Below, piece by piece: positions 1-50,447 of a DNA stretch of 50,447 bases (positions are counted from its first letter, which is position 1; each line of letters starts with the position of its first letter). Source of the DNA: an uncultured Trichormus sp. (GTDB lineage: Bacteria; Cyanobacteriota; Cyanobacteriia; Cyanobacteriales; Nostocaceae). Made by a program: the position numbers and the translations under genes. The stretch is from contig CAKZGI010000328.1 in NCBI GenBank assembly GCA_936914905.1, forward strand, positions 1 through 50,447. Direction: 5' to 3'. The notes under the pieces were generated by a model that searched no databases, had not been told where the DNA came from, and saw only the letters and a program-made list of their open reading frames with translations.

Positions 1-86
1 TAAAATTTTTTGCGTCATGTCTCATATTTTATAACGCCCTGTGTCCCACGCTCAACTTTTTCTTTTTTTCTCTTGCCCCTACTTAA

Positions 87-380
87 TTGAGCCGATACTT
101 ATTTACAGACGCAGATAGGTTGACGATTTCCGAGAAAAGAGCAGAAGCACTGGAGACAATAGAGTTTAACTTAACAAATAAACCATTTAAAACTTTACCT
201 GGAAATTATGAATTAGAAATAATTGTTCAAAAAGTTAGTATTGAAACTCGGTTGTTAGGAAATAGAAATTTCCTCCGTAGAAATAGATAACTCAATGAAA
301 TATTGAGTAAATACATTGAATATTTTGATGTAAAACTGAGTGATCCTGAAGATTTAGCTAATGAATTTGAACAAAACTAA
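87..380 (+). pseudogene. remnant of an unidentified gene, interrupted by one in-frame stop
   Basis: A frame opening at a TTG codon just after a TAA runs for 67 codons to a TAA at 288-290. It then continues in the same frame for 29 more codons with coding-like composition (LNEILSKYIEYFDVKLSDPE...) to a TAA ending at 380. The simplest reading is one small acidic protein of about 97 residues broken by a nonsense mutation. No signal peptide, membrane segment or known motif is visible and I do not recognise the family. The lack of an ATG and the stop directly upstream suggest that the 5' part is also damaged. Confidence 0.4.
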
Positions 381-454
381 GGCAATACAAAGAAAATTTC
401 TGGATATAAAACCAAAGCTTTATTCCACGTGTAAGATAAATTTTAAAAAAACTT

Positions 455-610
455 AATTTTTACTATAGTAAATCCAGACAAAAAGAAGTACACGAAAGAT
501 TTTACCTTGACCAATTATTAGCCATAATCCAAGCAAATGTATACCACTTGCATAGTTTTCAAGAATTTATAGAGTTCTGTGTAAAAATTAATATCCAAGA
601 AAATAAATAA
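455..610 (+). pseudogene. C-terminal remnant of an unidentified gene
   Basis: An open frame of about 51 codons ends at TAA 608-610 and has no start codon near its 5' end. The translation (containing FYLDQLLAIIQANVYHLHSF) is rich in hydrophobic and aromatic residues with a helical look, unlike random AT-rich DNA. It may belong with the remnant at 87-380, but the frames do not join. Function unknown. Confidence 0.3.
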
Positions 611-661
611 AACATAATCCTACACGCACCGAATATGATGAGTATAGGAATATCTTGACTT

Positions 662-1858
662 TTAGCCTAGGGGAATTATCTGTGGCTGAATTACTAATGT
701 TTCTGTAGCTGTGAAAACCTCTTCTCTAGCCCACTGATCTGCTACCAAAATGTCATTTAAAGAAGGGTTCTGTGTGTTACCCTGTTGATGGTGATCGCAC
801 ACAAACTCAATACACCGAGCAATATCCAAATAGCTAATTTTCTCTTCTAAAAATAGCGCCACAGCTTGCTCATTGGCAGCATTTAAAACCGCAGGCATAG
901 AACCGCCGGCCCTACCCGCAGCATAAGCCAATCGCATACAAGGATATTTTTGATGATCCGGTTCATGGAAAGTTAAATCACCAGATTTCACCAAATTTAA
1001 TCTTTCCCAATTAGTGTAAATTCGCTCCGGCCAAGATAAAGCATAAAGCAAAGGTAAACGCATATCTGGCCAACCAATTTGAGCTAAAACAGAAGTGTCT
1101 TGTAACTCAATCAAAGAATGAATAATACTTTGAGGATGAATTACAATTTCAATATCATCATAATCCACCCCAAACAGATAATGAGCCTCAATAACTTCCA
1201 AACCCTTATTCATCAAAGTTGCCGAATCTACAGTGATTTTTCGTCCCATTGACCAATTAGGATGTTTCAGAGCATCAGCAACTTTTACTTCAGGCAACTT
1301 TTCCACAGGCCAATCACGGAAAGCACCACCAGAAGCAGTAAGTAATATCTTCCTTAAACCACCTTTAGGAACACCTTGGAGACATTGAAAAATCGCCGAA
1401 TGTTCAGAATCTGCTGGTAATAGTTTCACACCATTTTTTTCCACCAGAGGTAAAACCACAGGAGCGCCAGCAATGAGAGTTTCTTTGTTTGCTAAAGCAA
1501 TATCCTTACCTGCTTCAATGGCAGCGATAGTGGGAAGTAAACCCGCACAACCAACAATACCAGTAACAACCGTTTCAACATCACCATAACGAGCCACTTC
1601 TATCACACCCTCTTCACCAGCCAGTAAAACAGGTTGGGGGTTGAGATCCTTAATTGCTTCCTGAAGTTCTATTAACTTATGAGCAGCAGAAATAGCCACA
1701 ATTTGGGGACGAAACTGGCGAATTTGCGCGGCGAACAACTCCACATTCCGCCCAGCAGCCAGTCCAACTATGCGAAACTTATCTGGATGCTCAGAAACGA
1801 TGTCTAAAGTCTGAGTACCAATAGAGCCGGTAGAACCAAGAAGAGTAATAGCTTTCAC
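662..1858 (-). CDS. dxr: 1-deoxy-D-xylulose 5-phosphate reductoisomerase
   Basis: Cytosolic enzyme of the MEP isoprenoid pathway. It rearranges and reduces 1-deoxy-D-xylulose 5-phosphate to 2-C-methyl-D-erythritol 4-phosphate using NADPH, feeding carotenoids, the chlorophyll phytyl tail and quinones. The N-terminal NADPH motif [12 protein letters not shown] lies at residues 8-19. The metal-site segment [10 protein letters not shown] (D150, E152) and the substrate loop [20 protein letters not shown] (201-220) are intact, followed by IHPQSIIHS. The length of 398 residues is normal for the family. It starts at ATG 1858 and is transcribed away from the decayed left edge. About 134 bp separate it from the upstream glycosyltransferase gene on the same strand; that gap contains repeats of GAATTTT and a copy of the AGTTGCTAGTTA dispersed motif. 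Nothing looks damaged. Confidence 0.97.
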
Positions 1859-1992
1859 AATGATTTAACAATTTACGCTTACTCTTAACTATAAATTGTC
1901 GAGGACTCACTCTTAACGTCAGTTGCTAGTTAAGTGACAGGGAATAGGTGACAGGAGGTAACAGATTTTGAATTTTGAATTTTGAATGCTAA

Positions 1993-3486
1993 CTAATTTC
2001 CTGACGTTTTAAGCACATAATTAATTTCACGTTCTTTAATTTTGCTACAAGAACCCGGACGTTTATAAACACAAGTTCCTAGCCTACATTGTTGCAAAGA
2101 ATAATTTTGATATGTAGATGGTAGAGGGAAATTACCAACAACATAATTAAAACCTGAATTGGCAATTGCAAAGTCTGTTTTTGTATCAACTTGATATATA
2201 GGTACATCGTGATGAAAATAAGTATAACCTCCTGATAAGGCCCAATTAACACCCCAAAGTCCAAGACCGCATACATTTTCTTCTTTACTTAAACTTTGCA
2301 AGGCTACGAGATTATTAGCAGTAGCATAGAGATGTGTCATTTCCCAATTCGTGCCGAAAGTAGAAAAGCTTAAAGGAGCATAAATATTAAATCTACTCAA
2401 GAGAGCAACAGAAGTTGAACTCCAAAGATAAAGAGAGAGTAATATTGCTATTATCTTGATGTGCAGTGAAGACCATCTGCAAGAAAATTTTAAAACTAAC
2501 TCACGTGTGCCTATTCCTGCTAATATCAACAACATTGGTAATGCTGGATAAATAAAACGATATTCCTTATGAGCCAACAAACTATGAGACAAGATAATAA
2601 TTAAGGCTAAGCATCCCAAAATAGGAATACGACGAAAACCTATAATAGCAAGAATAATAATAGGTATGGATAGCCACGACCAACTTCTGAATAACAAAAT
2701 AAAATATTCATACCAAGGAGAAACACCATATAGTTTACTTCTACCTTCAACAATATTTACCCAAATATTCAACCAGAAAGATTGAAAAGGATAAGACCAA
2801 GTGAAAGCATCCACAGTACCAAACAATAATATAGGAGCTATAATACCTGCGATCATTGGTAACCATTTTTGCTGCCAACCTCGTTTACAAATGTAAACTA
2901 CTGCAAAAATTATAGCTGGTATGAGATGAATTCTTAATGCTAAAGATATTCCTAACAAACATCCTGATGAAAATAGGCGATTTCTAGTGGTAAATAAATC
3001 TTTTCGAACTCCTAAGTAAATTCCAGGTAAGAGGAAATGAGTAGCTACAACTTCGGTAAAAGCTTTGGGTGAAAAATAGATAAACTCAAACCATATAGTA
3101 CAAATAGCGGCACAAATAAAAGCTGTAATTGTTCCTCCTATTTTTTTTCCCCAAACATAAGCAACTAAAATATTACTCAGGGAAAGTAGAGACAAAAAGA
3201 TATTAACTCCTATTAAATATCCAGTAGAACCTTCTCCCATCGATGCCGTAAGGTGCATAACACCTGCTAAAATTCCTGGTAATACCCAAGAACGAATACC
3301 ATCTCTAAATTCCCATGTGACGATACCATTACCAAAAACCAGTCTATGTGCAGGTTCTAGGGATTGAAAAATTTCATCTGCCCAAAATATGTTGGGAAAC
3401 TTTAAAGCCATGCCAACACGCAGTATTAATGCTATAATAATCAGGATGCCTAATAATATGTGTTCTGGTTTCAACAGGCGGTTCAT
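1993..3486 (-). CDS. multi-pass membrane glycosyltransferase, Alg9/PIG-M-like (GT22-type)
   Basis: Predicted inner-membrane glycosyltransferase of 497 residues with about ten hydrophobic segments, starting with residues 11-27. The first periplasmic loop carries an acidic catalytic-type motif (WADEIFQSLEPAHRLVFG, about residues 35-52) followed by TWEFRDGIRSW. Together these are the hallmark of the Alg9-like mannosyltransferase family, which uses a polyprenyl-phosphate-linked sugar donor on the outer face of the membrane. The C-terminal third is a soluble domain with several cysteines. It lies in the same direction as two further ArnT-like genes, so a role in cell-surface glycan or lipid glycosylation is likely; the actual acceptor cannot be told from sequence. 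The frame is intact, unlike its neighbour at 5269-7688. Confidence 0.75.
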   Translation of the reverse strand: MNRLLKPEHILLGILIIIALILRVGMALKFPNIFWADEIFQSLEPAHRLVFGNGIVTWEFRDGIRSWVLPGILAGVMHLTASMGEGSTGYLIGVNIFLSLLSLSNILVAYVWGKKIGGTITAFICAAICTIWFEFIYFSPKAFTEVVATHFLLPGIYLGVRKDLFTTRNRLFSSGCLLGISLALRIHLIPAIIFAVVYICKRGWQQKWLPMIAGIIAPILLFGTVDAFTWSYPFQSFWLNIWVNIVEGRSKLYGVSPWYEYFILLFRSWSWLSIPIIILAIIGFRRIPILGCLALIIILSHSLLAHKEYRFIYPALPMLLILAGIGTRELVLKFSCRWSSLHIKIIAILLSLYLWSSTSVALLSRFNIYAPLSFSTFGTNWEMTHLYATANNLVALQSLSKEENVCGLGLWGVNWALSGGYTYFHHDVPIYQVDTKTDFAIANSGFNYVVGNFPLPSTYQNYSLQQCRLGTCVYKRPGSCSKIKEREINYVLKTSGN

Positions 3487-3503
3487 CTATTGTTATGAAG
3501 AGA

Positions 3504-3553
3504 GAATATCATATATATAATATGATATTCTGACAAGTTTTTCTGACAAGTTT
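3504..3553. repeat. perfect hairpin followed by a 13-bp tandem duplication
   Basis: GAATATCATAT (3504-3514) and ATATGATATTC (3520-3530) form an 11-bp perfect inverted repeat with a 5-base loop. It is followed by two adjacent copies of TTCTGACAAGTTT (3528-3540 and 3541-3553). It lies just upstream of the glycosyltransferase start at 3486, in its likely leader, so it could be an operator or a 5' structure; no assignment is possible. Confidence 0.55.
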
Positions 3554-3718
3554 TAACGTTAGCATTCAGCCATAAGCAGTAATATTTTTCAAACTAACGC
3601 GAAAAATACCTATTTGATGATTAACTGATTTCCCAAACATTCTGACTCCTGAATTCTGACGGGAATTTTAAATCCCAATAATTAGATTTAGGTGTTTATA
3701 TACTGTATTCCTAAACTT

Positions 3719-5266
3719 CTACAGACTACTATCATCAGGTGAAATCAATTTAAAACCGTTAGATTCTCCTATAATTTTACTCTGATTTAAATTAATTTTC
3801 TCCCAAGCCTCATTATCCACCAACAAATACGATTTCTTAGACAACATTTCCTGTAAAACTGAAACAGGAACAGCAATCACTCTACAATCACTATAAAAAT
3901 CTAAACTAGGACGACTATAACTAAAAGAAGTATAGATTTTCATTCCCGCTGGAATATTTTGACGAATTAATGCAGCTACTGGTTTAACTGGGAAAGCTTC
4001 ATTTAATTCCCAAATCCAGGATTTTGAACTCATTAACAGCGATAAAACTAAATACATTCCCGCAAATAAAACAGGGATGAAGTTACGATGTTGCCTGATA
4101 ACTAACCATGTAGCAATACCCATACTTATTGCAAAAATAATACCCATAGTAATTAATACAGGTTGTGGATCAGTAATAATAAAGTAAGTACAACCTCCTA
4201 AACCAGCAACAGTTAAGATAGCAAAAAATCCCCCCCAAAGTTTTACTTTAAATTTGCTTTCCTGCCAAATTTCGTTCAAGTTAACACCAACTGCTAAAGC
4301 TAAAAATGGATATATAGGCATTACATACCAGGGGAGTTTTGTATTCATGAATGAGATAGTCACGAGGTAAATAACTGTGCTGATAAGAATCAGACAAGCC
4401 CACGTAGTATGGCGTTTTTTCCAAGCTAAATATAAGCCTCCTGGCAAAAATAATAACCAGGGAAAACCATATTTAAGTATTTCTATTAAGTAAAACCAAG
4501 CAGGTTCGCTATGACCTTCTACAGATTCTACGAGTCGTGCAAAAGTTTGTGATTGCAAATTTATTTGTGAAAAGTTCTCTCCATAATGTTGCCATTGGGC
4601 AATATACCAAGCAATAGGTAAAGTATTTCCTAATAATATTCCTATCCATAAATATAAATTCTTTAACAAGTCAAACTGTCTATTGACTAATATAAATAAA
4701 CTGGCGATTCCTCCCATTAGCAAGACGATCATGCCTTTGGTAAGAGTAATTAGTCCTACACTAAATCCAATACCTAAAGCATAAATTCCTTGCTGACGGG
4801 ATCTTAAAATACAAAGTAATAACAACAAAAAAAATGTAATTACTGCGCCATCTAACATTGCTAGTCTGCCATGACGGACTATAGGTAACATGGTCATGTA
4901 AACCAAACCAGTAAATAATGCTGGTAGACTTTGGTTAAAAACTAAATTTCCTACTGAGTAAAGTAAAGGCACACCTAACGCAGTTAATACTGCACTTGGT
5001 AAGCGTGTTGTCCATTCATTTACACCTCCTAATGAATAAGCAACAGCAATTAACCAATGTATTAAAGGTGGTTTATTATGATATGGTTCACCTCCTAAAG
5101 TTGGATAAAGCCAAACCATTTTATCAACCGGATTACGCCAAATTTCGCGAGCAACTTGAGCTACAGTTCCTTCATCCCAATCTCGTAAGGGGGAGTTTCC
5201 TAAAAATATCAGCCACAAGAATAAAGATGTAACTAATAAACCTAATGACCAGTGTTTACTATTCAT
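3719..5266 (-). CDS. ArnT-like glycosyltransferase (GT39/GT83 family, dolichyl-phosphate-mannose type)
   Basis: Integral membrane glycosyltransferase of 515 residues with about twelve hydrophobic helices. The first periplasmic loop has the family's acidic signature (RDWDEGTVAQVAREIWRN, about residues 28-45), and YHNKPPLIHWLIAVAYSLGG follows, matching the ArnT/PMT KPPL motif. Members take a sugar from undecaprenyl- or dolichyl-phosphate and transfer it to lipid A, proteins or other glycans on the outer face of the membrane. The C-terminal 100 residues are soluble. Its ATG lies 2 bp after the end of the broken gene upstream (5269-7688), so the two were once a tight operon. The coding sequence is intact. 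Donor and acceptor are unknown. Confidence 0.85.
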   Translation of the reverse strand: MNSKHWSLGLLVTSLFLWLIFLGNSPLRDWDEGTVAQVAREIWRNPVDKMVWLYPTLGGEPYHNKPPLIHWLIAVAYSLGGVNEWTTRLPSAVLTALGVPLLYSVGNLVFNQSLPALFTGLVYMTMLPIVRHGRLAMLDGAVITFFLLLLLCILRSRQQGIYALGIGFSVGLITLTKGMIVLLMGGIASLFILVNRQFDLLKNLYLWIGILLGNTLPIAWYIAQWQHYGENFSQINLQSQTFARLVESVEGHSEPAWFYLIEILKYGFPWLLFLPGGLYLAWKKRHTTWACLILISTVIYLVTISFMNTKLPWYVMPIYPFLALAVGVNLNEIWQESKFKVKLWGGFFAILTVAGLGGCTYFIITDPQPVLITMGIIFAISMGIATWLVIRQHRNFIPVLFAGMYLVLSLLMSSKSWIWELNEAFPVKPVAALIRQNIPAGMKIYTSFSYSRPSLDFYSDCRVIAVPVSVLQEMLSKKSYLLVDNEAWEKINLNQSKIIGESNGFKLISPDDSSL

Positions 5267-5268
5267 AT

Positions 5269-7688
5269 TTAGGAGTTGATTAATGGCAGAGATTCCATGA
5301 TATTTGTAACCTTTTTTAATGTTTTTACTTCTGGTATATCTGGTTTTGTTTGTTCGGGCATAACTAATCGTCTTTCAGCTAATCTTGGTTGAAATTTATA
5401 TAAATGAACAAAGGCTAAATATGTCCATAGGTAAGGATTTTGAATATCATATTTAGTTAATTCTATCAAATTATGGATTAATTCTAGTGCTTTGCTTTGT
5501 GAAAGTTCTGAAAAAATCAGAGTATAACGCTAATTGAGGTTGTTTAGTTTATTTTGCAGGTAATATGTCTTAAATAATCTTGAGTAGGATCATATCGATT
5601 GAAATTATTTACCTGCTCAAATATATATTCTAATATACCATTTTTTGATTCTGCTACTAATAGTGAGATGCGGTAAACTAAATCTAAAGGTGGTGATCTT
5701 TATATGTTTCCTCTATCTATAACATTTACAGTCAGATTTTGAATATTTAAACGTTTGATTTGGCGATTTATTCTATCTAAATAGAAAGCTAAGAGTTGAC
5801 ATTTTCCTAAAGGTAGTGTTTTGGGTGAAAATGTAGATACATGCTCAATTACTCCAAAAGTTCCTTGGGGATTATACCTAAAACCACAGTATGGATTTCC
5901 CACTGTGATCGCATGATCATGATACCACGAAAATTGCTGATTTTGCCATCTTAATAGTAATAGACCATTTTGTAAATCGTCCCATTTACTTATTACTTAC
6001 AAAGTAACAGGATTATTTTTTCCTCTGATTAATAGATTGGCAATTTTAACGTTTCTTAAGGTAACTTCATGATCAATAATATCTGATTTTTGAATTACTA
6101 TATTGAGATTTTTACGATAAAATAATCGCAATTTATCATTATTCGGTAATTCTCACTTAGCTTGTAATTTTAAATCAGGAGAACATTCAACTAAAAATTT
6201 TAATTTGCGTTTAACTTCCCCTTCTTCTCCTGCTTGTTCTAGTTCGTTATCTATTGTGATATACCAGGAAAATACTGTAAATCTTGGTTGACATCAGCTA
6301 ATTCTATGGTTAATTTCCTAGCATGTATGCGAAAGTCTGCTAATTTAGCGTAATAATCTACAGTCAATTCGTTTATTTGCGGTTTATAAACCGGAATTAT
6401 CCCCAAAGTCGACCTTAAATACGGAGTTGTTTGGTTAATTTCATCTATTAATTGAGAAAGGGGATATTTTTTAGCGTCATCATTGGACAAATGTCTTCCT
6501 CCCCATGCTTGTATTAATGGCAAAGGAAACGAGTTATTCAATAAAACTATGACGCCGAATCCTAAAGTTACTAATCTCAGTCTATCAAAGCTGAGATTTT
6601 CTATTATCTGGAAGAAGTAAGCTAAAATCAAACTGATGATGGGAAAAATAGGAAGAATATATATAATATCTCTATTTGTATCTAAAGTGCGAAGTATGTA
6701 ACTGTTGAATAGGGTAATTAATAACCATATCAAACCGGAATTTCCCAAACTTTATTTAATTGCATCTTGAGAAAATTTATGTTTAGTTAAATAAACTGAT
6801 AAAATCCCTAAACTCACACATAATATTGGTAAGCCGACAGTTTATAGTGCAAGTTGCAGATAAAATAACCATCCGGCAATGGTTTTTACAGCAGGATCTC
6901 CTTCCCTTTTTCCAACACTGTTAGCGTGTAAAGCTGAAGTGATAATTGTTAACCAACTGACACTATAGCAACAACTACAAATTGAGCAAGCGGAAATTAA
7001 CGATAAACCTGATTGAATTATTCTAATAAATTTTCGGTTTTTTACAAAGGTAATTAATGTCCAGATTCCAGGAATTAAAATAAAAATAAATCCTGTGGGT
7101 TTAGCTAACATGATTTACCCTATTCCTAATCCCAATATAAAAGTTAATGTCCATCAGATAAAACTGGTGTAACTATTTCTCCAAATGATTAAAATAGTAA
7201 ATGTTGAAAATGACGATTGCTGTTAAACTTCAATCTAATAAATAATCTATTGTGAAAATTACCAATATAGGAAATAGTAGACAAAAAATTCTGGCAGTTA
7301 TAGCTGTTTTGAGATTTCCAAATAAATATTTTCCTAAATTATATACAGATAATATAATTATTGCTGAATATAATAAATTAACTAAACTTGCTTGGTCGTA
7401 TCCCTGAGCAAACAGAAATAAGAAGGGGGCTGCATTACTATATACAAAGTAAGCGCGATAACTAGGGGCCAATTGCCACAGATATAACCACCATTCCCCT
7501 GAGAATAAATTAAAATCCTCAAAGATGCGATAATGACTTAATGCTCTTTTTAAATGTTCGCTTTGATCATGACGTGGGATAGAGTTATCTAATAAAAACC
7601 AAGTTCTATCTATAAATAATGCCATTAACCAAACTACTAATAGTATGAGATAATCCTTTTTAGATTTAGAATAATGGGAATAATTCAT
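5269..7688 (-). pseudogene. decayed large ArnT-like membrane glycosyltransferase
   Basis: A chain of minus-strand fragments reads in order as one protein of about 800 residues. The N-terminus is at 7688-7230 (MNYSHYSKSKKDYLILLVVW..., then the DNSIPRHDQSEHL loop and APSYRAYFVYSNAAPFLFLF). Hydrophobic helices follow at 7111-6842, and helices plus the start of a soluble region at 6748-6251. C-terminal soluble pieces lie at about 6240-5700 (including GNPYCGFRYNPQGTFGVIEH), about 5700-5560, and 5520-5269. The fragments are separated by stops and frameshifts. One nonsense codon sits in the C-terminal piece near 5530, and the final frame then runs cleanly to a stop 2 bp before the next gene. The acidic first loop and overall plan resemble GT39 enzymes with an added C-terminal domain. 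No intact product is possible. It lies in a stretch without HIP1 sites. Confidence 0.8.
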
Positions 7689-7921
7689 ATTTACAGTAAC
7701 ACGACTTTTTACTAGATTGAATTATCTATATCCTGAAAAGAATTTCTAGTTCAATAACTAAACTGGAGTTTCTGAATTAGAAGATGAAATTCAACAATTT
7801 TTGTTCTCAAACTCTGATTTTACTGGGTAAAACTAATTCATAGTTTCAGTCAGAAATGCTACAAAATTCCGATTTTACATAAGCTGTTGTGGATTCAACA
7901 AATCTAGATTAAAAACTGTGT

Positions 7922-8884
7922 ATAAAATTATCAATTATTGTTAACCGGCCGATCTATTCCCTAGTTATCCCCATTTACAACGAAGAAGAAAATATTACAG
8001 AAATGTATAGCCGTCTAATTAATGTCATGGAGAAATTAGATGGTTATGCTGAACTAACTTTAATTGATTATGGTAGCGGCGATCACTCTTTAAGTATGAT
8101 CTGCTAACTCCATCATCATGATAGTCGAGTAGGTTACCTTAGTCTAGCTAGAAATTTCGGTCATCAAGTCGCAGTCACCGCAGGTTTAAATTTTGCCCAA
8201 GGTAAAAGCATCATTGTCATGGATGCTGACTTACAAGACCCTCCAGAATTAATTTTAACCATGATTGACAAATGGCATGAAGGATATCAAGTCGTTTATG
8301 CCCAACGTATCTCACATCAAAAAGAAGGTTGGCTAAAACGCTTTACTGCATATCTTTTTTTTATCGTCTTCTCAAGCGTTTGGCTCAACTTGACATCCCT
8401 GTGGATACAGGAGACTTCTATTTAATGGATATACAGGTAGTAAATATCCTCAATGCTATGGCAGAAAGTAACCGCTACATTCGTGCCTTACGTGCTTGGG
8501 TCGGTTGTTAACAAACGTCCGTACTTTTTGAAAGAAATCCCCGTTATCCAGGGGATGTAAAATATACTTTTGATAAATCTTTATCTTTAGCAATTTATGG
8601 TATTATTTCTTTTTGCAGAGTTCCTCTCAGACTAGCTACTTTTTTAGGGCTTTTATCGGCTGCTATTGCTTTAATTATGATATTAGTCGTGCTTTACTGG
8701 CGGATATTTCCACCAGTATCTCCCTTAATAGGCTATACATTAATTACATGCTATGTTTTTCTTAGGGCCTATACAGTTAATTTGTATTGGTATTTTGGGT
8801 GAATACATTGGTCGGATATATGAAGGAGTGAAGGGTTGTCCTCTTTATACGCTTAAAGAAACCGGAGGTTTTACAAAAACTTGA
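7922..8884 (+). pseudogene. decayed GT2 polyprenyl-phosphate glycosyltransferase (GtrB/DPM1/ArnC-like)
   Basis: Pieces of a typical GtrB-like enzyme can be followed from [20 protein letters not shown] through [20 protein letters not shown] and the catalytic DADLQDPPE motif (8222-8248). They continue to the two C-terminal membrane helices and the family ending [20 protein letters not shown] up to TGA 8884. Damage: an in-frame TAA near 8106, a frameshift between about 8340 and 8390, a TAA at 8509-8511 within what should be RxWVGxxQT, and a frameshift near 8765 in the last helix. Intact relatives load a sugar from a nucleotide donor onto undecaprenyl phosphate at the cytoplasmic face, providing donors for ArnT-like enzymes such as those at 3719-7688. 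The gene is clearly dead. Confidence 0.9.
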
Positions 8885-8897
8885 TCTACTTAACCCA

Positions 8898-9088
8898 AGT
8901 TGCTACTTATAACTATAAGTATTTTCACTCCCCCTAAATCCACGCCAGTTGCTCATGGCGGAAACCCCCAAGACCGCACTGGCTTCCCTTAAAAAGGGGG
9001 ATTTTTATTCCGTTTCCCCCCTTATCAAGGGGTTAGGGGGGATCTAGTTCAGAAATAAACCTGAATATTGGTAACTAGCAACTTACGT
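8898..9088. repeat. composite interspersed repeat with degenerate inverted ends
   Basis: The ends carry CCAAGTTGCTACTTA on the left and, inverted, TAACTAGCAACTTACG on the right. Between them lie G/C-tract palindromes (CCCCCTAAATCC paired with AAGGGGGATT, and CCCCCCTTATCAAGGGG followed by TTAGGGGGGATC) and a segment beginning ACGCCAGTTGCTCATGGCGG. These blocks are characteristic Nostocales intergenic repeats. Related C/G-tract sequence recurs inside the Fd-GOGAT gene at 14066-14092, and the AGTTGCTAGTTA end motif recurs at 1920, 26349 and 26439. It contains no gene. Confidence 0.6.
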
Positions 9089-9094
9089 TACTTA

Positions 9095-9280
9095 GAGGGT
9101 GTTTGAAAAGTCATGCTGTAGCCTGCCTCCCTCAGGGTACGTAGCTCAGCGAGGTGAAGCATTTCAGATTAATTGCTCAAACCTAGGTTCTAGAGCCTCG
9201 GGCAGGCTTCGCGTTAACACAGTATTCCTTCGGGATACTGCGTGACAAATCATACCTCTTATAAATTTTCAAACATCCTC
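9095..9280. mobile_element. 186-bp MITE with TTA target-site duplication
   Basis: The left end reads GAGGGTGTTTGAAAA and the right end, inverted, GAGGATGTTTGAAAA. These are 15-bp terminal inverted repeats with one mismatch. The element is flanked by TTA at 9092-9094 and TTA at 9281-9283, a 3-bp target duplication as expected of IS5-family-like transposition. The interior has no coding capacity and includes a small palindrome (CAGTATTCCTTCGGGATACTG region). It is therefore non-autonomous and would need a transposase from elsewhere. It lies between two dead genes. Confidence 0.8.
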
Positions 9281-9359
9281 TTAGAGTCCTGATTTTTTCA
9301 CAAGTGATTTCTCTTGTTATTTATCCCAAAATCAGAATTAAAACAATCAGGTAATATCA

Positions 9360-9719
9360 GTGTCTCCACCAGAATTTAGTTTACTGCTAATATCAGTTCT
9401 CACCAGTGTTGCTGGACAGTTTATATTAAAAATGGGAGCATTAAAATTAGGTAAAGTTGCCAGCATGAACTTTTTCAGTGTAGTTTTCTACATTATCACC
9501 ATACCAGAACTTTTATTAGGACTTACCTGTTATGGTATTGGTGTGATCGCTTATATCCTACTCTTAACAAGAGTTAATCTCAGTGTTGCTGCTCCTGCTA
9601 TATTAGTTGGTTATATCTTTTCTGTATTACTGGGTTACTGTATTCTCAAATAACCGTTTCCTTTACTCCATATTGTATAATTAGGTTTAATTATGACGGG
9701 AGTGATATTAGTAGTCTGA
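9360..9719 (+). pseudogene. truncated EamA/ArnE-like small membrane transporter
   Basis: A GTG-started frame gives 97 residues with four hydrophobic helices (LLLISVLTSVAGQFILKMGA at the start, ending VGYIFSVLLGYCILK). This matches one half of an EamA/DMT transporter, close to the ArnE/ArnF sugar-lipid flippase subunits. A TAA at 9651-9653 interrupts it. The same frame then continues PFPLLHIV, a second TAA, and LGLIMTGVILVV to TGA 9719, which is the expected C-terminus (last helix) of the family. Two nonsense mutations thus remove about 20 residues including part of the last helix. A residual function of the 97-residue product is possible but unlikely. It sits between the dead GT2 gene and the deacetylase, fitting a lost lipid-linked sugar pathway. 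Confidence 0.75.
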
Positions 9720-9721
9720 CG

Positions 9722-9940
9722 AAAATAACTTCAAAATCAGAATTATTGATTGTCGTTGAAACACAACCTCATTATCTATATAGGAAAATTATTTTTTTGT
9801 ATCCTGGAACAGTATCTATGTTAACGAATAAATATGACTTGAACATGGGAAAATATGATCAGTTGTCTTTTACTTATCCAACTATTGGATGAACTTTCGA
9901 AAACAATAATATACATCTGAAGATTGAATTTTCTCTTTAA
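9722..9940 (+). pseudogene. unidentified gene fragment with an internal stop
   Basis: A frame of 72 codons (containing ELLIVVETQPHYLYRKIIF) lacks a start codon, is interrupted by TGA at 9890-9892 and ends at TAA 9940. Composition is coding-like. It follows directly on the transporter remnant. I do not recognise the family. Confidence 0.3.
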
Positions 9941-9960
9941 AATGTAGGAACAGACTTCGG

Positions 9961-10007
9961 CAGTAACATTGCTACAATGCTACAATACTACTGTAGCATT
10001 GTTACTG
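9961..10007. repeat. 16-bp inverted repeat (hairpin)
   Basis: CAGTAACATTGCTACA (9961-9976) pairs with TGTAGCATTGTTACTG (9992-10007) with a single mismatch around a 15-base loop. There is no T-tract after it, so it is not a convincing terminator. The rest of 9941-10318 holds no gene that I can read; short membrane-like peptides near 10008-10070 may be further debris. Confidence 0.55.
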
Positions 10008-10318
10008 ATAGCTTGTGTCGTTACTTTAGGACAGATACTCTATTCTTATGGACTATTTATGTGTAATAATCATTGATTCAATATCCTACTGTGTAGACAA
10101 AAGTACAAAAGTCAGAGATTCATTACTGAAAGCTAGTCGTGGAATGCTAAATACTCGGGTTTTAGGAAAATAAGTATAATTTTCCCGCCTAAATTTCGGA
10201 TTTTCTGTAGCTTTGTATCGCAATTTTCATGATTACTAGTAAATCATTGAGTATCTAAATATTCAGACAAAATTTGTTATAACCTACCGTCAAAAACATG
10301 AGTGATGGTTAAACCCCC

Positions 10319-10338
10319 AAGGAGATATAAGGAGATAT
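10319..10338 (+). promoter_or_regulatory. tandemly duplicated Shine-Dalgarno sequence
   Basis: AAGGAGATAT occurs twice in direct succession (10319-10328 and 10329-10338). The second AAGGAG lies 7 bases before the GTG at 10342. This fixes the start of the deacetylase and is an unusually strong, doubled ribosome-binding site. Confidence 0.65.
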
Positions 10339-10341
10339 ATA

Positions 10342-11250
10342 GTGGAACACAATAAGTCGTTTTTTTGGCAGCAGGGAATATTAATTACATTACTTTGCCT
10401 AACTGGTACTGTAGGCATTGGTTTTATGATGCTTGTGAAGCCAAATATCTCTGATGCACAAAATCGGCACGATATCAGTAGTAATGATATTGCTGCTAAC
10501 TTAGGCACTCAGCAACGGATTGAGGCTTTTAAGGCGACAATACTCACCAGTTGGCAGCAAGAAGCACAAGCAAAAGGTATTACCACTGATGTGCCATCAC
10601 GCTTTCAAGGTGAAACAATTAAAGCCGCAACACTCCCCCCAGATCAGAAAGTGATTGCACTCACCTTTGATGATGGACCTTGGCCGAAAAGCACCGCACT
10701 AATCCTTGATATTCTCAAAAAAAATAATATTAAAGGCACATTTTTTGTCCTTGGGGAAAATGTAAAAAATTATCCAGATTTAACTAAACGAATAGTTGCT
10801 GAAGGTCATACCATTGCTAATCATACTTGGTATCACTGGTATCATAAAATGAACCCGCAAACCGCAGCCTATGAAGTTGCTAATACATCAGATATTATTT
10901 TTAAAACTACAGGCATAAAAACAGGTTTGTTTCGTCCACCTGGTGGGATTATGAATAATGGAGTAGCAGCTTACGCTAGAAGTAATAAGTATGCAATTAT
11001 TATGTGGTCTTCAGACTCAACAGACTATTCTCGTCCTGGTGTACCAAGATTAATTAACAATATTTTCAGGTCAGCAAAACCTGGTGGTATTGTATTAATG
11101 CATGATGGCGGTGGTGATCGCTCTCACACAGTTAAAGCCTTACCAGAAGTTATTAATAAATTCCGCAAGCAAGGCTATGAGTTTGTCACCATTCCAGAAA
11201 TGCTAGAAATGCAAGATAAACATCAACAGTTACTTGCTAAGAAGAAGTAG
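10342..11250 (+). CDS. polysaccharide deacetylase, NodB domain (carbohydrate esterase 4)
   Basis: Membrane-anchored or secreted deacetylase of 302 residues. A hydrophobic N-terminal helix (about residues 12-32) is followed by a linker and a NodB domain (about 103-290). All CE4 motifs are present: TFDDGP (108-113, with D110 and metal ligand D111), the HxxxH metal ligands in NHTWYHWYH (H161, H165), RPPGG (198-202), the D-S-T segment (DSTDYSRPG) and LMHDGGG (H254). It should therefore be a metal-dependent N- or O-deacetylase acting outside the cytoplasm, on peptidoglycan or an exopolysaccharide. The GTG start is supported by the doubled ribosome-binding site. It is the only intact gene in an otherwise dead 5.3-10.3 kb stretch. 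ArnD also belongs to this superfamily, but the N-terminal anchor argues for an exported enzyme. Confidence 0.88.
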   Translation: MEHNKSFFWQQGILITLLCLTGTVGIGFMMLVKPNISDAQNRHDISSNDIAANLGTQQRIEAFKATILTSWQQEAQAKGITTDVPSRFQGETIKAATLPPDQKVIALTFDDGPWPKSTALILDILKKNNIKGTFFVLGENVKNYPDLTKRIVAEGHTIANHTWYHWYHKMNPQTAAYEVANTSDIIFKTTGIKTGLFRPPGGIMNNGVAAYARSNKYAIIMWSSDSTDYSRPGVPRLINNIFRSAKPGGIVLMHDGGGDRSHTVKALPEVINKFRKQGYEFVTIPEMLEMQDKHQQLLAKKK

Positions 11251-11338
11251 TGATTGGTAATGGATGATTGGAGATTGGTGATTGGTAATGGGTAATTGGT
11301 AATTTGTAAAAACTCTTACCCAGTCCCCAGTCCCCAAC
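11251..11338. repeat. short tandem intergenic repeats
   Basis: Degenerate copies of GATTGGTAATGG and TGGTAATTGGTAAT are followed by CCCAGTCCCCAGTCCCC. This is the common low-complexity filler of Nostocales spacers. It lies between convergently ending genes (deacetylase on plus, Fd-GOGAT on minus). Confidence 0.6.
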
Positions 11339-14300
11339 TTAAACCGAACTTAACTGTTTACTTACCTTCTCAGTTTCAGCATTAGCTTCTGGACTGTCAG
11401 CTTCTGAAGGTGGTACAACTTGCCAGAATTTAGGGAGATATTCTGACCAATTTTGTAAGATTAATTGCGCTTTTCGTGAACTAGTACGATCACCATGAGC
11501 CTTAATCAAATCATATAGTTGTTTTGCACCAGCTTCTGTCACTACCCGCTGAATTTTGACAACAGCCTTATTAACCAGTTGAGGGAAAGCACCATCTTCA
11601 TCTAAGAAGTAACCCAGTCCCCCAGTCATTCCAGCACCAACATTGCGACCCACCTTACCCAGAACCACAACTGCACCACCAGTCATGTATTCACAGCAGT
11701 GATCACCAGCCCCTTCAATTACCGCTGTACCTTTAGAATTACGTACAGCAAAGCGTTCTCCGGCTAAACCGTTGGCAAATAATACACCACCAGTTGCACC
11801 ATAAAGACAGGTATTGCCAACAATCACATTTTGTGATGGGTCATAGTCAGCATCTGCTGGGGGCTTAATGATGATTTCTCCCCCGTGCATTCCCTTACCT
11901 ACATAGTCGTTAGCTTCCCCTATCAAAGCGAGGGTTAAACCAGGAAGGTTAAACGCGCCAAAGCTTTGGCCCGCACTACCTTGGAAATTTAGGTTAATTT
12001 GACCGTCAAAGCCACTGTCACCGTATTGGGATGCGATCGCCCCTGCTAGTCTTGAACCTACTGTTCTATCGGTGTTGACGACTGTAAAAGTCTTGCTGAT
12101 GCTCGATTGATTGCTAATTGCAGCTTGAATATCCGTATCAGCTAGAATTTGGTCATCTAACACATATCCATTGCTGTGAACTTCTTCATGTACCAACCAG
12201 CTACGATTTTGTTTTGCGTCTGGTAGCTTAGTTAAGCAGTCTAAGTTGATGGATTGGGTTTTAGCCAGGTTCACATCAGAATGCACTGTTAACAAATCCG
12301 CCCTACCAGTCAGTTCTGTTAAGGATCGATAACCCAGTTTAGCTAACAAACTGCGAACCTCTTCCGCCACAAAATAGAAGAAGTTAACAACATGGTCTGG
12401 GATACCTGTAAAGCGTTGACGCAATTCTTCCTTCTGAGTGGCCACACCCTTGGGACAAGTATTTAAATGACACACCCTTGCCATAATACAGCCTTCAGCA
12501 ATCATGGCGATAGAACCGAAACCGAACTCTTCCGCACCCATTAAGGAAGCAACCAGAATATCCCAGCCACTCTTGAGACCACCATCAACTCTTAAAATCA
12601 CGCGATCGCGCAATCCATTTTCCATCAACACCCGATGCACTTCGCTCAGTCCGAGTTCCCACGGACTGCCAGCGTGTTTAATAGAACTCAAAGGAGATGC
12701 ACCAGTACCGCCATCATGACCAGAAATTTGGATAATATCAGCATTAGCTTTCGCCACACCAGCCGCTATAGTACCAATCCCGATTTCCGCAACCAACTTC
12801 ACAGAAACCTGTGCTTTTGGGTTAATTTGATGCAAGTCAAAAATCAACTGCGCCAAATCTTCAATCGAGTAAATATCATGGTGTGGTGGTGGAGAAATCA
12901 AAGTTACACGAGGCTTAGAACGGCGCAACATAGCAATATAGGGGCTGACCTTTGGACCGGGTAACTGTCCACCTTCCCCTGGTTTTGCACCTTGAGCGAT
13001 TTTGATTTCGATTTGTTTGGCGCTGGCTAAATATCCCGGTGTGACACCGAAACGACCAGAAGCAACTTGTTTTATGGCGCTTGAAGCTGTATCACCATTT
13101 CGCAACCCATTTAAATGGGGGAAAGTGGGTGAATGACCACTTGAGTCAACATCATTTAACACTTTGTAACGAACTGGATCTTCCCCACCTTCACCAGAGT
13201 TAGATTTACCACCAATGCGATTCATGGCGATAGCTAAAGTTTCATGTGCCTCTCGTGATAATGCACCTAAAGACATTCCCCCAGTACAGAAGCGTTTAGC
13301 AATTTCGCTGACTGACTCTACTTCTTCAATCGGAATCGAAGGACGCTCACTGGCAAAATCCAACAAATCCCGTAACGCCGTTGTCGGTCTACCTTGCAAA
13401 TAATGTTTATAAACTTCGTAATGGTCATAAATATGACCATCTACAGCCTTATGCAGCGCCTTGACCAGTTCCGGGCAATTACTATGATATTCACCACCAG
13501 GACGATACTGAACAAAGCCGAGATTTTCTAACTTCTTCGCTGTCAGTTCGGGGAAGGCCTTACTGTGGAAAGAAAGCACCTCTTGAGCTAATTCCTTGCA
13601 ACTAAGGCCACCAATCCGGGAAGTTGTTCCTCTAAAACCCAAAGCCAACAAATCCCCACCGATACCAATAGCTTCAAAAATTTGTGCCGCCTGATAGCTA
13701 GAAAGTAGAGAAATCCCCATTTTTGAGAGAATTTTCAACAAACCTGATTCTACAGCTTGGCGATAATTTGCGATCGCCTGTTCTAGAGTCAGAGTATTAA
13801 TTTTCCCCCTTTCCATAAACTGTTGCGTTTTCGGATCAGACCACCAGTCCCGGACAGTATCCAACGCCATATAGGGACAAACCACACCAGCACCATAGCC
13901 GAACAAACAAGCAAAATGATGAGTACTCCAACATTGGGCGGTGTGAACAACCAAAGATGTTTTCATCCGCACACCTTCGCGGATCAAATAATGGTGAACC
14001 GCACCAATAGCCAACAAAGGTGGAATATAAGTAAAATCAGCACTTATCCCACTAATGGCTTCTTCGCCCCCCTTGAAAAGGGGGGTTGGGGGTATCTTAT
14101 CACTCAAGATCAAAATTTTCGCACCAGCGCGCACAGATTCCGCTGCTTGTTTTTGTAAAGCTTCCACCGCCCCTTTTAAACCCTCTGGACCTGCAGCAAT
14201 AGAAAACAAAGTTGACAACTCAGCAGTCGCAAAACCAGATAACTTAATTGCTGCTAACTCAGTCTCCGTCAATACAGGCGAATCTAACTTCAATTTGCGA

Positions 14301-16066
14301 GCGTGTTCTGGTTTCGGTTCTAATAAGTTACCTCTTTCACCCAGTTCCAGCGTCAAAGACATCACGAGCTTTTCCCGTAAAGGGTCAATCGGTGGGTTTG
14401 TCACCTGAGCAAACCGCTGTTTAAAATAGTCATACAGCAGGTGGGGTTTTTCTGATAACACCGCCAAGGGAATATCATCCCCCATGCAAAAAGTTGGTTC
14501 TGCACCAGTATGAGCCATCGGCTGAATCACCATTTCCACATCTTCTGTGGTGTAGCCAAAAGCAATTTGTTGTTGGAGTAAAGTTTGTTTTTCTGGTATG
14601 TCAGTGGTCAGATGTCCATTGTCAGTCCCATGACGACCATTACCGTCACCATTGACAGCTGACGGTTTTACCAACTGTTTCAATTCTTGGCGATATTGTT
14701 GCAACCAATCCCCATAAGGATGTAGCTTGGCAATACGCTGTTTAATTTCCCAGTTCTTCAGAATCTCATTGCTGGTTAAATCCACAGCAATCATTTGTCC
14801 TGGACCCAATCTACCTTTTTCCAAAATATTGGCTTCTGGGAAGCCCACCACACCCGCTTCAGAACCAACTACGATATAGTCATCTTTAGTAATCAAATAG
14901 CGAGCTGGTCTTAAACCATTACGGTCTAAAGTCGCACCCACTCTTTTTCCATCACTAAATACCAACAACGCAGGGCCATCCCAAGCTTCTTGCAGACCAC
15001 TGTAATATTCATAAAAATCAACAATCTCAGGATAATTTTGCAAAGAAGGTTGATTTTTGTAAGCCTCTGGAACCATCATCATTAAAGCTTCCAAAGGGCA
15101 GCGTCCAGAACGCACCAGCAACTCCAGTACGTTATCAAGAGTAGCTGAATCGCTGCTGTCAGTATTTACCAATGGTTTAAATTCCTCGGATCTTCCATTC
15201 CAAACCGGATGATCTAAGGTAGCTTCTCTGGCCATCATCCAGTTAATATTACCCAGCAGTGTATTAATTTCGCCATTGTGACCCAATAGCCGCATGGGTT
15301 GTGCTAAAGGCCACTTCGGCATCGTGTTGGTACTAAACCGACGATGATAAACAGCAAAGGCAATCTTGAAAGCCGGATTTTTTAAATCCTGGTAAAATTC
15401 TCCCAACACCGCCGAACGTACCATACCCTTATAGACAATTGTGCAGCTCGATAGGGAACAGACATAAAATTCCTCGGAAATATTTTTGGCTGCTTTAACA
15501 ATACGGCGACGGGCAATATACAATTCCCGTTCTAATTCATCGCCACTTTTATCAGCCGACGCTAAAAAAACTTGTTCTATCTGGGGTTGATTTTCTTTTG
15601 CTTGTATCCCTAATACTTCTGAACGCACAGGGACTACTCGCCAGCCCAGCACAGTCAATTTTTCCTCAGCCGCTACTTGCTCAAATATAGCCTTGACTTT
15701 TTTTGCTGATTCCTGATCTTGAGGCAAGAATATCATTCCTGCTGCCACATTACCAGTATTTGAAACATTAATTCCTTCTTGTTGAAACAATTCCCAAGGA
15801 ATCGCTGTCAAAATCCCTGCACCATCACCAGAGTCTTGGTCGGCGCTGCATCCTCCTCTATGTTCTAAGCAAGTCAGAGCAGTTAAAGCCTTTGCCAAAA
15901 TTTCATGATTGGCGCGATTTTGCCGATGGGCTATAAACCCTACACCACAAGCGTCTCTTTCCTCTGATAACCATCTTTGTCCTGAGTAAGTATCCGTGAT
16001 TTCCATGTCTGACAATGTAATGTTTTGACCCATGTTTTGACCCTGATTCAATGATTGATGATTCAT
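11339..16066 (-). CDS. glsF: ferredoxin-dependent glutamate synthase (Fd-GOGAT)
   Basis: Central nitrogen-assimilation enzyme. It converts 2-oxoglutarate and glutamine to two glutamates with electrons from reduced ferredoxin, in the GS-GOGAT cycle. Order: short propeptide, then the class II glutamine amidotransferase domain starting at Cys40 ([14 protein letters not shown]), the central domain, the FMN-binding synthase domain ([40 protein letters not shown]), the 3Fe-4S cluster motif C-x5-C-x4-C ([12 protein letters not shown]), and the C-terminal GXGXG beta-helix ([14 protein letters not shown]). The absence of a gltD-type partner nearby fits the ferredoxin type. At 1575 residues it is slightly longer than usual. 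The excess corresponds to two repeat-derived in-frame inserts (about residues 467-492 and 656-670). Expression is probably under nitrogen control, but I saw no clear NtcA site. Confidence 0.96.
14055..14095. repeat. C/G-tract interspersed repeat inserted in frame in glsF
   Basis: The stretch CCCCCCTTGAAAAGGGGGG followed by TTGGGGG belongs to the same class as the intergenic repeat at 9016-9046. On the coding strand it is read as PPTPLFKGG. It interrupts the otherwise conserved passage ILILSD...[13 protein letters not shown] of Fd-GOGAT, adding about 14 residues without breaking the frame. Confidence 0.75.
14592..14668. repeat. second repeat-like in-frame insert in glsF
   Basis: Direct and inverted copies of GTCAGTGGTCAG / CATTGTCAGTCC-like sequence, resembling spacer repeats, encode a low-complexity segment ([20 protein letters not shown]). 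It lies between the amidotransferase and central domains (about residues 467-492). The segment is hydrophilic and lies in a linker, so it is probably tolerated. Confidence 0.5.
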
Positions 16067-16939
16067 ACTCTATTCCTGAAATATTGAGTTACGGATTTTG
16101 CCACTATTGCTACTGCCAAGAAAAAAATTTCTAAATTTAGCGTTGGAGAAATACATAATCACAAAAATTTAGGGAAAAAAAATTTTAACTTCGGATTTAC
16201 TTCTTGGTTTACCCGTGTTAAAATCACCGCGTTATTTTTTTATGTGTTTATGTACTATTAGAAAAACTGCCATTATCTGGACTATTTGCTTTCCCTGACA
16301 TTACGTTTATTTATGATAATAAAGCTAAGTATTTTTCAATCCCCTTTTAGCCAGATAAAGGGTATTTATAAGGATAACCTGCCTTGGTGTCCCTGAAATT
16401 CAGTGTAAACTGAACAATCCACTGTCTCGAGAGCTGGAATTCTCTGGTTGCATGTCACAAAGACAGCGTATCAAACTATATAACCATTTGACGATTCCTA
16501 AACTATAGCTGTTGTGTATAATTTTCACCGATTGTCAATTGTTACCTGTCTAGTTGACACTGAGGTCTCAGTGTCAACTGGAACAGCTAATGACTTCTGT
16601 CAAGCCGCGCTATCCGTGATGATGGAATATCTTAATTTTTGCTTTAAATAGCAAAGCTATTATTATAGCGTGTTTGTAAAAATGTGTTATTTAGAGAAAT
16701 TAGCCTTAGTAGTTTTGGCGGGAAAATTGGTTGCCAGTTTTTACTGGATATAAATAGGCAAAATATATAATATCACTTTGTATTGAAAAATAAAAGCTTA
16801 ATTTTTTAAGATTTCCTCATACTTGCTCAGATATCCTCTAAGGTGGTAAGGGGACTAGCGAATGCGGACTGGGGAAGTAATCTTCCTAAGGACCAATGCC
16901 CAATCACCAATCACCAATGCCCATTTAAGGATATTAAAA
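16067..16939. other. long divergent intergenic region, no gene recognised
   Basis: About 870 bp separate glsF (minus) from the phosphodiester glycosidase gene (plus). It should hold both promoters and, for glsF, a long AT-rich leader. I find a perfect palindrome at 16552-16579. Near the 3' end (about 16890-16926) are spacer repeats of the CCAATCACCAATGCCC type. I could not find a GTA-N8-TAC NtcA site in the glsF-proximal part by eye, nor any RNA gene. Confidence 0.5.
16552..16579. promoter_or_regulatory. perfect 13-bp inverted repeat with 2-bp centre, candidate operator
   Basis: AGTTGACACTGAG (16552-16564) is separated by GT from its exact inverse CTCAGTGTCAACT (16567-16579). The 2-base centre is too short for a simple RNA loop and no T-tract follows, so a dimeric protein-binding site is at least as likely as a terminator. 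It lies in the glsF/glycosidase divergent region. Confidence 0.45.
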
Positions 16940-18856
16940 ATGCCCATGATCCTAATTAACAAGCAGCGGTTTTTCCGCTATTCAGTTTCGTCAATTCTTT
17001 CGACTGCACTGTGTTTGACTGCTACTTATACTACTAGCGCCCAACAGTCTCCTACAAATTCTCAACTCCTCGCTAGCTTAATTTCTCAATTACCAACACC
17101 ATTATCCGGTAATCAAATTACCCTTAATGGTCGTACTTTATCAGCAGCCTGGTTACAACAACGGCAAACAGACGGTAAAGTAATAACTCATCTCAGTGAT
17201 GGGGCACTGAGACAGTTGATGGGGGTGGATTTATTAAATACTAGCAATCCTGAACTACAACCTGTGGAATGGTTTTCGTCAGGTACACCAACACTTAATG
17301 CCAAGCTGTTGGGAGGATATCGCTATCTAGATATTTCTAATTTTGCTTACATTGCAGGTTGGCAAATACAAGCTAATGGCAACACTTTGGTTATTTCTAC
17401 TCCCCAAGCAAAAATCAATAATATTCGTCACGGAAAACGACCTACTGGTGACAGACTGGTTGTTGATTTAGATCGCCCAACTCCGTGGCAAGTTACACAA
17501 GGTCAACCGATAGATAGACCAGACTCTAATACACCAATTTCTCAACCTCCTAAACCGCTAAATAGAGAGTGGATAATTACTCTAGATAGTACCGCTGATA
17601 ACAGCTTGATTCAAAGGTATACACCCCAACCGACATTACTACTAAAAAAATTAAAACAATTACCTTCACCAATTTCCCCTGAACAACTAATTCAAAAAGT
17701 GGAAATTGTTAATAACAGAACTATTATTAGTCTTAGTGTACCCTTTGGTTTCGCTCCCCAGGTTAGTGCGATCACTAACCCAAATCGCTTAGTGATTGAT
17801 ATTCAACCTAATGCGTTAGTCGCAAAGGATATAACTTGGGCAAAGGGTTTACGTTGGCAGCAAAAATTTATAAATTCAGGTACAGATAGTTTTCCTGTAA
17901 TTTGGCTGGAAATTAATCCCACCGTTGTTGGGTTATCACTAAAACCGATTTGGGCTAACCCAGAAAACCAAACAGGTATATCCACCTTAATACAAACAGC
18001 ACAACGTTATTTGGCAGTAGCAGGAATTAACGCGGGTTATTTTAACCGTAACAGTAAATTACCTTTGGGGGCAATTCGGCGGGATAATCAGTGGGTATCA
18101 GGGCCAATTCTGAACCGAGGTGCGATAGCATGGAATGATTCAGGAGAATATTATTTTGGCCGCCTCACCCTCAACGAAACTTTAATCACCAGCAATAACG
18201 AACCATTATCAATTCTATTCCTCAACAGCGGCTATGTACAAAATGGCATTGCCCGTTATACCCCTATTTGGGGGTCTACTTACACACCCCTCACAGATAA
18301 CGAAATCATCCTCGTTGTCCGAAAAGACCAAATTATTAACCAGCTACTAGGTAGTAAAGTAAGTGTAACCCCCATTCCCATTCCTCAAGACGGCTACCTC
18401 CTCAGCTTACGCGGTACAGCTGCCACTAACACCTCTAAATTACCAATTGGTACAAAAGTTAGTCTTACCAGCAGCACCACTCCTGCTGATTTTAGCCGTT
18501 ATCCCCACATTATCGGCGCAGGTCCACTTCTAGTCCATAATCGGCAAATTGTCCTTAATGCCAAAGCTGAAACATTCAGCGATGCTTTCATTGCCGAAAA
18601 AGCAGTTCGCAGTGCCATTTGTACCACCACCACAGGTAATTTAATCATTGCAGCCGTACATAATCGCGCTGGTGGCAATAGTCCTACCTTAGCTGAACAT
18701 GCCCAATTAATGCAGGTTATGGGTTGTGTGAACGCCCTCAACTTAGACGGTGGTAGTTCTACAAGTCTATATTTGGGAGGACAATTACTTGATCGTTCTC
18801 CAAATACAGCCGCCCGTGTCCACAACGGTATTGGTATATTTATTACCCCTCGATAA
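16940..18856 (+). CDS. secreted phosphodiester glycosidase family protein (NAGPA/DUF2233 domain)
   Basis: Exported protein of 638 residues from the ATG at 16940, which is preceded by AAGGA about 9 bases upstream. The frame is open further 5' to 16862, but that extension encodes only spacer repeat. A positively charged start and hydrophobic helix ending TYTTSAQQ look like a signal peptide. The middle holds beta-rich segments resembling AMIN-type domains. The C-terminal third is the NAGPA fold: INAGYFNRNSKLPLGAIRRD, then GAGPLLV and LNLDGGSSTSLYLGGQ, ending RVHNGIGIF. The human homologue removes GlcNAc from phosphodiester-linked mannose, and bacterial members are often called exopolysaccharide biosynthesis proteins. 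A periplasmic or cell-wall glycan role is likely; the substrate is unknown. Confidence 0.85.
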   Translation: MPMILINKQRFFRYSVSSILSTALCLTATYTTSAQQSPTNSQLLASLISQLPTPLSGNQITLNGRTLSAAWLQQRQTDGKVITHLSDGALRQLMGVDLLNTSNPELQPVEWFSSGTPTLNAKLLGGYRYLDISNFAYIAGWQIQANGNTLVISTPQAKINNIRHGKRPTGDRLVVDLDRPTPWQVTQGQPIDRPDSNTPISQPPKPLNREWIITLDSTADNSLIQRYTPQPTLLLKKLKQLPSPISPEQLIQKVEIVNNRTIISLSVPFGFAPQVSAITNPNRLVIDIQPNALVAKDITWAKGLRWQQKFINSGTDSFPVIWLEINPTVVGLSLKPIWANPENQTGISTLIQTAQRYLAVAGINAGYFNRNSKLPLGAIRRDNQWVSGPILNRGAIAWNDSGEYYFGRLTLNETLITSNNEPLSILFLNSGYVQNGIARYTPIWGSTYTPLTDNEIILVVRKDQIINQLLGSKVSVTPIPIPQDGYLLSLRGTAATNTSKLPIGTKVSLTSSTTPADFSRYPHIIGAGPLLVHNRQIVLNAKAETFSDAFIAEKAVRSAICTTTTGNLIIAAVHNRAGGNSPTLAEHAQLMQVMGCVNALNLDGGSSTSLYLGGQLLDRSPNTAARVHNGIGIFITPR

Positions 18857-19205
18857 TTCAGTCATTGCCTCAAGGGTTTTCAGGCTTTTCCCTGATCATT
18901 GCATTGGTTCTGTGTAAGTCTGGAAATTAAAAGATAATTTGTTTAACTTGACATTTTGATTTTCTCTCAAGGAGGATTTTTAATCACTTTTTAAAGTTGA
19001 GAACAAGCTGGTATTTTTCTTGATGAAGAGTTAATGTAGACCCAAGACTTTTACTGGCAGTGGTTTACACTGTAACCTTCTATTTTGATACGGTTAGGAA
19101 AGTGAAATCAAATAGCTAATTTTCCCATTAGCAATATCAAACACAATTTTTTCACTAAATATTTAAGATTAATAACTTTTCTGTATGTTTACAAATGAGG
19201 TAACT
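18857..19205. other. intergenic region, leader of the cupin gene
   Basis: About 350 bp without a readable gene. It is AT-rich and lies between two co-directional genes; its 3' end supplies the GAGG ribosome-binding site for the cupin gene. No convincing terminator hairpin was seen after the glycosidase gene. Confidence 0.4.
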
Positions 19206-19625
19206 ATGGCTCAATTTACAGAAACCGTACCTAAAAAGACTCTCACCCTAAATGCAACCCTTAATTCCAGAGGCGTTGCCGCCGGTGAATTACGCCCTTG
19301 GGGTTCTTTTACAGTTTTAGAAGAAGGGCGCGGATACAAAATTAAACGCATAGAAGTTAAGCCCGGACATCGCCTTAGCTTACAAATGCACCACCACCGT
19401 AGCGAACACTGGATAGTCGTTTCCGGTACAGCCAAGGTTGTCTGTGGTGAAAACGAAGTTTTACTCAGCAATAATCAGTCTACTTATGTACCCCAATGTA
19501 CTGTTCACCGTTTAGAAAATCCTGGGGTAATTCCCTTGGTGCTAATTGAAGTGCAGAATGGCGAATACTTGGGTGAAGATGATATTATCCGCTACCAAGA
19601 TGATTATGCTCGCAGTGACAAGTAG
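19206..19625 (+). CDS. cupin-fold mannose-6-phosphate isomerase-like protein
   Basis: Small cytoplasmic cupin of 139 residues. The ATG at 19206 is chosen because GAGG lies 5 bases upstream; a longer frame starts at 19185. The sequence matches the C-terminal mannose-6-phosphate isomerase domain of bifunctional ManC/AlgA enzymes: RPWGSF at the start, GYKIKRIEVKPGHRLSLQMH, HHHRSEHWIVVSGTAKV with metal-binding histidines, and VPQCTVHRLENPG. Stand-alone forms of this domain are common in cyanobacteria and are predicted to interconvert mannose 6-phosphate and fructose 6-phosphate, supplying GDP-mannose for surface polysaccharide. No guanylyltransferase gene is adjacent, so the activity is a family inference. 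Confidence 0.82.
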   Translation: MAQFTETVPKKTLTLNATLNSRGVAAGELRPWGSFTVLEEGRGYKIKRIEVKPGHRLSLQMHHHRSEHWIVVSGTAKVVCGENEVLLSNNQSTYVPQCTVHRLENPGVIPLVLIEVQNGEYLGEDDIIRYQDDYARSDK

Positions 19626-19639
19626 TGTGTGGAATTTGG

Positions 19640-19745
19640 GAGCAGGGGGAAAATCAATTCTTTCTTCTGATAGCGTACCCTACAGGAAGGAAGCTACACT
19701 TAGTGTGCCGTAGCCATAGCGTGGCGATCACCATACTCCTGAATT
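19640..19745. repeat. interspersed repeat with GATAGCG/TGGCGAT motifs
   Basis: The spacer contains CTGATAGCGTACCCTACAGG, then GCCGTAGCCATAGCGTGGCG and CCATACTCCTGAATTCCTG. A shorter related copy (CTGATAGCGCACCGTGGCGA, then CTCCATACTCCTGACTCC) lies at about 20173-20215 upstream of rpsL. These are Nostocales-type short repeats. Confidence 0.5.
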
Positions 19746-19789
19746 CCTGTAATATTAAATACCGACTTTCTGAGTGCTAAAAAAATTCC

Positions 19790-20122
19790 ATGATCAATTT
19801 CAGTCCAGCAGCGATAAATGAAATCGGGCGCTTAAAATCCAAACAACAGCCAAATATCTTATTTCGCTTGCGGGTGAAACCAGGTGGCTGTTCAGGTTGG
19901 TTATACAATATTTCCTTTGATGAAGCCGTCAAATTTGAGGATCAGATTTTTGATGTTCATAATATTCATCTGGTCATAGACAAAGAAAGCATAAAGTATA
20001 TTAACGGTTTAACACTAGATTATTCAGAGGATATGATGGGTGGAGGTTTTCGCTTTTATAACCCCATCGCCACCTCTACTTGTAGTTGTGGCAATTCTTT
20101 CTCTATGAATCCAAGTTCTTAG
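19790..20122 (+). CDS. A-type iron-sulfur carrier (HesB/IscA/SufA family)
   Basis: Protein of 110 residues that carries or delivers Fe-S clusters, or iron, to apoproteins. The family's three conserved cysteines are present: one in KPGGCSGWLYN (about residue 34) and a C-terminal CSCG pair (about 99 and 101). FSPAAINEIGRL at the N-terminus and MGGGFRFYNPIATSTCSCG at the end match the family closely, and the length is normal. It sits upstream of rpsL on the same strand with about 180 bp of repeat-rich spacer. I cannot distinguish IscA from SufA by sequence alone. Confidence 0.88.
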   Translation: MINFSPAAINEIGRLKSKQQPNILFRLRVKPGGCSGWLYNISFDEAVKFEDQIFDVHNIHLVIDKESIKYINGLTLDYSEDMMGGGFRFYNPIATSTCSCGNSFSMNPSS

Positions 20123-20302
20123 TCTTTAGGACACAGGAAATAGGGTGTAGGAGGCAAAAGGTCTATTCTGATCTGATAGCGCACCGTGGCGAGCTCCATA
20201 CTCCTGACTCCTCCTAAAATAATAATTGACATAAAAACACACAAAACGCTATAATCAGGATTTGTTAAAATAGATAATAAGCAGCAACACGCGCTGTAAC
20301 TC

Positions 20303-20686
20303 ATGCCAACAATACAGCAGCTAATACGTAGTGAACGCGAACTAGCGCGTCAGAAAACCAAGTCTCCTGCTCTGAAACAATGTCCTCAACGTCGAGGAGT
20401 TTGTACCAGAGTATATACAACTACCCCCAAAAAACCTAACTCAGCTCTCCGCAAAGTGGCAAGAGTGAGACTGACTTCTGGATTTGAAGTTACAGCTTAT
20501 ATTCCAGGAATTGGCCATAACTTGCAAGAACACTCTGTTGTGATGATTCGTGGCGGTCGGGTAAAGGACTTACCAGGCGTGAGATACCACATCATTCGTG
20601 GCACCTTAGATACAGCCGGAGTTAAAGACCGGAAACAAGGACGTTCCAAGTATGGAACTAAGCGCCCAAAAGAAACTAAAAAGTAA
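20303..20686 (+). CDS. rpsL: 30S ribosomal protein S12
   Basis: Core protein of the ribosomal decoding centre, 127 residues, normal for bacteria. Hallmarks: [40 protein letters not shown] with the streptomycin-site lysine region, [20 protein letters not shown], and [20 protein letters not shown]. It opens the str cluster (rpsL-rpsG-fusA-tuf-rpsJ). The 364-bp gap to rpsG contains a strong terminator-like hairpin, so it is probably transcribed at least partly on its own. Confidence 0.99.
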
Positions 20687-20783
20687 AAACTAGGCGATGA
20701 ATCGCAGCAATGAACGATTAATTGTCTCAGTCTCAGTACCCATAAAACACAGAATCTAGCGGTGTATTCTTGTTTAAGAAATC

Positions 20784-20825
20784 AATCCTTACACTTGCTC
20801 ACTTAGTGCAAGTGTAAGGATTTTT
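20784..20825 (+). terminator. intrinsic terminator after rpsL
   Basis: A perfect 15-bp stem, AATCCTTACACTTGC (20784-20798) against GCAAGTGTAAGGATT (20808-20822), with a 9-base loop. The stem's end runs into TTTTT (20821-20825). It lies about 100 bp after the rpsL stop and 225 bp before rpsG, separating the two genes transcriptionally. Confidence 0.8.
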
Positions 20826-21050
20826 AAGCCAAATACTGTAAGCGATGGCAATACTTTGATGTCAATATTAAAGTTGATAAAGTTGTCGCCTTGTGTGTCT
20901 GATAAAAGGTTAACAGGTCAATTAGTTCAGCTTTATTGCAACTAGAGCCAAAACTCAAGGAGATTTGAGCGGCCAGTTAGACCGCTTTTAGATTTCTGTG
21001 TTCTGATAGCATATAATTTCTTTGCCAAATTCCGAATTTAAGGATGAAGT

Positions 21051-21521
21051 ATGTCTCGTCGTGGTGTTAGTCAAAGGCGCCCAGTTCCGTCTGACTCAGT
21101 ATATAACAGTCGCCTTGTGAGCATGATTATCAGGCGGATCATGCGTCATGGCAAGAAATCACTTGCCGCCAGAATTGTGTATGATGCTTTAAAAACTATT
21201 GAAGAACGCACTGGTAACAGCGCTCTGGAAACATTTGAAAGAGCAGTGCGTAACGCCACTCCTTTGGTAGAAGTAAAGGCTCGACGAGTAGGTGGAGCAA
21301 CTTACCAAGTACCAATGGAAGTACGTTCTGATCGGGGTACTACCTTAGCATTGCGTTGGTTAGTGCAGTTCTCCAGGTCTAGACCTGGTCGCACCATGGC
21401 CAATAGACTAGCAAATGAGTTAATGGACGCTGCTAACGAAACGGGAAGCGCCATTCGCAAGCGGGAAGAAACGCACCGCATGGCTGAAGCAAACAAAGCA
21501 TTTGCACACTATCGTTACTAA
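21051..21521 (+). CDS. rpsG: 30S ribosomal protein S7
   Basis: 16S rRNA-binding assembly initiator of the 30S head, 156 residues. The sequence [20 protein letters not shown], the middle [20 protein letters not shown] and the C-terminal [15 protein letters not shown] are standard for S7. AAGGATG lies just before the start. The upstream region (20826-21050) should hold its promoter, because the terminator after rpsL lies within the gap. fusA follows 139 bp downstream in the same direction. Confidence 0.99.
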
Positions 21522-21660
21522 GTAGAGCAACGATATATCGTCTTCAGAAAAAGCGGTATATCGTAGAACTTCTCAGAAAGACGGTTTTCCGTAAAAGTAT
21601 AGAATCTTAACAAAGAGTAATATACAAGATATCATGAGGCCAAAATTATAGGAGGTAACT

Positions 21661-23739
21661 GTGGCACGCACAAACCCGCTGGAGAAAGTACGCAATATCG
21701 GTATTGCGGCGCACATAGATGCGGGCAAAACGACGACAACAGAGAGAATATTGTTTTACTCTGGGATAATTCATAAAATTGGTGAAGTTCATGAAGGAAC
21801 TGCTGTAACAGACTGGATGGATCAGGAGCGGGAGAGGGGAATTACCATTACTGCCGCTGCGATTAGTACCAGCTGGAATGATCATCAAATTAACATTATC
21901 GATACTCCTGGTCACGTTGACTTCACAATAGAAGTTGAACGTTCCATGCGCGTGTTAGATGGTGTAATCGCCGTCTTTTGTTCCGTCGGTGGTGTGCAAC
22001 CACAATCTGAGACAGTATGGCGGCAGGCAGACCGCTATAAAGTGCCTCGGATCGCTTTTATTAACAAGATGGATCGCACGGGTGCGAACTTCTATAAAGT
22101 TCATGACCAAATGCGCGATCGCCTGCGGGCAAATGCGATCGCCATTCAACTGCCAATAGGTAGTGAAACCGAATTTAAGGGCATTGTTGACTTAGTACGG
22201 ATGTGTGCATATATGTACACCAATGACCAAGGCACCGATATTCAAGAAACAGAAATTCCTGCGGAATTGCAAGGGCAGGTCACAGAGTACCGTACTAAGT
22301 TGGTAGAAGCAGTAGCAGAAACCAGTGATGCTCTGATGAGCAAGTACTTTGATGGCGAAGAACTGACAGAAGCTGAAATCCGTACAGCCCTGCGTAAAGG
22401 TACTATTGCGGGAACAATAGTACCTGTGCTTTGTGGTTCAGCATTTAAAAATAAAGGTGTGCAATTGATGCTGGACGCAGTTGTAAATTACCTGCCAGCA
22501 CCAACAGAAGTACCACCAATTCAAGGCGTATTGCCGAATGGAGATACTGTTGAGCGACGGGCTGATGACAACGAACCCCTATCTGCTCTCGCATTCAAGA
22601 TCATGGCTGACCCCTACGGTCGCCTTACCTTCGTTCGTGTTTATTCTGGTGTCTTGAAAAAGGGCAGCTACGTTCTTAACGCCAGCAAAGACAAGAAAGA
22701 ACGGATTTCGCGCTTGGTTCTGATGAAGGCAGATGATCGACAAGATGTGGATGAACTGCGGGCGGGTGATTTAGGTGCAGCTTTGGGATTGAAAGACACC
22801 TTGACTGGTGACACTTTATGTGATGAAGGTTCTCCAGTCATTCTGGAATCTCTATTTATTCCTGAACCTGTAATCTCGGTCGCGGTTGAACCCAAAACCA
22901 AGAACGACATGGATAAGCTGTCAAAGGCACTACAATCTTTGTCAGAAGAAGATCCTACCTTCCGTGTCCGTGTTGATCCAGAAACTAACCAAACCGTAAT
23001 TGCCGGAATGGGAGAGTTACACCTGGAAATTCTTGTGGATAGGATGTTACGCGAATTCAAGGTAGAAGCCAATGTTGGTGCGCCACAAGTAGCTTACCGG
23101 GAAACAATTCGTAAAAAAGTAACCAGAATAGAAGGTAAATTTATCCGCCAAAGCGGTGGGAAGGGACAGTATGGTCACGTTGTAATTGATTTGGCTCCAG
23201 GAGAACCTGGTACTGGCTTTGAATTCGTCTCCAAGATTGTTGGTGGTTCTGTACCTAAAGAGTATATCAACCCCGCAGAACAGGGAATGAAAGAATGTTG
23301 TGAATCCGGCGTGTTAGCTGGATATCCACTCATTGATGTCAAAGCTACTTTAGTAGACGGCTCTTACCACGATGTAGACTCTTCAGAAATGGCTTTTAAA
23401 ATCGCTGGTTCAATGGCGATGAAAGAGGCAGTAGCGAAAGCTTCACCAGTCCTTTTAGAGCCTATGATGAAAGTCGAAGTGGAAGTACCTGAAAACTTTC
23501 TTGGGGATGTGATGGGTGACCTCAACTCCCGTCGTGGTCAAATTGAAGGTATGGGATCTGAACAGGGTCTGGCCAAAGTGACTGCTAAAGTCCCACTGGC
23601 AGAAATGTTTGGCTACGCCACTGATATCCGATCTAAAACTCAAGGTCGAGGCATCTTCTCCATGGAGTTTAGCAACTACGAAGAAGTACCTCGCAACGTG
23701 GCTGAGGCAATCATCGCAAAAAGCAAAGGGAACGCATAA
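21661..23739 (+). CDS. fusA: translation elongation factor G
   Basis: GTPase that drives tRNA-mRNA translocation on the ribosome, 692 residues, full length. G motifs: AHIDAGKT (G1), DTPGHVDF (G3) and NKMDRTGA (G4) in the first 150 residues. Then domain II, domain III ([14 protein letters not shown]), domain IV ([17 protein letters not shown]) and domain V ([11 protein letters not shown]). It starts at a GTG with GGAGGTAAC immediately upstream (GGAGG at 21651), a strong ribosome-binding site. It is followed by tuf after 22 bp, so the two are very probably co-transcribed. Confidence 0.99.
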
Positions 23740-23761
23740 TTAAAAAAGGAAACGAGCATTC

Positions 23762-24991
23762 ATGGCACGCGCAAAGTTTGAAAGAAATAAACCCCACGTT
23801 AATATCGGAACTGTTGGCCACGTTGACCACGGTAAAACTACTTTAACAGCAGCCATTACCATGACTTTGGCAGCTATGGGTCAAGCTGTAGCTAAGGGCT
23901 ACGACCAAATTGACAACGCACCCGAAGAAAAGGCACGTGGTATTACCATTAATACTGCCCACGTTGAGTATGAAACTGGAAGACGGCACTATGCTCACGT
24001 AGACTGCCCTGGACACGCTGACTATGTGAAAAACATGATCACCGGTGCGGCACAAATGGACGGTGGTATCCTCGTAGTTGCTGCTACTGATGGACCTATG
24101 CCCCAAACTCGTGAACACATCCTATTGGCAAAACAGGTAGGTGTTCCCAGCTTAGTTGTCTTCTTGAACAAAGAAGATTTGATGGATGATGAAGAACTTC
24201 TGGAATTAGTAGAATTGGAACTCCGTGAACTACTTTCTAGCTATGATTTCCCTGGTGATGACATCCCCATTATCAAAGGTTCTGGTCTACAAGCTTTAGA
24301 AGCAATGACCAAGAATCCCAAGACTCAACGGGGAGAAAATCCTTGGGTAGACAAAATCTACCAACTGATGGACGCTGTAGATTCCTACATCCCCGACCCA
24401 GAACGTGATGTTGATAAACCATTCTTGATGGCAGTAGAAGACGTATTCACGATCACAGGTCGTGGTACAGTAGCTACTGGTCGGATAGAACGTGGGAAAG
24501 TTAAGGTTAACGATACTGTCGAGCTAATTGGTCTTAAAGACACTCGTACCACCACTGTTACAGGGATTGAGATGTTCAAGAAGAGCCTTGACGAAGGTCT
24601 GGCTGGGGATAACGCAGGTGTGCTACTGCGTGGTCTCAAAAAAGAAGACATTGAGCGCGGTATGGTAATCGCCAAACCCGGTTCAATTACTCCTCACACT
24701 GAGTTTGAAGGCGAAGTATACGTTTTGACAGAAAAAGAAGGTGGCCGGAAAACACCATTTTTCGCTGGATATCGTCCTCAGTTCTATGTACGCACAACTG
24801 ATGTAACTGGCACTATCAAAAGCTACACAGCTGATGATGGTAGTGCGGTAGAAATGGTAATGCCAGGCGATCGCATCAAGATGACAGTAGAACTAATTAA
24901 CGCGATCGCGATTGAGCAAGGTATGCGCTTTGCTATTCGTGAAGGTGGCCGCACCATTGGTGCTGGTGTTGTATCCAAAATCCTGAAATAG
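23762..24991 (+). CDS. tuf: translation elongation factor Tu
   Basis: GTPase that delivers aminoacyl-tRNA to the ribosomal A site, 409 residues as in other cyanobacteria and plastids. Motifs: [12 protein letters not shown] (G1), [20 protein letters not shown] (G3) and NKEDLMDD (G4). Domains II and III are intact to the C-terminal GVVSKILK. It lies 22 bp after fusA and ends at a clear intrinsic terminator, which should make it the last gene of its transcript. Two GCGATCGC sites lie in its 3' half. Confidence 0.99.
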
Positions 24992-25018
24992 AACTCACCT
25001 TTTTGCTCTGATTATAAG

Positions 25019-25059
25019 GGAGCAGGGATGGTTAAAATTCATCTCTGCTCCTTTTGTTT
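25019..25059 (+). terminator. intrinsic terminator after tuf
   Basis: GGAGCAGGGATG (25019-25030) pairs with CATCTCTGCTCC (25040-25051) through a 9-base loop, with one G-T wobble, followed by TTTTGTTT. It separates the fusA-tuf transcript from rpsJ. Confidence 0.8.
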
Positions 25060-25104
25060 CCCCAAACTAAGGTTGGATTTTAAATTTTGGGTTTGGGATC
25101 GCGT

Positions 25105-25153
25105 CTAAAATCCAAAATCTAAAATCTAAAATCTAAAATCTAAAATCTAAAAT
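25105..25153. repeat. seven tandem copies of CTAAAAT
   Basis: Seven head-to-tail heptamers; the second is CCAAAAT and the other six are exact. This is a short tandemly repeated repetitive (STRR-like) sequence between the tuf terminator and rpsJ. Partial copies (CCAAAATCTAAAAT) occur at about 28410-28430 as well. It lies 24 bp before the rpsJ start, so it is part of that gene's leader or promoter region. Confidence 0.85.
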
Positions 25154-25176
25154 TCACAGAACCTGGAAAACTGAAG

Positions 25177-25494
25177 ATGGCAACTTTACAGCAGCAGAAA
25201 ATTAGAATTCGCTTACAGGCTTTTGACCGACGTTTATTGGATACATCTTGCGAGAAGATTGTAGACACTGCTAACCGGACTAATGCTACAGCTATAGGAC
25301 CAATTCCTTTACCAACAAAACGGAAGATTTATTGCGTACTGCGTTCACCTCACGTAGATAAAGATTCCCGCGAACACTTTGAAACCCGCACCCATCGTCG
25401 GATTATTGACATATATCAGCCTTCTTCTAAAACTATTGATGCACTGATGAAGTTGGATTTACCATCTGGTGTCGATATTGAAGTCAAATTGTAA
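25177..25494 (+). CDS. rpsJ: 30S ribosomal protein S10
   Basis: Ribosomal 30S head protein that also acts in NusB-dependent antitermination, 105 residues. Hallmarks [40 protein letters not shown] and [20 protein letters not shown] are intact. As in other cyanobacteria and plastids it follows tuf, not the S10 operon. It is bounded by a terminator on each side, so it is probably a single-gene unit. Confidence 0.98.
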
Positions 25495-25571
25495 TTTAGT
25501 CATTCTTCAGTAGTTAGTTGCAAAGAACAAGAAACAACTGACTGCTGAAATTGAAGATAAATATTGACTAT

Positions 25572-25600
25572 GCTCTGAGAAAATTTATCTCAGAGCTTTT
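25572..25600 (+). terminator. intrinsic terminator after rpsJ
   Basis: A perfect 9-bp stem, GCTCTGAGA (25572-25580) against TCTCAGAGC (25588-25596), with a 7-base AT loop, followed by TTTT. It lies about 80 bp past the rpsJ stop. Confidence 0.75.
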
Positions 25601-25691
25601 CATTTAGCTATAAGACATAATGATAAAATACAAAGTAAGGGAAAAGTAGTAAACAATATATTTTAAGAATAAAATTTATACCCAAGCAACA

Positions 25692-26342
25692 ATGACATCT
25701 TCTTCTAAAATCGCTGTCCGTGAACTACCTCTGTTCCCTTTACCTGAAGTGGTTCTGTTTCCTAGCAGACCATTACCTCTGCATATCTTTGAATTTCGCT
25801 ACCGAATCATGATGAATACGATTTTGGCAGGCGATCGCAGGTTTGGAGTATTGATGATTGATCCAGTCAAAGGTACAATTGCCAAAGTCGGCTCCTGTGC
25901 AGAAATTATTCATTATCAGCGAATGCCTGACGACCGAATGGAAATGTTAACTCTAGGACAACAAAGATTTCGGGTTTTAGAATATGTTCGTGAAAAGCCT
26001 TATCGTGTAGGTTTGGTTCAATGGATTGAAGATCAACCACCATCTAAAGATTTGCGACCCTTAGCTACTGAAGTAGAACAGCTACTGCGAGATGTTGTCC
26101 GTCTTTCAGCCAAGTTAACTCAAAAAAATATTGAATTACCAGAAGATTTACCAGACTTACCCACAGAGTTATCTTACTGGGTAGCAAGTAACCTTTACGG
26201 TGTAGCTCCTGAGCAACAGGCCTTGTTAGAACTGCAAGATACATATGCCCGCTTGCAAAGAGAAGCAGAAATTTTAACTTCTACTCGTAATCATCTGGCG
26301 GCACGTTCCGTTCTTAAAGATACATTTAATAATATGAGTTAA
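25692..26342 (+). CDS. Lon N-terminal (substrate-binding) domain protein
   Basis: Stand-alone Lon substrate-recognition domain of 216 residues without ATPase or protease parts. The family signature is at the N-terminus: ELPLFPLPEVVLFPSRPLPL, HIFEFRYRIM, then GDRRFGVLMID. A helical C-terminal half follows. Such proteins are found throughout cyanobacteria and plants; the role is unproven and is usually guessed to be peptide or protein recognition. It follows the str cluster, as in related genomes by my recollection. It ends 112 bp before the convergent pheA. Confidence 0.85.
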   Translation: MTSSSKIAVRELPLFPLPEVVLFPSRPLPLHIFEFRYRIMMNTILAGDRRFGVLMIDPVKGTIAKVGSCAEIIHYQRMPDDRMEMLTLGQQRFRVLEYVREKPYRVGLVQWIEDQPPSKDLRPLATEVEQLLRDVVRLSAKLTQKNIELPEDLPDLPTELSYWVASNLYGVAPEQQALLELQDTYARLQREAEILTSTRNHLAARSVLKDTFNNMS

Positions 26343-26348
26343 TAACCA

Positions 26349-26451
26349 AGTTGCTAGTTATCAGGGAAAAGGCAAAAGGCAAAAGGTAAGAAAAAAATTT
26401 CTCACCCGTTCCTCTGCTCCCTAAACTCCATCAAGGTTATAACTAGCAACT
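26349..26451. repeat. 13-bp inverted repeat bracketing a low-complexity spacer
   Basis: AGTTGCTAGTTAT (26349-26361) and its exact inverse ATAACTAGCAACT (26439-26451) flank a 77-bp stretch with GGCAAAA repeats. It fills the space between the convergent Lon-domain and pheA genes. The same motif occurs near 1920 and 9071, so it is a dispersed repeat end and not merely a terminator. Confidence 0.6.
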
Positions 26452-26453
26452 GG

Positions 26454-27335
26454 TCAGGTATTAACAGCTAAAACATGATAACTGCCAAAAACTTTTAAAA
26501 CCTCAGTAAAAGTGCCTAATTCAGCTAAAGCAGATGTGAGTGAAGGAGAGTTTATCCCTGCTTCTGCATCTATGAAAAATAAGTATTCTCCTAAAGAACG
26601 CTTGGTGGGACGAGATTCAATTCGACTCAAATTAATTCCCAGATGAGCAAATACTTCCAAGGCTTTGACTAATGCACCAGGCATATTAGCAGGTAAGCTG
26701 AAAGCTAAAGATGTATGAGTAGGTGTAAAAGATTGTTCAGCACTATCGGCTTGATCCACCACCCAAAAGCGTGTACAGTTTTCTGGATAGTCGTTAATCC
26801 CACTGACGAGAATAGGTAGCTTATAAAGCTCGGCGGCTCTGCTAGAAGATATTGCAGCTATTATTGGTAATTCGGGGATTAGCTGTAGTGCTTCTGTGGT
26901 AGAATTACTAGCAATCAAATTAGCATTAGGTAGAAATTGAGCCAACCAACCTTGACATTGTGCTAATGCTTGTGGATGAGAATAAACGGTGTCTATTTTA
27001 TCTAAACTATTTGCACAGGAAATTAAGGCATGATTTATAGGCAGAACCAAAGCTAGTTTAATTTGCAATGTGTCTAATTGCCAAAGGCTATCCATTGTCA
27101 TGCTCACACTACCTTCAATGGAATTTTCCACAGGGACAACAGCTATATCAGCCTGTTCTGTAGTAACTGCTTGCAATGACTTAGCAATGGTGGGGTAAGG
27201 AGATAAATTGGCCTCTATATTTTGATGGCTTTTTAGCCAGTTGAGATAAAAAAAAGCTGCTTGTTCAGAATAAGTTCCAGCCGGACCTAAATGTGCAATC
27301 ACCGAAGGTGCGCGTTTCGCCATCGTTACAGTCAT
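26454..27335 (-). CDS. pheA: prephenate dehydratase
   Basis: Phenylalanine-pathway enzyme converting prephenate to phenylpyruvate with loss of water and CO2; 293 residues. The catalytic domain begins HLGPAGTYSEQAAFFYLNWL and contains VPVENSIEGSVSMTMDSLW and the NCTRFWVVD segment with the catalytic TRF motif. The C-terminal ACT domain (about 205-290) carries ESRPTKRSLGEYLFFID, the phenylalanine-sensing region, so feedback inhibition is expected. There is no chorismate mutase domain. Two starts are possible (27335 or the ATG 12 bases further in). The 5' flank holds a MITE-like repeat. Confidence 0.95.
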   Translation of the reverse strand: MTVTMAKRAPSVIAHLGPAGTYSEQAAFFYLNWLKSHQNIEANLSPYPTIAKSLQAVTTEQADIAVVPVENSIEGSVSMTMDSLWQLDTLQIKLALVLPINHALISCANSLDKIDTVYSHPQALAQCQGWLAQFLPNANLIASNSTTEALQLIPELPIIAAISSSRAAELYKLPILVSGINDYPENCTRFWVVDQADSAEQSFTPTHTSLAFSLPANMPGALVKALEVFAHLGINLSRIESRPTKRSLGEYLFFIDAEAGINSPSLTSALAELGTFTEVLKVFGSYHVLAVNT

Positions 27336-27404
27336 ATTATTTTGAATTTTGGGTTCACTGAAAGTTTCTTATACTTCTATACCTTATATCCGACCTTCCG
27401 CACC

Positions 27405-27559
27405 CTAGTACAGTACGGCGTAAATAAACCAACCATTCCAGATCTCTGACAAGCTAACGCCGTATTCATTTTTAATGTTGTTGGCGCAGCCTGCTGGAAG
27501 CACTATTTTGTTAACATAGCTCTTCTGAAAGAAGCATTTTGAATTCACGGCGGTACTAG
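27405..27559. mobile_element. MITE-like interspersed repeat with CTAGTAC ends
   Basis: The left end CTAGTACAGTACGGCGTAAA and the right end read inverted, CTAGTACCGCCGTGAATTC, share CTAGTAC and an imperfect CGGCGT/CGCCGT-AAT core. That makes a 155-bp element with degenerate inverted ends. It has a short open frame on the minus strand (ending NGWFIYAVLY) but no start or conserved domain that I recognise. It sits in the divergent spacer between pheA and the DUF1997 gene, where it may alter either promoter. Confidence 0.45.
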
Positions 27560-27585
27560 TTCTTTGATGGATTTTTAGTAAACTT

Positions 27586-27628
27586 ATTGATTTGCATACA
27601 ATCAATTTTTGATTGTATGCAAATCAAT
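27586..27628. repeat. 20-bp perfect inverted repeat, 3-base loop
   Basis: ATTGATTTGCATACAATCAA (27586-27605) and its exact inverse (27609-27628) are separated by TTT. It lies 67 bp before the DUF1997 start codon, within the likely leader. It could be a strong mRNA hairpin, an operator or a repeat end. There is no T-run typical of a terminator, though loop and flanks are AT-rich. Confidence 0.65.
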
Positions 27629-27694
27629 TTAATTTTTTATCAATTTAATTTTTTAGAAAATATTAAAATTAGAAAACAACGCTTTAATCTACTC

Positions 27695-28282
27695 ATGGCT
27701 ACCAAATTTACTGCTTCCCAATCGGTCGAAATTGCTGTCCCCAAGCAGCCTATTCCTATTCACCACTACTTGCGTCAGCCTCAACGGCTGGTGAATACTT
27801 TGACTGACAACGACAGGATTCAGCAGTTGTCTGACGAAGTATTCCGTTTAAAAATGCGTCCTCTGACGTTTATATCATTGAGTATTCAACCTACTGTAGA
27901 CATGAGAGTTTGGTCAGATTCCCAAGGAACGATTTATTTACGTTCTGTCGGTTGTGAAATCCTTGGATTTGAGTATATTAACCAACGCTTTACTCTGAAT
28001 TTAAAAGGATATTTATCACCACAACAAGTAAATAATGAGACTCACTTACAAGGAAAAGCCGATTTGGAAGTGCTAGTGGATATTCCCCAGCCATTTTCCC
28101 TCACTCCAAGGGCAATTTTAGAGGCAACAGGTAATGGCTTACTCAAAAGTGTGTTATTGACAATTAAACAAAGATTGTTACATCACCTCCTGGCTGATTA
28201 TAGTCATTGGGTAATATCACAAACGCAAACACAGGTTATTGGTACTGAAAATACTGATTTAGCAATTCTTAACTTTGACTAG
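27695..28282 (+). CDS. DUF1997 family protein
   Basis: Protein of 195 residues from the ATG at 27695; the frame is open to 27587, but that extension encodes the hairpin and AT-rich leader. It has no signal peptide or membrane helix. Segments such as YLRQPQRLVNTLTDNDRIQQ and FRLKMRPLTFISLSIQPTVD match the DUF1997 family of cyanobacteria and plastids. Its fold is probably a START/SRPBCC-like lipid-binding domain; the function is unknown. It is convergent with rnhB. Confidence 0.75.
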   Translation: MATKFTASQSVEIAVPKQPIPIHHYLRQPQRLVNTLTDNDRIQQLSDEVFRLKMRPLTFISLSIQPTVDMRVWSDSQGTIYLRSVGCEILGFEYINQRFTLNLKGYLSPQQVNNETHLQGKADLEVLVDIPQPFSLTPRAILEATGNGLLKSVLLTIKQRLLHHLLADYSHWVISQTQTQVIGTENTDLAILNFD

Positions 28283-28449
28283 ATTCCTAGCTAATTCGTG
28301 ATTATTGATTGGTGATTAATTACTCTAGCTCGCTGTCCCGAGAATTTGGGATTTGCGTTAGCGAAGCAGATACAAAGCAGGAAGTATTTTAAGTTTGAGA
28401 TTGGTCATTCCAAAATCCAAAATCTAAAATTCTTCTGCCTTTTGCCTCA

Positions 28450-29115
28450 TCACTGAATTTGGCAAGGACGAAAAGATCGACGATGTAAGGGTGATGGTCC
28501 GTATTTTTGAAGAGCCAGCAAATGACGCTGGCTTCCATAACCCTTATTACGTTCTAATTCATACATGGGATATTTAGATGCCAGACGTAGCACTACGTCA
28601 TCACGCCAAACTTTGGCCATTATACTAGCAGCTGCTATGTTGAGCGATCTCTCATCTCCCTTAGTCATAGTTTCTTGTGGTATCAGTAAGTCCTTTACCA
28701 ACTGATTACCATCAACTAAGCAGAGTGCAGGCGGTACTTTCAACTTCAGTACAGCCCGCTTCATGGCTAACAAAGTAGCTTGCAAAATATTAAACTGATC
28801 AATTTCCGCAGTTGTAGCATAACCAATTTTCCAGTCTAAAACCAGCCCATTAATTTGCTGTGCCAACTGAGTTCTGCGAGAAGCAGACAACTTTTTGCTG
28901 TCTTTAATTTTAGCCGCCATCAGTTTTGGCAATGCATCTGCTGATATCATCACTGCTGCTGCAACTACAGGACCAAATAATGCACCACGTCCCACTTCAT
29001 CTACACCTGCAACCAAGCCATCAATATTAGCACAAGTGGACAACTCCCACCAACTAGATTCTGGTAAGGGTGCAGTTGACAAAACAGATACAGGTTTTGG
29101 TTCTGTTTGTACCAT
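28450..29115 (-). CDS. rnhB: ribonuclease HII
   Basis: Endonuclease that cuts RNA in RNA-DNA hybrids and removes single ribonucleotides from DNA; 221 residues. The acidic active site is visible: GVDEVGRGALFGPVVAAAV (D39, E40), LVDGNQ (D135) and TKGDERSLNIAAASIMAKV (D154), with KDSKKLS also conserved. The N-terminal 30 residues are a non-conserved extension. The start lies 8 bp after the stop of rne, so the two form an operon linking an RNA-processing pair. Confidence 0.97.
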   Translation of the reverse strand: MVQTEPKPVSVLSTAPLPESSWWELSTCANIDGLVAGVDEVGRGALFGPVVAAAVMISADALPKLMAAKIKDSKKLSASRRTQLAQQINGLVLDWKIGYATTAEIDQFNILQATLLAMKRAVLKLKVPPALCLVDGNQLVKDLLIPQETMTKGDERSLNIAAASIMAKVWRDDVVLRLASKYPMYELERNKGYGSQRHLLALQKYGPSPLHRRSFRPCQIQ

Positions 29116-29123
29116 AACAGCCT

Positions 29124-31271
29124 TTAGCTTTCCTCTATTGCTGAAGAACGACGGCGACGACGGCGATTAGGAGTAGAAGAAGTGCTACTTAGTTCCTCTT
29201 CATCAGTGAAAGACTCAAATCCAATGCTGCTGGATTCTTGAACAGGAGGATCGATGATTAATGGCTCTAAAGATGGTTCTTCTACCTCAACTTTGGGAGT
29301 GGGCATTTTGACTTTAGTCAGTTCAGAATTAGTTCTTTCAGCAACAGTTAATTCTGATATTGATTCTGATGTTGATGTTGATGTTGATTCCGTTGTGGAA
29401 GTTGATGTTTGTCCAGGTTGAACAATGTTAAAAATCACAGATTTGGGATTTCTGACTTCTTGCTCCAGTTTTACACTGGGAGAAATTCCCATCAAAGCAA
29501 ACATATCTTGTTCCTGCAGTGTCATTTCTACAGAAACAATTTGCGGAGGTTCTACCACCGGTTTGATGGGATCTATTTTCACTTTGCTGCGTTCAGTTCT
29601 TTCTGTCCATCCAGCTTTACCCAGAGTGGGTGTTCGCATAACATCTCTTTCCCGTCGCGTATCAGAGAGCAGAGAGGGAATTTCTGGTGTTGGAGCTATA
29701 TCACTGTCAGCATCTAAATCTAAATCTGAATCGTTCACAAAAGCCACTGGCGTACCCAGGCGGGTTTCATCTTTGCCATTAGCACCATTGATACCAATTC
29801 GACTACGACGGGTGCGGGTACGACGTTTGTTATCGCCCATTTCTTGATAACTGGGATGGTTAATCAGATGCATGGGTGTTAACTCAGCATCACCTTCAAA
29901 TCCTTCCCCAAATCCATCATAGCTTTCCCGTGGTTCTGAGATGCGAGAAGATGTCATCCTTGGCTCTCTTTGAGATATGGGTGTTGCAAACCTCTCTTGT
30001 ATATCTGCTGCGGGAATAGGCATCCGGTTTTCCATTTCCCCTGGTAAGCGCACGGTATGTCCTAAACCGCTACAGGTGGGACAAGTTTCCCCAAACAATT
30101 CATAAATATTTTGACCTTGGCGTTTGCGGGTTAGTTCTACCAAACCTAGCTCAGTCAGTTGGGCTATCTGAGGACGAGCTTTGTCAGCTTTGAGCGATTT
30201 ATTAAAATGTTCTAAAACTTGTAGTTGGTCGCGCCGCGATTCCATATCAATGAAGTCAACGACAATTACGCCGGCAATGTTCCGCAAACGCAGCTGTCGG
30301 GCAATTTCTGTAGCTGCTTCGCAGTTTGTCCACAAAACTGTCTCTCTGGCTGTAGCGGAGCGCGTGAAGGAGCCAGAGTTAACATCAATAACTGTTAATG
30401 CTTCCGTTGGCTCAATGATAATGTAACCGCCAGAAGGTAAGTCTACTCTGGGTCTTAGAGCTTCCCGAATGGCGGCGTTAATGCGGAAATATTCTAAAAT
30501 TGGGGACCGATCGCGGTGGTGGTCAATGAGTACACCTTGTGGTGTCTGACCTCCACTCCAGTTCTGTAAATACTGCTTAACTCGCCGCAAACCAGTGCTG
30601 GAATCAACAACGATGCGATTTACATCTGCGCCATACATATCCCGCAATACGCGTTGGATAAAGTCATCATCCCGGTTGAGCAATGCCGGAGCGCGGGTGG
30701 ATTGCGCTTCCTGTTGGATGACTTCCCATTGCTTTTGTAGCAATTCTAAGTCTTCAATAATCGCTTCTTCTGGCTTACCTTCTGCCTCTGTTCGCACCAG
30801 CACACCCATACCTGCTGGTTTAATTAAAATTGCTAGGGCGCGGAGGCGGTTACGCTCACTTTCACTCTTAATTCGTCGGGATAAATTGACACCCCTGCCA
30901 TAGGGCATCAGTACTACGTAACGTCCAGGTAGGGTAATGTTACCTGTTAGCCTGGGGCCTTTTGTTCCCGTTGGCTCTTTCATTACTTGTACCAATACTT
31001 TTTGCTGTGGTGTGAGCAATTCAGTAATAGCTCCGGAACTGCGCTTGAGTTTGAGTGGACCCAAGTCAGTGACGTGAATAAAACCGTTGCGTTCTGGATC
31101 ACCAATATTGACAAAAGCTGCGTCTATCCCAGGTAATACATTTTCTACTACACCTAAGTAGATATCACCAATTTGATGATGACCAGTGGCAACAACGAGT
31201 TCTTGGATTTGATCTTCCGAAAAAACGGCAGCTATTTGATGCTGCTCTGCGATAATAATTTGTTTTGGCAT
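29124..31271 (-). CDS. rne: ribonuclease E/G
   Basis: Endoribonuclease that starts mRNA decay and processes rRNA and tRNA; 715 residues, the compact cyanobacterial form. S1 RNA-binding domain at about 35-125. Catalytic DNase I-like region with D296 (TVIDVNSGSF) and D339 (VVDFIDMESRRDQL). The zinc-link cysteines are in CPTC (397-400). The C-terminal 300 residues are low complexity, with a serine/threonine-rich stretch. The very end carries six arginines and SSA (703-711), followed by IEES. In Anabaena a nonapeptide of this kind is known to bind polynucleotide phosphorylase, so a degradosome contact is expected. rnhB follows after 8 bp. A long 5' region with a remnant gene precedes it. Confidence 0.96.
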   Translation of the reverse strand: MPKQIIIAEQHQIAAVFSEDQIQELVVATGHHQIGDIYLGVVENVLPGIDAAFVNIGDPERNGFIHVTDLGPLKLKRSSGAITELLTPQQKVLVQVMKEPTGTKGPRLTGNITLPGRYVVLMPYGRGVNLSRRIKSESERNRLRALAILIKPAGMGVLVRTEAEGKPEEAIIEDLELLQKQWEVIQQEAQSTRAPALLNRDDDFIQRVLRDMYGADVNRIVVDSSTGLRRVKQYLQNWSGGQTPQGVLIDHHRDRSPILEYFRINAAIREALRPRVDLPSGGYIIIEPTEALTVIDVNSGSFTRSATARETVLWTNCEAATEIARQLRLRNIAGVIVVDFIDMESRRDQLQVLEHFNKSLKADKARPQIAQLTELGLVELTRKRQGQNIYELFGETCPTCSGLGHTVRLPGEMENRMPIPAADIQERFATPISQREPRMTSSRISEPRESYDGFGEGFEGDAELTPMHLINHPSYQEMGDNKRRTRTRRSRIGINGANGKDETRLGTPVAFVNDSDLDLDADSDIAPTPEIPSLLSDTRRERDVMRTPTLGKAGWTERTERSKVKIDPIKPVVEPPQIVSVEMTLQEQDMFALMGISPSVKLEQEVRNPKSVIFNIVQPGQTSTSTTESTSTSTSESISELTVAERTNSELTKVKMPTPKVEVEEPSLEPLIIDPPVQESSSIGFESFTDEEELSSTSSTPNRRRRRRSSAIEES

Positions 31272-31476
31272 TCAAGTTCCTCAAAAATTGGCAGCACCAA
31301 TGGGGATTAGAAGAAGCTTCCTTTTATACCTCTAGCCCCTACTGGCAGCCCTACACGGTGCTACTGGTAATAAAAATTCTAAATCTGAGAGAGCTTTCCA
31401 TAATTGGAAGCTATTAATACTGTAATTGCGTTTACACGCCTGATTATTCCAGAACGGCTGCATATGTTTTAAGTAA
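31272..31476 (-). promoter_or_regulatory. 5' leader/promoter region of rne
   Basis: About 200 bp of non-coding sequence lie directly upstream of rne. RNase E genes in many bacteria carry a long structured leader used for autoregulation. Here complementary blocks GCAGCACC (about 31291) and GGTGCT (about 31358) could close a hairpin roughly 30-85 bases upstream of the start. No promoter can be assigned by eye. Confidence 0.3.
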
Positions 31477-31830
31477 TTAAATCAACCGTCCGTGGTTGAT
31501 TTCTGATGCAATACTTTCACCATCTAGGGTAATTGTATTGACCAGGTGTTGTAAAAAGCTAGAGTTAGAGATCAGGCGTAGAGCTATTGGTAGTAATTGA
31601 TTCACAAGGTAGCTATAGAGAGAGTATTCTTTAATCTGCCTCAGTTTGTCTGGGATTCAATCCTAGAATTTGCACTCTAATATCTTTGCTTTCGCTCCCT
31701 GAATATCAGGGTAGTGAACCAAGTCATTCAATAATGCAGCGCGAGAAAATTTCTCTTCATCTCATTCTAACGCAACCTTGCTAAAAATTAATTCCCATGA
31801 TGTATAACATCTGGGCAACTACTAGCAAGC
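31477..31830 (-). pseudogene. remnant of an unidentified gene between the radical SAM gene and rne
   Basis: One minus-strand frame gives about 110 codons of plausible protein (FSRAALLNDLVHYPDIQGAK, then IPDKLRQIKEYSLYSYLVNQ, then LDGESIASEINHGRLI), ending at TAA 31479-31477. It is interrupted by only three in-frame stops (one near the 5' end, two close together in the middle) and no evident frameshift. Composition is coding-like and helical. I do not recognise the family. It starts just after the radical SAM gene stop, so it may once have been part of that operon. Confidence 0.4.
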
Positions 31831-31843
31831 TGCCCTTCTGGGA

Positions 31844-34516
31844 TTATATCTCTAAAAGTAGCTGGTTGCGGTGGATATGCAGGAGGTGAAATTCTGCTTT
31901 AGCCACTTTTTCTAATATAGACAATAATTGCTCAGGACGCAATATCACACGGTTATGACAACAGATACCCAAATAACGTAAGACAGCTTTTGATTTGGTT
32001 GGGGAGTTATGGGCTTCTATTAATTCTAGATCAAACAAGCGATCGCGCAGATTTATCATCTGATGTTTGCCTGATTTAGTGGTATCTTCTACCAAGAACT
32101 CCTCTGTGATTTTGATTGCTTCAATCCACTCCTGCCATTTTTTTGTTGTCATATCACTAACCGTGGACACTGTGAGCAAATATTCTGCTGCTTGCATTGC
32201 TTGGTTAGCTGCGGGCGCTTTTAAATCTATCTCTTCCACTTGGTAGATGGGAATATCTGAGGGTAGTTGGCTGATTAACTGCTCACGAAAACTGCCCAAA
32301 TCCATTGGTTGAGTAAACTCAAAATCCACAATTTCACCACTGCTGGTGCTACCCAAAGATAAAGCACTGGCTAGAGCAATCCGGGGATGGGGATGAAATC
32401 CACCAGTAAAGGCAATTGGTAAACCTGCTCTTCGTATGATTCTATCAAACAAGCGCATTAAATCCAGGTGACTGACTAAAGCCATATCACCATGTTTGCC
32501 GAACCGCACTCGTAAACGTTGCGCTTTGGTGGTGTTGGGAACAAAATCACCAGCAAATTTAGGAATCGCAGGTGGTTTAATAACAATATTGTGACCGAAA
32601 TTAGTACCACACACACCACAATGAGAACAACCTTCAAAAGAGCAATCGGGAACAATTGCTGCTTCTAGAGCGCGTTTTAGGTCTTCATATAGCCACTGTT
32701 TATCAATCCCGGTATCGATATGATCCCAAGGTAGGGTAATGTCAAGAGGTGATAGCCGAATAGTAATAGGTGACAGTATATCCTGTTCCCCATTTTCCGT
32801 AAAAAGATTTAACTCGCCATTTCCAACTTGACGGTATTTCCAATCTAGACCAGCTTCAGCGATCGCAGTTCCCCATGCGGAAAAAGCCTGTTCTACATTG
32901 TCATACCAAGAATCCATCCCTGCACCCAATTCCCAAGCACGTCTTAAAACTTTACCTAAAGAGCGATCACCCCTGCCTATAAAATCTTCTATTGCCGAAA
33001 GGCGAATATCAGTAAAATTCACCTTCACATTGCGAATGCGTCGGAATTCTTGTCGGAGTAAGTTTTGCTTGCGCTTAAACTCGGATGTAGAAACCGAATG
33101 CCATTGAAACGGTGTATGTGGCTTGGGCGTAAAATTAGAAATCGTCAAATTCAAGCTAAGTAATTTTCTGCCCCTAACGCGGCATTCTTGCTGTAACCAG
33201 TTTACCGTTTCCGCAATGCCCAAAACATCAGCATCTGTTTCACCCGGTAAACCAATCATGAAATACAGCTTGATTGTGTCCCACCCTTGTTCCCAGGCTG
33301 TTTTCACTCCCCGCAATAATTCTTCATTTGTCAAGCCCTTATTGACAATATCGCGCATCCGTTGAGTTCCTGCTTCAGGTGCAAAAGTCAAGCTACCTTG
33401 GCGCTTACCACCCAAAATATTGGCAATATTCTCATCAAATCTATCCACCCTCTGAGAAGGTAAGGAGAGGGTAATATTTTCATTTTTTAACCTATTTTTG
33501 ATTTCCATCCCCACTGCTGGCAGAGATAAATAATCAGAACAACTCAAAGATAACAGGGAAAATTCACTGTAACCTGTCGCCTGTATTCCCGCCTCAATTG
33601 CTTCTACCACCTGATCTGGTTTCACATCTCGTGCTGGACGAGTCAACATACCTGGTTGACAGAAGCGACAGCCACGAGTACAACCCCGGCGAATTTCGAT
33701 TGTTAGGCGATCGTGTACCGTTTCAACGTAGGGGACTAAGCCAATAGAATAAGCAGGAATCGGTGTTACTACTCTACGGAGAATGCGTTTTGGTACATCA
33801 GCACGCAGGGGATGTACTGCACCACCCTCTCCCATTTGATAAAACTGAGGAACATACACACCAGGGATTTGTGCCAAGTCCAGTAAAAGTTCTTCCCGAC
33901 TTAAAAGAGCCTTTTTATCTTCTGCTAATACCAAGCCAATTTCTGGTAGTAGTTCTTCCCCATCTCCCAAAACAATAAAATCAAAAAAATCGGCGTAAGG
34001 TTCGGGGTTAGATGTTGCTGTTTGCCCACCGGCGAAAATTAAGGGCATTGGGGACTGGGAAGATGGAGAGGAAGATTTATCTTTCTCCTGCCCCTTGCCT
34101 TCCGCTTCCTGTCTCTCTCTCCATGTTAAAGGAATACCGGCCAAATCCAACATTTCTAGGATGTTGGTTGCACCTAGTTCATAACTGAGACTAAAACCTA
34201 AAATGTCGAATTCTGTCAGAAAGCGTTTTGACTCTACCGCAAACAAAGGTGTTTGGGTGGTGCGGAGTCTTGCTCCTAAGTCTTGCCCTGGTAGGTAAGC
34301 GCGATCACATAATTGATTTGGTTGGGCATTCAAAATATTATAAAGAATGATATGCCCCAAATTAGATGCACCAACCTCATATACTTCAGGGTAAGTTAAC
34401 ACCCAACGTATAGTTGCCGTATCCCAAGGCTTGTGTACTGCTAAACGCTCGTTACCCAGGTAACGGGCAGGTTTTAAAATATCCGGTGTTATTAATTGCT
34501 CAACTAAAACAGCCAC
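31844..34516 (-). CDS. TIGR03960-type B12-binding-domain radical SAM protein with C-terminal DUF2344
   Basis: Radical SAM protein of 890 residues. The N-terminal part (about 35-220) is cobalamin-binding-like. The [4Fe-4S] motif C-x3-C-x2-C lies at RRGCTRGCRFC (C279, C283, C286), with LTFAPEAGTQRMRDIVNKGL in the barrel. A cysteine-rich linker (CSFEGCSHCGVC, about residues 627-638) may bind another cluster. The C-terminal DUF2344/TIGR03936 domain follows (RVRFGKHGDMALVSHLDLMR, GGFHPHPRIALASALSLG). The reaction is unknown; the DUF2344 part is often associated with tRNA or ribosome-related genes, and here it lies upstream of rne and rnhB. Residues about 134-157 are a low-complexity insert made of repeat DNA. 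The stop is at the end of a leucine-rich tail. Confidence 0.88.
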   Translation of the reverse strand: MAVLVEQLITPDILKPARYLGNERLAVHKPWDTATIRWVLTYPEVYEVGASNLGHIILYNILNAQPNQLCDRAYLPGQDLGARLRTTQTPLFAVESKRFLTEFDILGFSLSYELGATNILEMLDLAGIPLTWRERQEAEGKGQEKDKSSSPSSQSPMPLIFAGGQTATSNPEPYADFFDFIVLGDGEELLPEIGLVLAEDKKALLSREELLLDLAQIPGVYVPQFYQMGEGGAVHPLRADVPKRILRRVVTPIPAYSIGLVPYVETVHDRLTIEIRRGCTRGCRFCQPGMLTRPARDVKPDQVVEAIEAGIQATGYSEFSLLSLSCSDYLSLPAVGMEIKNRLKNENITLSLPSQRVDRFDENIANILGGKRQGSLTFAPEAGTQRMRDIVNKGLTNEELLRGVKTAWEQGWDTIKLYFMIGLPGETDADVLGIAETVNWLQQECRVRGRKLLSLNLTISNFTPKPHTPFQWHSVSTSEFKRKQNLLRQEFRRIRNVKVNFTDIRLSAIEDFIGRGDRSLGKVLRRAWELGAGMDSWYDNVEQAFSAWGTAIAEAGLDWKYRQVGNGELNLFTENGEQDILSPITIRLSPLDITLPWDHIDTGIDKQWLYEDLKRALEAAIVPDCSFEGCSHCGVCGTNFGHNIVIKPPAIPKFAGDFVPNTTKAQRLRVRFGKHGDMALVSHLDLMRLFDRIIRRAGLPIAFTGGFHPHPRIALASALSLGSTSSGEIVDFEFTQPMDLGSFREQLISQLPSDIPIYQVEEIDLKAPAANQAMQAAEYLLTVSTVSDMTTKKWQEWIEAIKITEEFLVEDTTKSGKHQMINLRDRLFDLELIEAHNSPTKSKAVLRYLGICCHNRVILRPEQLLSILEKVAKAEFHLLHIHRNQLLLEI
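34046..34117. repeat. spacer-type repeat inserted in frame in the radical SAM gene
   Basis: The DNA reads GGGGACTGGGAAGATGGAG, then GAAGATTTATCTTTCTCCTG and CCCCTTGCC. This resembles the purine/pyrimidine-biased filler seen in spacers at 47440-47510 and 46246-46312. It encodes a serine/lysine/glutamate-rich stretch (EAEGKGQEKDKSSSPSSQSP) between the conserved PLTWRER and PLIFAGGQTATSNPEP segments, without breaking the frame. Confidence 0.65.
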
Positions 34517-35078
34517 TTTGCTATCTTCTAGCTACCTTAAATTACAGCTAATCTCCTTCAACTTAGCATTAATTCTGTTTTTCAACCGCATTGCTCATTA
34601 TTAACTTAGAACTGTTTTTACATAAGTTTACATCCTGCTCTGTAAACTTAGGTTAGTTTATTTGAATAAAAACTGATTTTTCCTCAATTGGGCAGTGATC
34701 GGCAGCGTCTTTGCTAAATCTTTAGGGTCCGGCTCTTTTGTTTAAAGATTGTCATAATCATACTACGAAATGTTTTTATATATACATTTTTTTTAGGTGG
34801 CTTAAAAAACAATCTACATAAGATAGCCGAAATGCAGAATCATCTGTAGCCTTAGATATCAACCTTACTATTGGCTAAAAATGACAGTATTTAAGCCGAA
34901 ATCTCCTCAAACCCTCTCACTACTTTTTAGCTTCAAAATGACAAAAGCAAGGTTGAGAACAAACAACATATCTAAAATCTATCGTGATCTATATCACTTA
35001 AACCCAGATATCTAGATCACTTTTTATACCAATCTTCATCGCAGATAATGAACAACAATTAAAGTAAGTTTATTCTTT
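34517..35078. other. divergent intergenic region with one small hairpin
   Basis: About 560 bp between the radical SAM gene (minus) and a small conserved gene (plus). AAGTTTACA (34624-34632) and TGTAAACTT (34641-34649) form a 9-bp perfect inverted repeat with an 8-base loop, about 110 bp upstream of the radical SAM start; it could be an operator. No gene, tRNA or known RNA was recognised. Confidence 0.4.
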
Positions 35079-35276
35079 ATGAGCACACAATACGCGATTC
35101 GTCAATTAGTAGAGAAGGCGTTGCACATAAAAAAACTAACGCCAGAAATAGAAAATGAGATTAACTCAGAACTAACCCAACTAGGTTACATCTCTGATGT
35201 TGATTATGAAGCTTTAGAACTCTTAATGGCAGAGATGGATGCTGGACGAGTGCAGTTAGTCCCCCACTGGAGCTAA
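35079..35276 (+). CDS. small conserved cyanobacterial protein, function unknown
   Basis: A 65-residue acidic, helical protein (MSTQYAIRQLVEKALHIKKL, then YEALELLMAEMDAGRVQLVP). No signal peptide, membrane segment or cysteine. It resembles short hypothetical proteins that I associate with filamentous cyanobacteria, but I cannot name a family. It ends 55 bp before the convergent gene at 35332-35688. Composition and the tidy ATG start support a real gene. Confidence 0.6.
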   Translation: MSTQYAIRQLVEKALHIKKLTPEIENEINSELTQLGYISDVDYEALELLMAEMDAGRVQLVPHWS

Positions 35277-35331
35277 ATTCTGCTCATTATCCACCATCAA
35301 TGCTGAATTATTAAATAGAGTCTTCATAAAT

Positions 35332-35688
35332 TTACAATTGCTGACCATCTTGGGAGGCTTGCCAGAATTGGTAAATGAACTGATGGAGTTGCTGTTGAGC
35401 AGCCATATTGTTGTGGGCTTTTGGTTCTTTTGGTAAAAGATCACCTAAAAAACTAATTACTTCTGTATCTAAAGCAGGTCGAAATAAATTTACAGGCCAT
35501 AACAGATCAGATGCATCTCGCATGTCCGTAATGAAGGGTATCTCTTGGGTAAAATTAACCAGCATTAAAGGACGCACCCAGCACAAATCTCGAGAAATTA
35601 CCACTTGAATTACTTCGGCATAAAGATTTCTGTGGCCATAATCCAAAGATAAAATTTGTCCCGTTTGAAAGTTAGAGTTAATATCCAT
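35332..35688 (-). CDS. conserved cyanobacterial hypothetical protein
   Basis: A 118-residue protein from the ATG at 35688; the open frame reaches 35835, but the extra 49 residues look like AT-rich leader. The N-terminal half is beta-rich (FQTGQILSLDYGHRNLYAEV, RDLCWVRPLMLVNF) and the C-terminal half helical, with a glutamine-rich end (MAAQQQLHQFIYQFWQASQD). No known motif and no membrane segment. The function is not recognised. It is convergent with the 65-residue gene. Confidence 0.6.
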   Translation of the reverse strand: MDINSNFQTGQILSLDYGHRNLYAEVIQVVISRDLCWVRPLMLVNFTQEIPFITDMRDASDLLWPVNLFRPALDTEVISFLGDLLPKEPKAHNNMAAQQQLHQFIYQFWQASQDGQQL

Positions 35689-36013
35689 AATCAAGCACTT
35701 ATAGTATATGCAAGGATTCTTGAGCAGTTTTCTTAATTCTAGAAGTAACGCTAATATAGTATTATGATTACCATTGATATACAGTAGATTGCAGATCAAT
35801 GAGGTACAGAATCTAAATTGAAACTTAGACAGCAAGAGAGTTTTACTCCTAATTCCTGCTGTATTGTGGTATACACCACCAGCAATCTTGAGACAGAAAA
35901 CTTTTTATGCCGGAAATGGGAATAAAATGTTATAAAATTAAGTAAATAACTGTTAAGCAAACGCTAGGCAGTAACCCCATTGTAGTAAATCAACAATAAA
36001 AGAGCAAAGAGTA

Positions 36014-36292
36014 GTGTCAGTCGAAACCATTGAGAAGCGTTCAACAACCCCCAAGCTCGCGCCTCAGTATCGCGTTTTGCTCCATAACGACGACTACAAC
36101 TCTATGGAGTATGTGGTTAAGGTGCTAATGACGACTGTGCCGAGCATTACCCAGCCCCAGGCTGTGAGTATCATGATGGAAGCCCATAATAGCGGGTTAG
36201 CCTTAGTTATTACCTGCGCTCAGGAACACGCTGAGTTTTATTGTGAAACTTTAAAAGGTCATGGTTTAACCAGCACTATAGAACCTGCTTAA
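36014..36292 (+). CDS. clpS: ATP-dependent Clp protease adaptor ClpS
   Basis: N-end-rule adaptor of 92 residues that binds proteins with bulky hydrophobic N-termini and hands them to ClpC/ClpA-ClpP. The binding-site residues are present: HNDDYNSMEYVVKVLMTTVP (D-D and M of the pocket) and MMEAHNSGLA (the pocket His). The end, GLTSTIEPA, is typical. Start codon is GTG at 36014, preceded by AAGAG. It lies 57 bp before the CPBP gene in the same direction. Confidence 0.95.
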   Translation: MSVETIEKRSTTPKLAPQYRVLLHNDDYNSMEYVVKVLMTTVPSITQPQAVSIMMEAHNSGLALVITCAQEHAEFYCETLKGHGLTSTIEPA

Positions 36293-36349
36293 TAGTCATT
36301 GGTCATTGATGAGAATATATAATACTGACTGATGATAATTGACTAACCC

Positions 36350-37183
36350 ATGATAAAAGTTAATCTGGATCAAATCGCTCAACGCCCTGCCCCTTTGAGG
36401 CTGGGTTGTTTTATCTTGGTTTTATTACTGCTATGGTTGCCTTTGGCTGTACCAATATACTTGCTAGTACCTGATTCTACTTTAGAAAGTACCGTGACAA
36501 TGGTCATACTTTATGCTGAGTTCATCTTTCTGCTTAAGCTATGGGGAAAACGAGTCTATAAGCAACCAAAAATATTAACTCATTATGGTTTAGAGTCTTC
36601 CAGTCTAAATGGTGTAAATTTTGTCCAAGGTTTGGCTATTGGGTTAATTAGTGTTTTGATTGTATTTAGTTTACAGGGTTTGTTAGGCTGGTTGGTATGG
36701 GAACAACCGAAGGTTTTTTTATTGAAAATTATTTTAGAAGGTTTACTAGTTGGTTTTGGTGTTGCTTTTGCTGAAGAATTATTATTTCGTGGTTGGTTGT
36801 TCGATGAATTAAAAAGAGATTATGGTTTCAGTTTAGCAACTTGGATAGATTGTATTTTATTTGCTGTAGCCCATTTTATTAAACCTTTAGAGGCTATTAT
36901 TCATACTTTGCCACAATTTCCTGCTTTGGTATTGTTAGGGTTAACGCAGGTATGGGGTAAAGTTTTATGTAGAGGAAGGTTAGGTTTACCAATAGGTTTA
37001 CATGGTGGCCTAGTTTTTGGTTATTACATTATGAATGTGGGAAAATTAACAAAATATTCAGGAGTAGTTCCAGAGTGGGTGACAGGTGTAAATAATAATC
37101 CTTTACAGGGAATAATGGGGGTGTTATTTATGGGTGGACTAGCTTGGTGGATGGGGGGTAAAGCCTTAAAACTGTATGATTAA
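36350..37183 (+). CDS. CPBP-family intramembrane metalloprotease (CAAX/Abi family)
   Basis: Integral membrane protein of 277 residues with about seven hydrophobic helices. It carries the family's glutamate pair and arginine in AEELLFRGWLFDELKRDYG (EExxxR, about residues 142-147), the histidine in FAVAHFIKPLE, and the third motif region LPIGLHGGLVFGYY. Members are glutamate-type proteases that cleave within the membrane; in bacteria they process peptides or confer immunity to bacteriocins. It directly overlaps (8 bp) a gene for a small secreted peptide, suggesting a functional link. It follows clpS by 57 bp. Confidence 0.88.
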   Translation: MIKVNLDQIAQRPAPLRLGCFILVLLLLWLPLAVPIYLLVPDSTLESTVTMVILYAEFIFLLKLWGKRVYKQPKILTHYGLESSSLNGVNFVQGLAIGLISVLIVFSLQGLLGWLVWEQPKVFLLKIILEGLLVGFGVAFAEELLFRGWLFDELKRDYGFSLATWIDCILFAVAHFIKPLEAIIHTLPQFPALVLLGLTQVWGKVLCRGRLGLPIGLHGGLVFGYYIMNVGKLTKYSGVVPEWVTGVNNNPLQGIMGVLFMGGLAWWMGGKALKLYD

Positions 37184-37469
37184 ATACTTAGTCATTTTAC
37201 TGTTGTTGATATTTTCTTTGTCTTTCACATCTCCGGCGTTTGCTCTTGTTTGTCGTAATTATGATGGACATGAAATTTCTATTTTTAATATTAAACGCAG
37301 TGCTAAGAAACATTGGGAATATAGGGTTCCTATGAGTTTTGATGGTGTGAAAGCACCTGTATAAATCTACAATTGTCCTGCTAAGTTTAAGGTAAATAAA
37401 GATGGGACTGTTTCGCAATTTACAGATAATGGTCCTGGTGAGATGATTTGTAGTTTTTTTAAAAAGTAA
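37176..37469 (+). pseudogene. small secreted cysteine-containing protein, interrupted by one stop
   Basis: ATG 37176 overlaps the end of the CPBP gene by 8 bp. The product has a clear signal peptide (MIKYLVILLLLIFSLSFTSP, likely cut after AFA at residue 23) and reads 62 residues to a TAA at 37362-37364. The same frame then continues for 34 more codons (IYNCPAKFKVNKDGTVSQFT, then MICSFFKK) to TAA 37469. The full product would be about 97 residues with three cysteines after cleavage. A single nonsense mutation is the simplest explanation. The truncated 62-residue product could still be made. Family not recognised. Confidence 0.6.
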
Positions 37470-37655
37470 TCATAGGTTAAATTAACACGCAATCTCTTGT
37501 CATGAAATACTTTCGAGCCAAATACCATCAGCTTCTCTTCTCAAGCTAGACCGGGTTTATTCTATTTATTGCCTGTGGCAAATATGCGCCAAATAATAAA
37601 TATAGTTATTCCCAGATATGGGAATACAGTTAGCCATTATTGCCAACGTGATATT

Positions 37656-37694
37656 TAATTAATAAACATAATTAATAAACATAATTAATAAACA
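37656..37694. repeat. three tandem copies of a 13-mer
   Basis: TAATTAATAAACA is repeated exactly three times head to tail, just 10 bp past the end of the pentapeptide-repeat gene (minus strand). The TTAATTAA cores are self-complementary, so it may also form weak structures. Its function is unknown. Confidence 0.85.
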
Positions 37695-37704
37695 AAAGTT
37701 AGGT

Positions 37705-38343
37705 TTAAGAAACTGCCTCAAGCACTGTACCAAGCAAACAAGCGCGATCTAAATCTACACCGCTGAAATTTGCAATTTCTAGCTCTGCACAAAGTAAGTT
37801 TGCCCCAGTTAAATTTGCTCCTGCTAAGTTTGCACCCCGCAAGTCAGCTTCTTCCAAATTAGCTTTACTTAATAAAGTTCCTTGTAAATCAGCCCGACTC
37901 AAGTCTGCACCTTTAAGATTTACCCCTGTGAGGTTAGCACCGCGCAGGTCAGCACCCCGAAAATCTACACCTTGCAAATTCACACTCATCAAATTAGCAC
38001 CACTCAAGAAAGCACCTGCGAAAGAGGCATCGCTGAGTTTAGCACCCATTAAGTTAGCACCACGCAAATTACTACCCCGCAAGTCCGCACTGGTTAAGTC
38101 AGCTTGCATCAAGTTTGCTCCCATGAGGTTAGCTCGCAAGTCAGTTTCTTGGAGGTTAGCGCCCATTAAGTTCGCTCCTTCTAAATGTGCGCCTTCCAGT
38201 TTAGAACCTGTAAAGTTAGCACCAATGAGGGTTGCACCAGCTAAGTTGACACAGCTTAAATCTATTTGGGATAGTTCCTCGTCTTCTAAGTCTGCTCCTG
38301 GCAGTTGTTTAATTTTTCCTGATCTAATAGCTTCTATGTTCAT
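37705..38343 (-). CDS. pentapeptide-repeat protein
   Basis: A 212-residue protein made almost wholly of A(D/N)LXX pentapeptides (about residues 23-205: GANLMGANL, GADLRGANL and similar), predicted to fold into a right-handed quadrilateral beta-helix. No signal peptide is present, so it is likely cytoplasmic. At ETDLRANLMG (about 67-76) one turn has four residues instead of five, a phase slip in the helix. The start ATG overlaps the stop of the upstream DICT/HD gene by 4 bp (ATGA), so translation is coupled and the two products probably act together. A role as a scaffold is a guess. Confidence 0.88.
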   Translation of the reverse strand: MNIEAIRSGKIKQLPGADLEDEELSQIDLSCVNLAGATLIGANFTGSKLEGAHLEGANLMGANLQETDLRANLMGANLMQADLTSADLRGSNLRGANLMGAKLSDASFAGAFLSGANLMSVNLQGVDFRGADLRGANLTGVNLKGADLSRADLQGTLLSKANLEEADLRGANLAGANLTGANLLCAELEIANFSGVDLDRACLLGTVLEAVS

Positions 38344-39722
38344 TGGGGGTAACGATTAATCTCTTCATTGCTTTTACTGTGGCTATCCCATCGAGAATCC
38401 AGTAACCACATACCTCTGCTGATTTTTGTTCTCATCAGGGGTAAGTCTAGTCCCTGTTGTAAACCCATCACTAACAAAGTTAGTATATCTATCAGTTTAG
38501 GGTCGAAATGGGTAGATTGTTGCTCTCTGCACTCATTTAAGGCTTGAGTAAATACATCTTTTTCACTTGTATCTGAGTATAATTGTTTGCTAACTTGCCA
38601 TTGAAAGCTTGCTGCTAATGCCAAGATTCTTGACTCTAGGGGAATTTCATCTCCTGCTAAACCTGCTGGTTGACCTGTTCCATTCCACCACTCAGTTTGG
38701 TGGGTAATAATTTGGGCAACTGCTCGCAGTCGTGGCATTGTCCGTAGTGTTTGCGCTCCTGGGACAAGGGGGCAGGTTAAAGGACAACTGGGGGCATCTT
38801 CTTGGTAACTTGTGGATGCACTGGGAGTGAGTACGCTTTCTACTCTTTGGAGTGGATCTATACGGTGTAATAAGGCGGCAAGACGCAATCTTTTAATTTG
38901 CCATGCTGGTAAATCCAATAATTGCCCCATTGTCTCGACAATTGCCACTACTTCTGACGCGGCCATGGGATTGTTGATCTCTGCTAAATCTAGCAGTTGC
39001 GCCATCCGTAAAAATGCCTGTATTTCGTTAGAAACTAAGTTACGATCTAGGACTGGGGGAATGGTTAAATTATTTTGTTCTGTTTGCAAGTAATCAACTA
39101 CGCGGGTGACAACTGTGCTTACATCTTTGGGTGAGATGATGGCGGCTTGAATTGCTTGTTTATGGGTGTTGAGTTTATTCGCTAGTTCTGGGTTATATTT
39201 TTCGATGTGAGCGATCACAAACTCTGCTGTCTCTCTTACTAATTCAGGCTCAAATGTCCACAAACCATAGAATTTACGCTCTAAATCCGAAGTCGGTAAA
39301 CCACCACTAACATAATCAGTTTCAGATAATTCTTGACAAATTACCATTGCTGTGTATTGCGGTGACAAAATAATCAAGTGCCACTCCTGTCCCACCGGAT
39401 CATCTGCTTCTAACCCTACTAAGTTAACATTAGGTAGCTGACTGGTAGGATGTTCGGCAAAGCCAGCATCAGCAGCAGCCATAATCGCAATTTCACGGCT
39501 TTTTTGGGCAATATCTGCGTATCTATTTGCCTCTTGCAGATACCATTTACCGCGTTGGAATGCCGTTATTACTAAAGGCTGACCTTCTTCAGTTAAAATT
39601 TGGTCTTCCAGAGCGTGACACAAAGCGACTAGGGTATTTTTGTAATACACCCCAAAGTGAATCGGCCTTGTACTGTAACGATGGGCTATTTCTAGTTGTT
39701 GGAGAATTGAACCTTGTAACAT
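38340..39722 (-). CDS. DICT sensory domain protein with degenerate HD-GYP-like domain
   Basis: A 460-residue cytoplasmic regulator. The N-terminal DICT domain (about residues 10-175: RPIHFGVYYKNTLVALCHAL, EWHLIILSPQYTAMVICQEL, FYGLWTFEPELVRE) is a sensor module named from two-component and c-di-GMP proteins. The C-terminal half has an HD-GYP shape but has lost key residues: LLHRIDP replaces the HD metal pair, and HQTEWWNGTGQPAGLAGDEI has GQP where GYP is expected. It probably binds rather than hydrolyses a nucleotide. Its stop overlaps the start of the pentapeptide-repeat gene. Short tandem repeats of GAGTTCGGG precede its start. Confidence 0.78.
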   Translation of the reverse strand: MLQGSILQQLEIAHRYSTRPIHFGVYYKNTLVALCHALEDQILTEEGQPLVITAFQRGKWYLQEANRYADIAQKSREIAIMAAADAGFAEHPTSQLPNVNLVGLEADDPVGQEWHLIILSPQYTAMVICQELSETDYVSGGLPTSDLERKFYGLWTFEPELVRETAEFVIAHIEKYNPELANKLNTHKQAIQAAIISPKDVSTVVTRVVDYLQTEQNNLTIPPVLDRNLVSNEIQAFLRMAQLLDLAEINNPMAASEVVAIVETMGQLLDLPAWQIKRLRLAALLHRIDPLQRVESVLTPSASTSYQEDAPSCPLTCPLVPGAQTLRTMPRLRAVAQIITHQTEWWNGTGQPAGLAGDEIPLESRILALAASFQWQVSKQLYSDTSEKDVFTQALNECREQQSTHFDPKLIDILTLLVMGLQQGLDLPLMRTKISRGMWLLDSRWDSHSKSNEEINRYPQ

Positions 39723-39723
39723 G

Positions 39724-39750
39724 GAGTTCGAGAGTTCGGGAGTTCGGGAG
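39724..39750. repeat. tandem GAGTTCGGG repeat
   Basis: Three adjacent copies of a nonamer (GAGTTCGA-, then GAGTTCGGG twice), directly before the start codon of the DICT gene on the minus strand. It therefore occupies the ribosome-binding region, which could affect translation of the operon. Confidence 0.55.
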
Positions 39751-39786
39751 TCATTAAGGGCAGGTTTTCCCCGCCCATTCAGGAGT

Positions 39787-41367
39787 TCAGGATTTTAGTA
39801 TCCCTGCAAGTTGCTTTTCTTTGGCTTCAATTGGTGCAGAAAGTGCTGTTTCCAGTTCGGCACAACCTAATTTCTCTTCTAAGATATTCATAACTTCTCG
39901 TCCGAAGTCATTAGGGTTACGTTGCCAAGCTTGTAAACAAATTTCACCAAAGAATGAACCCAATGGTTCAGGATTCCACAGGAGTTTTTTCGCTGTCCAG
40001 GGCATCAAACTCATAGGATCATAACCTGGTTTGAGGATACCCTCTTTAAAAGCATATTCTTCCAAGTGGGTATGGGGTTGGAGTCCAATAAAGAAAATTG
40101 CAGGTTCGACTTTATCAGCACCAAAAATTCGTTCCAGTTCCCGGTGATAAGCAATTGTTTGGCGGATGGTTTCGGGACGTTCGTCAATCACGTTAAAGGA
40201 GTAATTGACGGAAACCATATCGTTGAAACCGGCTGATTTTAAATCACGGCAATTTTGTAAAACGGTTCGCAGGTTGTAACCCATCCGCATTTTGCGTACA
40301 AGTTCTTGAGAACCACTGGTAATGCCGATTTCAAAATAATTCATACCAGTTTTAGCCATCAGGTCACACAACTCTGGTGTTAAGTTATCTGCTCTAATAT
40401 ATGCTGCCCAATTGATATCAGTCATGCCAGAATCGAGAATTTTCTGCAACAGTTCTACAGCATCATCAATATATCTCCGGGCAGGGATAAATTGAGCATC
40501 AGTAAACCAGAAGTTTCTAATCCCACGATTATATAATTGTCGCATCTCAGCTACGACTTCATCGGCGGGATTAATCCGGACCTGTTTACCTTCAACAACA
40601 GTGTAAACACAATAACAGCAGTTGTGGGGACAACCACGCTTAGTTTGGACACCAATGTAGAAATCTTGATCTTGCAAGTAATAGTTAAATTCTGGCCAGA
40701 TGGTTTCTATATAGTCGTAGTTACAAGCAGTTTTGTCTAGGGGTGTGGGTTGTTCATGAATCAGGCGTTCCCGTGGTTGATTTTCTCCCACTACATAGCA
40801 ACGTTCATCTCGAAACTCTTGTCCACCTAAAAATTTTGCCAACAGGGTTTCCCCTTCACCTACAGAAATAATTGTTCCTGCTGGTAGGCTTTTACCTAAC
40901 TGTTCATAAAATACGCTGACAGCACCACCACCTACAAGTATACGCCCTTGAGAATGATATTTTTGCGCGCGTTTTAACCCCCGCTTAACTAATCCGAGGT
41001 TACGCCACAATTCGACATAGTAAGCAATGAAGATTCGCAAACCACCTAATGCGCCACGCAATTTTATGAATGGGTTTTTAGCATAGTAGAATTCAAACGC
41101 GTTTTGTAGCGGATTACCGCCACGTCCACCCACTGGAGCATATATTTGAATATCTCGCCAAGAAAACACTAGGAGTGTGGGCTTAAATTCATCAATGCAG
41201 GAGTCTAGGGCAGGAGCATAATCTAGAGGTGGGACTGTGCCTAAGTCGAAAATCCGCTGTTTAATGTTGGGAAACAGCTTGTGGACATGATCACAAAGAT
41301 AAACAACCCCAATGGGAAAGATGGGGTTACAGGGAAGGCGAACGTAAAGTATTCGGTTTTCCATCAT
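39787..41367 (-). CDS. B12-binding-like radical SAM protein (cyanobacterial 'PSII high light acclimation' type)
   Basis: Radical SAM protein of about 526 residues. The start at the ATG at 41367 (MMENRILYVRLPCNPIFPIG) is chosen because homologues that I recall begin there; the frame is open to 41430, where the extra codons lie in an inverted-repeat element. N-terminal part resembles a cobalamin-binding domain (GGGAVSVFYEQLG, SVGEGETLLAKFLGG). The cluster motif C-x3-C-x2-C is KRGCPHNCCYC. The barrel continues with WFTDAQFIPARRYIDD and MNYFEIGITSGSQELVRKMR. Close relatives are named photosystem II high light acclimation radical SAM protein in cyanobacterial genomes, but I know of no proven reaction. 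The C-terminal 60 residues are helical. Confidence 0.82.
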   Translation of the reverse strand: MMENRILYVRLPCNPIFPIGVVYLCDHVHKLFPNIKQRIFDLGTVPPLDYAPALDSCIDEFKPTLLVFSWRDIQIYAPVGGRGGNPLQNAFEFYYAKNPFIKLRGALGGLRIFIAYYVELWRNLGLVKRGLKRAQKYHSQGRILVGGGAVSVFYEQLGKSLPAGTIISVGEGETLLAKFLGGQEFRDERCYVVGENQPRERLIHEQPTPLDKTACNYDYIETIWPEFNYYLQDQDFYIGVQTKRGCPHNCCYCVYTVVEGKQVRINPADEVVAEMRQLYNRGIRNFWFTDAQFIPARRYIDDAVELLQKILDSGMTDINWAAYIRADNLTPELCDLMAKTGMNYFEIGITSGSQELVRKMRMGYNLRTVLQNCRDLKSAGFNDMVSVNYSFNVIDERPETIRQTIAYHRELERIFGADKVEPAIFFIGLQPHTHLEEYAFKEGILKPGYDPMSLMPWTAKKLLWNPEPLGSFFGEICLQAWQRNPNDFGREVMNILEEKLGCAELETALSAPIEAKEKQLAGILKS

Positions 41368-41423
41368 AGTTGTTTTAACTTCCATCTTACCAATTCTCAG
41401 GGTAGATCTACATAAACACCCAT

Positions 41424-41514
41424 TAGACATCTCCAGAAATTAAATATGCGTCATCCAAAACCCTTGTAAGGACTTTCCATGGACAGCCTCTACCTTCTTT
41501 CTCGGAGATGTCTA
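41424..41514. mobile_element. short element with 11-bp perfect inverted ends (solo MITE-like)
   Basis: TAGACATCTCC (41424-41434) and its inverse GGAGATGTCTA (41504-41514) bound a 91-bp segment with no coding capacity. The TAGACATCTCC end resembles insertion-sequence termini. I see no clear target duplication. It lies upstream of the radical SAM gene, and its left end supplies a spurious in-frame ATG. The rest of 41368-41824 is AT-rich with no gene recognised. Confidence 0.5.
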
Positions 41515-41824
41515 GTTTGAACTTGTGGGTTTGTGTGGTTAATCTTAATTTACCAATATTTATTTTTATTTTGCTTGACTAATAAGTGAGCTAATGCTTA
41601 TATGCGTAAATTTTCTTAGCTTAAAAGTGATAAAAAGTAAAATTGCCTGGCATTACAATTAGTGGATGGATCAACACTAACTCCTTCATTCGATTTCACT
41701 GCGGGTAATTTTAGCAACTATAAAGGAAAAATTAGCTCGCCTCAAAATTACTAAAATTTCAAAGCAAGCTAATCCTTATTGATACTTGTATTCTTATTCT
41801 TCGTGCCTTAGTGGTTCGTTTCTC

Positions 41825-43228
41825 TTAAAGCTGCTTCACTTCCGAAACCAACTTAGCCACCATATCCTTAGCACTACCAAACAACATCGTTGTCTTATCC
41901 TTATAAAACAACTCATTATCAACACCAGCAAAACCTGCACTCATCCCGCGCTTAATCACAATAGTCTGCCTTGCCCGATCAACTTCTAAAATCGGCATTC
42001 CATAAATAGGACTATTCGTATCACTATGCGCTGCTGGATTCACTACATCATTAGCACCAATCACTAATGCTACATCAGCTTGTTCGAACTGGGGATTAAT
42101 ATCATCCATGTCGTACAATTGGGTATAAGCCACATTAGCCTCAGCCAATAATACGTTCATGTGTCCAGGCATTCTCCCTGCAACAGGGTGAATCGCATAT
42201 TTAACATCCACACCCATGCGTTCTAGTTGATCTGCCAACTCACGGACGCTATGCTGTGCTTGAGCAACGGCCATACCGTATCCTGGTACAATTACTACAG
42301 AACGGGCATATCCCAACATCATTGCCCCTTCTTCGGGATCGATACTGCGGACTGTTTGATTACTTGCACCACCGGCTGCATCACAAGTAGGGGTAGAAAC
42401 TGAACCGAAGGCACTAAATAAGACACTGAATAATGACCGGTTCATAGCCTTACACATAATCTCTGTAAGGATTAAACCAGAAGCACCCACCAAAGCACCA
42501 GCGATGATCAACATATTGTTCATAACCACAAAACCCGCAGCAGCAGCAGCTACACCTGAGAGGGAGTTCAAGAGGGAGATTACCACGGGCATATCACCGC
42601 CACCAATTGGCAGTACAAACATCACACCCAATACCAAGGAGACAGCTACCACCCCTAAAAAGATGGGTAAACTATCCGGTGACATGATTAAATAGGCACT
42701 TCCAGCTATATATGTAGCTAAAAGCAAGAGGTTAAATGGTCGTTGCAAAGGAAATGTGATGGGTGTGCCACTAACTAAACCTTGCAGTTTCGCAAAAGCG
42801 AGAAAACTTCCGGTTAATGTCACACCACCGATTAACATATCCAACAACATGGAAATGTTGACATCAAGGGGAATGGGTTGAGAACTTCCTAATAACCGCC
42901 AAAATTCGGCAACTGCTATAAGTGCGGAAGATGCACCACCCAAACCGTTGAGTAAACCCACCATTTGTGGCATTTCGGTCATTTGCACTTTGTAAGCTAC
43001 AACAGCACCAATAACTGAACCAATGGCCAAACCTACTAAAATCATTTCGTAATTTAATACTTGCTGATCTAGCATTGTGGCGATAATTGCTAACAGCATT
43101 CCCACCGCAGCGACAAGATTACCGTTTCTGGCTGTAGCTGGTGAACCGAGTTTTTTCAAACCCAGAATGAATAATGATGCAGCGACTAAGTACGTCAGCT
43201 GAATCCCAGTTGGTAAAAAGTCCCTCAT
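41825..43228 (-). CDS. pntB: NAD(P) transhydrogenase subunit beta
   Basis: Membrane subunit of the proton-translocating transhydrogenase, which uses the proton gradient to move hydride from NADH to NADP+; in cyanobacteria it sits in the thylakoid or plasma membrane and supplies NADPH. It has 467 residues: about nine hydrophobic helices (residues 10-265), then the NADP(H)-binding domain III (VVIVPGYGMAVAQAQHSVRE, HPVAGRMPGHMNVLLAEANV, MPILEVDRARQTIVIKRGMS). It is the last gene of the operon and its start overlaps the stop of the small alpha-part gene by 4 bp. Nothing is missing. Confidence 0.97.
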   Translation of the reverse strand: MRDFLPTGIQLTYLVAASLFILGLKKLGSPATARNGNLVAAVGMLLAIIATMLDQQVLNYEMILVGLAIGSVIGAVVAYKVQMTEMPQMVGLLNGLGGASSALIAVAEFWRLLGSSQPIPLDVNISMLLDMLIGGVTLTGSFLAFAKLQGLVSGTPITFPLQRPFNLLLLATYIAGSAYLIMSPDSLPIFLGVVAVSLVLGVMFVLPIGGGDMPVVISLLNSLSGVAAAAAGFVVMNNMLIIAGALVGASGLILTEIMCKAMNRSLFSVLFSAFGSVSTPTCDAAGGASNQTVRSIDPEEGAMMLGYARSVVIVPGYGMAVAQAQHSVRELADQLERMGVDVKYAIHPVAGRMPGHMNVLLAEANVAYTQLYDMDDINPQFEQADVALVIGANDVVNPAAHSDTNSPIYGMPILEVDRARQTIVIKRGMSAGFAGVDNELFYKDKTTMLFGSAKDMVAKLVSEVKQL

Positions 43229-43518
43229 GCTTTAACTTCCTTTTTTTTGAACATTTGTAGCATTCTGTCTGTGACGAGGAAACCACCGACAACGTTAACC
43301 ATTGCCAAAATCAGAGCTACTAAACCGAGAATTACAGATAAATTGGTGTTTTTCTCCCCCGTAGCGAGTATTGCACCAATTACGGAAATACCGGAAATGG
43401 CATTTGAACCCGACATTAAGGGAGTGTGGAGTGTGGGGGGAACTTTGTTGATAACTTCAAAGCCAATGAAAGAGGCTAAGACGACTACGAATAAGGCGGC
43501 GAGTAATGCTTCTGTCAT
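43225..43518 (-). CDS. pntAB: NAD(P) transhydrogenase alpha subunit, membrane part
   Basis: A 97-residue membrane protein with about three hydrophobic helices (LLAALFVVVLASFIGFEVIN, then VIGAILATG and LGLVALILAMVNVVGGFLVT). It is the separate membrane portion of the alpha subunit found in cyanobacteria and some other bacteria. The conserved TPLMSGSNAISGISVIGAI loop is intact. It overlaps pntB by 4 bp (translational coupling) and follows the large alpha gene by 164 bp. Function: part of the proton channel. Confidence 0.93.
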   Translation of the reverse strand: MTEALLAALFVVVLASFIGFEVINKVPPTLHTPLMSGSNAISGISVIGAILATGEKNTNLSVILGLVALILAMVNVVGGFLVTDRMLQMFKKKEVKA

Positions 43519-43682
43519 GTCTATTTTGGATTGAAGAATTGGGTTTCGCGCAATTGCTTTTAGCGTTCGTGTAACATCAGGGAGGCATATCTCGTAAGAC
43601 TAGTCCCTAAGGTGCAAAAACGCAAAGGGAAGGAATATATCTCGTCCGTTCATCTGTGTTTTAAATCTTTGTGTGCTGGTGG

Positions 43683-44837
43683 TTAAACTGTGGCTGTCTG
43701 TAGGGCTTCTTTGATTCGTTGGTTTCTAATTTCTCCACGATGAGTAATGCAAGCTGCGTCTACGATGTCGTCACCAAAGTTGATTTGCAAGGCTTTGTCT
43801 TGGATTAGTAGTTGCATTAATGAGGTGATGTTTTTTGCATACAGTTGGCTGGCGTGTACTGGCATGGATGAGGGGAGATTGATGGGTCCAATAATTGTTA
43901 CGCCGTTCCAAACTATGTCTTTACCTGGTGCCGTACAAGCGCAGTTTCCACCCTGTTCCGCGGCTAAATCCACAATCACAGAACCGGGTTTCATTACTCT
44001 TACCATTTCTTCTGTAAGGAGAATGGGGGCTTTTCTGCCTGGTACTTGGGCTGTGGTAATTACTACGTCTGAGTTTTTGACATGGGTGGTTACTAATTCT
44101 TGGGTACGTTTTTTGCTGTCTTCGGAGATTTCTTTGGCGTAACCACCTGCGGCTACAGTTTCTTCTTCTAGTTTGACTTCTACGAATTTCGCGCCTAAGC
44201 TTTGTACTTCTTCTTTCACCGCTGGGCGAATATCAAAGGCTTCTACTACTGCTCCTAGTCTACGGGCTGTGGCGATTGCTTGCAATCCTGCTACACCTGC
44301 TCCCATAATAAATACTTTAGCTGGGGCGATTGTCCCGGCAGCGGTGGTTAACATGGGAAAATATTTTGGTAATGCTGCTGCTGCTAACACTACGGTTTTA
44401 TATCCTGCTAATGATGCTTGGGAAGATAAAGCATCCATGCTTTGCGCCCTGGTAGTACGGGGGATTAACTCCATACTTAACGCTGTAATTTGCCGATTTG
44501 CCAATTTCTGTGCTATGACAGGATTACCCAAGGGATTCAAAAAGCTGATTAAAACTGATCCTGGTTTGAGTAAGTCAATTTCTGAAAGTCCATCTTCTCT
44601 ATCTTGGGGAGGACTTACTTTCAGTAATATATCCGCTTCACTCCATAATGTCGCTACATCACTGATAATTTTTGCACCTGCTGCTTCATAGTCTGCATTT
44701 GTGAAATATGCTTTGTCTCCAGCACCACTTTCTACATAAATTTCTAAACCCTGTTTGACCAATTTAGGTACGATGTCAGGAATTAATGACACACGACGTT
44801 CACAAACTTCAATTTCTTTAGCAACTACTATTTTCAT
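43683..44837 (-). CDS. pntAA: NAD(P) transhydrogenase alpha subunit, NAD-binding part
   Basis: A 384-residue soluble subunit (domain I) that binds NAD(H) and passes hydride to domain III on PntB. Its N-terminal ERRVSLIPDIVPKLVKQGLE is shared with alanine dehydrogenases. The Rossmann motif is GAGVAGLQAIATARRLGAVV, and ITTAQVPGRKAPILLTEEMV and DLAAEQGGNC follow. It is the first gene of the pntAA-pntAB-pntB operon. The 164-bp gap to pntAB contains no hairpin strong enough to be a terminator. Confidence 0.96.
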   Translation of the reverse strand: MKIVVAKEIEVCERRVSLIPDIVPKLVKQGLEIYVESGAGDKAYFTNADYEAAGAKIISDVATLWSEADILLKVSPPQDREDGLSEIDLLKPGSVLISFLNPLGNPVIAQKLANRQITALSMELIPRTTRAQSMDALSSQASLAGYKTVVLAAAALPKYFPMLTTAAGTIAPAKVFIMGAGVAGLQAIATARRLGAVVEAFDIRPAVKEEVQSLGAKFVEVKLEEETVAAGGYAKEISEDSKKRTQELVTTHVKNSDVVITTAQVPGRKAPILLTEEMVRVMKPGSVIVDLAAEQGGNCACTAPGKDIVWNGVTIIGPINLPSSMPVHASQLYAKNITSLMQLLIQDKALQINFGDDIVDAACITHRGEIRNQRIKEALQTATV

Positions 44838-45730
44838 GGAATCTCCTGAAGATAAATACCTACATATCTACCATATCTACTAACTATGGAATTTCTCTGT
44901 TGAAGGATTTCCGCCACTTTATGGTATATAAGCGGGTAATCTCAGCCCTGATTTTTTTTAGTAGATTTCAAATTCAACTCTGTCTTCTCCACTCTTATTT
45001 CTCTCCCCTAGCAAAGCTTGATTATGCCAATGAAAAAGTATGTACCAATCCTAGATAGTTGGATACTAATTTACTTATTGCACATCTTATGGTCTTTTTC
45101 TGATGTTCTATCTATGTCTTCAGATTATTTTCGGGATTGATAAACTTTGCTATTTTTTGTTGGCATCATGCAATTTTCATTAAATTTCGGCACTTTGCTT
45201 TTTTGAAAATTATATTGTTAATTTCTTATGATTTCATTCCTGTTGCTCAATAATCTGAGGAGTTCATAAAATACCAATAGTTGAGAGGGTTAATACCAAC
45301 ACATCTAGACTTGATTCTTGTGGATATAGAACACAAAACTCTGTTTACAATACATCTGAGCAGCCACGGCAGTCAACTGGAAAGTTCGAGTCTAACCAAT
45401 TTACCGCAATTTAACTAGTGATCGCCAAAGTCATATTTCAACTTTTATGAATTTCTTCTTACACTTCTTAATATTTATATAGACTTAAAAACATTTAAGC
45501 AGATAACCTAATTGAATGTAAAACATCAAATCTACAACGATCAAGAGATAAGATTAAGTTTCTTACCCCACATCCTACACCCTGCACCCTTAATTTTGGA
45601 CGCACAAGGCACTTTGATTTTCATTTTTCGTCTATGTTTTACTCATAAAGTAGTAAAGTTTAGCTACGAATACTAACGTGACTGTTACTTAAGATTACAG
45701 AGATAATATTTATTTAGAGGATGCCTAACT
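44838..45730. other. long intergenic region with two doubtful small open frames
   Basis: About 890 bp between the divergent pntAA (minus) and the DUF2808 gene (plus). One small frame starts at ATG 45024 and ends at TGA 45140 (38 residues, MPMKKYVPILDSWILIYLLH). Another runs through 45289-45414 (RLDSCGYRTQNSVYNTSEQP and on) without a start codon. Neither has a good ribosome-binding site. The region is AT-rich and must hold the promoters of both operons. No RNA gene is recognised. Confidence 0.35.
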
Positions 45731-46243
45731 ATGCGACATTTACTTTCTGCTTTAGCTGTTACTGGTTGTTTGTTGATGAGTCTTCCTGCTACAACTGTGG
45801 CACAAGGTTTACCCGGCTTAACATTGTTCAGCGGTGTTAAATCAGAAAATCAGCTGCCCTTCCGCTTAGATTTTGGTGGACAAACCGCTTCGACAGACAG
45901 ATATATACTCCGACTGCCTGCCAAAAAAATGAAATTGGCAGTGGCTCAATTTGCCATTACTTACCCTAAATATTACAAAGGTAGCTTTGACACCAAAAAA
46001 GTCGAAGTCAGAGTCAAAGATAAAAGCGTGCTCCTGAGTGAAGTGAAATGGGATAAAGAAGGGCGGGTAATTGAAATATTGCCCCAGAAACCAGTACCAG
46101 CAGGTAGCAACGTTGAGTTAGTCCTATCTAACGTACAGAATCCCACCTTTGGGGGAATTTTCTATTTCAACTGCCAAGTTCTCTCCCCTGGAGATGTACC
46201 ACTACTCCGTTACCTTGGTTCTTGGATTATTAGTATTTCTTAA
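45731..46243 (+). CDS. DUF2808 family exported protein
   Basis: A 170-residue exported protein. The signal peptide (MRHLLSALAVTGCLLMSLPA, likely cut near TVA/Q at about residue 24) precedes a beta-rich domain (FRLDFGGQTASTDRYILRLP, AVAQFAITYPKYYKG, VEVRVKD, ENVPAGS-like VPAGSNVELVLSNVQNPTFG), which matches the cyanobacterial DUF2808 family. A VTGC stretch at residues 10-13 resembles a lipobox, but the hydrophobic residues after it favour ordinary cleavage. Function unknown. It lies upstream of rpmH, separated by repeats. Confidence 0.78.
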   Translation: MRHLLSALAVTGCLLMSLPATTVAQGLPGLTLFSGVKSENQLPFRLDFGGQTASTDRYILRLPAKKMKLAVAQFAITYPKYYKGSFDTKKVEVRVKDKSVLLSEVKWDKEGRVIEILPQKPVPAGSNVELVLSNVQNPTFGGIFYFNCQVLSPGDVPLLRYLGSWIISIS

Positions 46244-46320
46244 AAAGGGAATAGCGGATAGGGGATAGGGAACAGGCAAAAGAATAAATTTCTCTCCAGT
46301 CCCCAGTCCTTAGAAACTTT
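46244..46320. repeat. spacer repeat (GGGATAGGG / CCAGTCCCCAGTCC)
   Basis: Degenerate GGGAATAGC, GGATAGGGGATAGGGAACAGG and CCAGTCCCCAGTCC repeats of the common Nostocales spacer type. They lie between the DUF2808 and rpmH genes. Confidence 0.5.
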
Positions 46321-46405
46321 ATCCAGAAATATGTTTAGATTGCCTGAAAAGTGGTAATACTAGAGATTGTGACTTTTTATAAAAATCGTCTAAGAGGAGA
46401 ACGGT

Positions 46406-46540
46406 ATGCAAAGGACATTGGGCGGCACTTGTCGTAAGAGAAAAAGAACCTCTGGTTTTCGTGCCAGAATGCGGACACCAGACGGTAGAAACGTGATTAG
46501 CGCCAGAAGAAGAAAAGGTCGTCATCGTCTGAGCGTTTAG
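46406..46540 (+). CDS. rpmH: 50S ribosomal protein L34
   Basis: A 44-residue basic protein of the large ribosomal subunit: [20 protein letters not shown], then [20 protein letters not shown] and RLSV. The cyanobacterial form has the [17 protein letters not shown] start. AGAGGAGA lies 8 bases upstream as a ribosome-binding site. It starts the classical cluster rpmH-rnpA-(PH)-yidC-jag, with rnpA 26 bp downstream. Confidence 0.98.
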
Positions 46541-46566
46541 GGTTTATTCATCAATAAACAGCCGTT

Positions 46567-46989
46567 GTGCCTTTGCCCAAAGCATATAGACTAAAATCCC
46601 GTAGGGATTTTCAGGCAGTTTTCCGAGAAGGAATTCGGTGTCATAGCTCTCATTTCACTTTGAGAGCTTTAAAACCGTTGGGTGCAAAACAACCTTCTAT
46701 AGATGCTGCCAATGTCACAATAAAAGCAACTAGCTGTGAAAATTTAGCCACGACTAAAATCGGCATTTCTATTAGCACTAAAGTCAGTAAAAGAGCAGTA
46801 GTTCGCAACCGTATTAAACGGCAAATTGCCACAGCTTTGTATCAATTAATGCCTAAATTACTGCCGGGATGGCGGCTAGTCGTAATTGTGAAGCCAAAGG
46901 CAGCAGAATCTGAGTGCGTAAGCCAACAATTTCTGCAAGAATTAGAGCAGTTGTTGGCAAAAGCTGAGGTCATAAATGGGTATTCGTGA
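46567..46989 (+). CDS. rnpA: ribonuclease P protein component
   Basis: Protein subunit that helps RNase P RNA cut the 5' leader from pre-tRNAs; 140 residues. The signature is intact: LKSRRDFQAVFREG at the N-terminus and the RNA-binding motif KRAVVRNRIKRQIATALYQL. Start codon is GTG, 26 bp after rpmH. A non-conserved stretch (about residues 36-58) lengthens the central loop. It overlaps the next gene by 14 bp. Confidence 0.95.
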   Translation: MPLPKAYRLKSRRDFQAVFREGIRCHSSHFTLRALKPLGAKQPSIDAANVTIKATSCENLATTKIGISISTKVSKRAVVRNRIKRQIATALYQLMPKLLPGWRLVVIVKPKAAESECVSQQFLQELEQLLAKAEVINGYS

Positions 46990-47365
46990 AGAAATTTATT
47001 ATGAAGGTGGCCCCCATATTGGGGATTTGCTTCTCAATTTATTAATTGGGCTAACCTTGGTTGGTTTGCCATTGACTATTGCGGCAATAGTCAGAGCGTT
47101 GTGGTTGCGTTTTCGCATCACTGATCGCCGAATTGCGGTGATGGGTGGTTGGATGGGACGCGATCGCACTGACGTAATTTACTCAGAAATCCTCAAAGTC
47201 GTCAAAATACCCCGTGGTGTTGGCTTATGGGGAGATATGGTAGTTACACTCAGAAACGGTACTCGTTTAGAAATGCGGGCAGTTCCCAACTTTCGGGAAG
47301 TTTATGACTACATTAACGAAAAAGTTGCTGCTAAAAATCCCCAATACAGTGCCGCTAAACAGTAG
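46976..47365 (+). CDS. membrane-anchored bacterial PH-domain protein
   Basis: A 129-residue protein with an N-terminal hydrophobic hairpin (LLLNLLIGLTLVGLPLTIAA) followed by a bacterial pleckstrin-homology domain (RFRITDRRIAVMGGWMGRDR, then RLEMRAVPNFREVYDYI). It starts 14 bp inside the end of rnpA, so translation is coupled. It lies between rnpA and yidC, where cyanobacteria often have this gene in place of the yidD found in other bacteria. Function not established; location suggests membrane-protein biogenesis. Confidence 0.85.
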   Translation: MGIREEIYYEGGPHIGDLLLNLLIGLTLVGLPLTIAAIVRALWLRFRITDRRIAVMGGWMGRDRTDVIYSEILKVVKIPRGVGLWGDMVVTLRNGTRLEMRAVPNFREVYDYINEKVAAKNPQYSAAKQ

Positions 47366-47620
47366 TCATTCATGAGCTGTGTATATCAAGACCAATCAAA
47401 TAGAAAAAAGATGGTGCCTAGGAGAGTAAGGAGTGGGAGATAAAGAGAGGAAGAGGAAAAATTTACCCCCCTACATTCTCTCCCAGTCCCCTGTCCCCAT
47501 CCCCCAGTCCGCAATCTCCATTGTGCGGCTATCCGTAGCGAAGGATAATCGCTAATAAATCACTATTTAGATAAATTAGATTCAGTTCAATTTAGAGTAC
47601 CTCAGGTTGGATTCAGAATA
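47366..47620. repeat. spacer with CCCAGTCCCC-type repeats upstream of yidC
   Basis: A 255-bp spacer containing GTAAGGAGTGGGAGATAAAG, then CTCTCCCAGTCCCCTGTCCC and CCATCCCCCAGTCC. These are purine- and pyrimidine-rich repeats like those at 46244 and inside the radical SAM gene. A TAGATAAATTAGATTCAG stretch precedes the yidC start. No terminator or gene recognised. Confidence 0.45.
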
Positions 47621-48772
47621 ATGGATTTTGGTATCGGATTTCTCTCGAACAACGTGATGCTGCCAATCATAGACTTCTTCTATGGTTTTTTCCCTAGCTA
47701 TGGATTGGCGATCGTTGCCTTGACACTGATAATCCGCTTTGCGCTCTATCCCCTAAGTGCTGGCTCGATTCGCAGTATGCGACGAATGCGGGTTGTCCAG
47801 CCTGTAATGCAAAAGCGGATGGCAGAAATCAAAGAGCGTTATAAAGACGATCCGCAAAAGCAGCAAGAGGAAATGGTCAATGTCCAAAAAGAATTTGGCA
47901 ACCCCTTGGCAGGGTGTTTGCCATTACTTTTACAGATGCCTGTCTTACTAGCACTATTTGCTACTTTGCGGGGTTCACCATTTGCGGGGGTTAACTACTC
48001 TGTTAACCTGCAAATATTACCCTCCGAACAAATCGAACGCATTCAACCCCAAGCCTTTGCCACTGCTCCCCAAAATATCTACATTGCAGATGGGGAACAC
48101 ACAAAAATTACCGCTATCCTCCCTAGTGGTAATAAGTTGGCAGTAGGAGAAAAGACAAAAGTCCAATATCAAACAATGGAGGGCAAACCATTTGATTTGC
48201 TCTTAGCAGAACATCCAGAAACCAAATTGACTCCTGAATGGAAAATTATGAAAGGGGAAGATAGGGTGAAAATTGATGCCGAAGGCAATATAGAAGCCTT
48301 GCAGCCAGGAGACGTGACAATTCAAGGCTCAATCCCAGGACTGGCGGCAGATAGAGGATTTCTGTTCATTGATGCTTTAGGTAGAGTAGGCGCACAAGAT
48401 CCTGATGGCACAATTCACTGGGATATTGTGGTGATGATTGTCTTCTTTGGCATTAGTCTTTACGTCAGCCAAATGCTTTCTGGGCAGAATTCCAGCGGTG
48501 GGAATCCTCAGCAGGATACGGTTAATAAAATCACCCCTGTAATCTTTTCGGGGATGTTTCTGTTTTTCCCTCTACCTGCTGGTGTGTTGATGTACATGGT
48601 GATTGGCAACATTTTCCAAACCCTGCAAACCTACATTCTTTCCCGCGAACCTCTACCGGAGGAGTTGCAAAAGTTGGTGGTTCTCCAGGAGAATGAAAAA
48701 GAAGCAACAACCGCAGAAGCTAAAACTTTGCCCTTTGAGCCAAAAAGTTCTAAGAAAAAGGCTACAGGCTGA
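47621..48772 (+). CDS. yidC: membrane protein insertase YidC/Oxa1/Alb3 with Ig-like insert
   Basis: Inner or thylakoid membrane insertase of 383 residues; its targets include photosynthetic and respiratory proteins. First helix at about 20-40 ([20 protein letters not shown]), then the cytoplasmic charged loop ([20 protein letters not shown]) and [20 protein letters not shown]. The last helices follow near 270-345 ([40 protein letters not shown]). Between the second and third helices lies a large exported loop (about residues 125-265) containing [20 protein letters not shown] and [20 protein letters not shown]. It has the pattern of a BIG2-type Ig-like domain. The C-terminus is lysine-rich, as in ribosome-binding forms. 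The E. coli-type N-terminal periplasmic domain is absent. Confidence 0.93.
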
Positions 48773-48774
48773 TT

Positions 48775-49308
48775 ATGAGTTACATTTCCATGCAGCATGT
48801 CGAAGAATGGTTAACACAATTGCTGCAACTCACTGGTATATCTACTAATGTTATAGGGAATTTGGATGCTGCTCCAGCTATTGGGGTGGACTCTCAAGAA
48901 CCGGATAACTACTGGTTGATAATTGACGAAACGAATTTGATGCCAGAACAAATCAGGATGTTGACTGGTGCTGGTGGTACTGTCTTGGATGCGATGCAGT
49001 ATCTAGCAAACTCGGTGCTGAACTTGCATCAACCAGAACACGCGCATAGATCTTATACTATTGAGTTGAATAGCTACCGTGTTAAACGACAAGCAGAAAT
49101 TAGTGCTTTAGCAAAAACAGCGCTTCAAGAAGTGCGTTTTTCTGGACGAGAAGTGGAAATTAGATCCCTCAGTTCGGCAGAACGGCGACAAGTTCATAAC
49201 TTTCTGAAGGAATTTCCAGATTTGGAAACCTTCAGCAGAGGGAAAGAACCCCATCGTAATTTGGTAGTTCGTCCTGCGACTGAACCACCAACAGATCCTG
49301 GCTATTAG
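48775..49308 (+). CDS. jag: Jag/KhpB-type KH-R3H RNA-binding protein
   Basis: A 177-residue cytoplasmic protein, the usual partner of yidC. A KH domain (IRMLTGAGGTVLDAMQYLAN, about 60-95) is followed by an R3H domain (ERRQVHNFLKEFPDLETFSR, about 135-155) with the RxxxH motif, and EPHRNLVVRPA ends the fold. Jag proteins bind RNA and influence cell-wall growth in Gram-positives; in cyanobacteria the role is unproven. The start is 2 bp after the yidC stop, so translation is coupled. Confidence 0.92.
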   Translation: MSYISMQHVEEWLTQLLQLTGISTNVIGNLDAAPAIGVDSQEPDNYWLIIDETNLMPEQIRMLTGAGGTVLDAMQYLANSVLNLHQPEHAHRSYTIELNSYRVKRQAEISALAKTALQEVRFSGREVEIRSLSSAERRQVHNFLKEFPDLETFSRGKEPHRNLVVRPATEPPTDPGY

Positions 49309-49386
49309 AGCTAAAATCAAAGTGTAGTAACAGCAATTCTGCTGATTATCAACCATAATTTTGCGTGAGGATATCTCACAAATCCT

Positions 49387-49893
49387 ATGGACGCTATTTT
49401 TATTCCGCAGCTAACTAAAGCCCCGGAGCGGACAGAGGAAATTCAAGTTAATGAGTCTCTGCCCGGTCTGGAAACTTTAACCCCGGTGCGTGGAGTTATC
49501 CGCGTGCAGCATCAGGGTAATTACTTAGAAGTTTCCGGTCAGGCAGAATCAATTATTACTTGTACCTGTAACCGCTGTTTGCAGCAATATAATCAACGTT
49601 TGGCTGTTAATACTAAAGAAATTATTTGGTTAGATGCAAATGCTAATCAAGGCGAAGACTTGCCTTTAGAAAGAGAAGTGGCTATAGACGATTTAGTGGA
49701 AACGGTTTCACATAATGGTTATTTTTATCCTAGTGAATGGCTGTATGAGCAAATGTGTTTAGCAATTCCCCAGCGTCAGTTGTGCGCTCCTAAATGTCCA
49801 GGTATTTTGGATGCTGTTGCTAGTATTTCTGAGGAGATTATTGATAATCGTTGGTCTGCTTTGCAAAGCTTGAAAAAGCAACTTCCAGAATAG
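49387..49893 (+). CDS. YceD family protein (DUF177)
   Basis: A 168-residue protein with two cysteine pairs: CTCNRCL (about 60-66) and CAPKCPG (about 137-143), which look like a metal site, together with the acidic AIDDLVETVSHNGYF region. YceD is widely conserved next to rpmF (L32) and is implicated in 23S rRNA or ribosome-related processes in other bacteria and plants. No rpmF follows here. It is 78 bp downstream of jag and probably belongs to the same unit. Confidence 0.85.
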   Translation: MDAIFIPQLTKAPERTEEIQVNESLPGLETLTPVRGVIRVQHQGNYLEVSGQAESIITCTCNRCLQQYNQRLAVNTKEIIWLDANANQGEDLPLEREVAIDDLVETVSHNGYFYPSEWLYEQMCLAIPQRQLCAPKCPGILDAVASISEEIIDNRWSALQSLKKQLPE

Positions 49894-49923
49894 TAAAATA
49901 AACTGAAGTAAGGAATTTGAGTT

Positions 49924-50183
49924 ATGGCTAGTGAAACCATAACGACTTACACGACTTAAGGACAAGTAACTATCCCAAAAGAAATTAGAGATTATCTCAA
50001 CCTTACTAACTGTGTCAAGGTTGATTTTGTCATTGATGAAAATGGGATAGTCAAACTTATTCCTCTAAATTAAATGTTCCTGTTCAAGGTTTATCCGGGA
50101 TTTTACATCGTCCGGGTATGACTCCCACAACGTTAGAGGAAATGGAAGCAGCAATTAGGGAAGGATCAAGTGATTGGAGTTGA
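49924..50183 (+). pseudogene. dead AbrB/MazE/VapB-like antitoxin
   Basis: ATG 49924 opens MASETITTYTT, then a TAA at codon 12, and the same frame continues GQVTIPKEIRDYLNLTNCVK and VDFVIDENGIVKLIPLN, the swapped-hairpin AbrB fold. A one-base shift near 50070 then gives the C-terminal tail VPVQGLSGILHRPGMTPTTL and EEMEAAIREGSSDWS, ending at TGA 50183. The GQVTIPKEIR motif identifies the family. It has two lesions. Confidence 0.75.
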
Positions 50184-50352
50184 TACAAGTATTTTAGTGC
50201 CCTACCTGACAAAAGATGATTAACAACAGTGGGAACAAGCTGCTGAAATCATTGAAGCTGGGGAGAAATGTTTTGTTGCTAATGTAGTTCTCTATGAATT
50301 AGTCTGAGTTTTACGTGGTAAACTTGATTAATTTACTAGAGAGGAAATTTAA
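50170..50352 (+). pseudogene. dead VapC-like PIN-domain toxin, partial
   Basis: GTG 50170 overlaps the antitoxin end by 14 bp, as in intact vapBC pairs. The frame reads VIGVDTSILVPYLTKDD, stop, QQWEQAAEIIEAGEKCFVAN, VVLYELV, stop, VLRGKLD, stop, FTREEI. The aspartate in GVDTSILVRYL and the glutamate in the YELV segment are the PIN active-site residues. In-frame stops show that it is inactive. The family continues past this point in intact genes, but after 50352 the sequence turns into a tandem repeat and then runs off the window. Confidence 0.75.
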
Positions 50353-50388
50353 GGAAAGTGGATTAAATAAGGAAAGTGGATTAAATAA
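50353..50388. repeat. exact 18-bp tandem duplication
   Basis: GGAAAGTGGATTAAATAA occurs twice in succession (50353-50370 and 50371-50388), inside the decaying toxin gene. It is probably a slippage or duplication event after the gene lost function. Confidence 0.85.
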
Positions 50389-50447
50389 GGTGTAAGAGTG
50401 CCAATAATATCTATACACTAGAAGGGTAGATGGAGAACTGGTAGATG

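Follow-up and report, generated by a model that had tools for sequence, protein, structure and literature searches.

Selective decay in a putative Gtr-like glycosylation locus between dxr and gltB of Nostocales cyanobacteria

The window analysed here is a stretch of 50,447 nucleotides, contig C328 of the genome of an uncultured Trichormus sp. (G000; 5.87 Mb in 485 contigs, 99.99% complete and 3.5% contaminated). It was compared with the sister genome G001, the one other member of the genus compared, which is 92% identical to the window over the region, and with relatives in a set of 99 genomes of the family. Open frames and domain searches give the following order from dxr to gltB, with GT22, PMT and PMT2 on the minus strand and then GT2, SMR and the deacetylase gene on the plus strand:

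662 to 1858, minus strand: dxr, conserved flank of the locus (open frame; neighbour in many relatives)
1993 to 3486, minus strand: Alg9-like (GT22) membrane glycosyltransferase, intact, another GT-C gene at this locus (PF03901, E 2.7e-35; dN/dS 0.41 against G001)
3719 to 5266, minus strand: PMT, intact GT-C transferase of predicted ArnT fold, 515 aa (one open frame; PMT_2/PMT domains; dN/dS 0.316)
5267 to 7688, minus strand: PMT2 pseudogene, for a protein of about 810 aa (lesions; intact orthologues; low-confidence model)
7943 to 8887, plus strand: GtrB-type GT2 pseudogene, predicted polyprenyl-phosphate sugar synthase (lesions; intact orthologue resembling Synechocystis GtrB)
9360 to 9725, plus strand: pseudogene of an SMR-type small transporter, proposed flippase (stop at codon 98 of 122)
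10342 to 11250, plus strand: NodB-domain deacetylase, intact, 302 aa, PgdA/PdaB-like, with a hydrophobic N-terminus (open frame; dN/dS 0.17)
11339 to 16066, minus strand: gltB, large subunit of glutamate synthase, conserved flank (open frame; adjoins the deacetylase gene in relatives)

The product names of the two flanking genes, dxr and gltB, are those that we take them to have from their sequences. The five features of the preliminary description, namely PMT, PMT2, GT2, SMR and the deacetylase, were recovered where it had placed them by open frames, domains and comparison of lesions, and the GT22-like gene occurs also in loci L009, L010, L011 and L044. The gltB frame (11339-16066) contains an in-frame 11-residue peptide that resembles a translated interspersed repeat, the DNA at 8919-9270 between the dead GT2 and SMR genes is repeat-like with CCCCCTTA/TAAGGGGG stretches, and at 11250-11305, after the deacetylase gene, units of 14 bases are repeated in a short tandem array, where 27 bases are missing in G001.

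Lesions were read against intact Sphaerospermopsis genes, with an 808-aa open frame of Sphaerospermopsis aphanizomenoides as the reference for PMT2. The PMT2 gene carries nine stops in the reference frame together with frame-changing indels, and the GT2 gene is broken by two stops in its reference frame and two indels of 2 bases. Stops at GT2 codon 190, SMR codon 98 and PMT2 codons 567 and 729 are common to G000 and G001, besides private lesions, so that the simplest reading is that all three genes had died, or had at least been damaged, before the two lineages split. Sequencing error as the source of the stops is rejected, since at least one stop per dead gene recurs in G001. Nucleotide identity between the two genomes is 86.7-91.2% in the dead genes and 87.6-90.9% in the gaps inside the locus, 93.9% in PMT, 96.2% in GT22 and 97.5% in the deacetylase gene, and 96.3 and 98.4% in two short outer intergenic gaps. 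The dN/dS values against G001 are 0.32 for PMT, 0.33 for dxr, 0.41 for GT22, 0.17 for the deacetylase and 0.13 for gltB; the pooled dead pieces give 0.80 (range 0.39-1.40), from which PMT differs significantly (Fisher P 7e-4). The value of 0.39 belongs to the 5' piece of GT2; it is lower than expected for a long-dead gene and counts against the interpretation favoured below. Decay is selective: GtrB, SMR and PMT2 drift, while PMT and the deacetylase are under selection. The earlier impression of a locus being lost is therefore borne out for the donor genes GT2 and SMR and for PMT2, but not for PMT, the GT22-like gene and the deacetylase. Remnants of GT2 show that the gene was lost in L009, L010, L011 and L019 as well as in the window and G001. 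On the PMT tree at least four changes of GT2 presence are needed (12 loci with full GT2, 36 with GT2 absent or a remnant; 4 loci with too short a flank omitted), a count of changes that cannot separate gain from loss.

In the 99 genomes, orthologues of GT2 are found in 46, of SMR in 59, of PMT in 47 and of PMT2 in 16. For GT2, 63 genomes matched at E 1e-60, of which 57 were kept (46 of clade A, 11 of clade B) and 6 distant ones (38-49%) dropped; for SMR, 64 matched at 1e-8, with 59 kept and 5 weak ones dropped. PMT matched at 1e-100 in 97 genomes, 47 of them with at least 60% identity being kept and the rest representing a paralogue, and for PMT2 16 matches with at least 61% identity were kept from 52, 36 at 32-40% being dropped. 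The deacetylase has matches in 97 genomes, with positions entered for 91. An intact paralogue of PMT, 49% identical, lies in the source genome itself (G000:C334:30079-31605).

The gene order of the window recurs in these relatives. Of the 42 genomes with both GT2 and SMR, 40 have the two side by side on one strand (three of these pairs are broken, in G000, G001 and G053). GT2 is divergent from PMT at a distance of up to 4.5 kb in 22/24 and from PMT2 within 1 kb in 11/11, PMT2 and PMT lie within 4 kb of each other in 14/16, and the deacetylase gene lies opposite PMT within 7 kb in 42/47 and follows GT2 on its strand in 40/45. All five genes are open frames in the same order in seven loci (L012, L140, L141, L142, L143, L145 and L146); L144 differs from its six companions among L140-L146 in having no open SMR, and G014 has five stop-free matches, with PMT2 and PMT lying further apart. 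In L012, from Sphaerospermopsis, the GtrB orthologue spans 5981-6925. Scattered or never adjacent genes, which the preliminary description had named as the outcome that would refute its interpretation, are thus not what relatives show. In Nostoc, many PMT loci have neither GT2 nor the deacetylase, which counts against the favoured interpretation.

The nearest solved relative of the intact GT2 orthologue is Synechocystis GtrB (E 1.1e-101, against 1.5e-48 for ArnC), and the ArnC model scores 183.9 bits against a cut-off of 529. The best NCBIfam model is PgfS (E 8.6e-88, below its cut-off). By homology the GT2 is a predicted polyprenyl-phosphate sugar synthase of the GtrB type, and of the ArnC/GtrB kind assigned earlier to this dead gene the GtrB side is retained and the ArnC side given up. 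GtrB of Synechocystis PCC 6803 (Sll0501) makes UndP-glucose from UDP-glucose (PMC4728340). In 12 loci (L147-L149, L151-L153, L155-L159 and L161) the gene immediately upstream of GT2 encodes a SAM-methyltransferase. The small transporter is best, though weakly, matched by ArnF (E 1e-8) and ArnE (5e-8), both under cut-off, in agreement with its earlier description as a truncated protein of ArnE/F kind. With 122 aa and a place beside GT2 in nearly all genomes that have both, it fits the slot of a Gtr-type small flippase and is here called a putative flippase. Position 16 of the SMR protein, the presumed counterpart of Glu14 in EmrE, is Ser in 8/8 aligned rows. Among SMR proteins that transport glycolipids, Asn is reported to be frequent at the central Glu position of the drug and guanidinium transporters (PMC9574504, a review).

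By its modelled fold PMT is a GT-C transferase: the model (pLDDT 84) superimposes on CmArnT with Z 33.0 (3.9 A over 483 residues), the next best match having Z 24.6. The ArnT signature comprises RYA with Tyr43 and YFEKP with Lys69, residues that are reported to be essential (PMC5377068). At these sites the window PMT has TVA and YHNKP, keeping the Lys and replacing the Tyr by Val, and in an alignment of 18 rows the Lys is found in 18/18 and the Tyr in 5/18. Of the two ArnT-like transferases described earlier, one intact and one dead, the states and the ArnT fold of PMT are upheld; PMT fails the ArnT signature, and the dead gene is no second ArnT-like copy, since PMT2, at about 810 aa, is a distinct protein with no Pfam match and no relative of solved structure found by sequence.

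The deacetylase likewise points away from Arn. Its match to the PdaB model (E 4e-54) scores 183 bits, below the cut-off of 237, and among solved structures it comes closest to peptidoglycan deacetylases of the PgdA/PdaC type (PgdA, E 2.3e-41). Ten NCBIfam models match at E up to 1, with PdaB, PgdA, NodB and PdaA the best and ArnD not among them. With a NodB domain nearest to those enzymes, the protein is on sequence grounds of the PgdA/PdaB type, so that the intact NodB domain of the preliminary description is kept and the ArnD identity finds no support. Its gene adjoins gltB even in loci devoid of GT2 and SMR (e.g., L016, L022 and L045), and its presence in 97/99 genomes, against 46 for GT2 and 47 for PMT, as well as its peptidoglycan-type relatives, speak against the deacetylating step that had been proposed for the pathway; it is probably an envelope enzyme of independent function. 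A true Arn-type aminosugar pathway, in which a formamido or amino sugar is loaded on a lipid, deacylated by the NodB enzyme, flipped and transferred to lipid A or another acceptor, would agree with the ArnT fold of PMT, with ArnE and ArnF being the best models for SMR, all below cut-off, and with the deacetylase gene following GT2 on the same strand in most genomes. Such a pathway is nevertheless highly improbable, as GT2 is nearer to GtrB than to ArnC, the RYA Tyr is missing from PMT, the best deacetylase models are those of PdaB, PgdA, NodB and PdaA, the deacetylase occurs regardless of GT2, and ArnA, the enzyme for the UDP-Ara4N precursor (NF005998), is over cut-off in 0/3 genomes (G000, G001 and G054), with partial half-matches on separate genes. 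We dropped the Arn label on the evidence of GT2, the PMT signature, ArnA and the deacetylase; what endures of the earlier assignment is that the predicted parts correspond to the steps by which a lipid-linked sugar is loaded (GT2), flipped (SMR) and transferred (PMT, PMT2).

A low-confidence model of PMT2 built from 12 sequences (mean pLDDT 50) shows a helix-rich N-terminal part, a beta-sandwich and a C-terminal part of TPR-like helices, and sequence searches give a very weak match to the ArnT model (E 0.0087) and a weak TPR match at the C-terminus. No identity was drawn from the structure comparison, in which the matches cover only the beta-sandwich at about residues 539-661 (Z up to 9.2) and mix sugar-binding with unrelated proteins. 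The missing Pfam match, the very weak ArnT match and the poor model count against the favoured interpretation, and PMT2 is taken here as a putative GT-C transferase. When only intact genes are considered, and G000 and G001 omitted, GtrB is present in 14/14 genomes with PMT2 against 55/97 overall (P 1.6e-4), and by genus in 10/10 against 35/55 (P 0.006), both counts treating related genomes or genera as independent. Nine of the 14 PMT2 genomes have the locus form GtrB-A and five have GtrB-B elsewhere. Genomes that keep PMT2 intact but have no GtrB-A at this locus were predicted to carry GtrB-B, and 4/4 (L009, L041, L042 and L043) do, at 70-72% identity; L009 still has a remnant of GtrB-A.

These observations bear on an alternative, that the gap between dxr and gltB is permissive and has gathered unrelated envelope genes, whose adjacency reflects shared descent and no common pathway. 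The contents of the locus do vary widely, and many genomes retain PMT in the absence of GT2 and SMR. We consider this alternative unlikely, since the GT2-SMR pair holds together in 40/42 genomes, SMR pairs with another polyprenyl-type GT2 elsewhere, and intact PMT2 never occurs without GtrB in 97 genomes, even where GtrB sits at another locus.

For PMT the link to GtrB is looser. GtrB is present in 33/47 genomes with PMT against 57/99 overall, a weak association (Fisher P 0.025), so that PMT may use GtrB where present; strict dependence is rejected, because of the 45 other PMT genomes 31 have GtrB and 14 lack it. As PMT2 always occurs with GtrB and PMT does not, the lost pathway is probably GtrB-SMR-PMT2. 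The survival of PMT could also mean that it too depends on GtrB and has merely not yet been lost, and besides the weak association, the loss of GtrB in both members of the genus and the faster divergence of PMT than of the deacetylase (93.9 against 97.5% of nucleotides) fit such a view. It is distinctly unlikely, as the dN/dS of PMT resembles that of dxr and those 14 genomes keep PMT with no GtrB. The best remaining full-length GT2 of the general type in G000, on contig C319, is a DPM-like protein of 329 aa, 29% identical, with an orthologue in 98/99 genomes, and it is a candidate maker of the donor for PMT.

Where the donor genes are conserved, the transferases may differ. Between L012 and L047 identity is 91% for GT2, 85% for SMR, 81% for the deacetylase and 68% for PMT, and between L047 and L144 it is 93% for GT2, 94% for dxr, 87% for gltB and again 68% for PMT; the PMT proteins of L012 and L144 are 88% identical. 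By the first outer loop PMT proteins fall into two classes, 'TYA...LLKPP' and 'TVA/TIA...HNKPP'. Together with this, all 15 fetched GtrB-A loci without a PMT orthologue carry at least one of the membrane-protein clusters 2, 4, 13 and 15, of which cluster 2 is a weak PMT_2 match, 4 and 15 are DUF2079 proteins and 13 has no Pfam match; one further locus outside the 15, L162, has a distant paralogue. We take DUF2079 to belong to the GT-C group. The comparison suggests that the donor pair is conserved and the transferases are exchanged between loci, with the weak or absent Pfam support of clusters 2, 13 and 16 counting against it.

From homology, neighbourhoods, lesions, selection and co-occurrence we propose, at a probability of roughly 0.65, that the genes between dxr and gltB form a chromosomal, Gtr-like three-component glycosylation locus of Nostocales. 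GtrB would charge polyprenyl phosphate with a hexose, probably glucose, passage of the loaded lipid-sugar across the membrane would fall to the SMR protein, and GT-C transferases would pass the sugar to an outside acceptor, here PMT2 and elsewhere PMT, DUF2079 proteins and further membrane proteins, the donor pair staying while the transferases are swapped. The GtrB-SMR-PMT2 pathway would then have been lost in the common ancestor of G000 and G001, and PMT would most likely have survived because of another lipid-linked sugar, for instance from the DPM-like GT2.

The proposed locus shares features with several known systems. In Shigella and its phages gtrA and gtrB are reported to be conserved and interchangeable and gtr(type) to be variable (PMC3259042). 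As in this O-antigen glucosylation by GtrA, GtrB and Gtr(type), there is a GtrB-type donor synthase, a small flippase-like protein and a set of seemingly exchangeable GT-C transferases, and as in Gtr-type systems generally a GT-C transferase in the cluster (PMT, by fold) varies between strains, with lower and discordant identities. Unlike in Shigella, however, the small protein matches ArnE/ArnF-type models and is not called GtrA, and the locus is chromosomal, cyanobacterial and endowed with several transferases. Synechocystis GtrB (Sll0501) is the nearest solved relative of GT2, which differs from it in being accompanied by a small transporter and transferases; the available part of PMC4728340 names no partner genes or physiological role for the Synechocystis enzyme. 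With the Arn (L-Ara4N) pathway of lipid A modification the locus has in common the fold of PMT, the resemblance of SMR to its flippase and a GT2 of the wider ArnC/GtrB group, but it differs in the missing RYA Tyr, in ArnA below cut-off in three genomes and in a deacetylase of another branch. The likeness to Streptococcus Pgf protein glycosylation concerns PgfS alone, the best though sub-threshold GT2 model, in another organism and other gene surroundings. Pentofuranose (GT136) systems also combine a donor synthase, a flippase and a GT-C transferase; these have a MATE flippase and a ribose donor (PMC11127046), unlike the locus here.

The structure of a cyanobacterial GtrB serves as a model for the polyprenyl-phosphate sugar synthases, and the accessible portions of the literature searched describe no cyanobacterial pathway for this enzyme. 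The locus supplies a flippase candidate and transferase candidates for GtrB, and the window's genus pair, A. catenula, Trichormus NMC-1 and A. lutea are natural knock-outs, which together make the role of GtrB testable by comparison of strains. Should the transferases be swapped in the way that the sequences suggest, the surfaces of bloom-forming cyanobacteria may vary by the same logic as in O-antigen serotype conversion. Our searches of the open-access literature returned no report on the locus, and within these searches the earlier suggestion that it could be undescribed holds.

The second GtrB clade offers an independent clue to the passage of such lipids across membranes. The split into A and B was made by rank, and the 15 B rows form one side of a fully supported branch. 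GtrB-B lies directly behind a gene with a VTT/DedA domain in 14/15 distinct genomes (L135-L139, L187-L189 and L191-L197); the exception, G098, has no VTT gene beside GtrB-B and has an SMR gene near its deacetylase gene. GtrB-A and GtrB-B never occur together in the 99 genomes, and SMR of the window type is found in 2/11 GtrB-B genomes. A DedA protein has been reported to be necessary for modification of lipid A with Ara4N in Burkholderia (PMC7835334). It is conceivable, though doubtful, that GtrB has two alternative export partners, SMR at the dxr-gltB locus and DedA/VTT elsewhere, with the DedA protein moving the polyprenyl-phosphate sugar or returning the carrier, and that either partner feeds an exchangeable pool of GT-C transferases, a chromosomal serotype-like switch in Nostocales that the window's lineage would have dropped. 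SMR without GtrB was found in 15 genomes, and of the seven such loci examined five (L128, L130, L132, L133 and L134) have an AglJ/DPM-like GT2 alongside. Both the VTT and the AglJ-like pairings support, short of proof, a carrier-lipid role of the small membrane proteins. Four of the five loci with SMR and an AglJ-like GT2 also encode a membrane protein of 571-685 aa belonging to one cluster.
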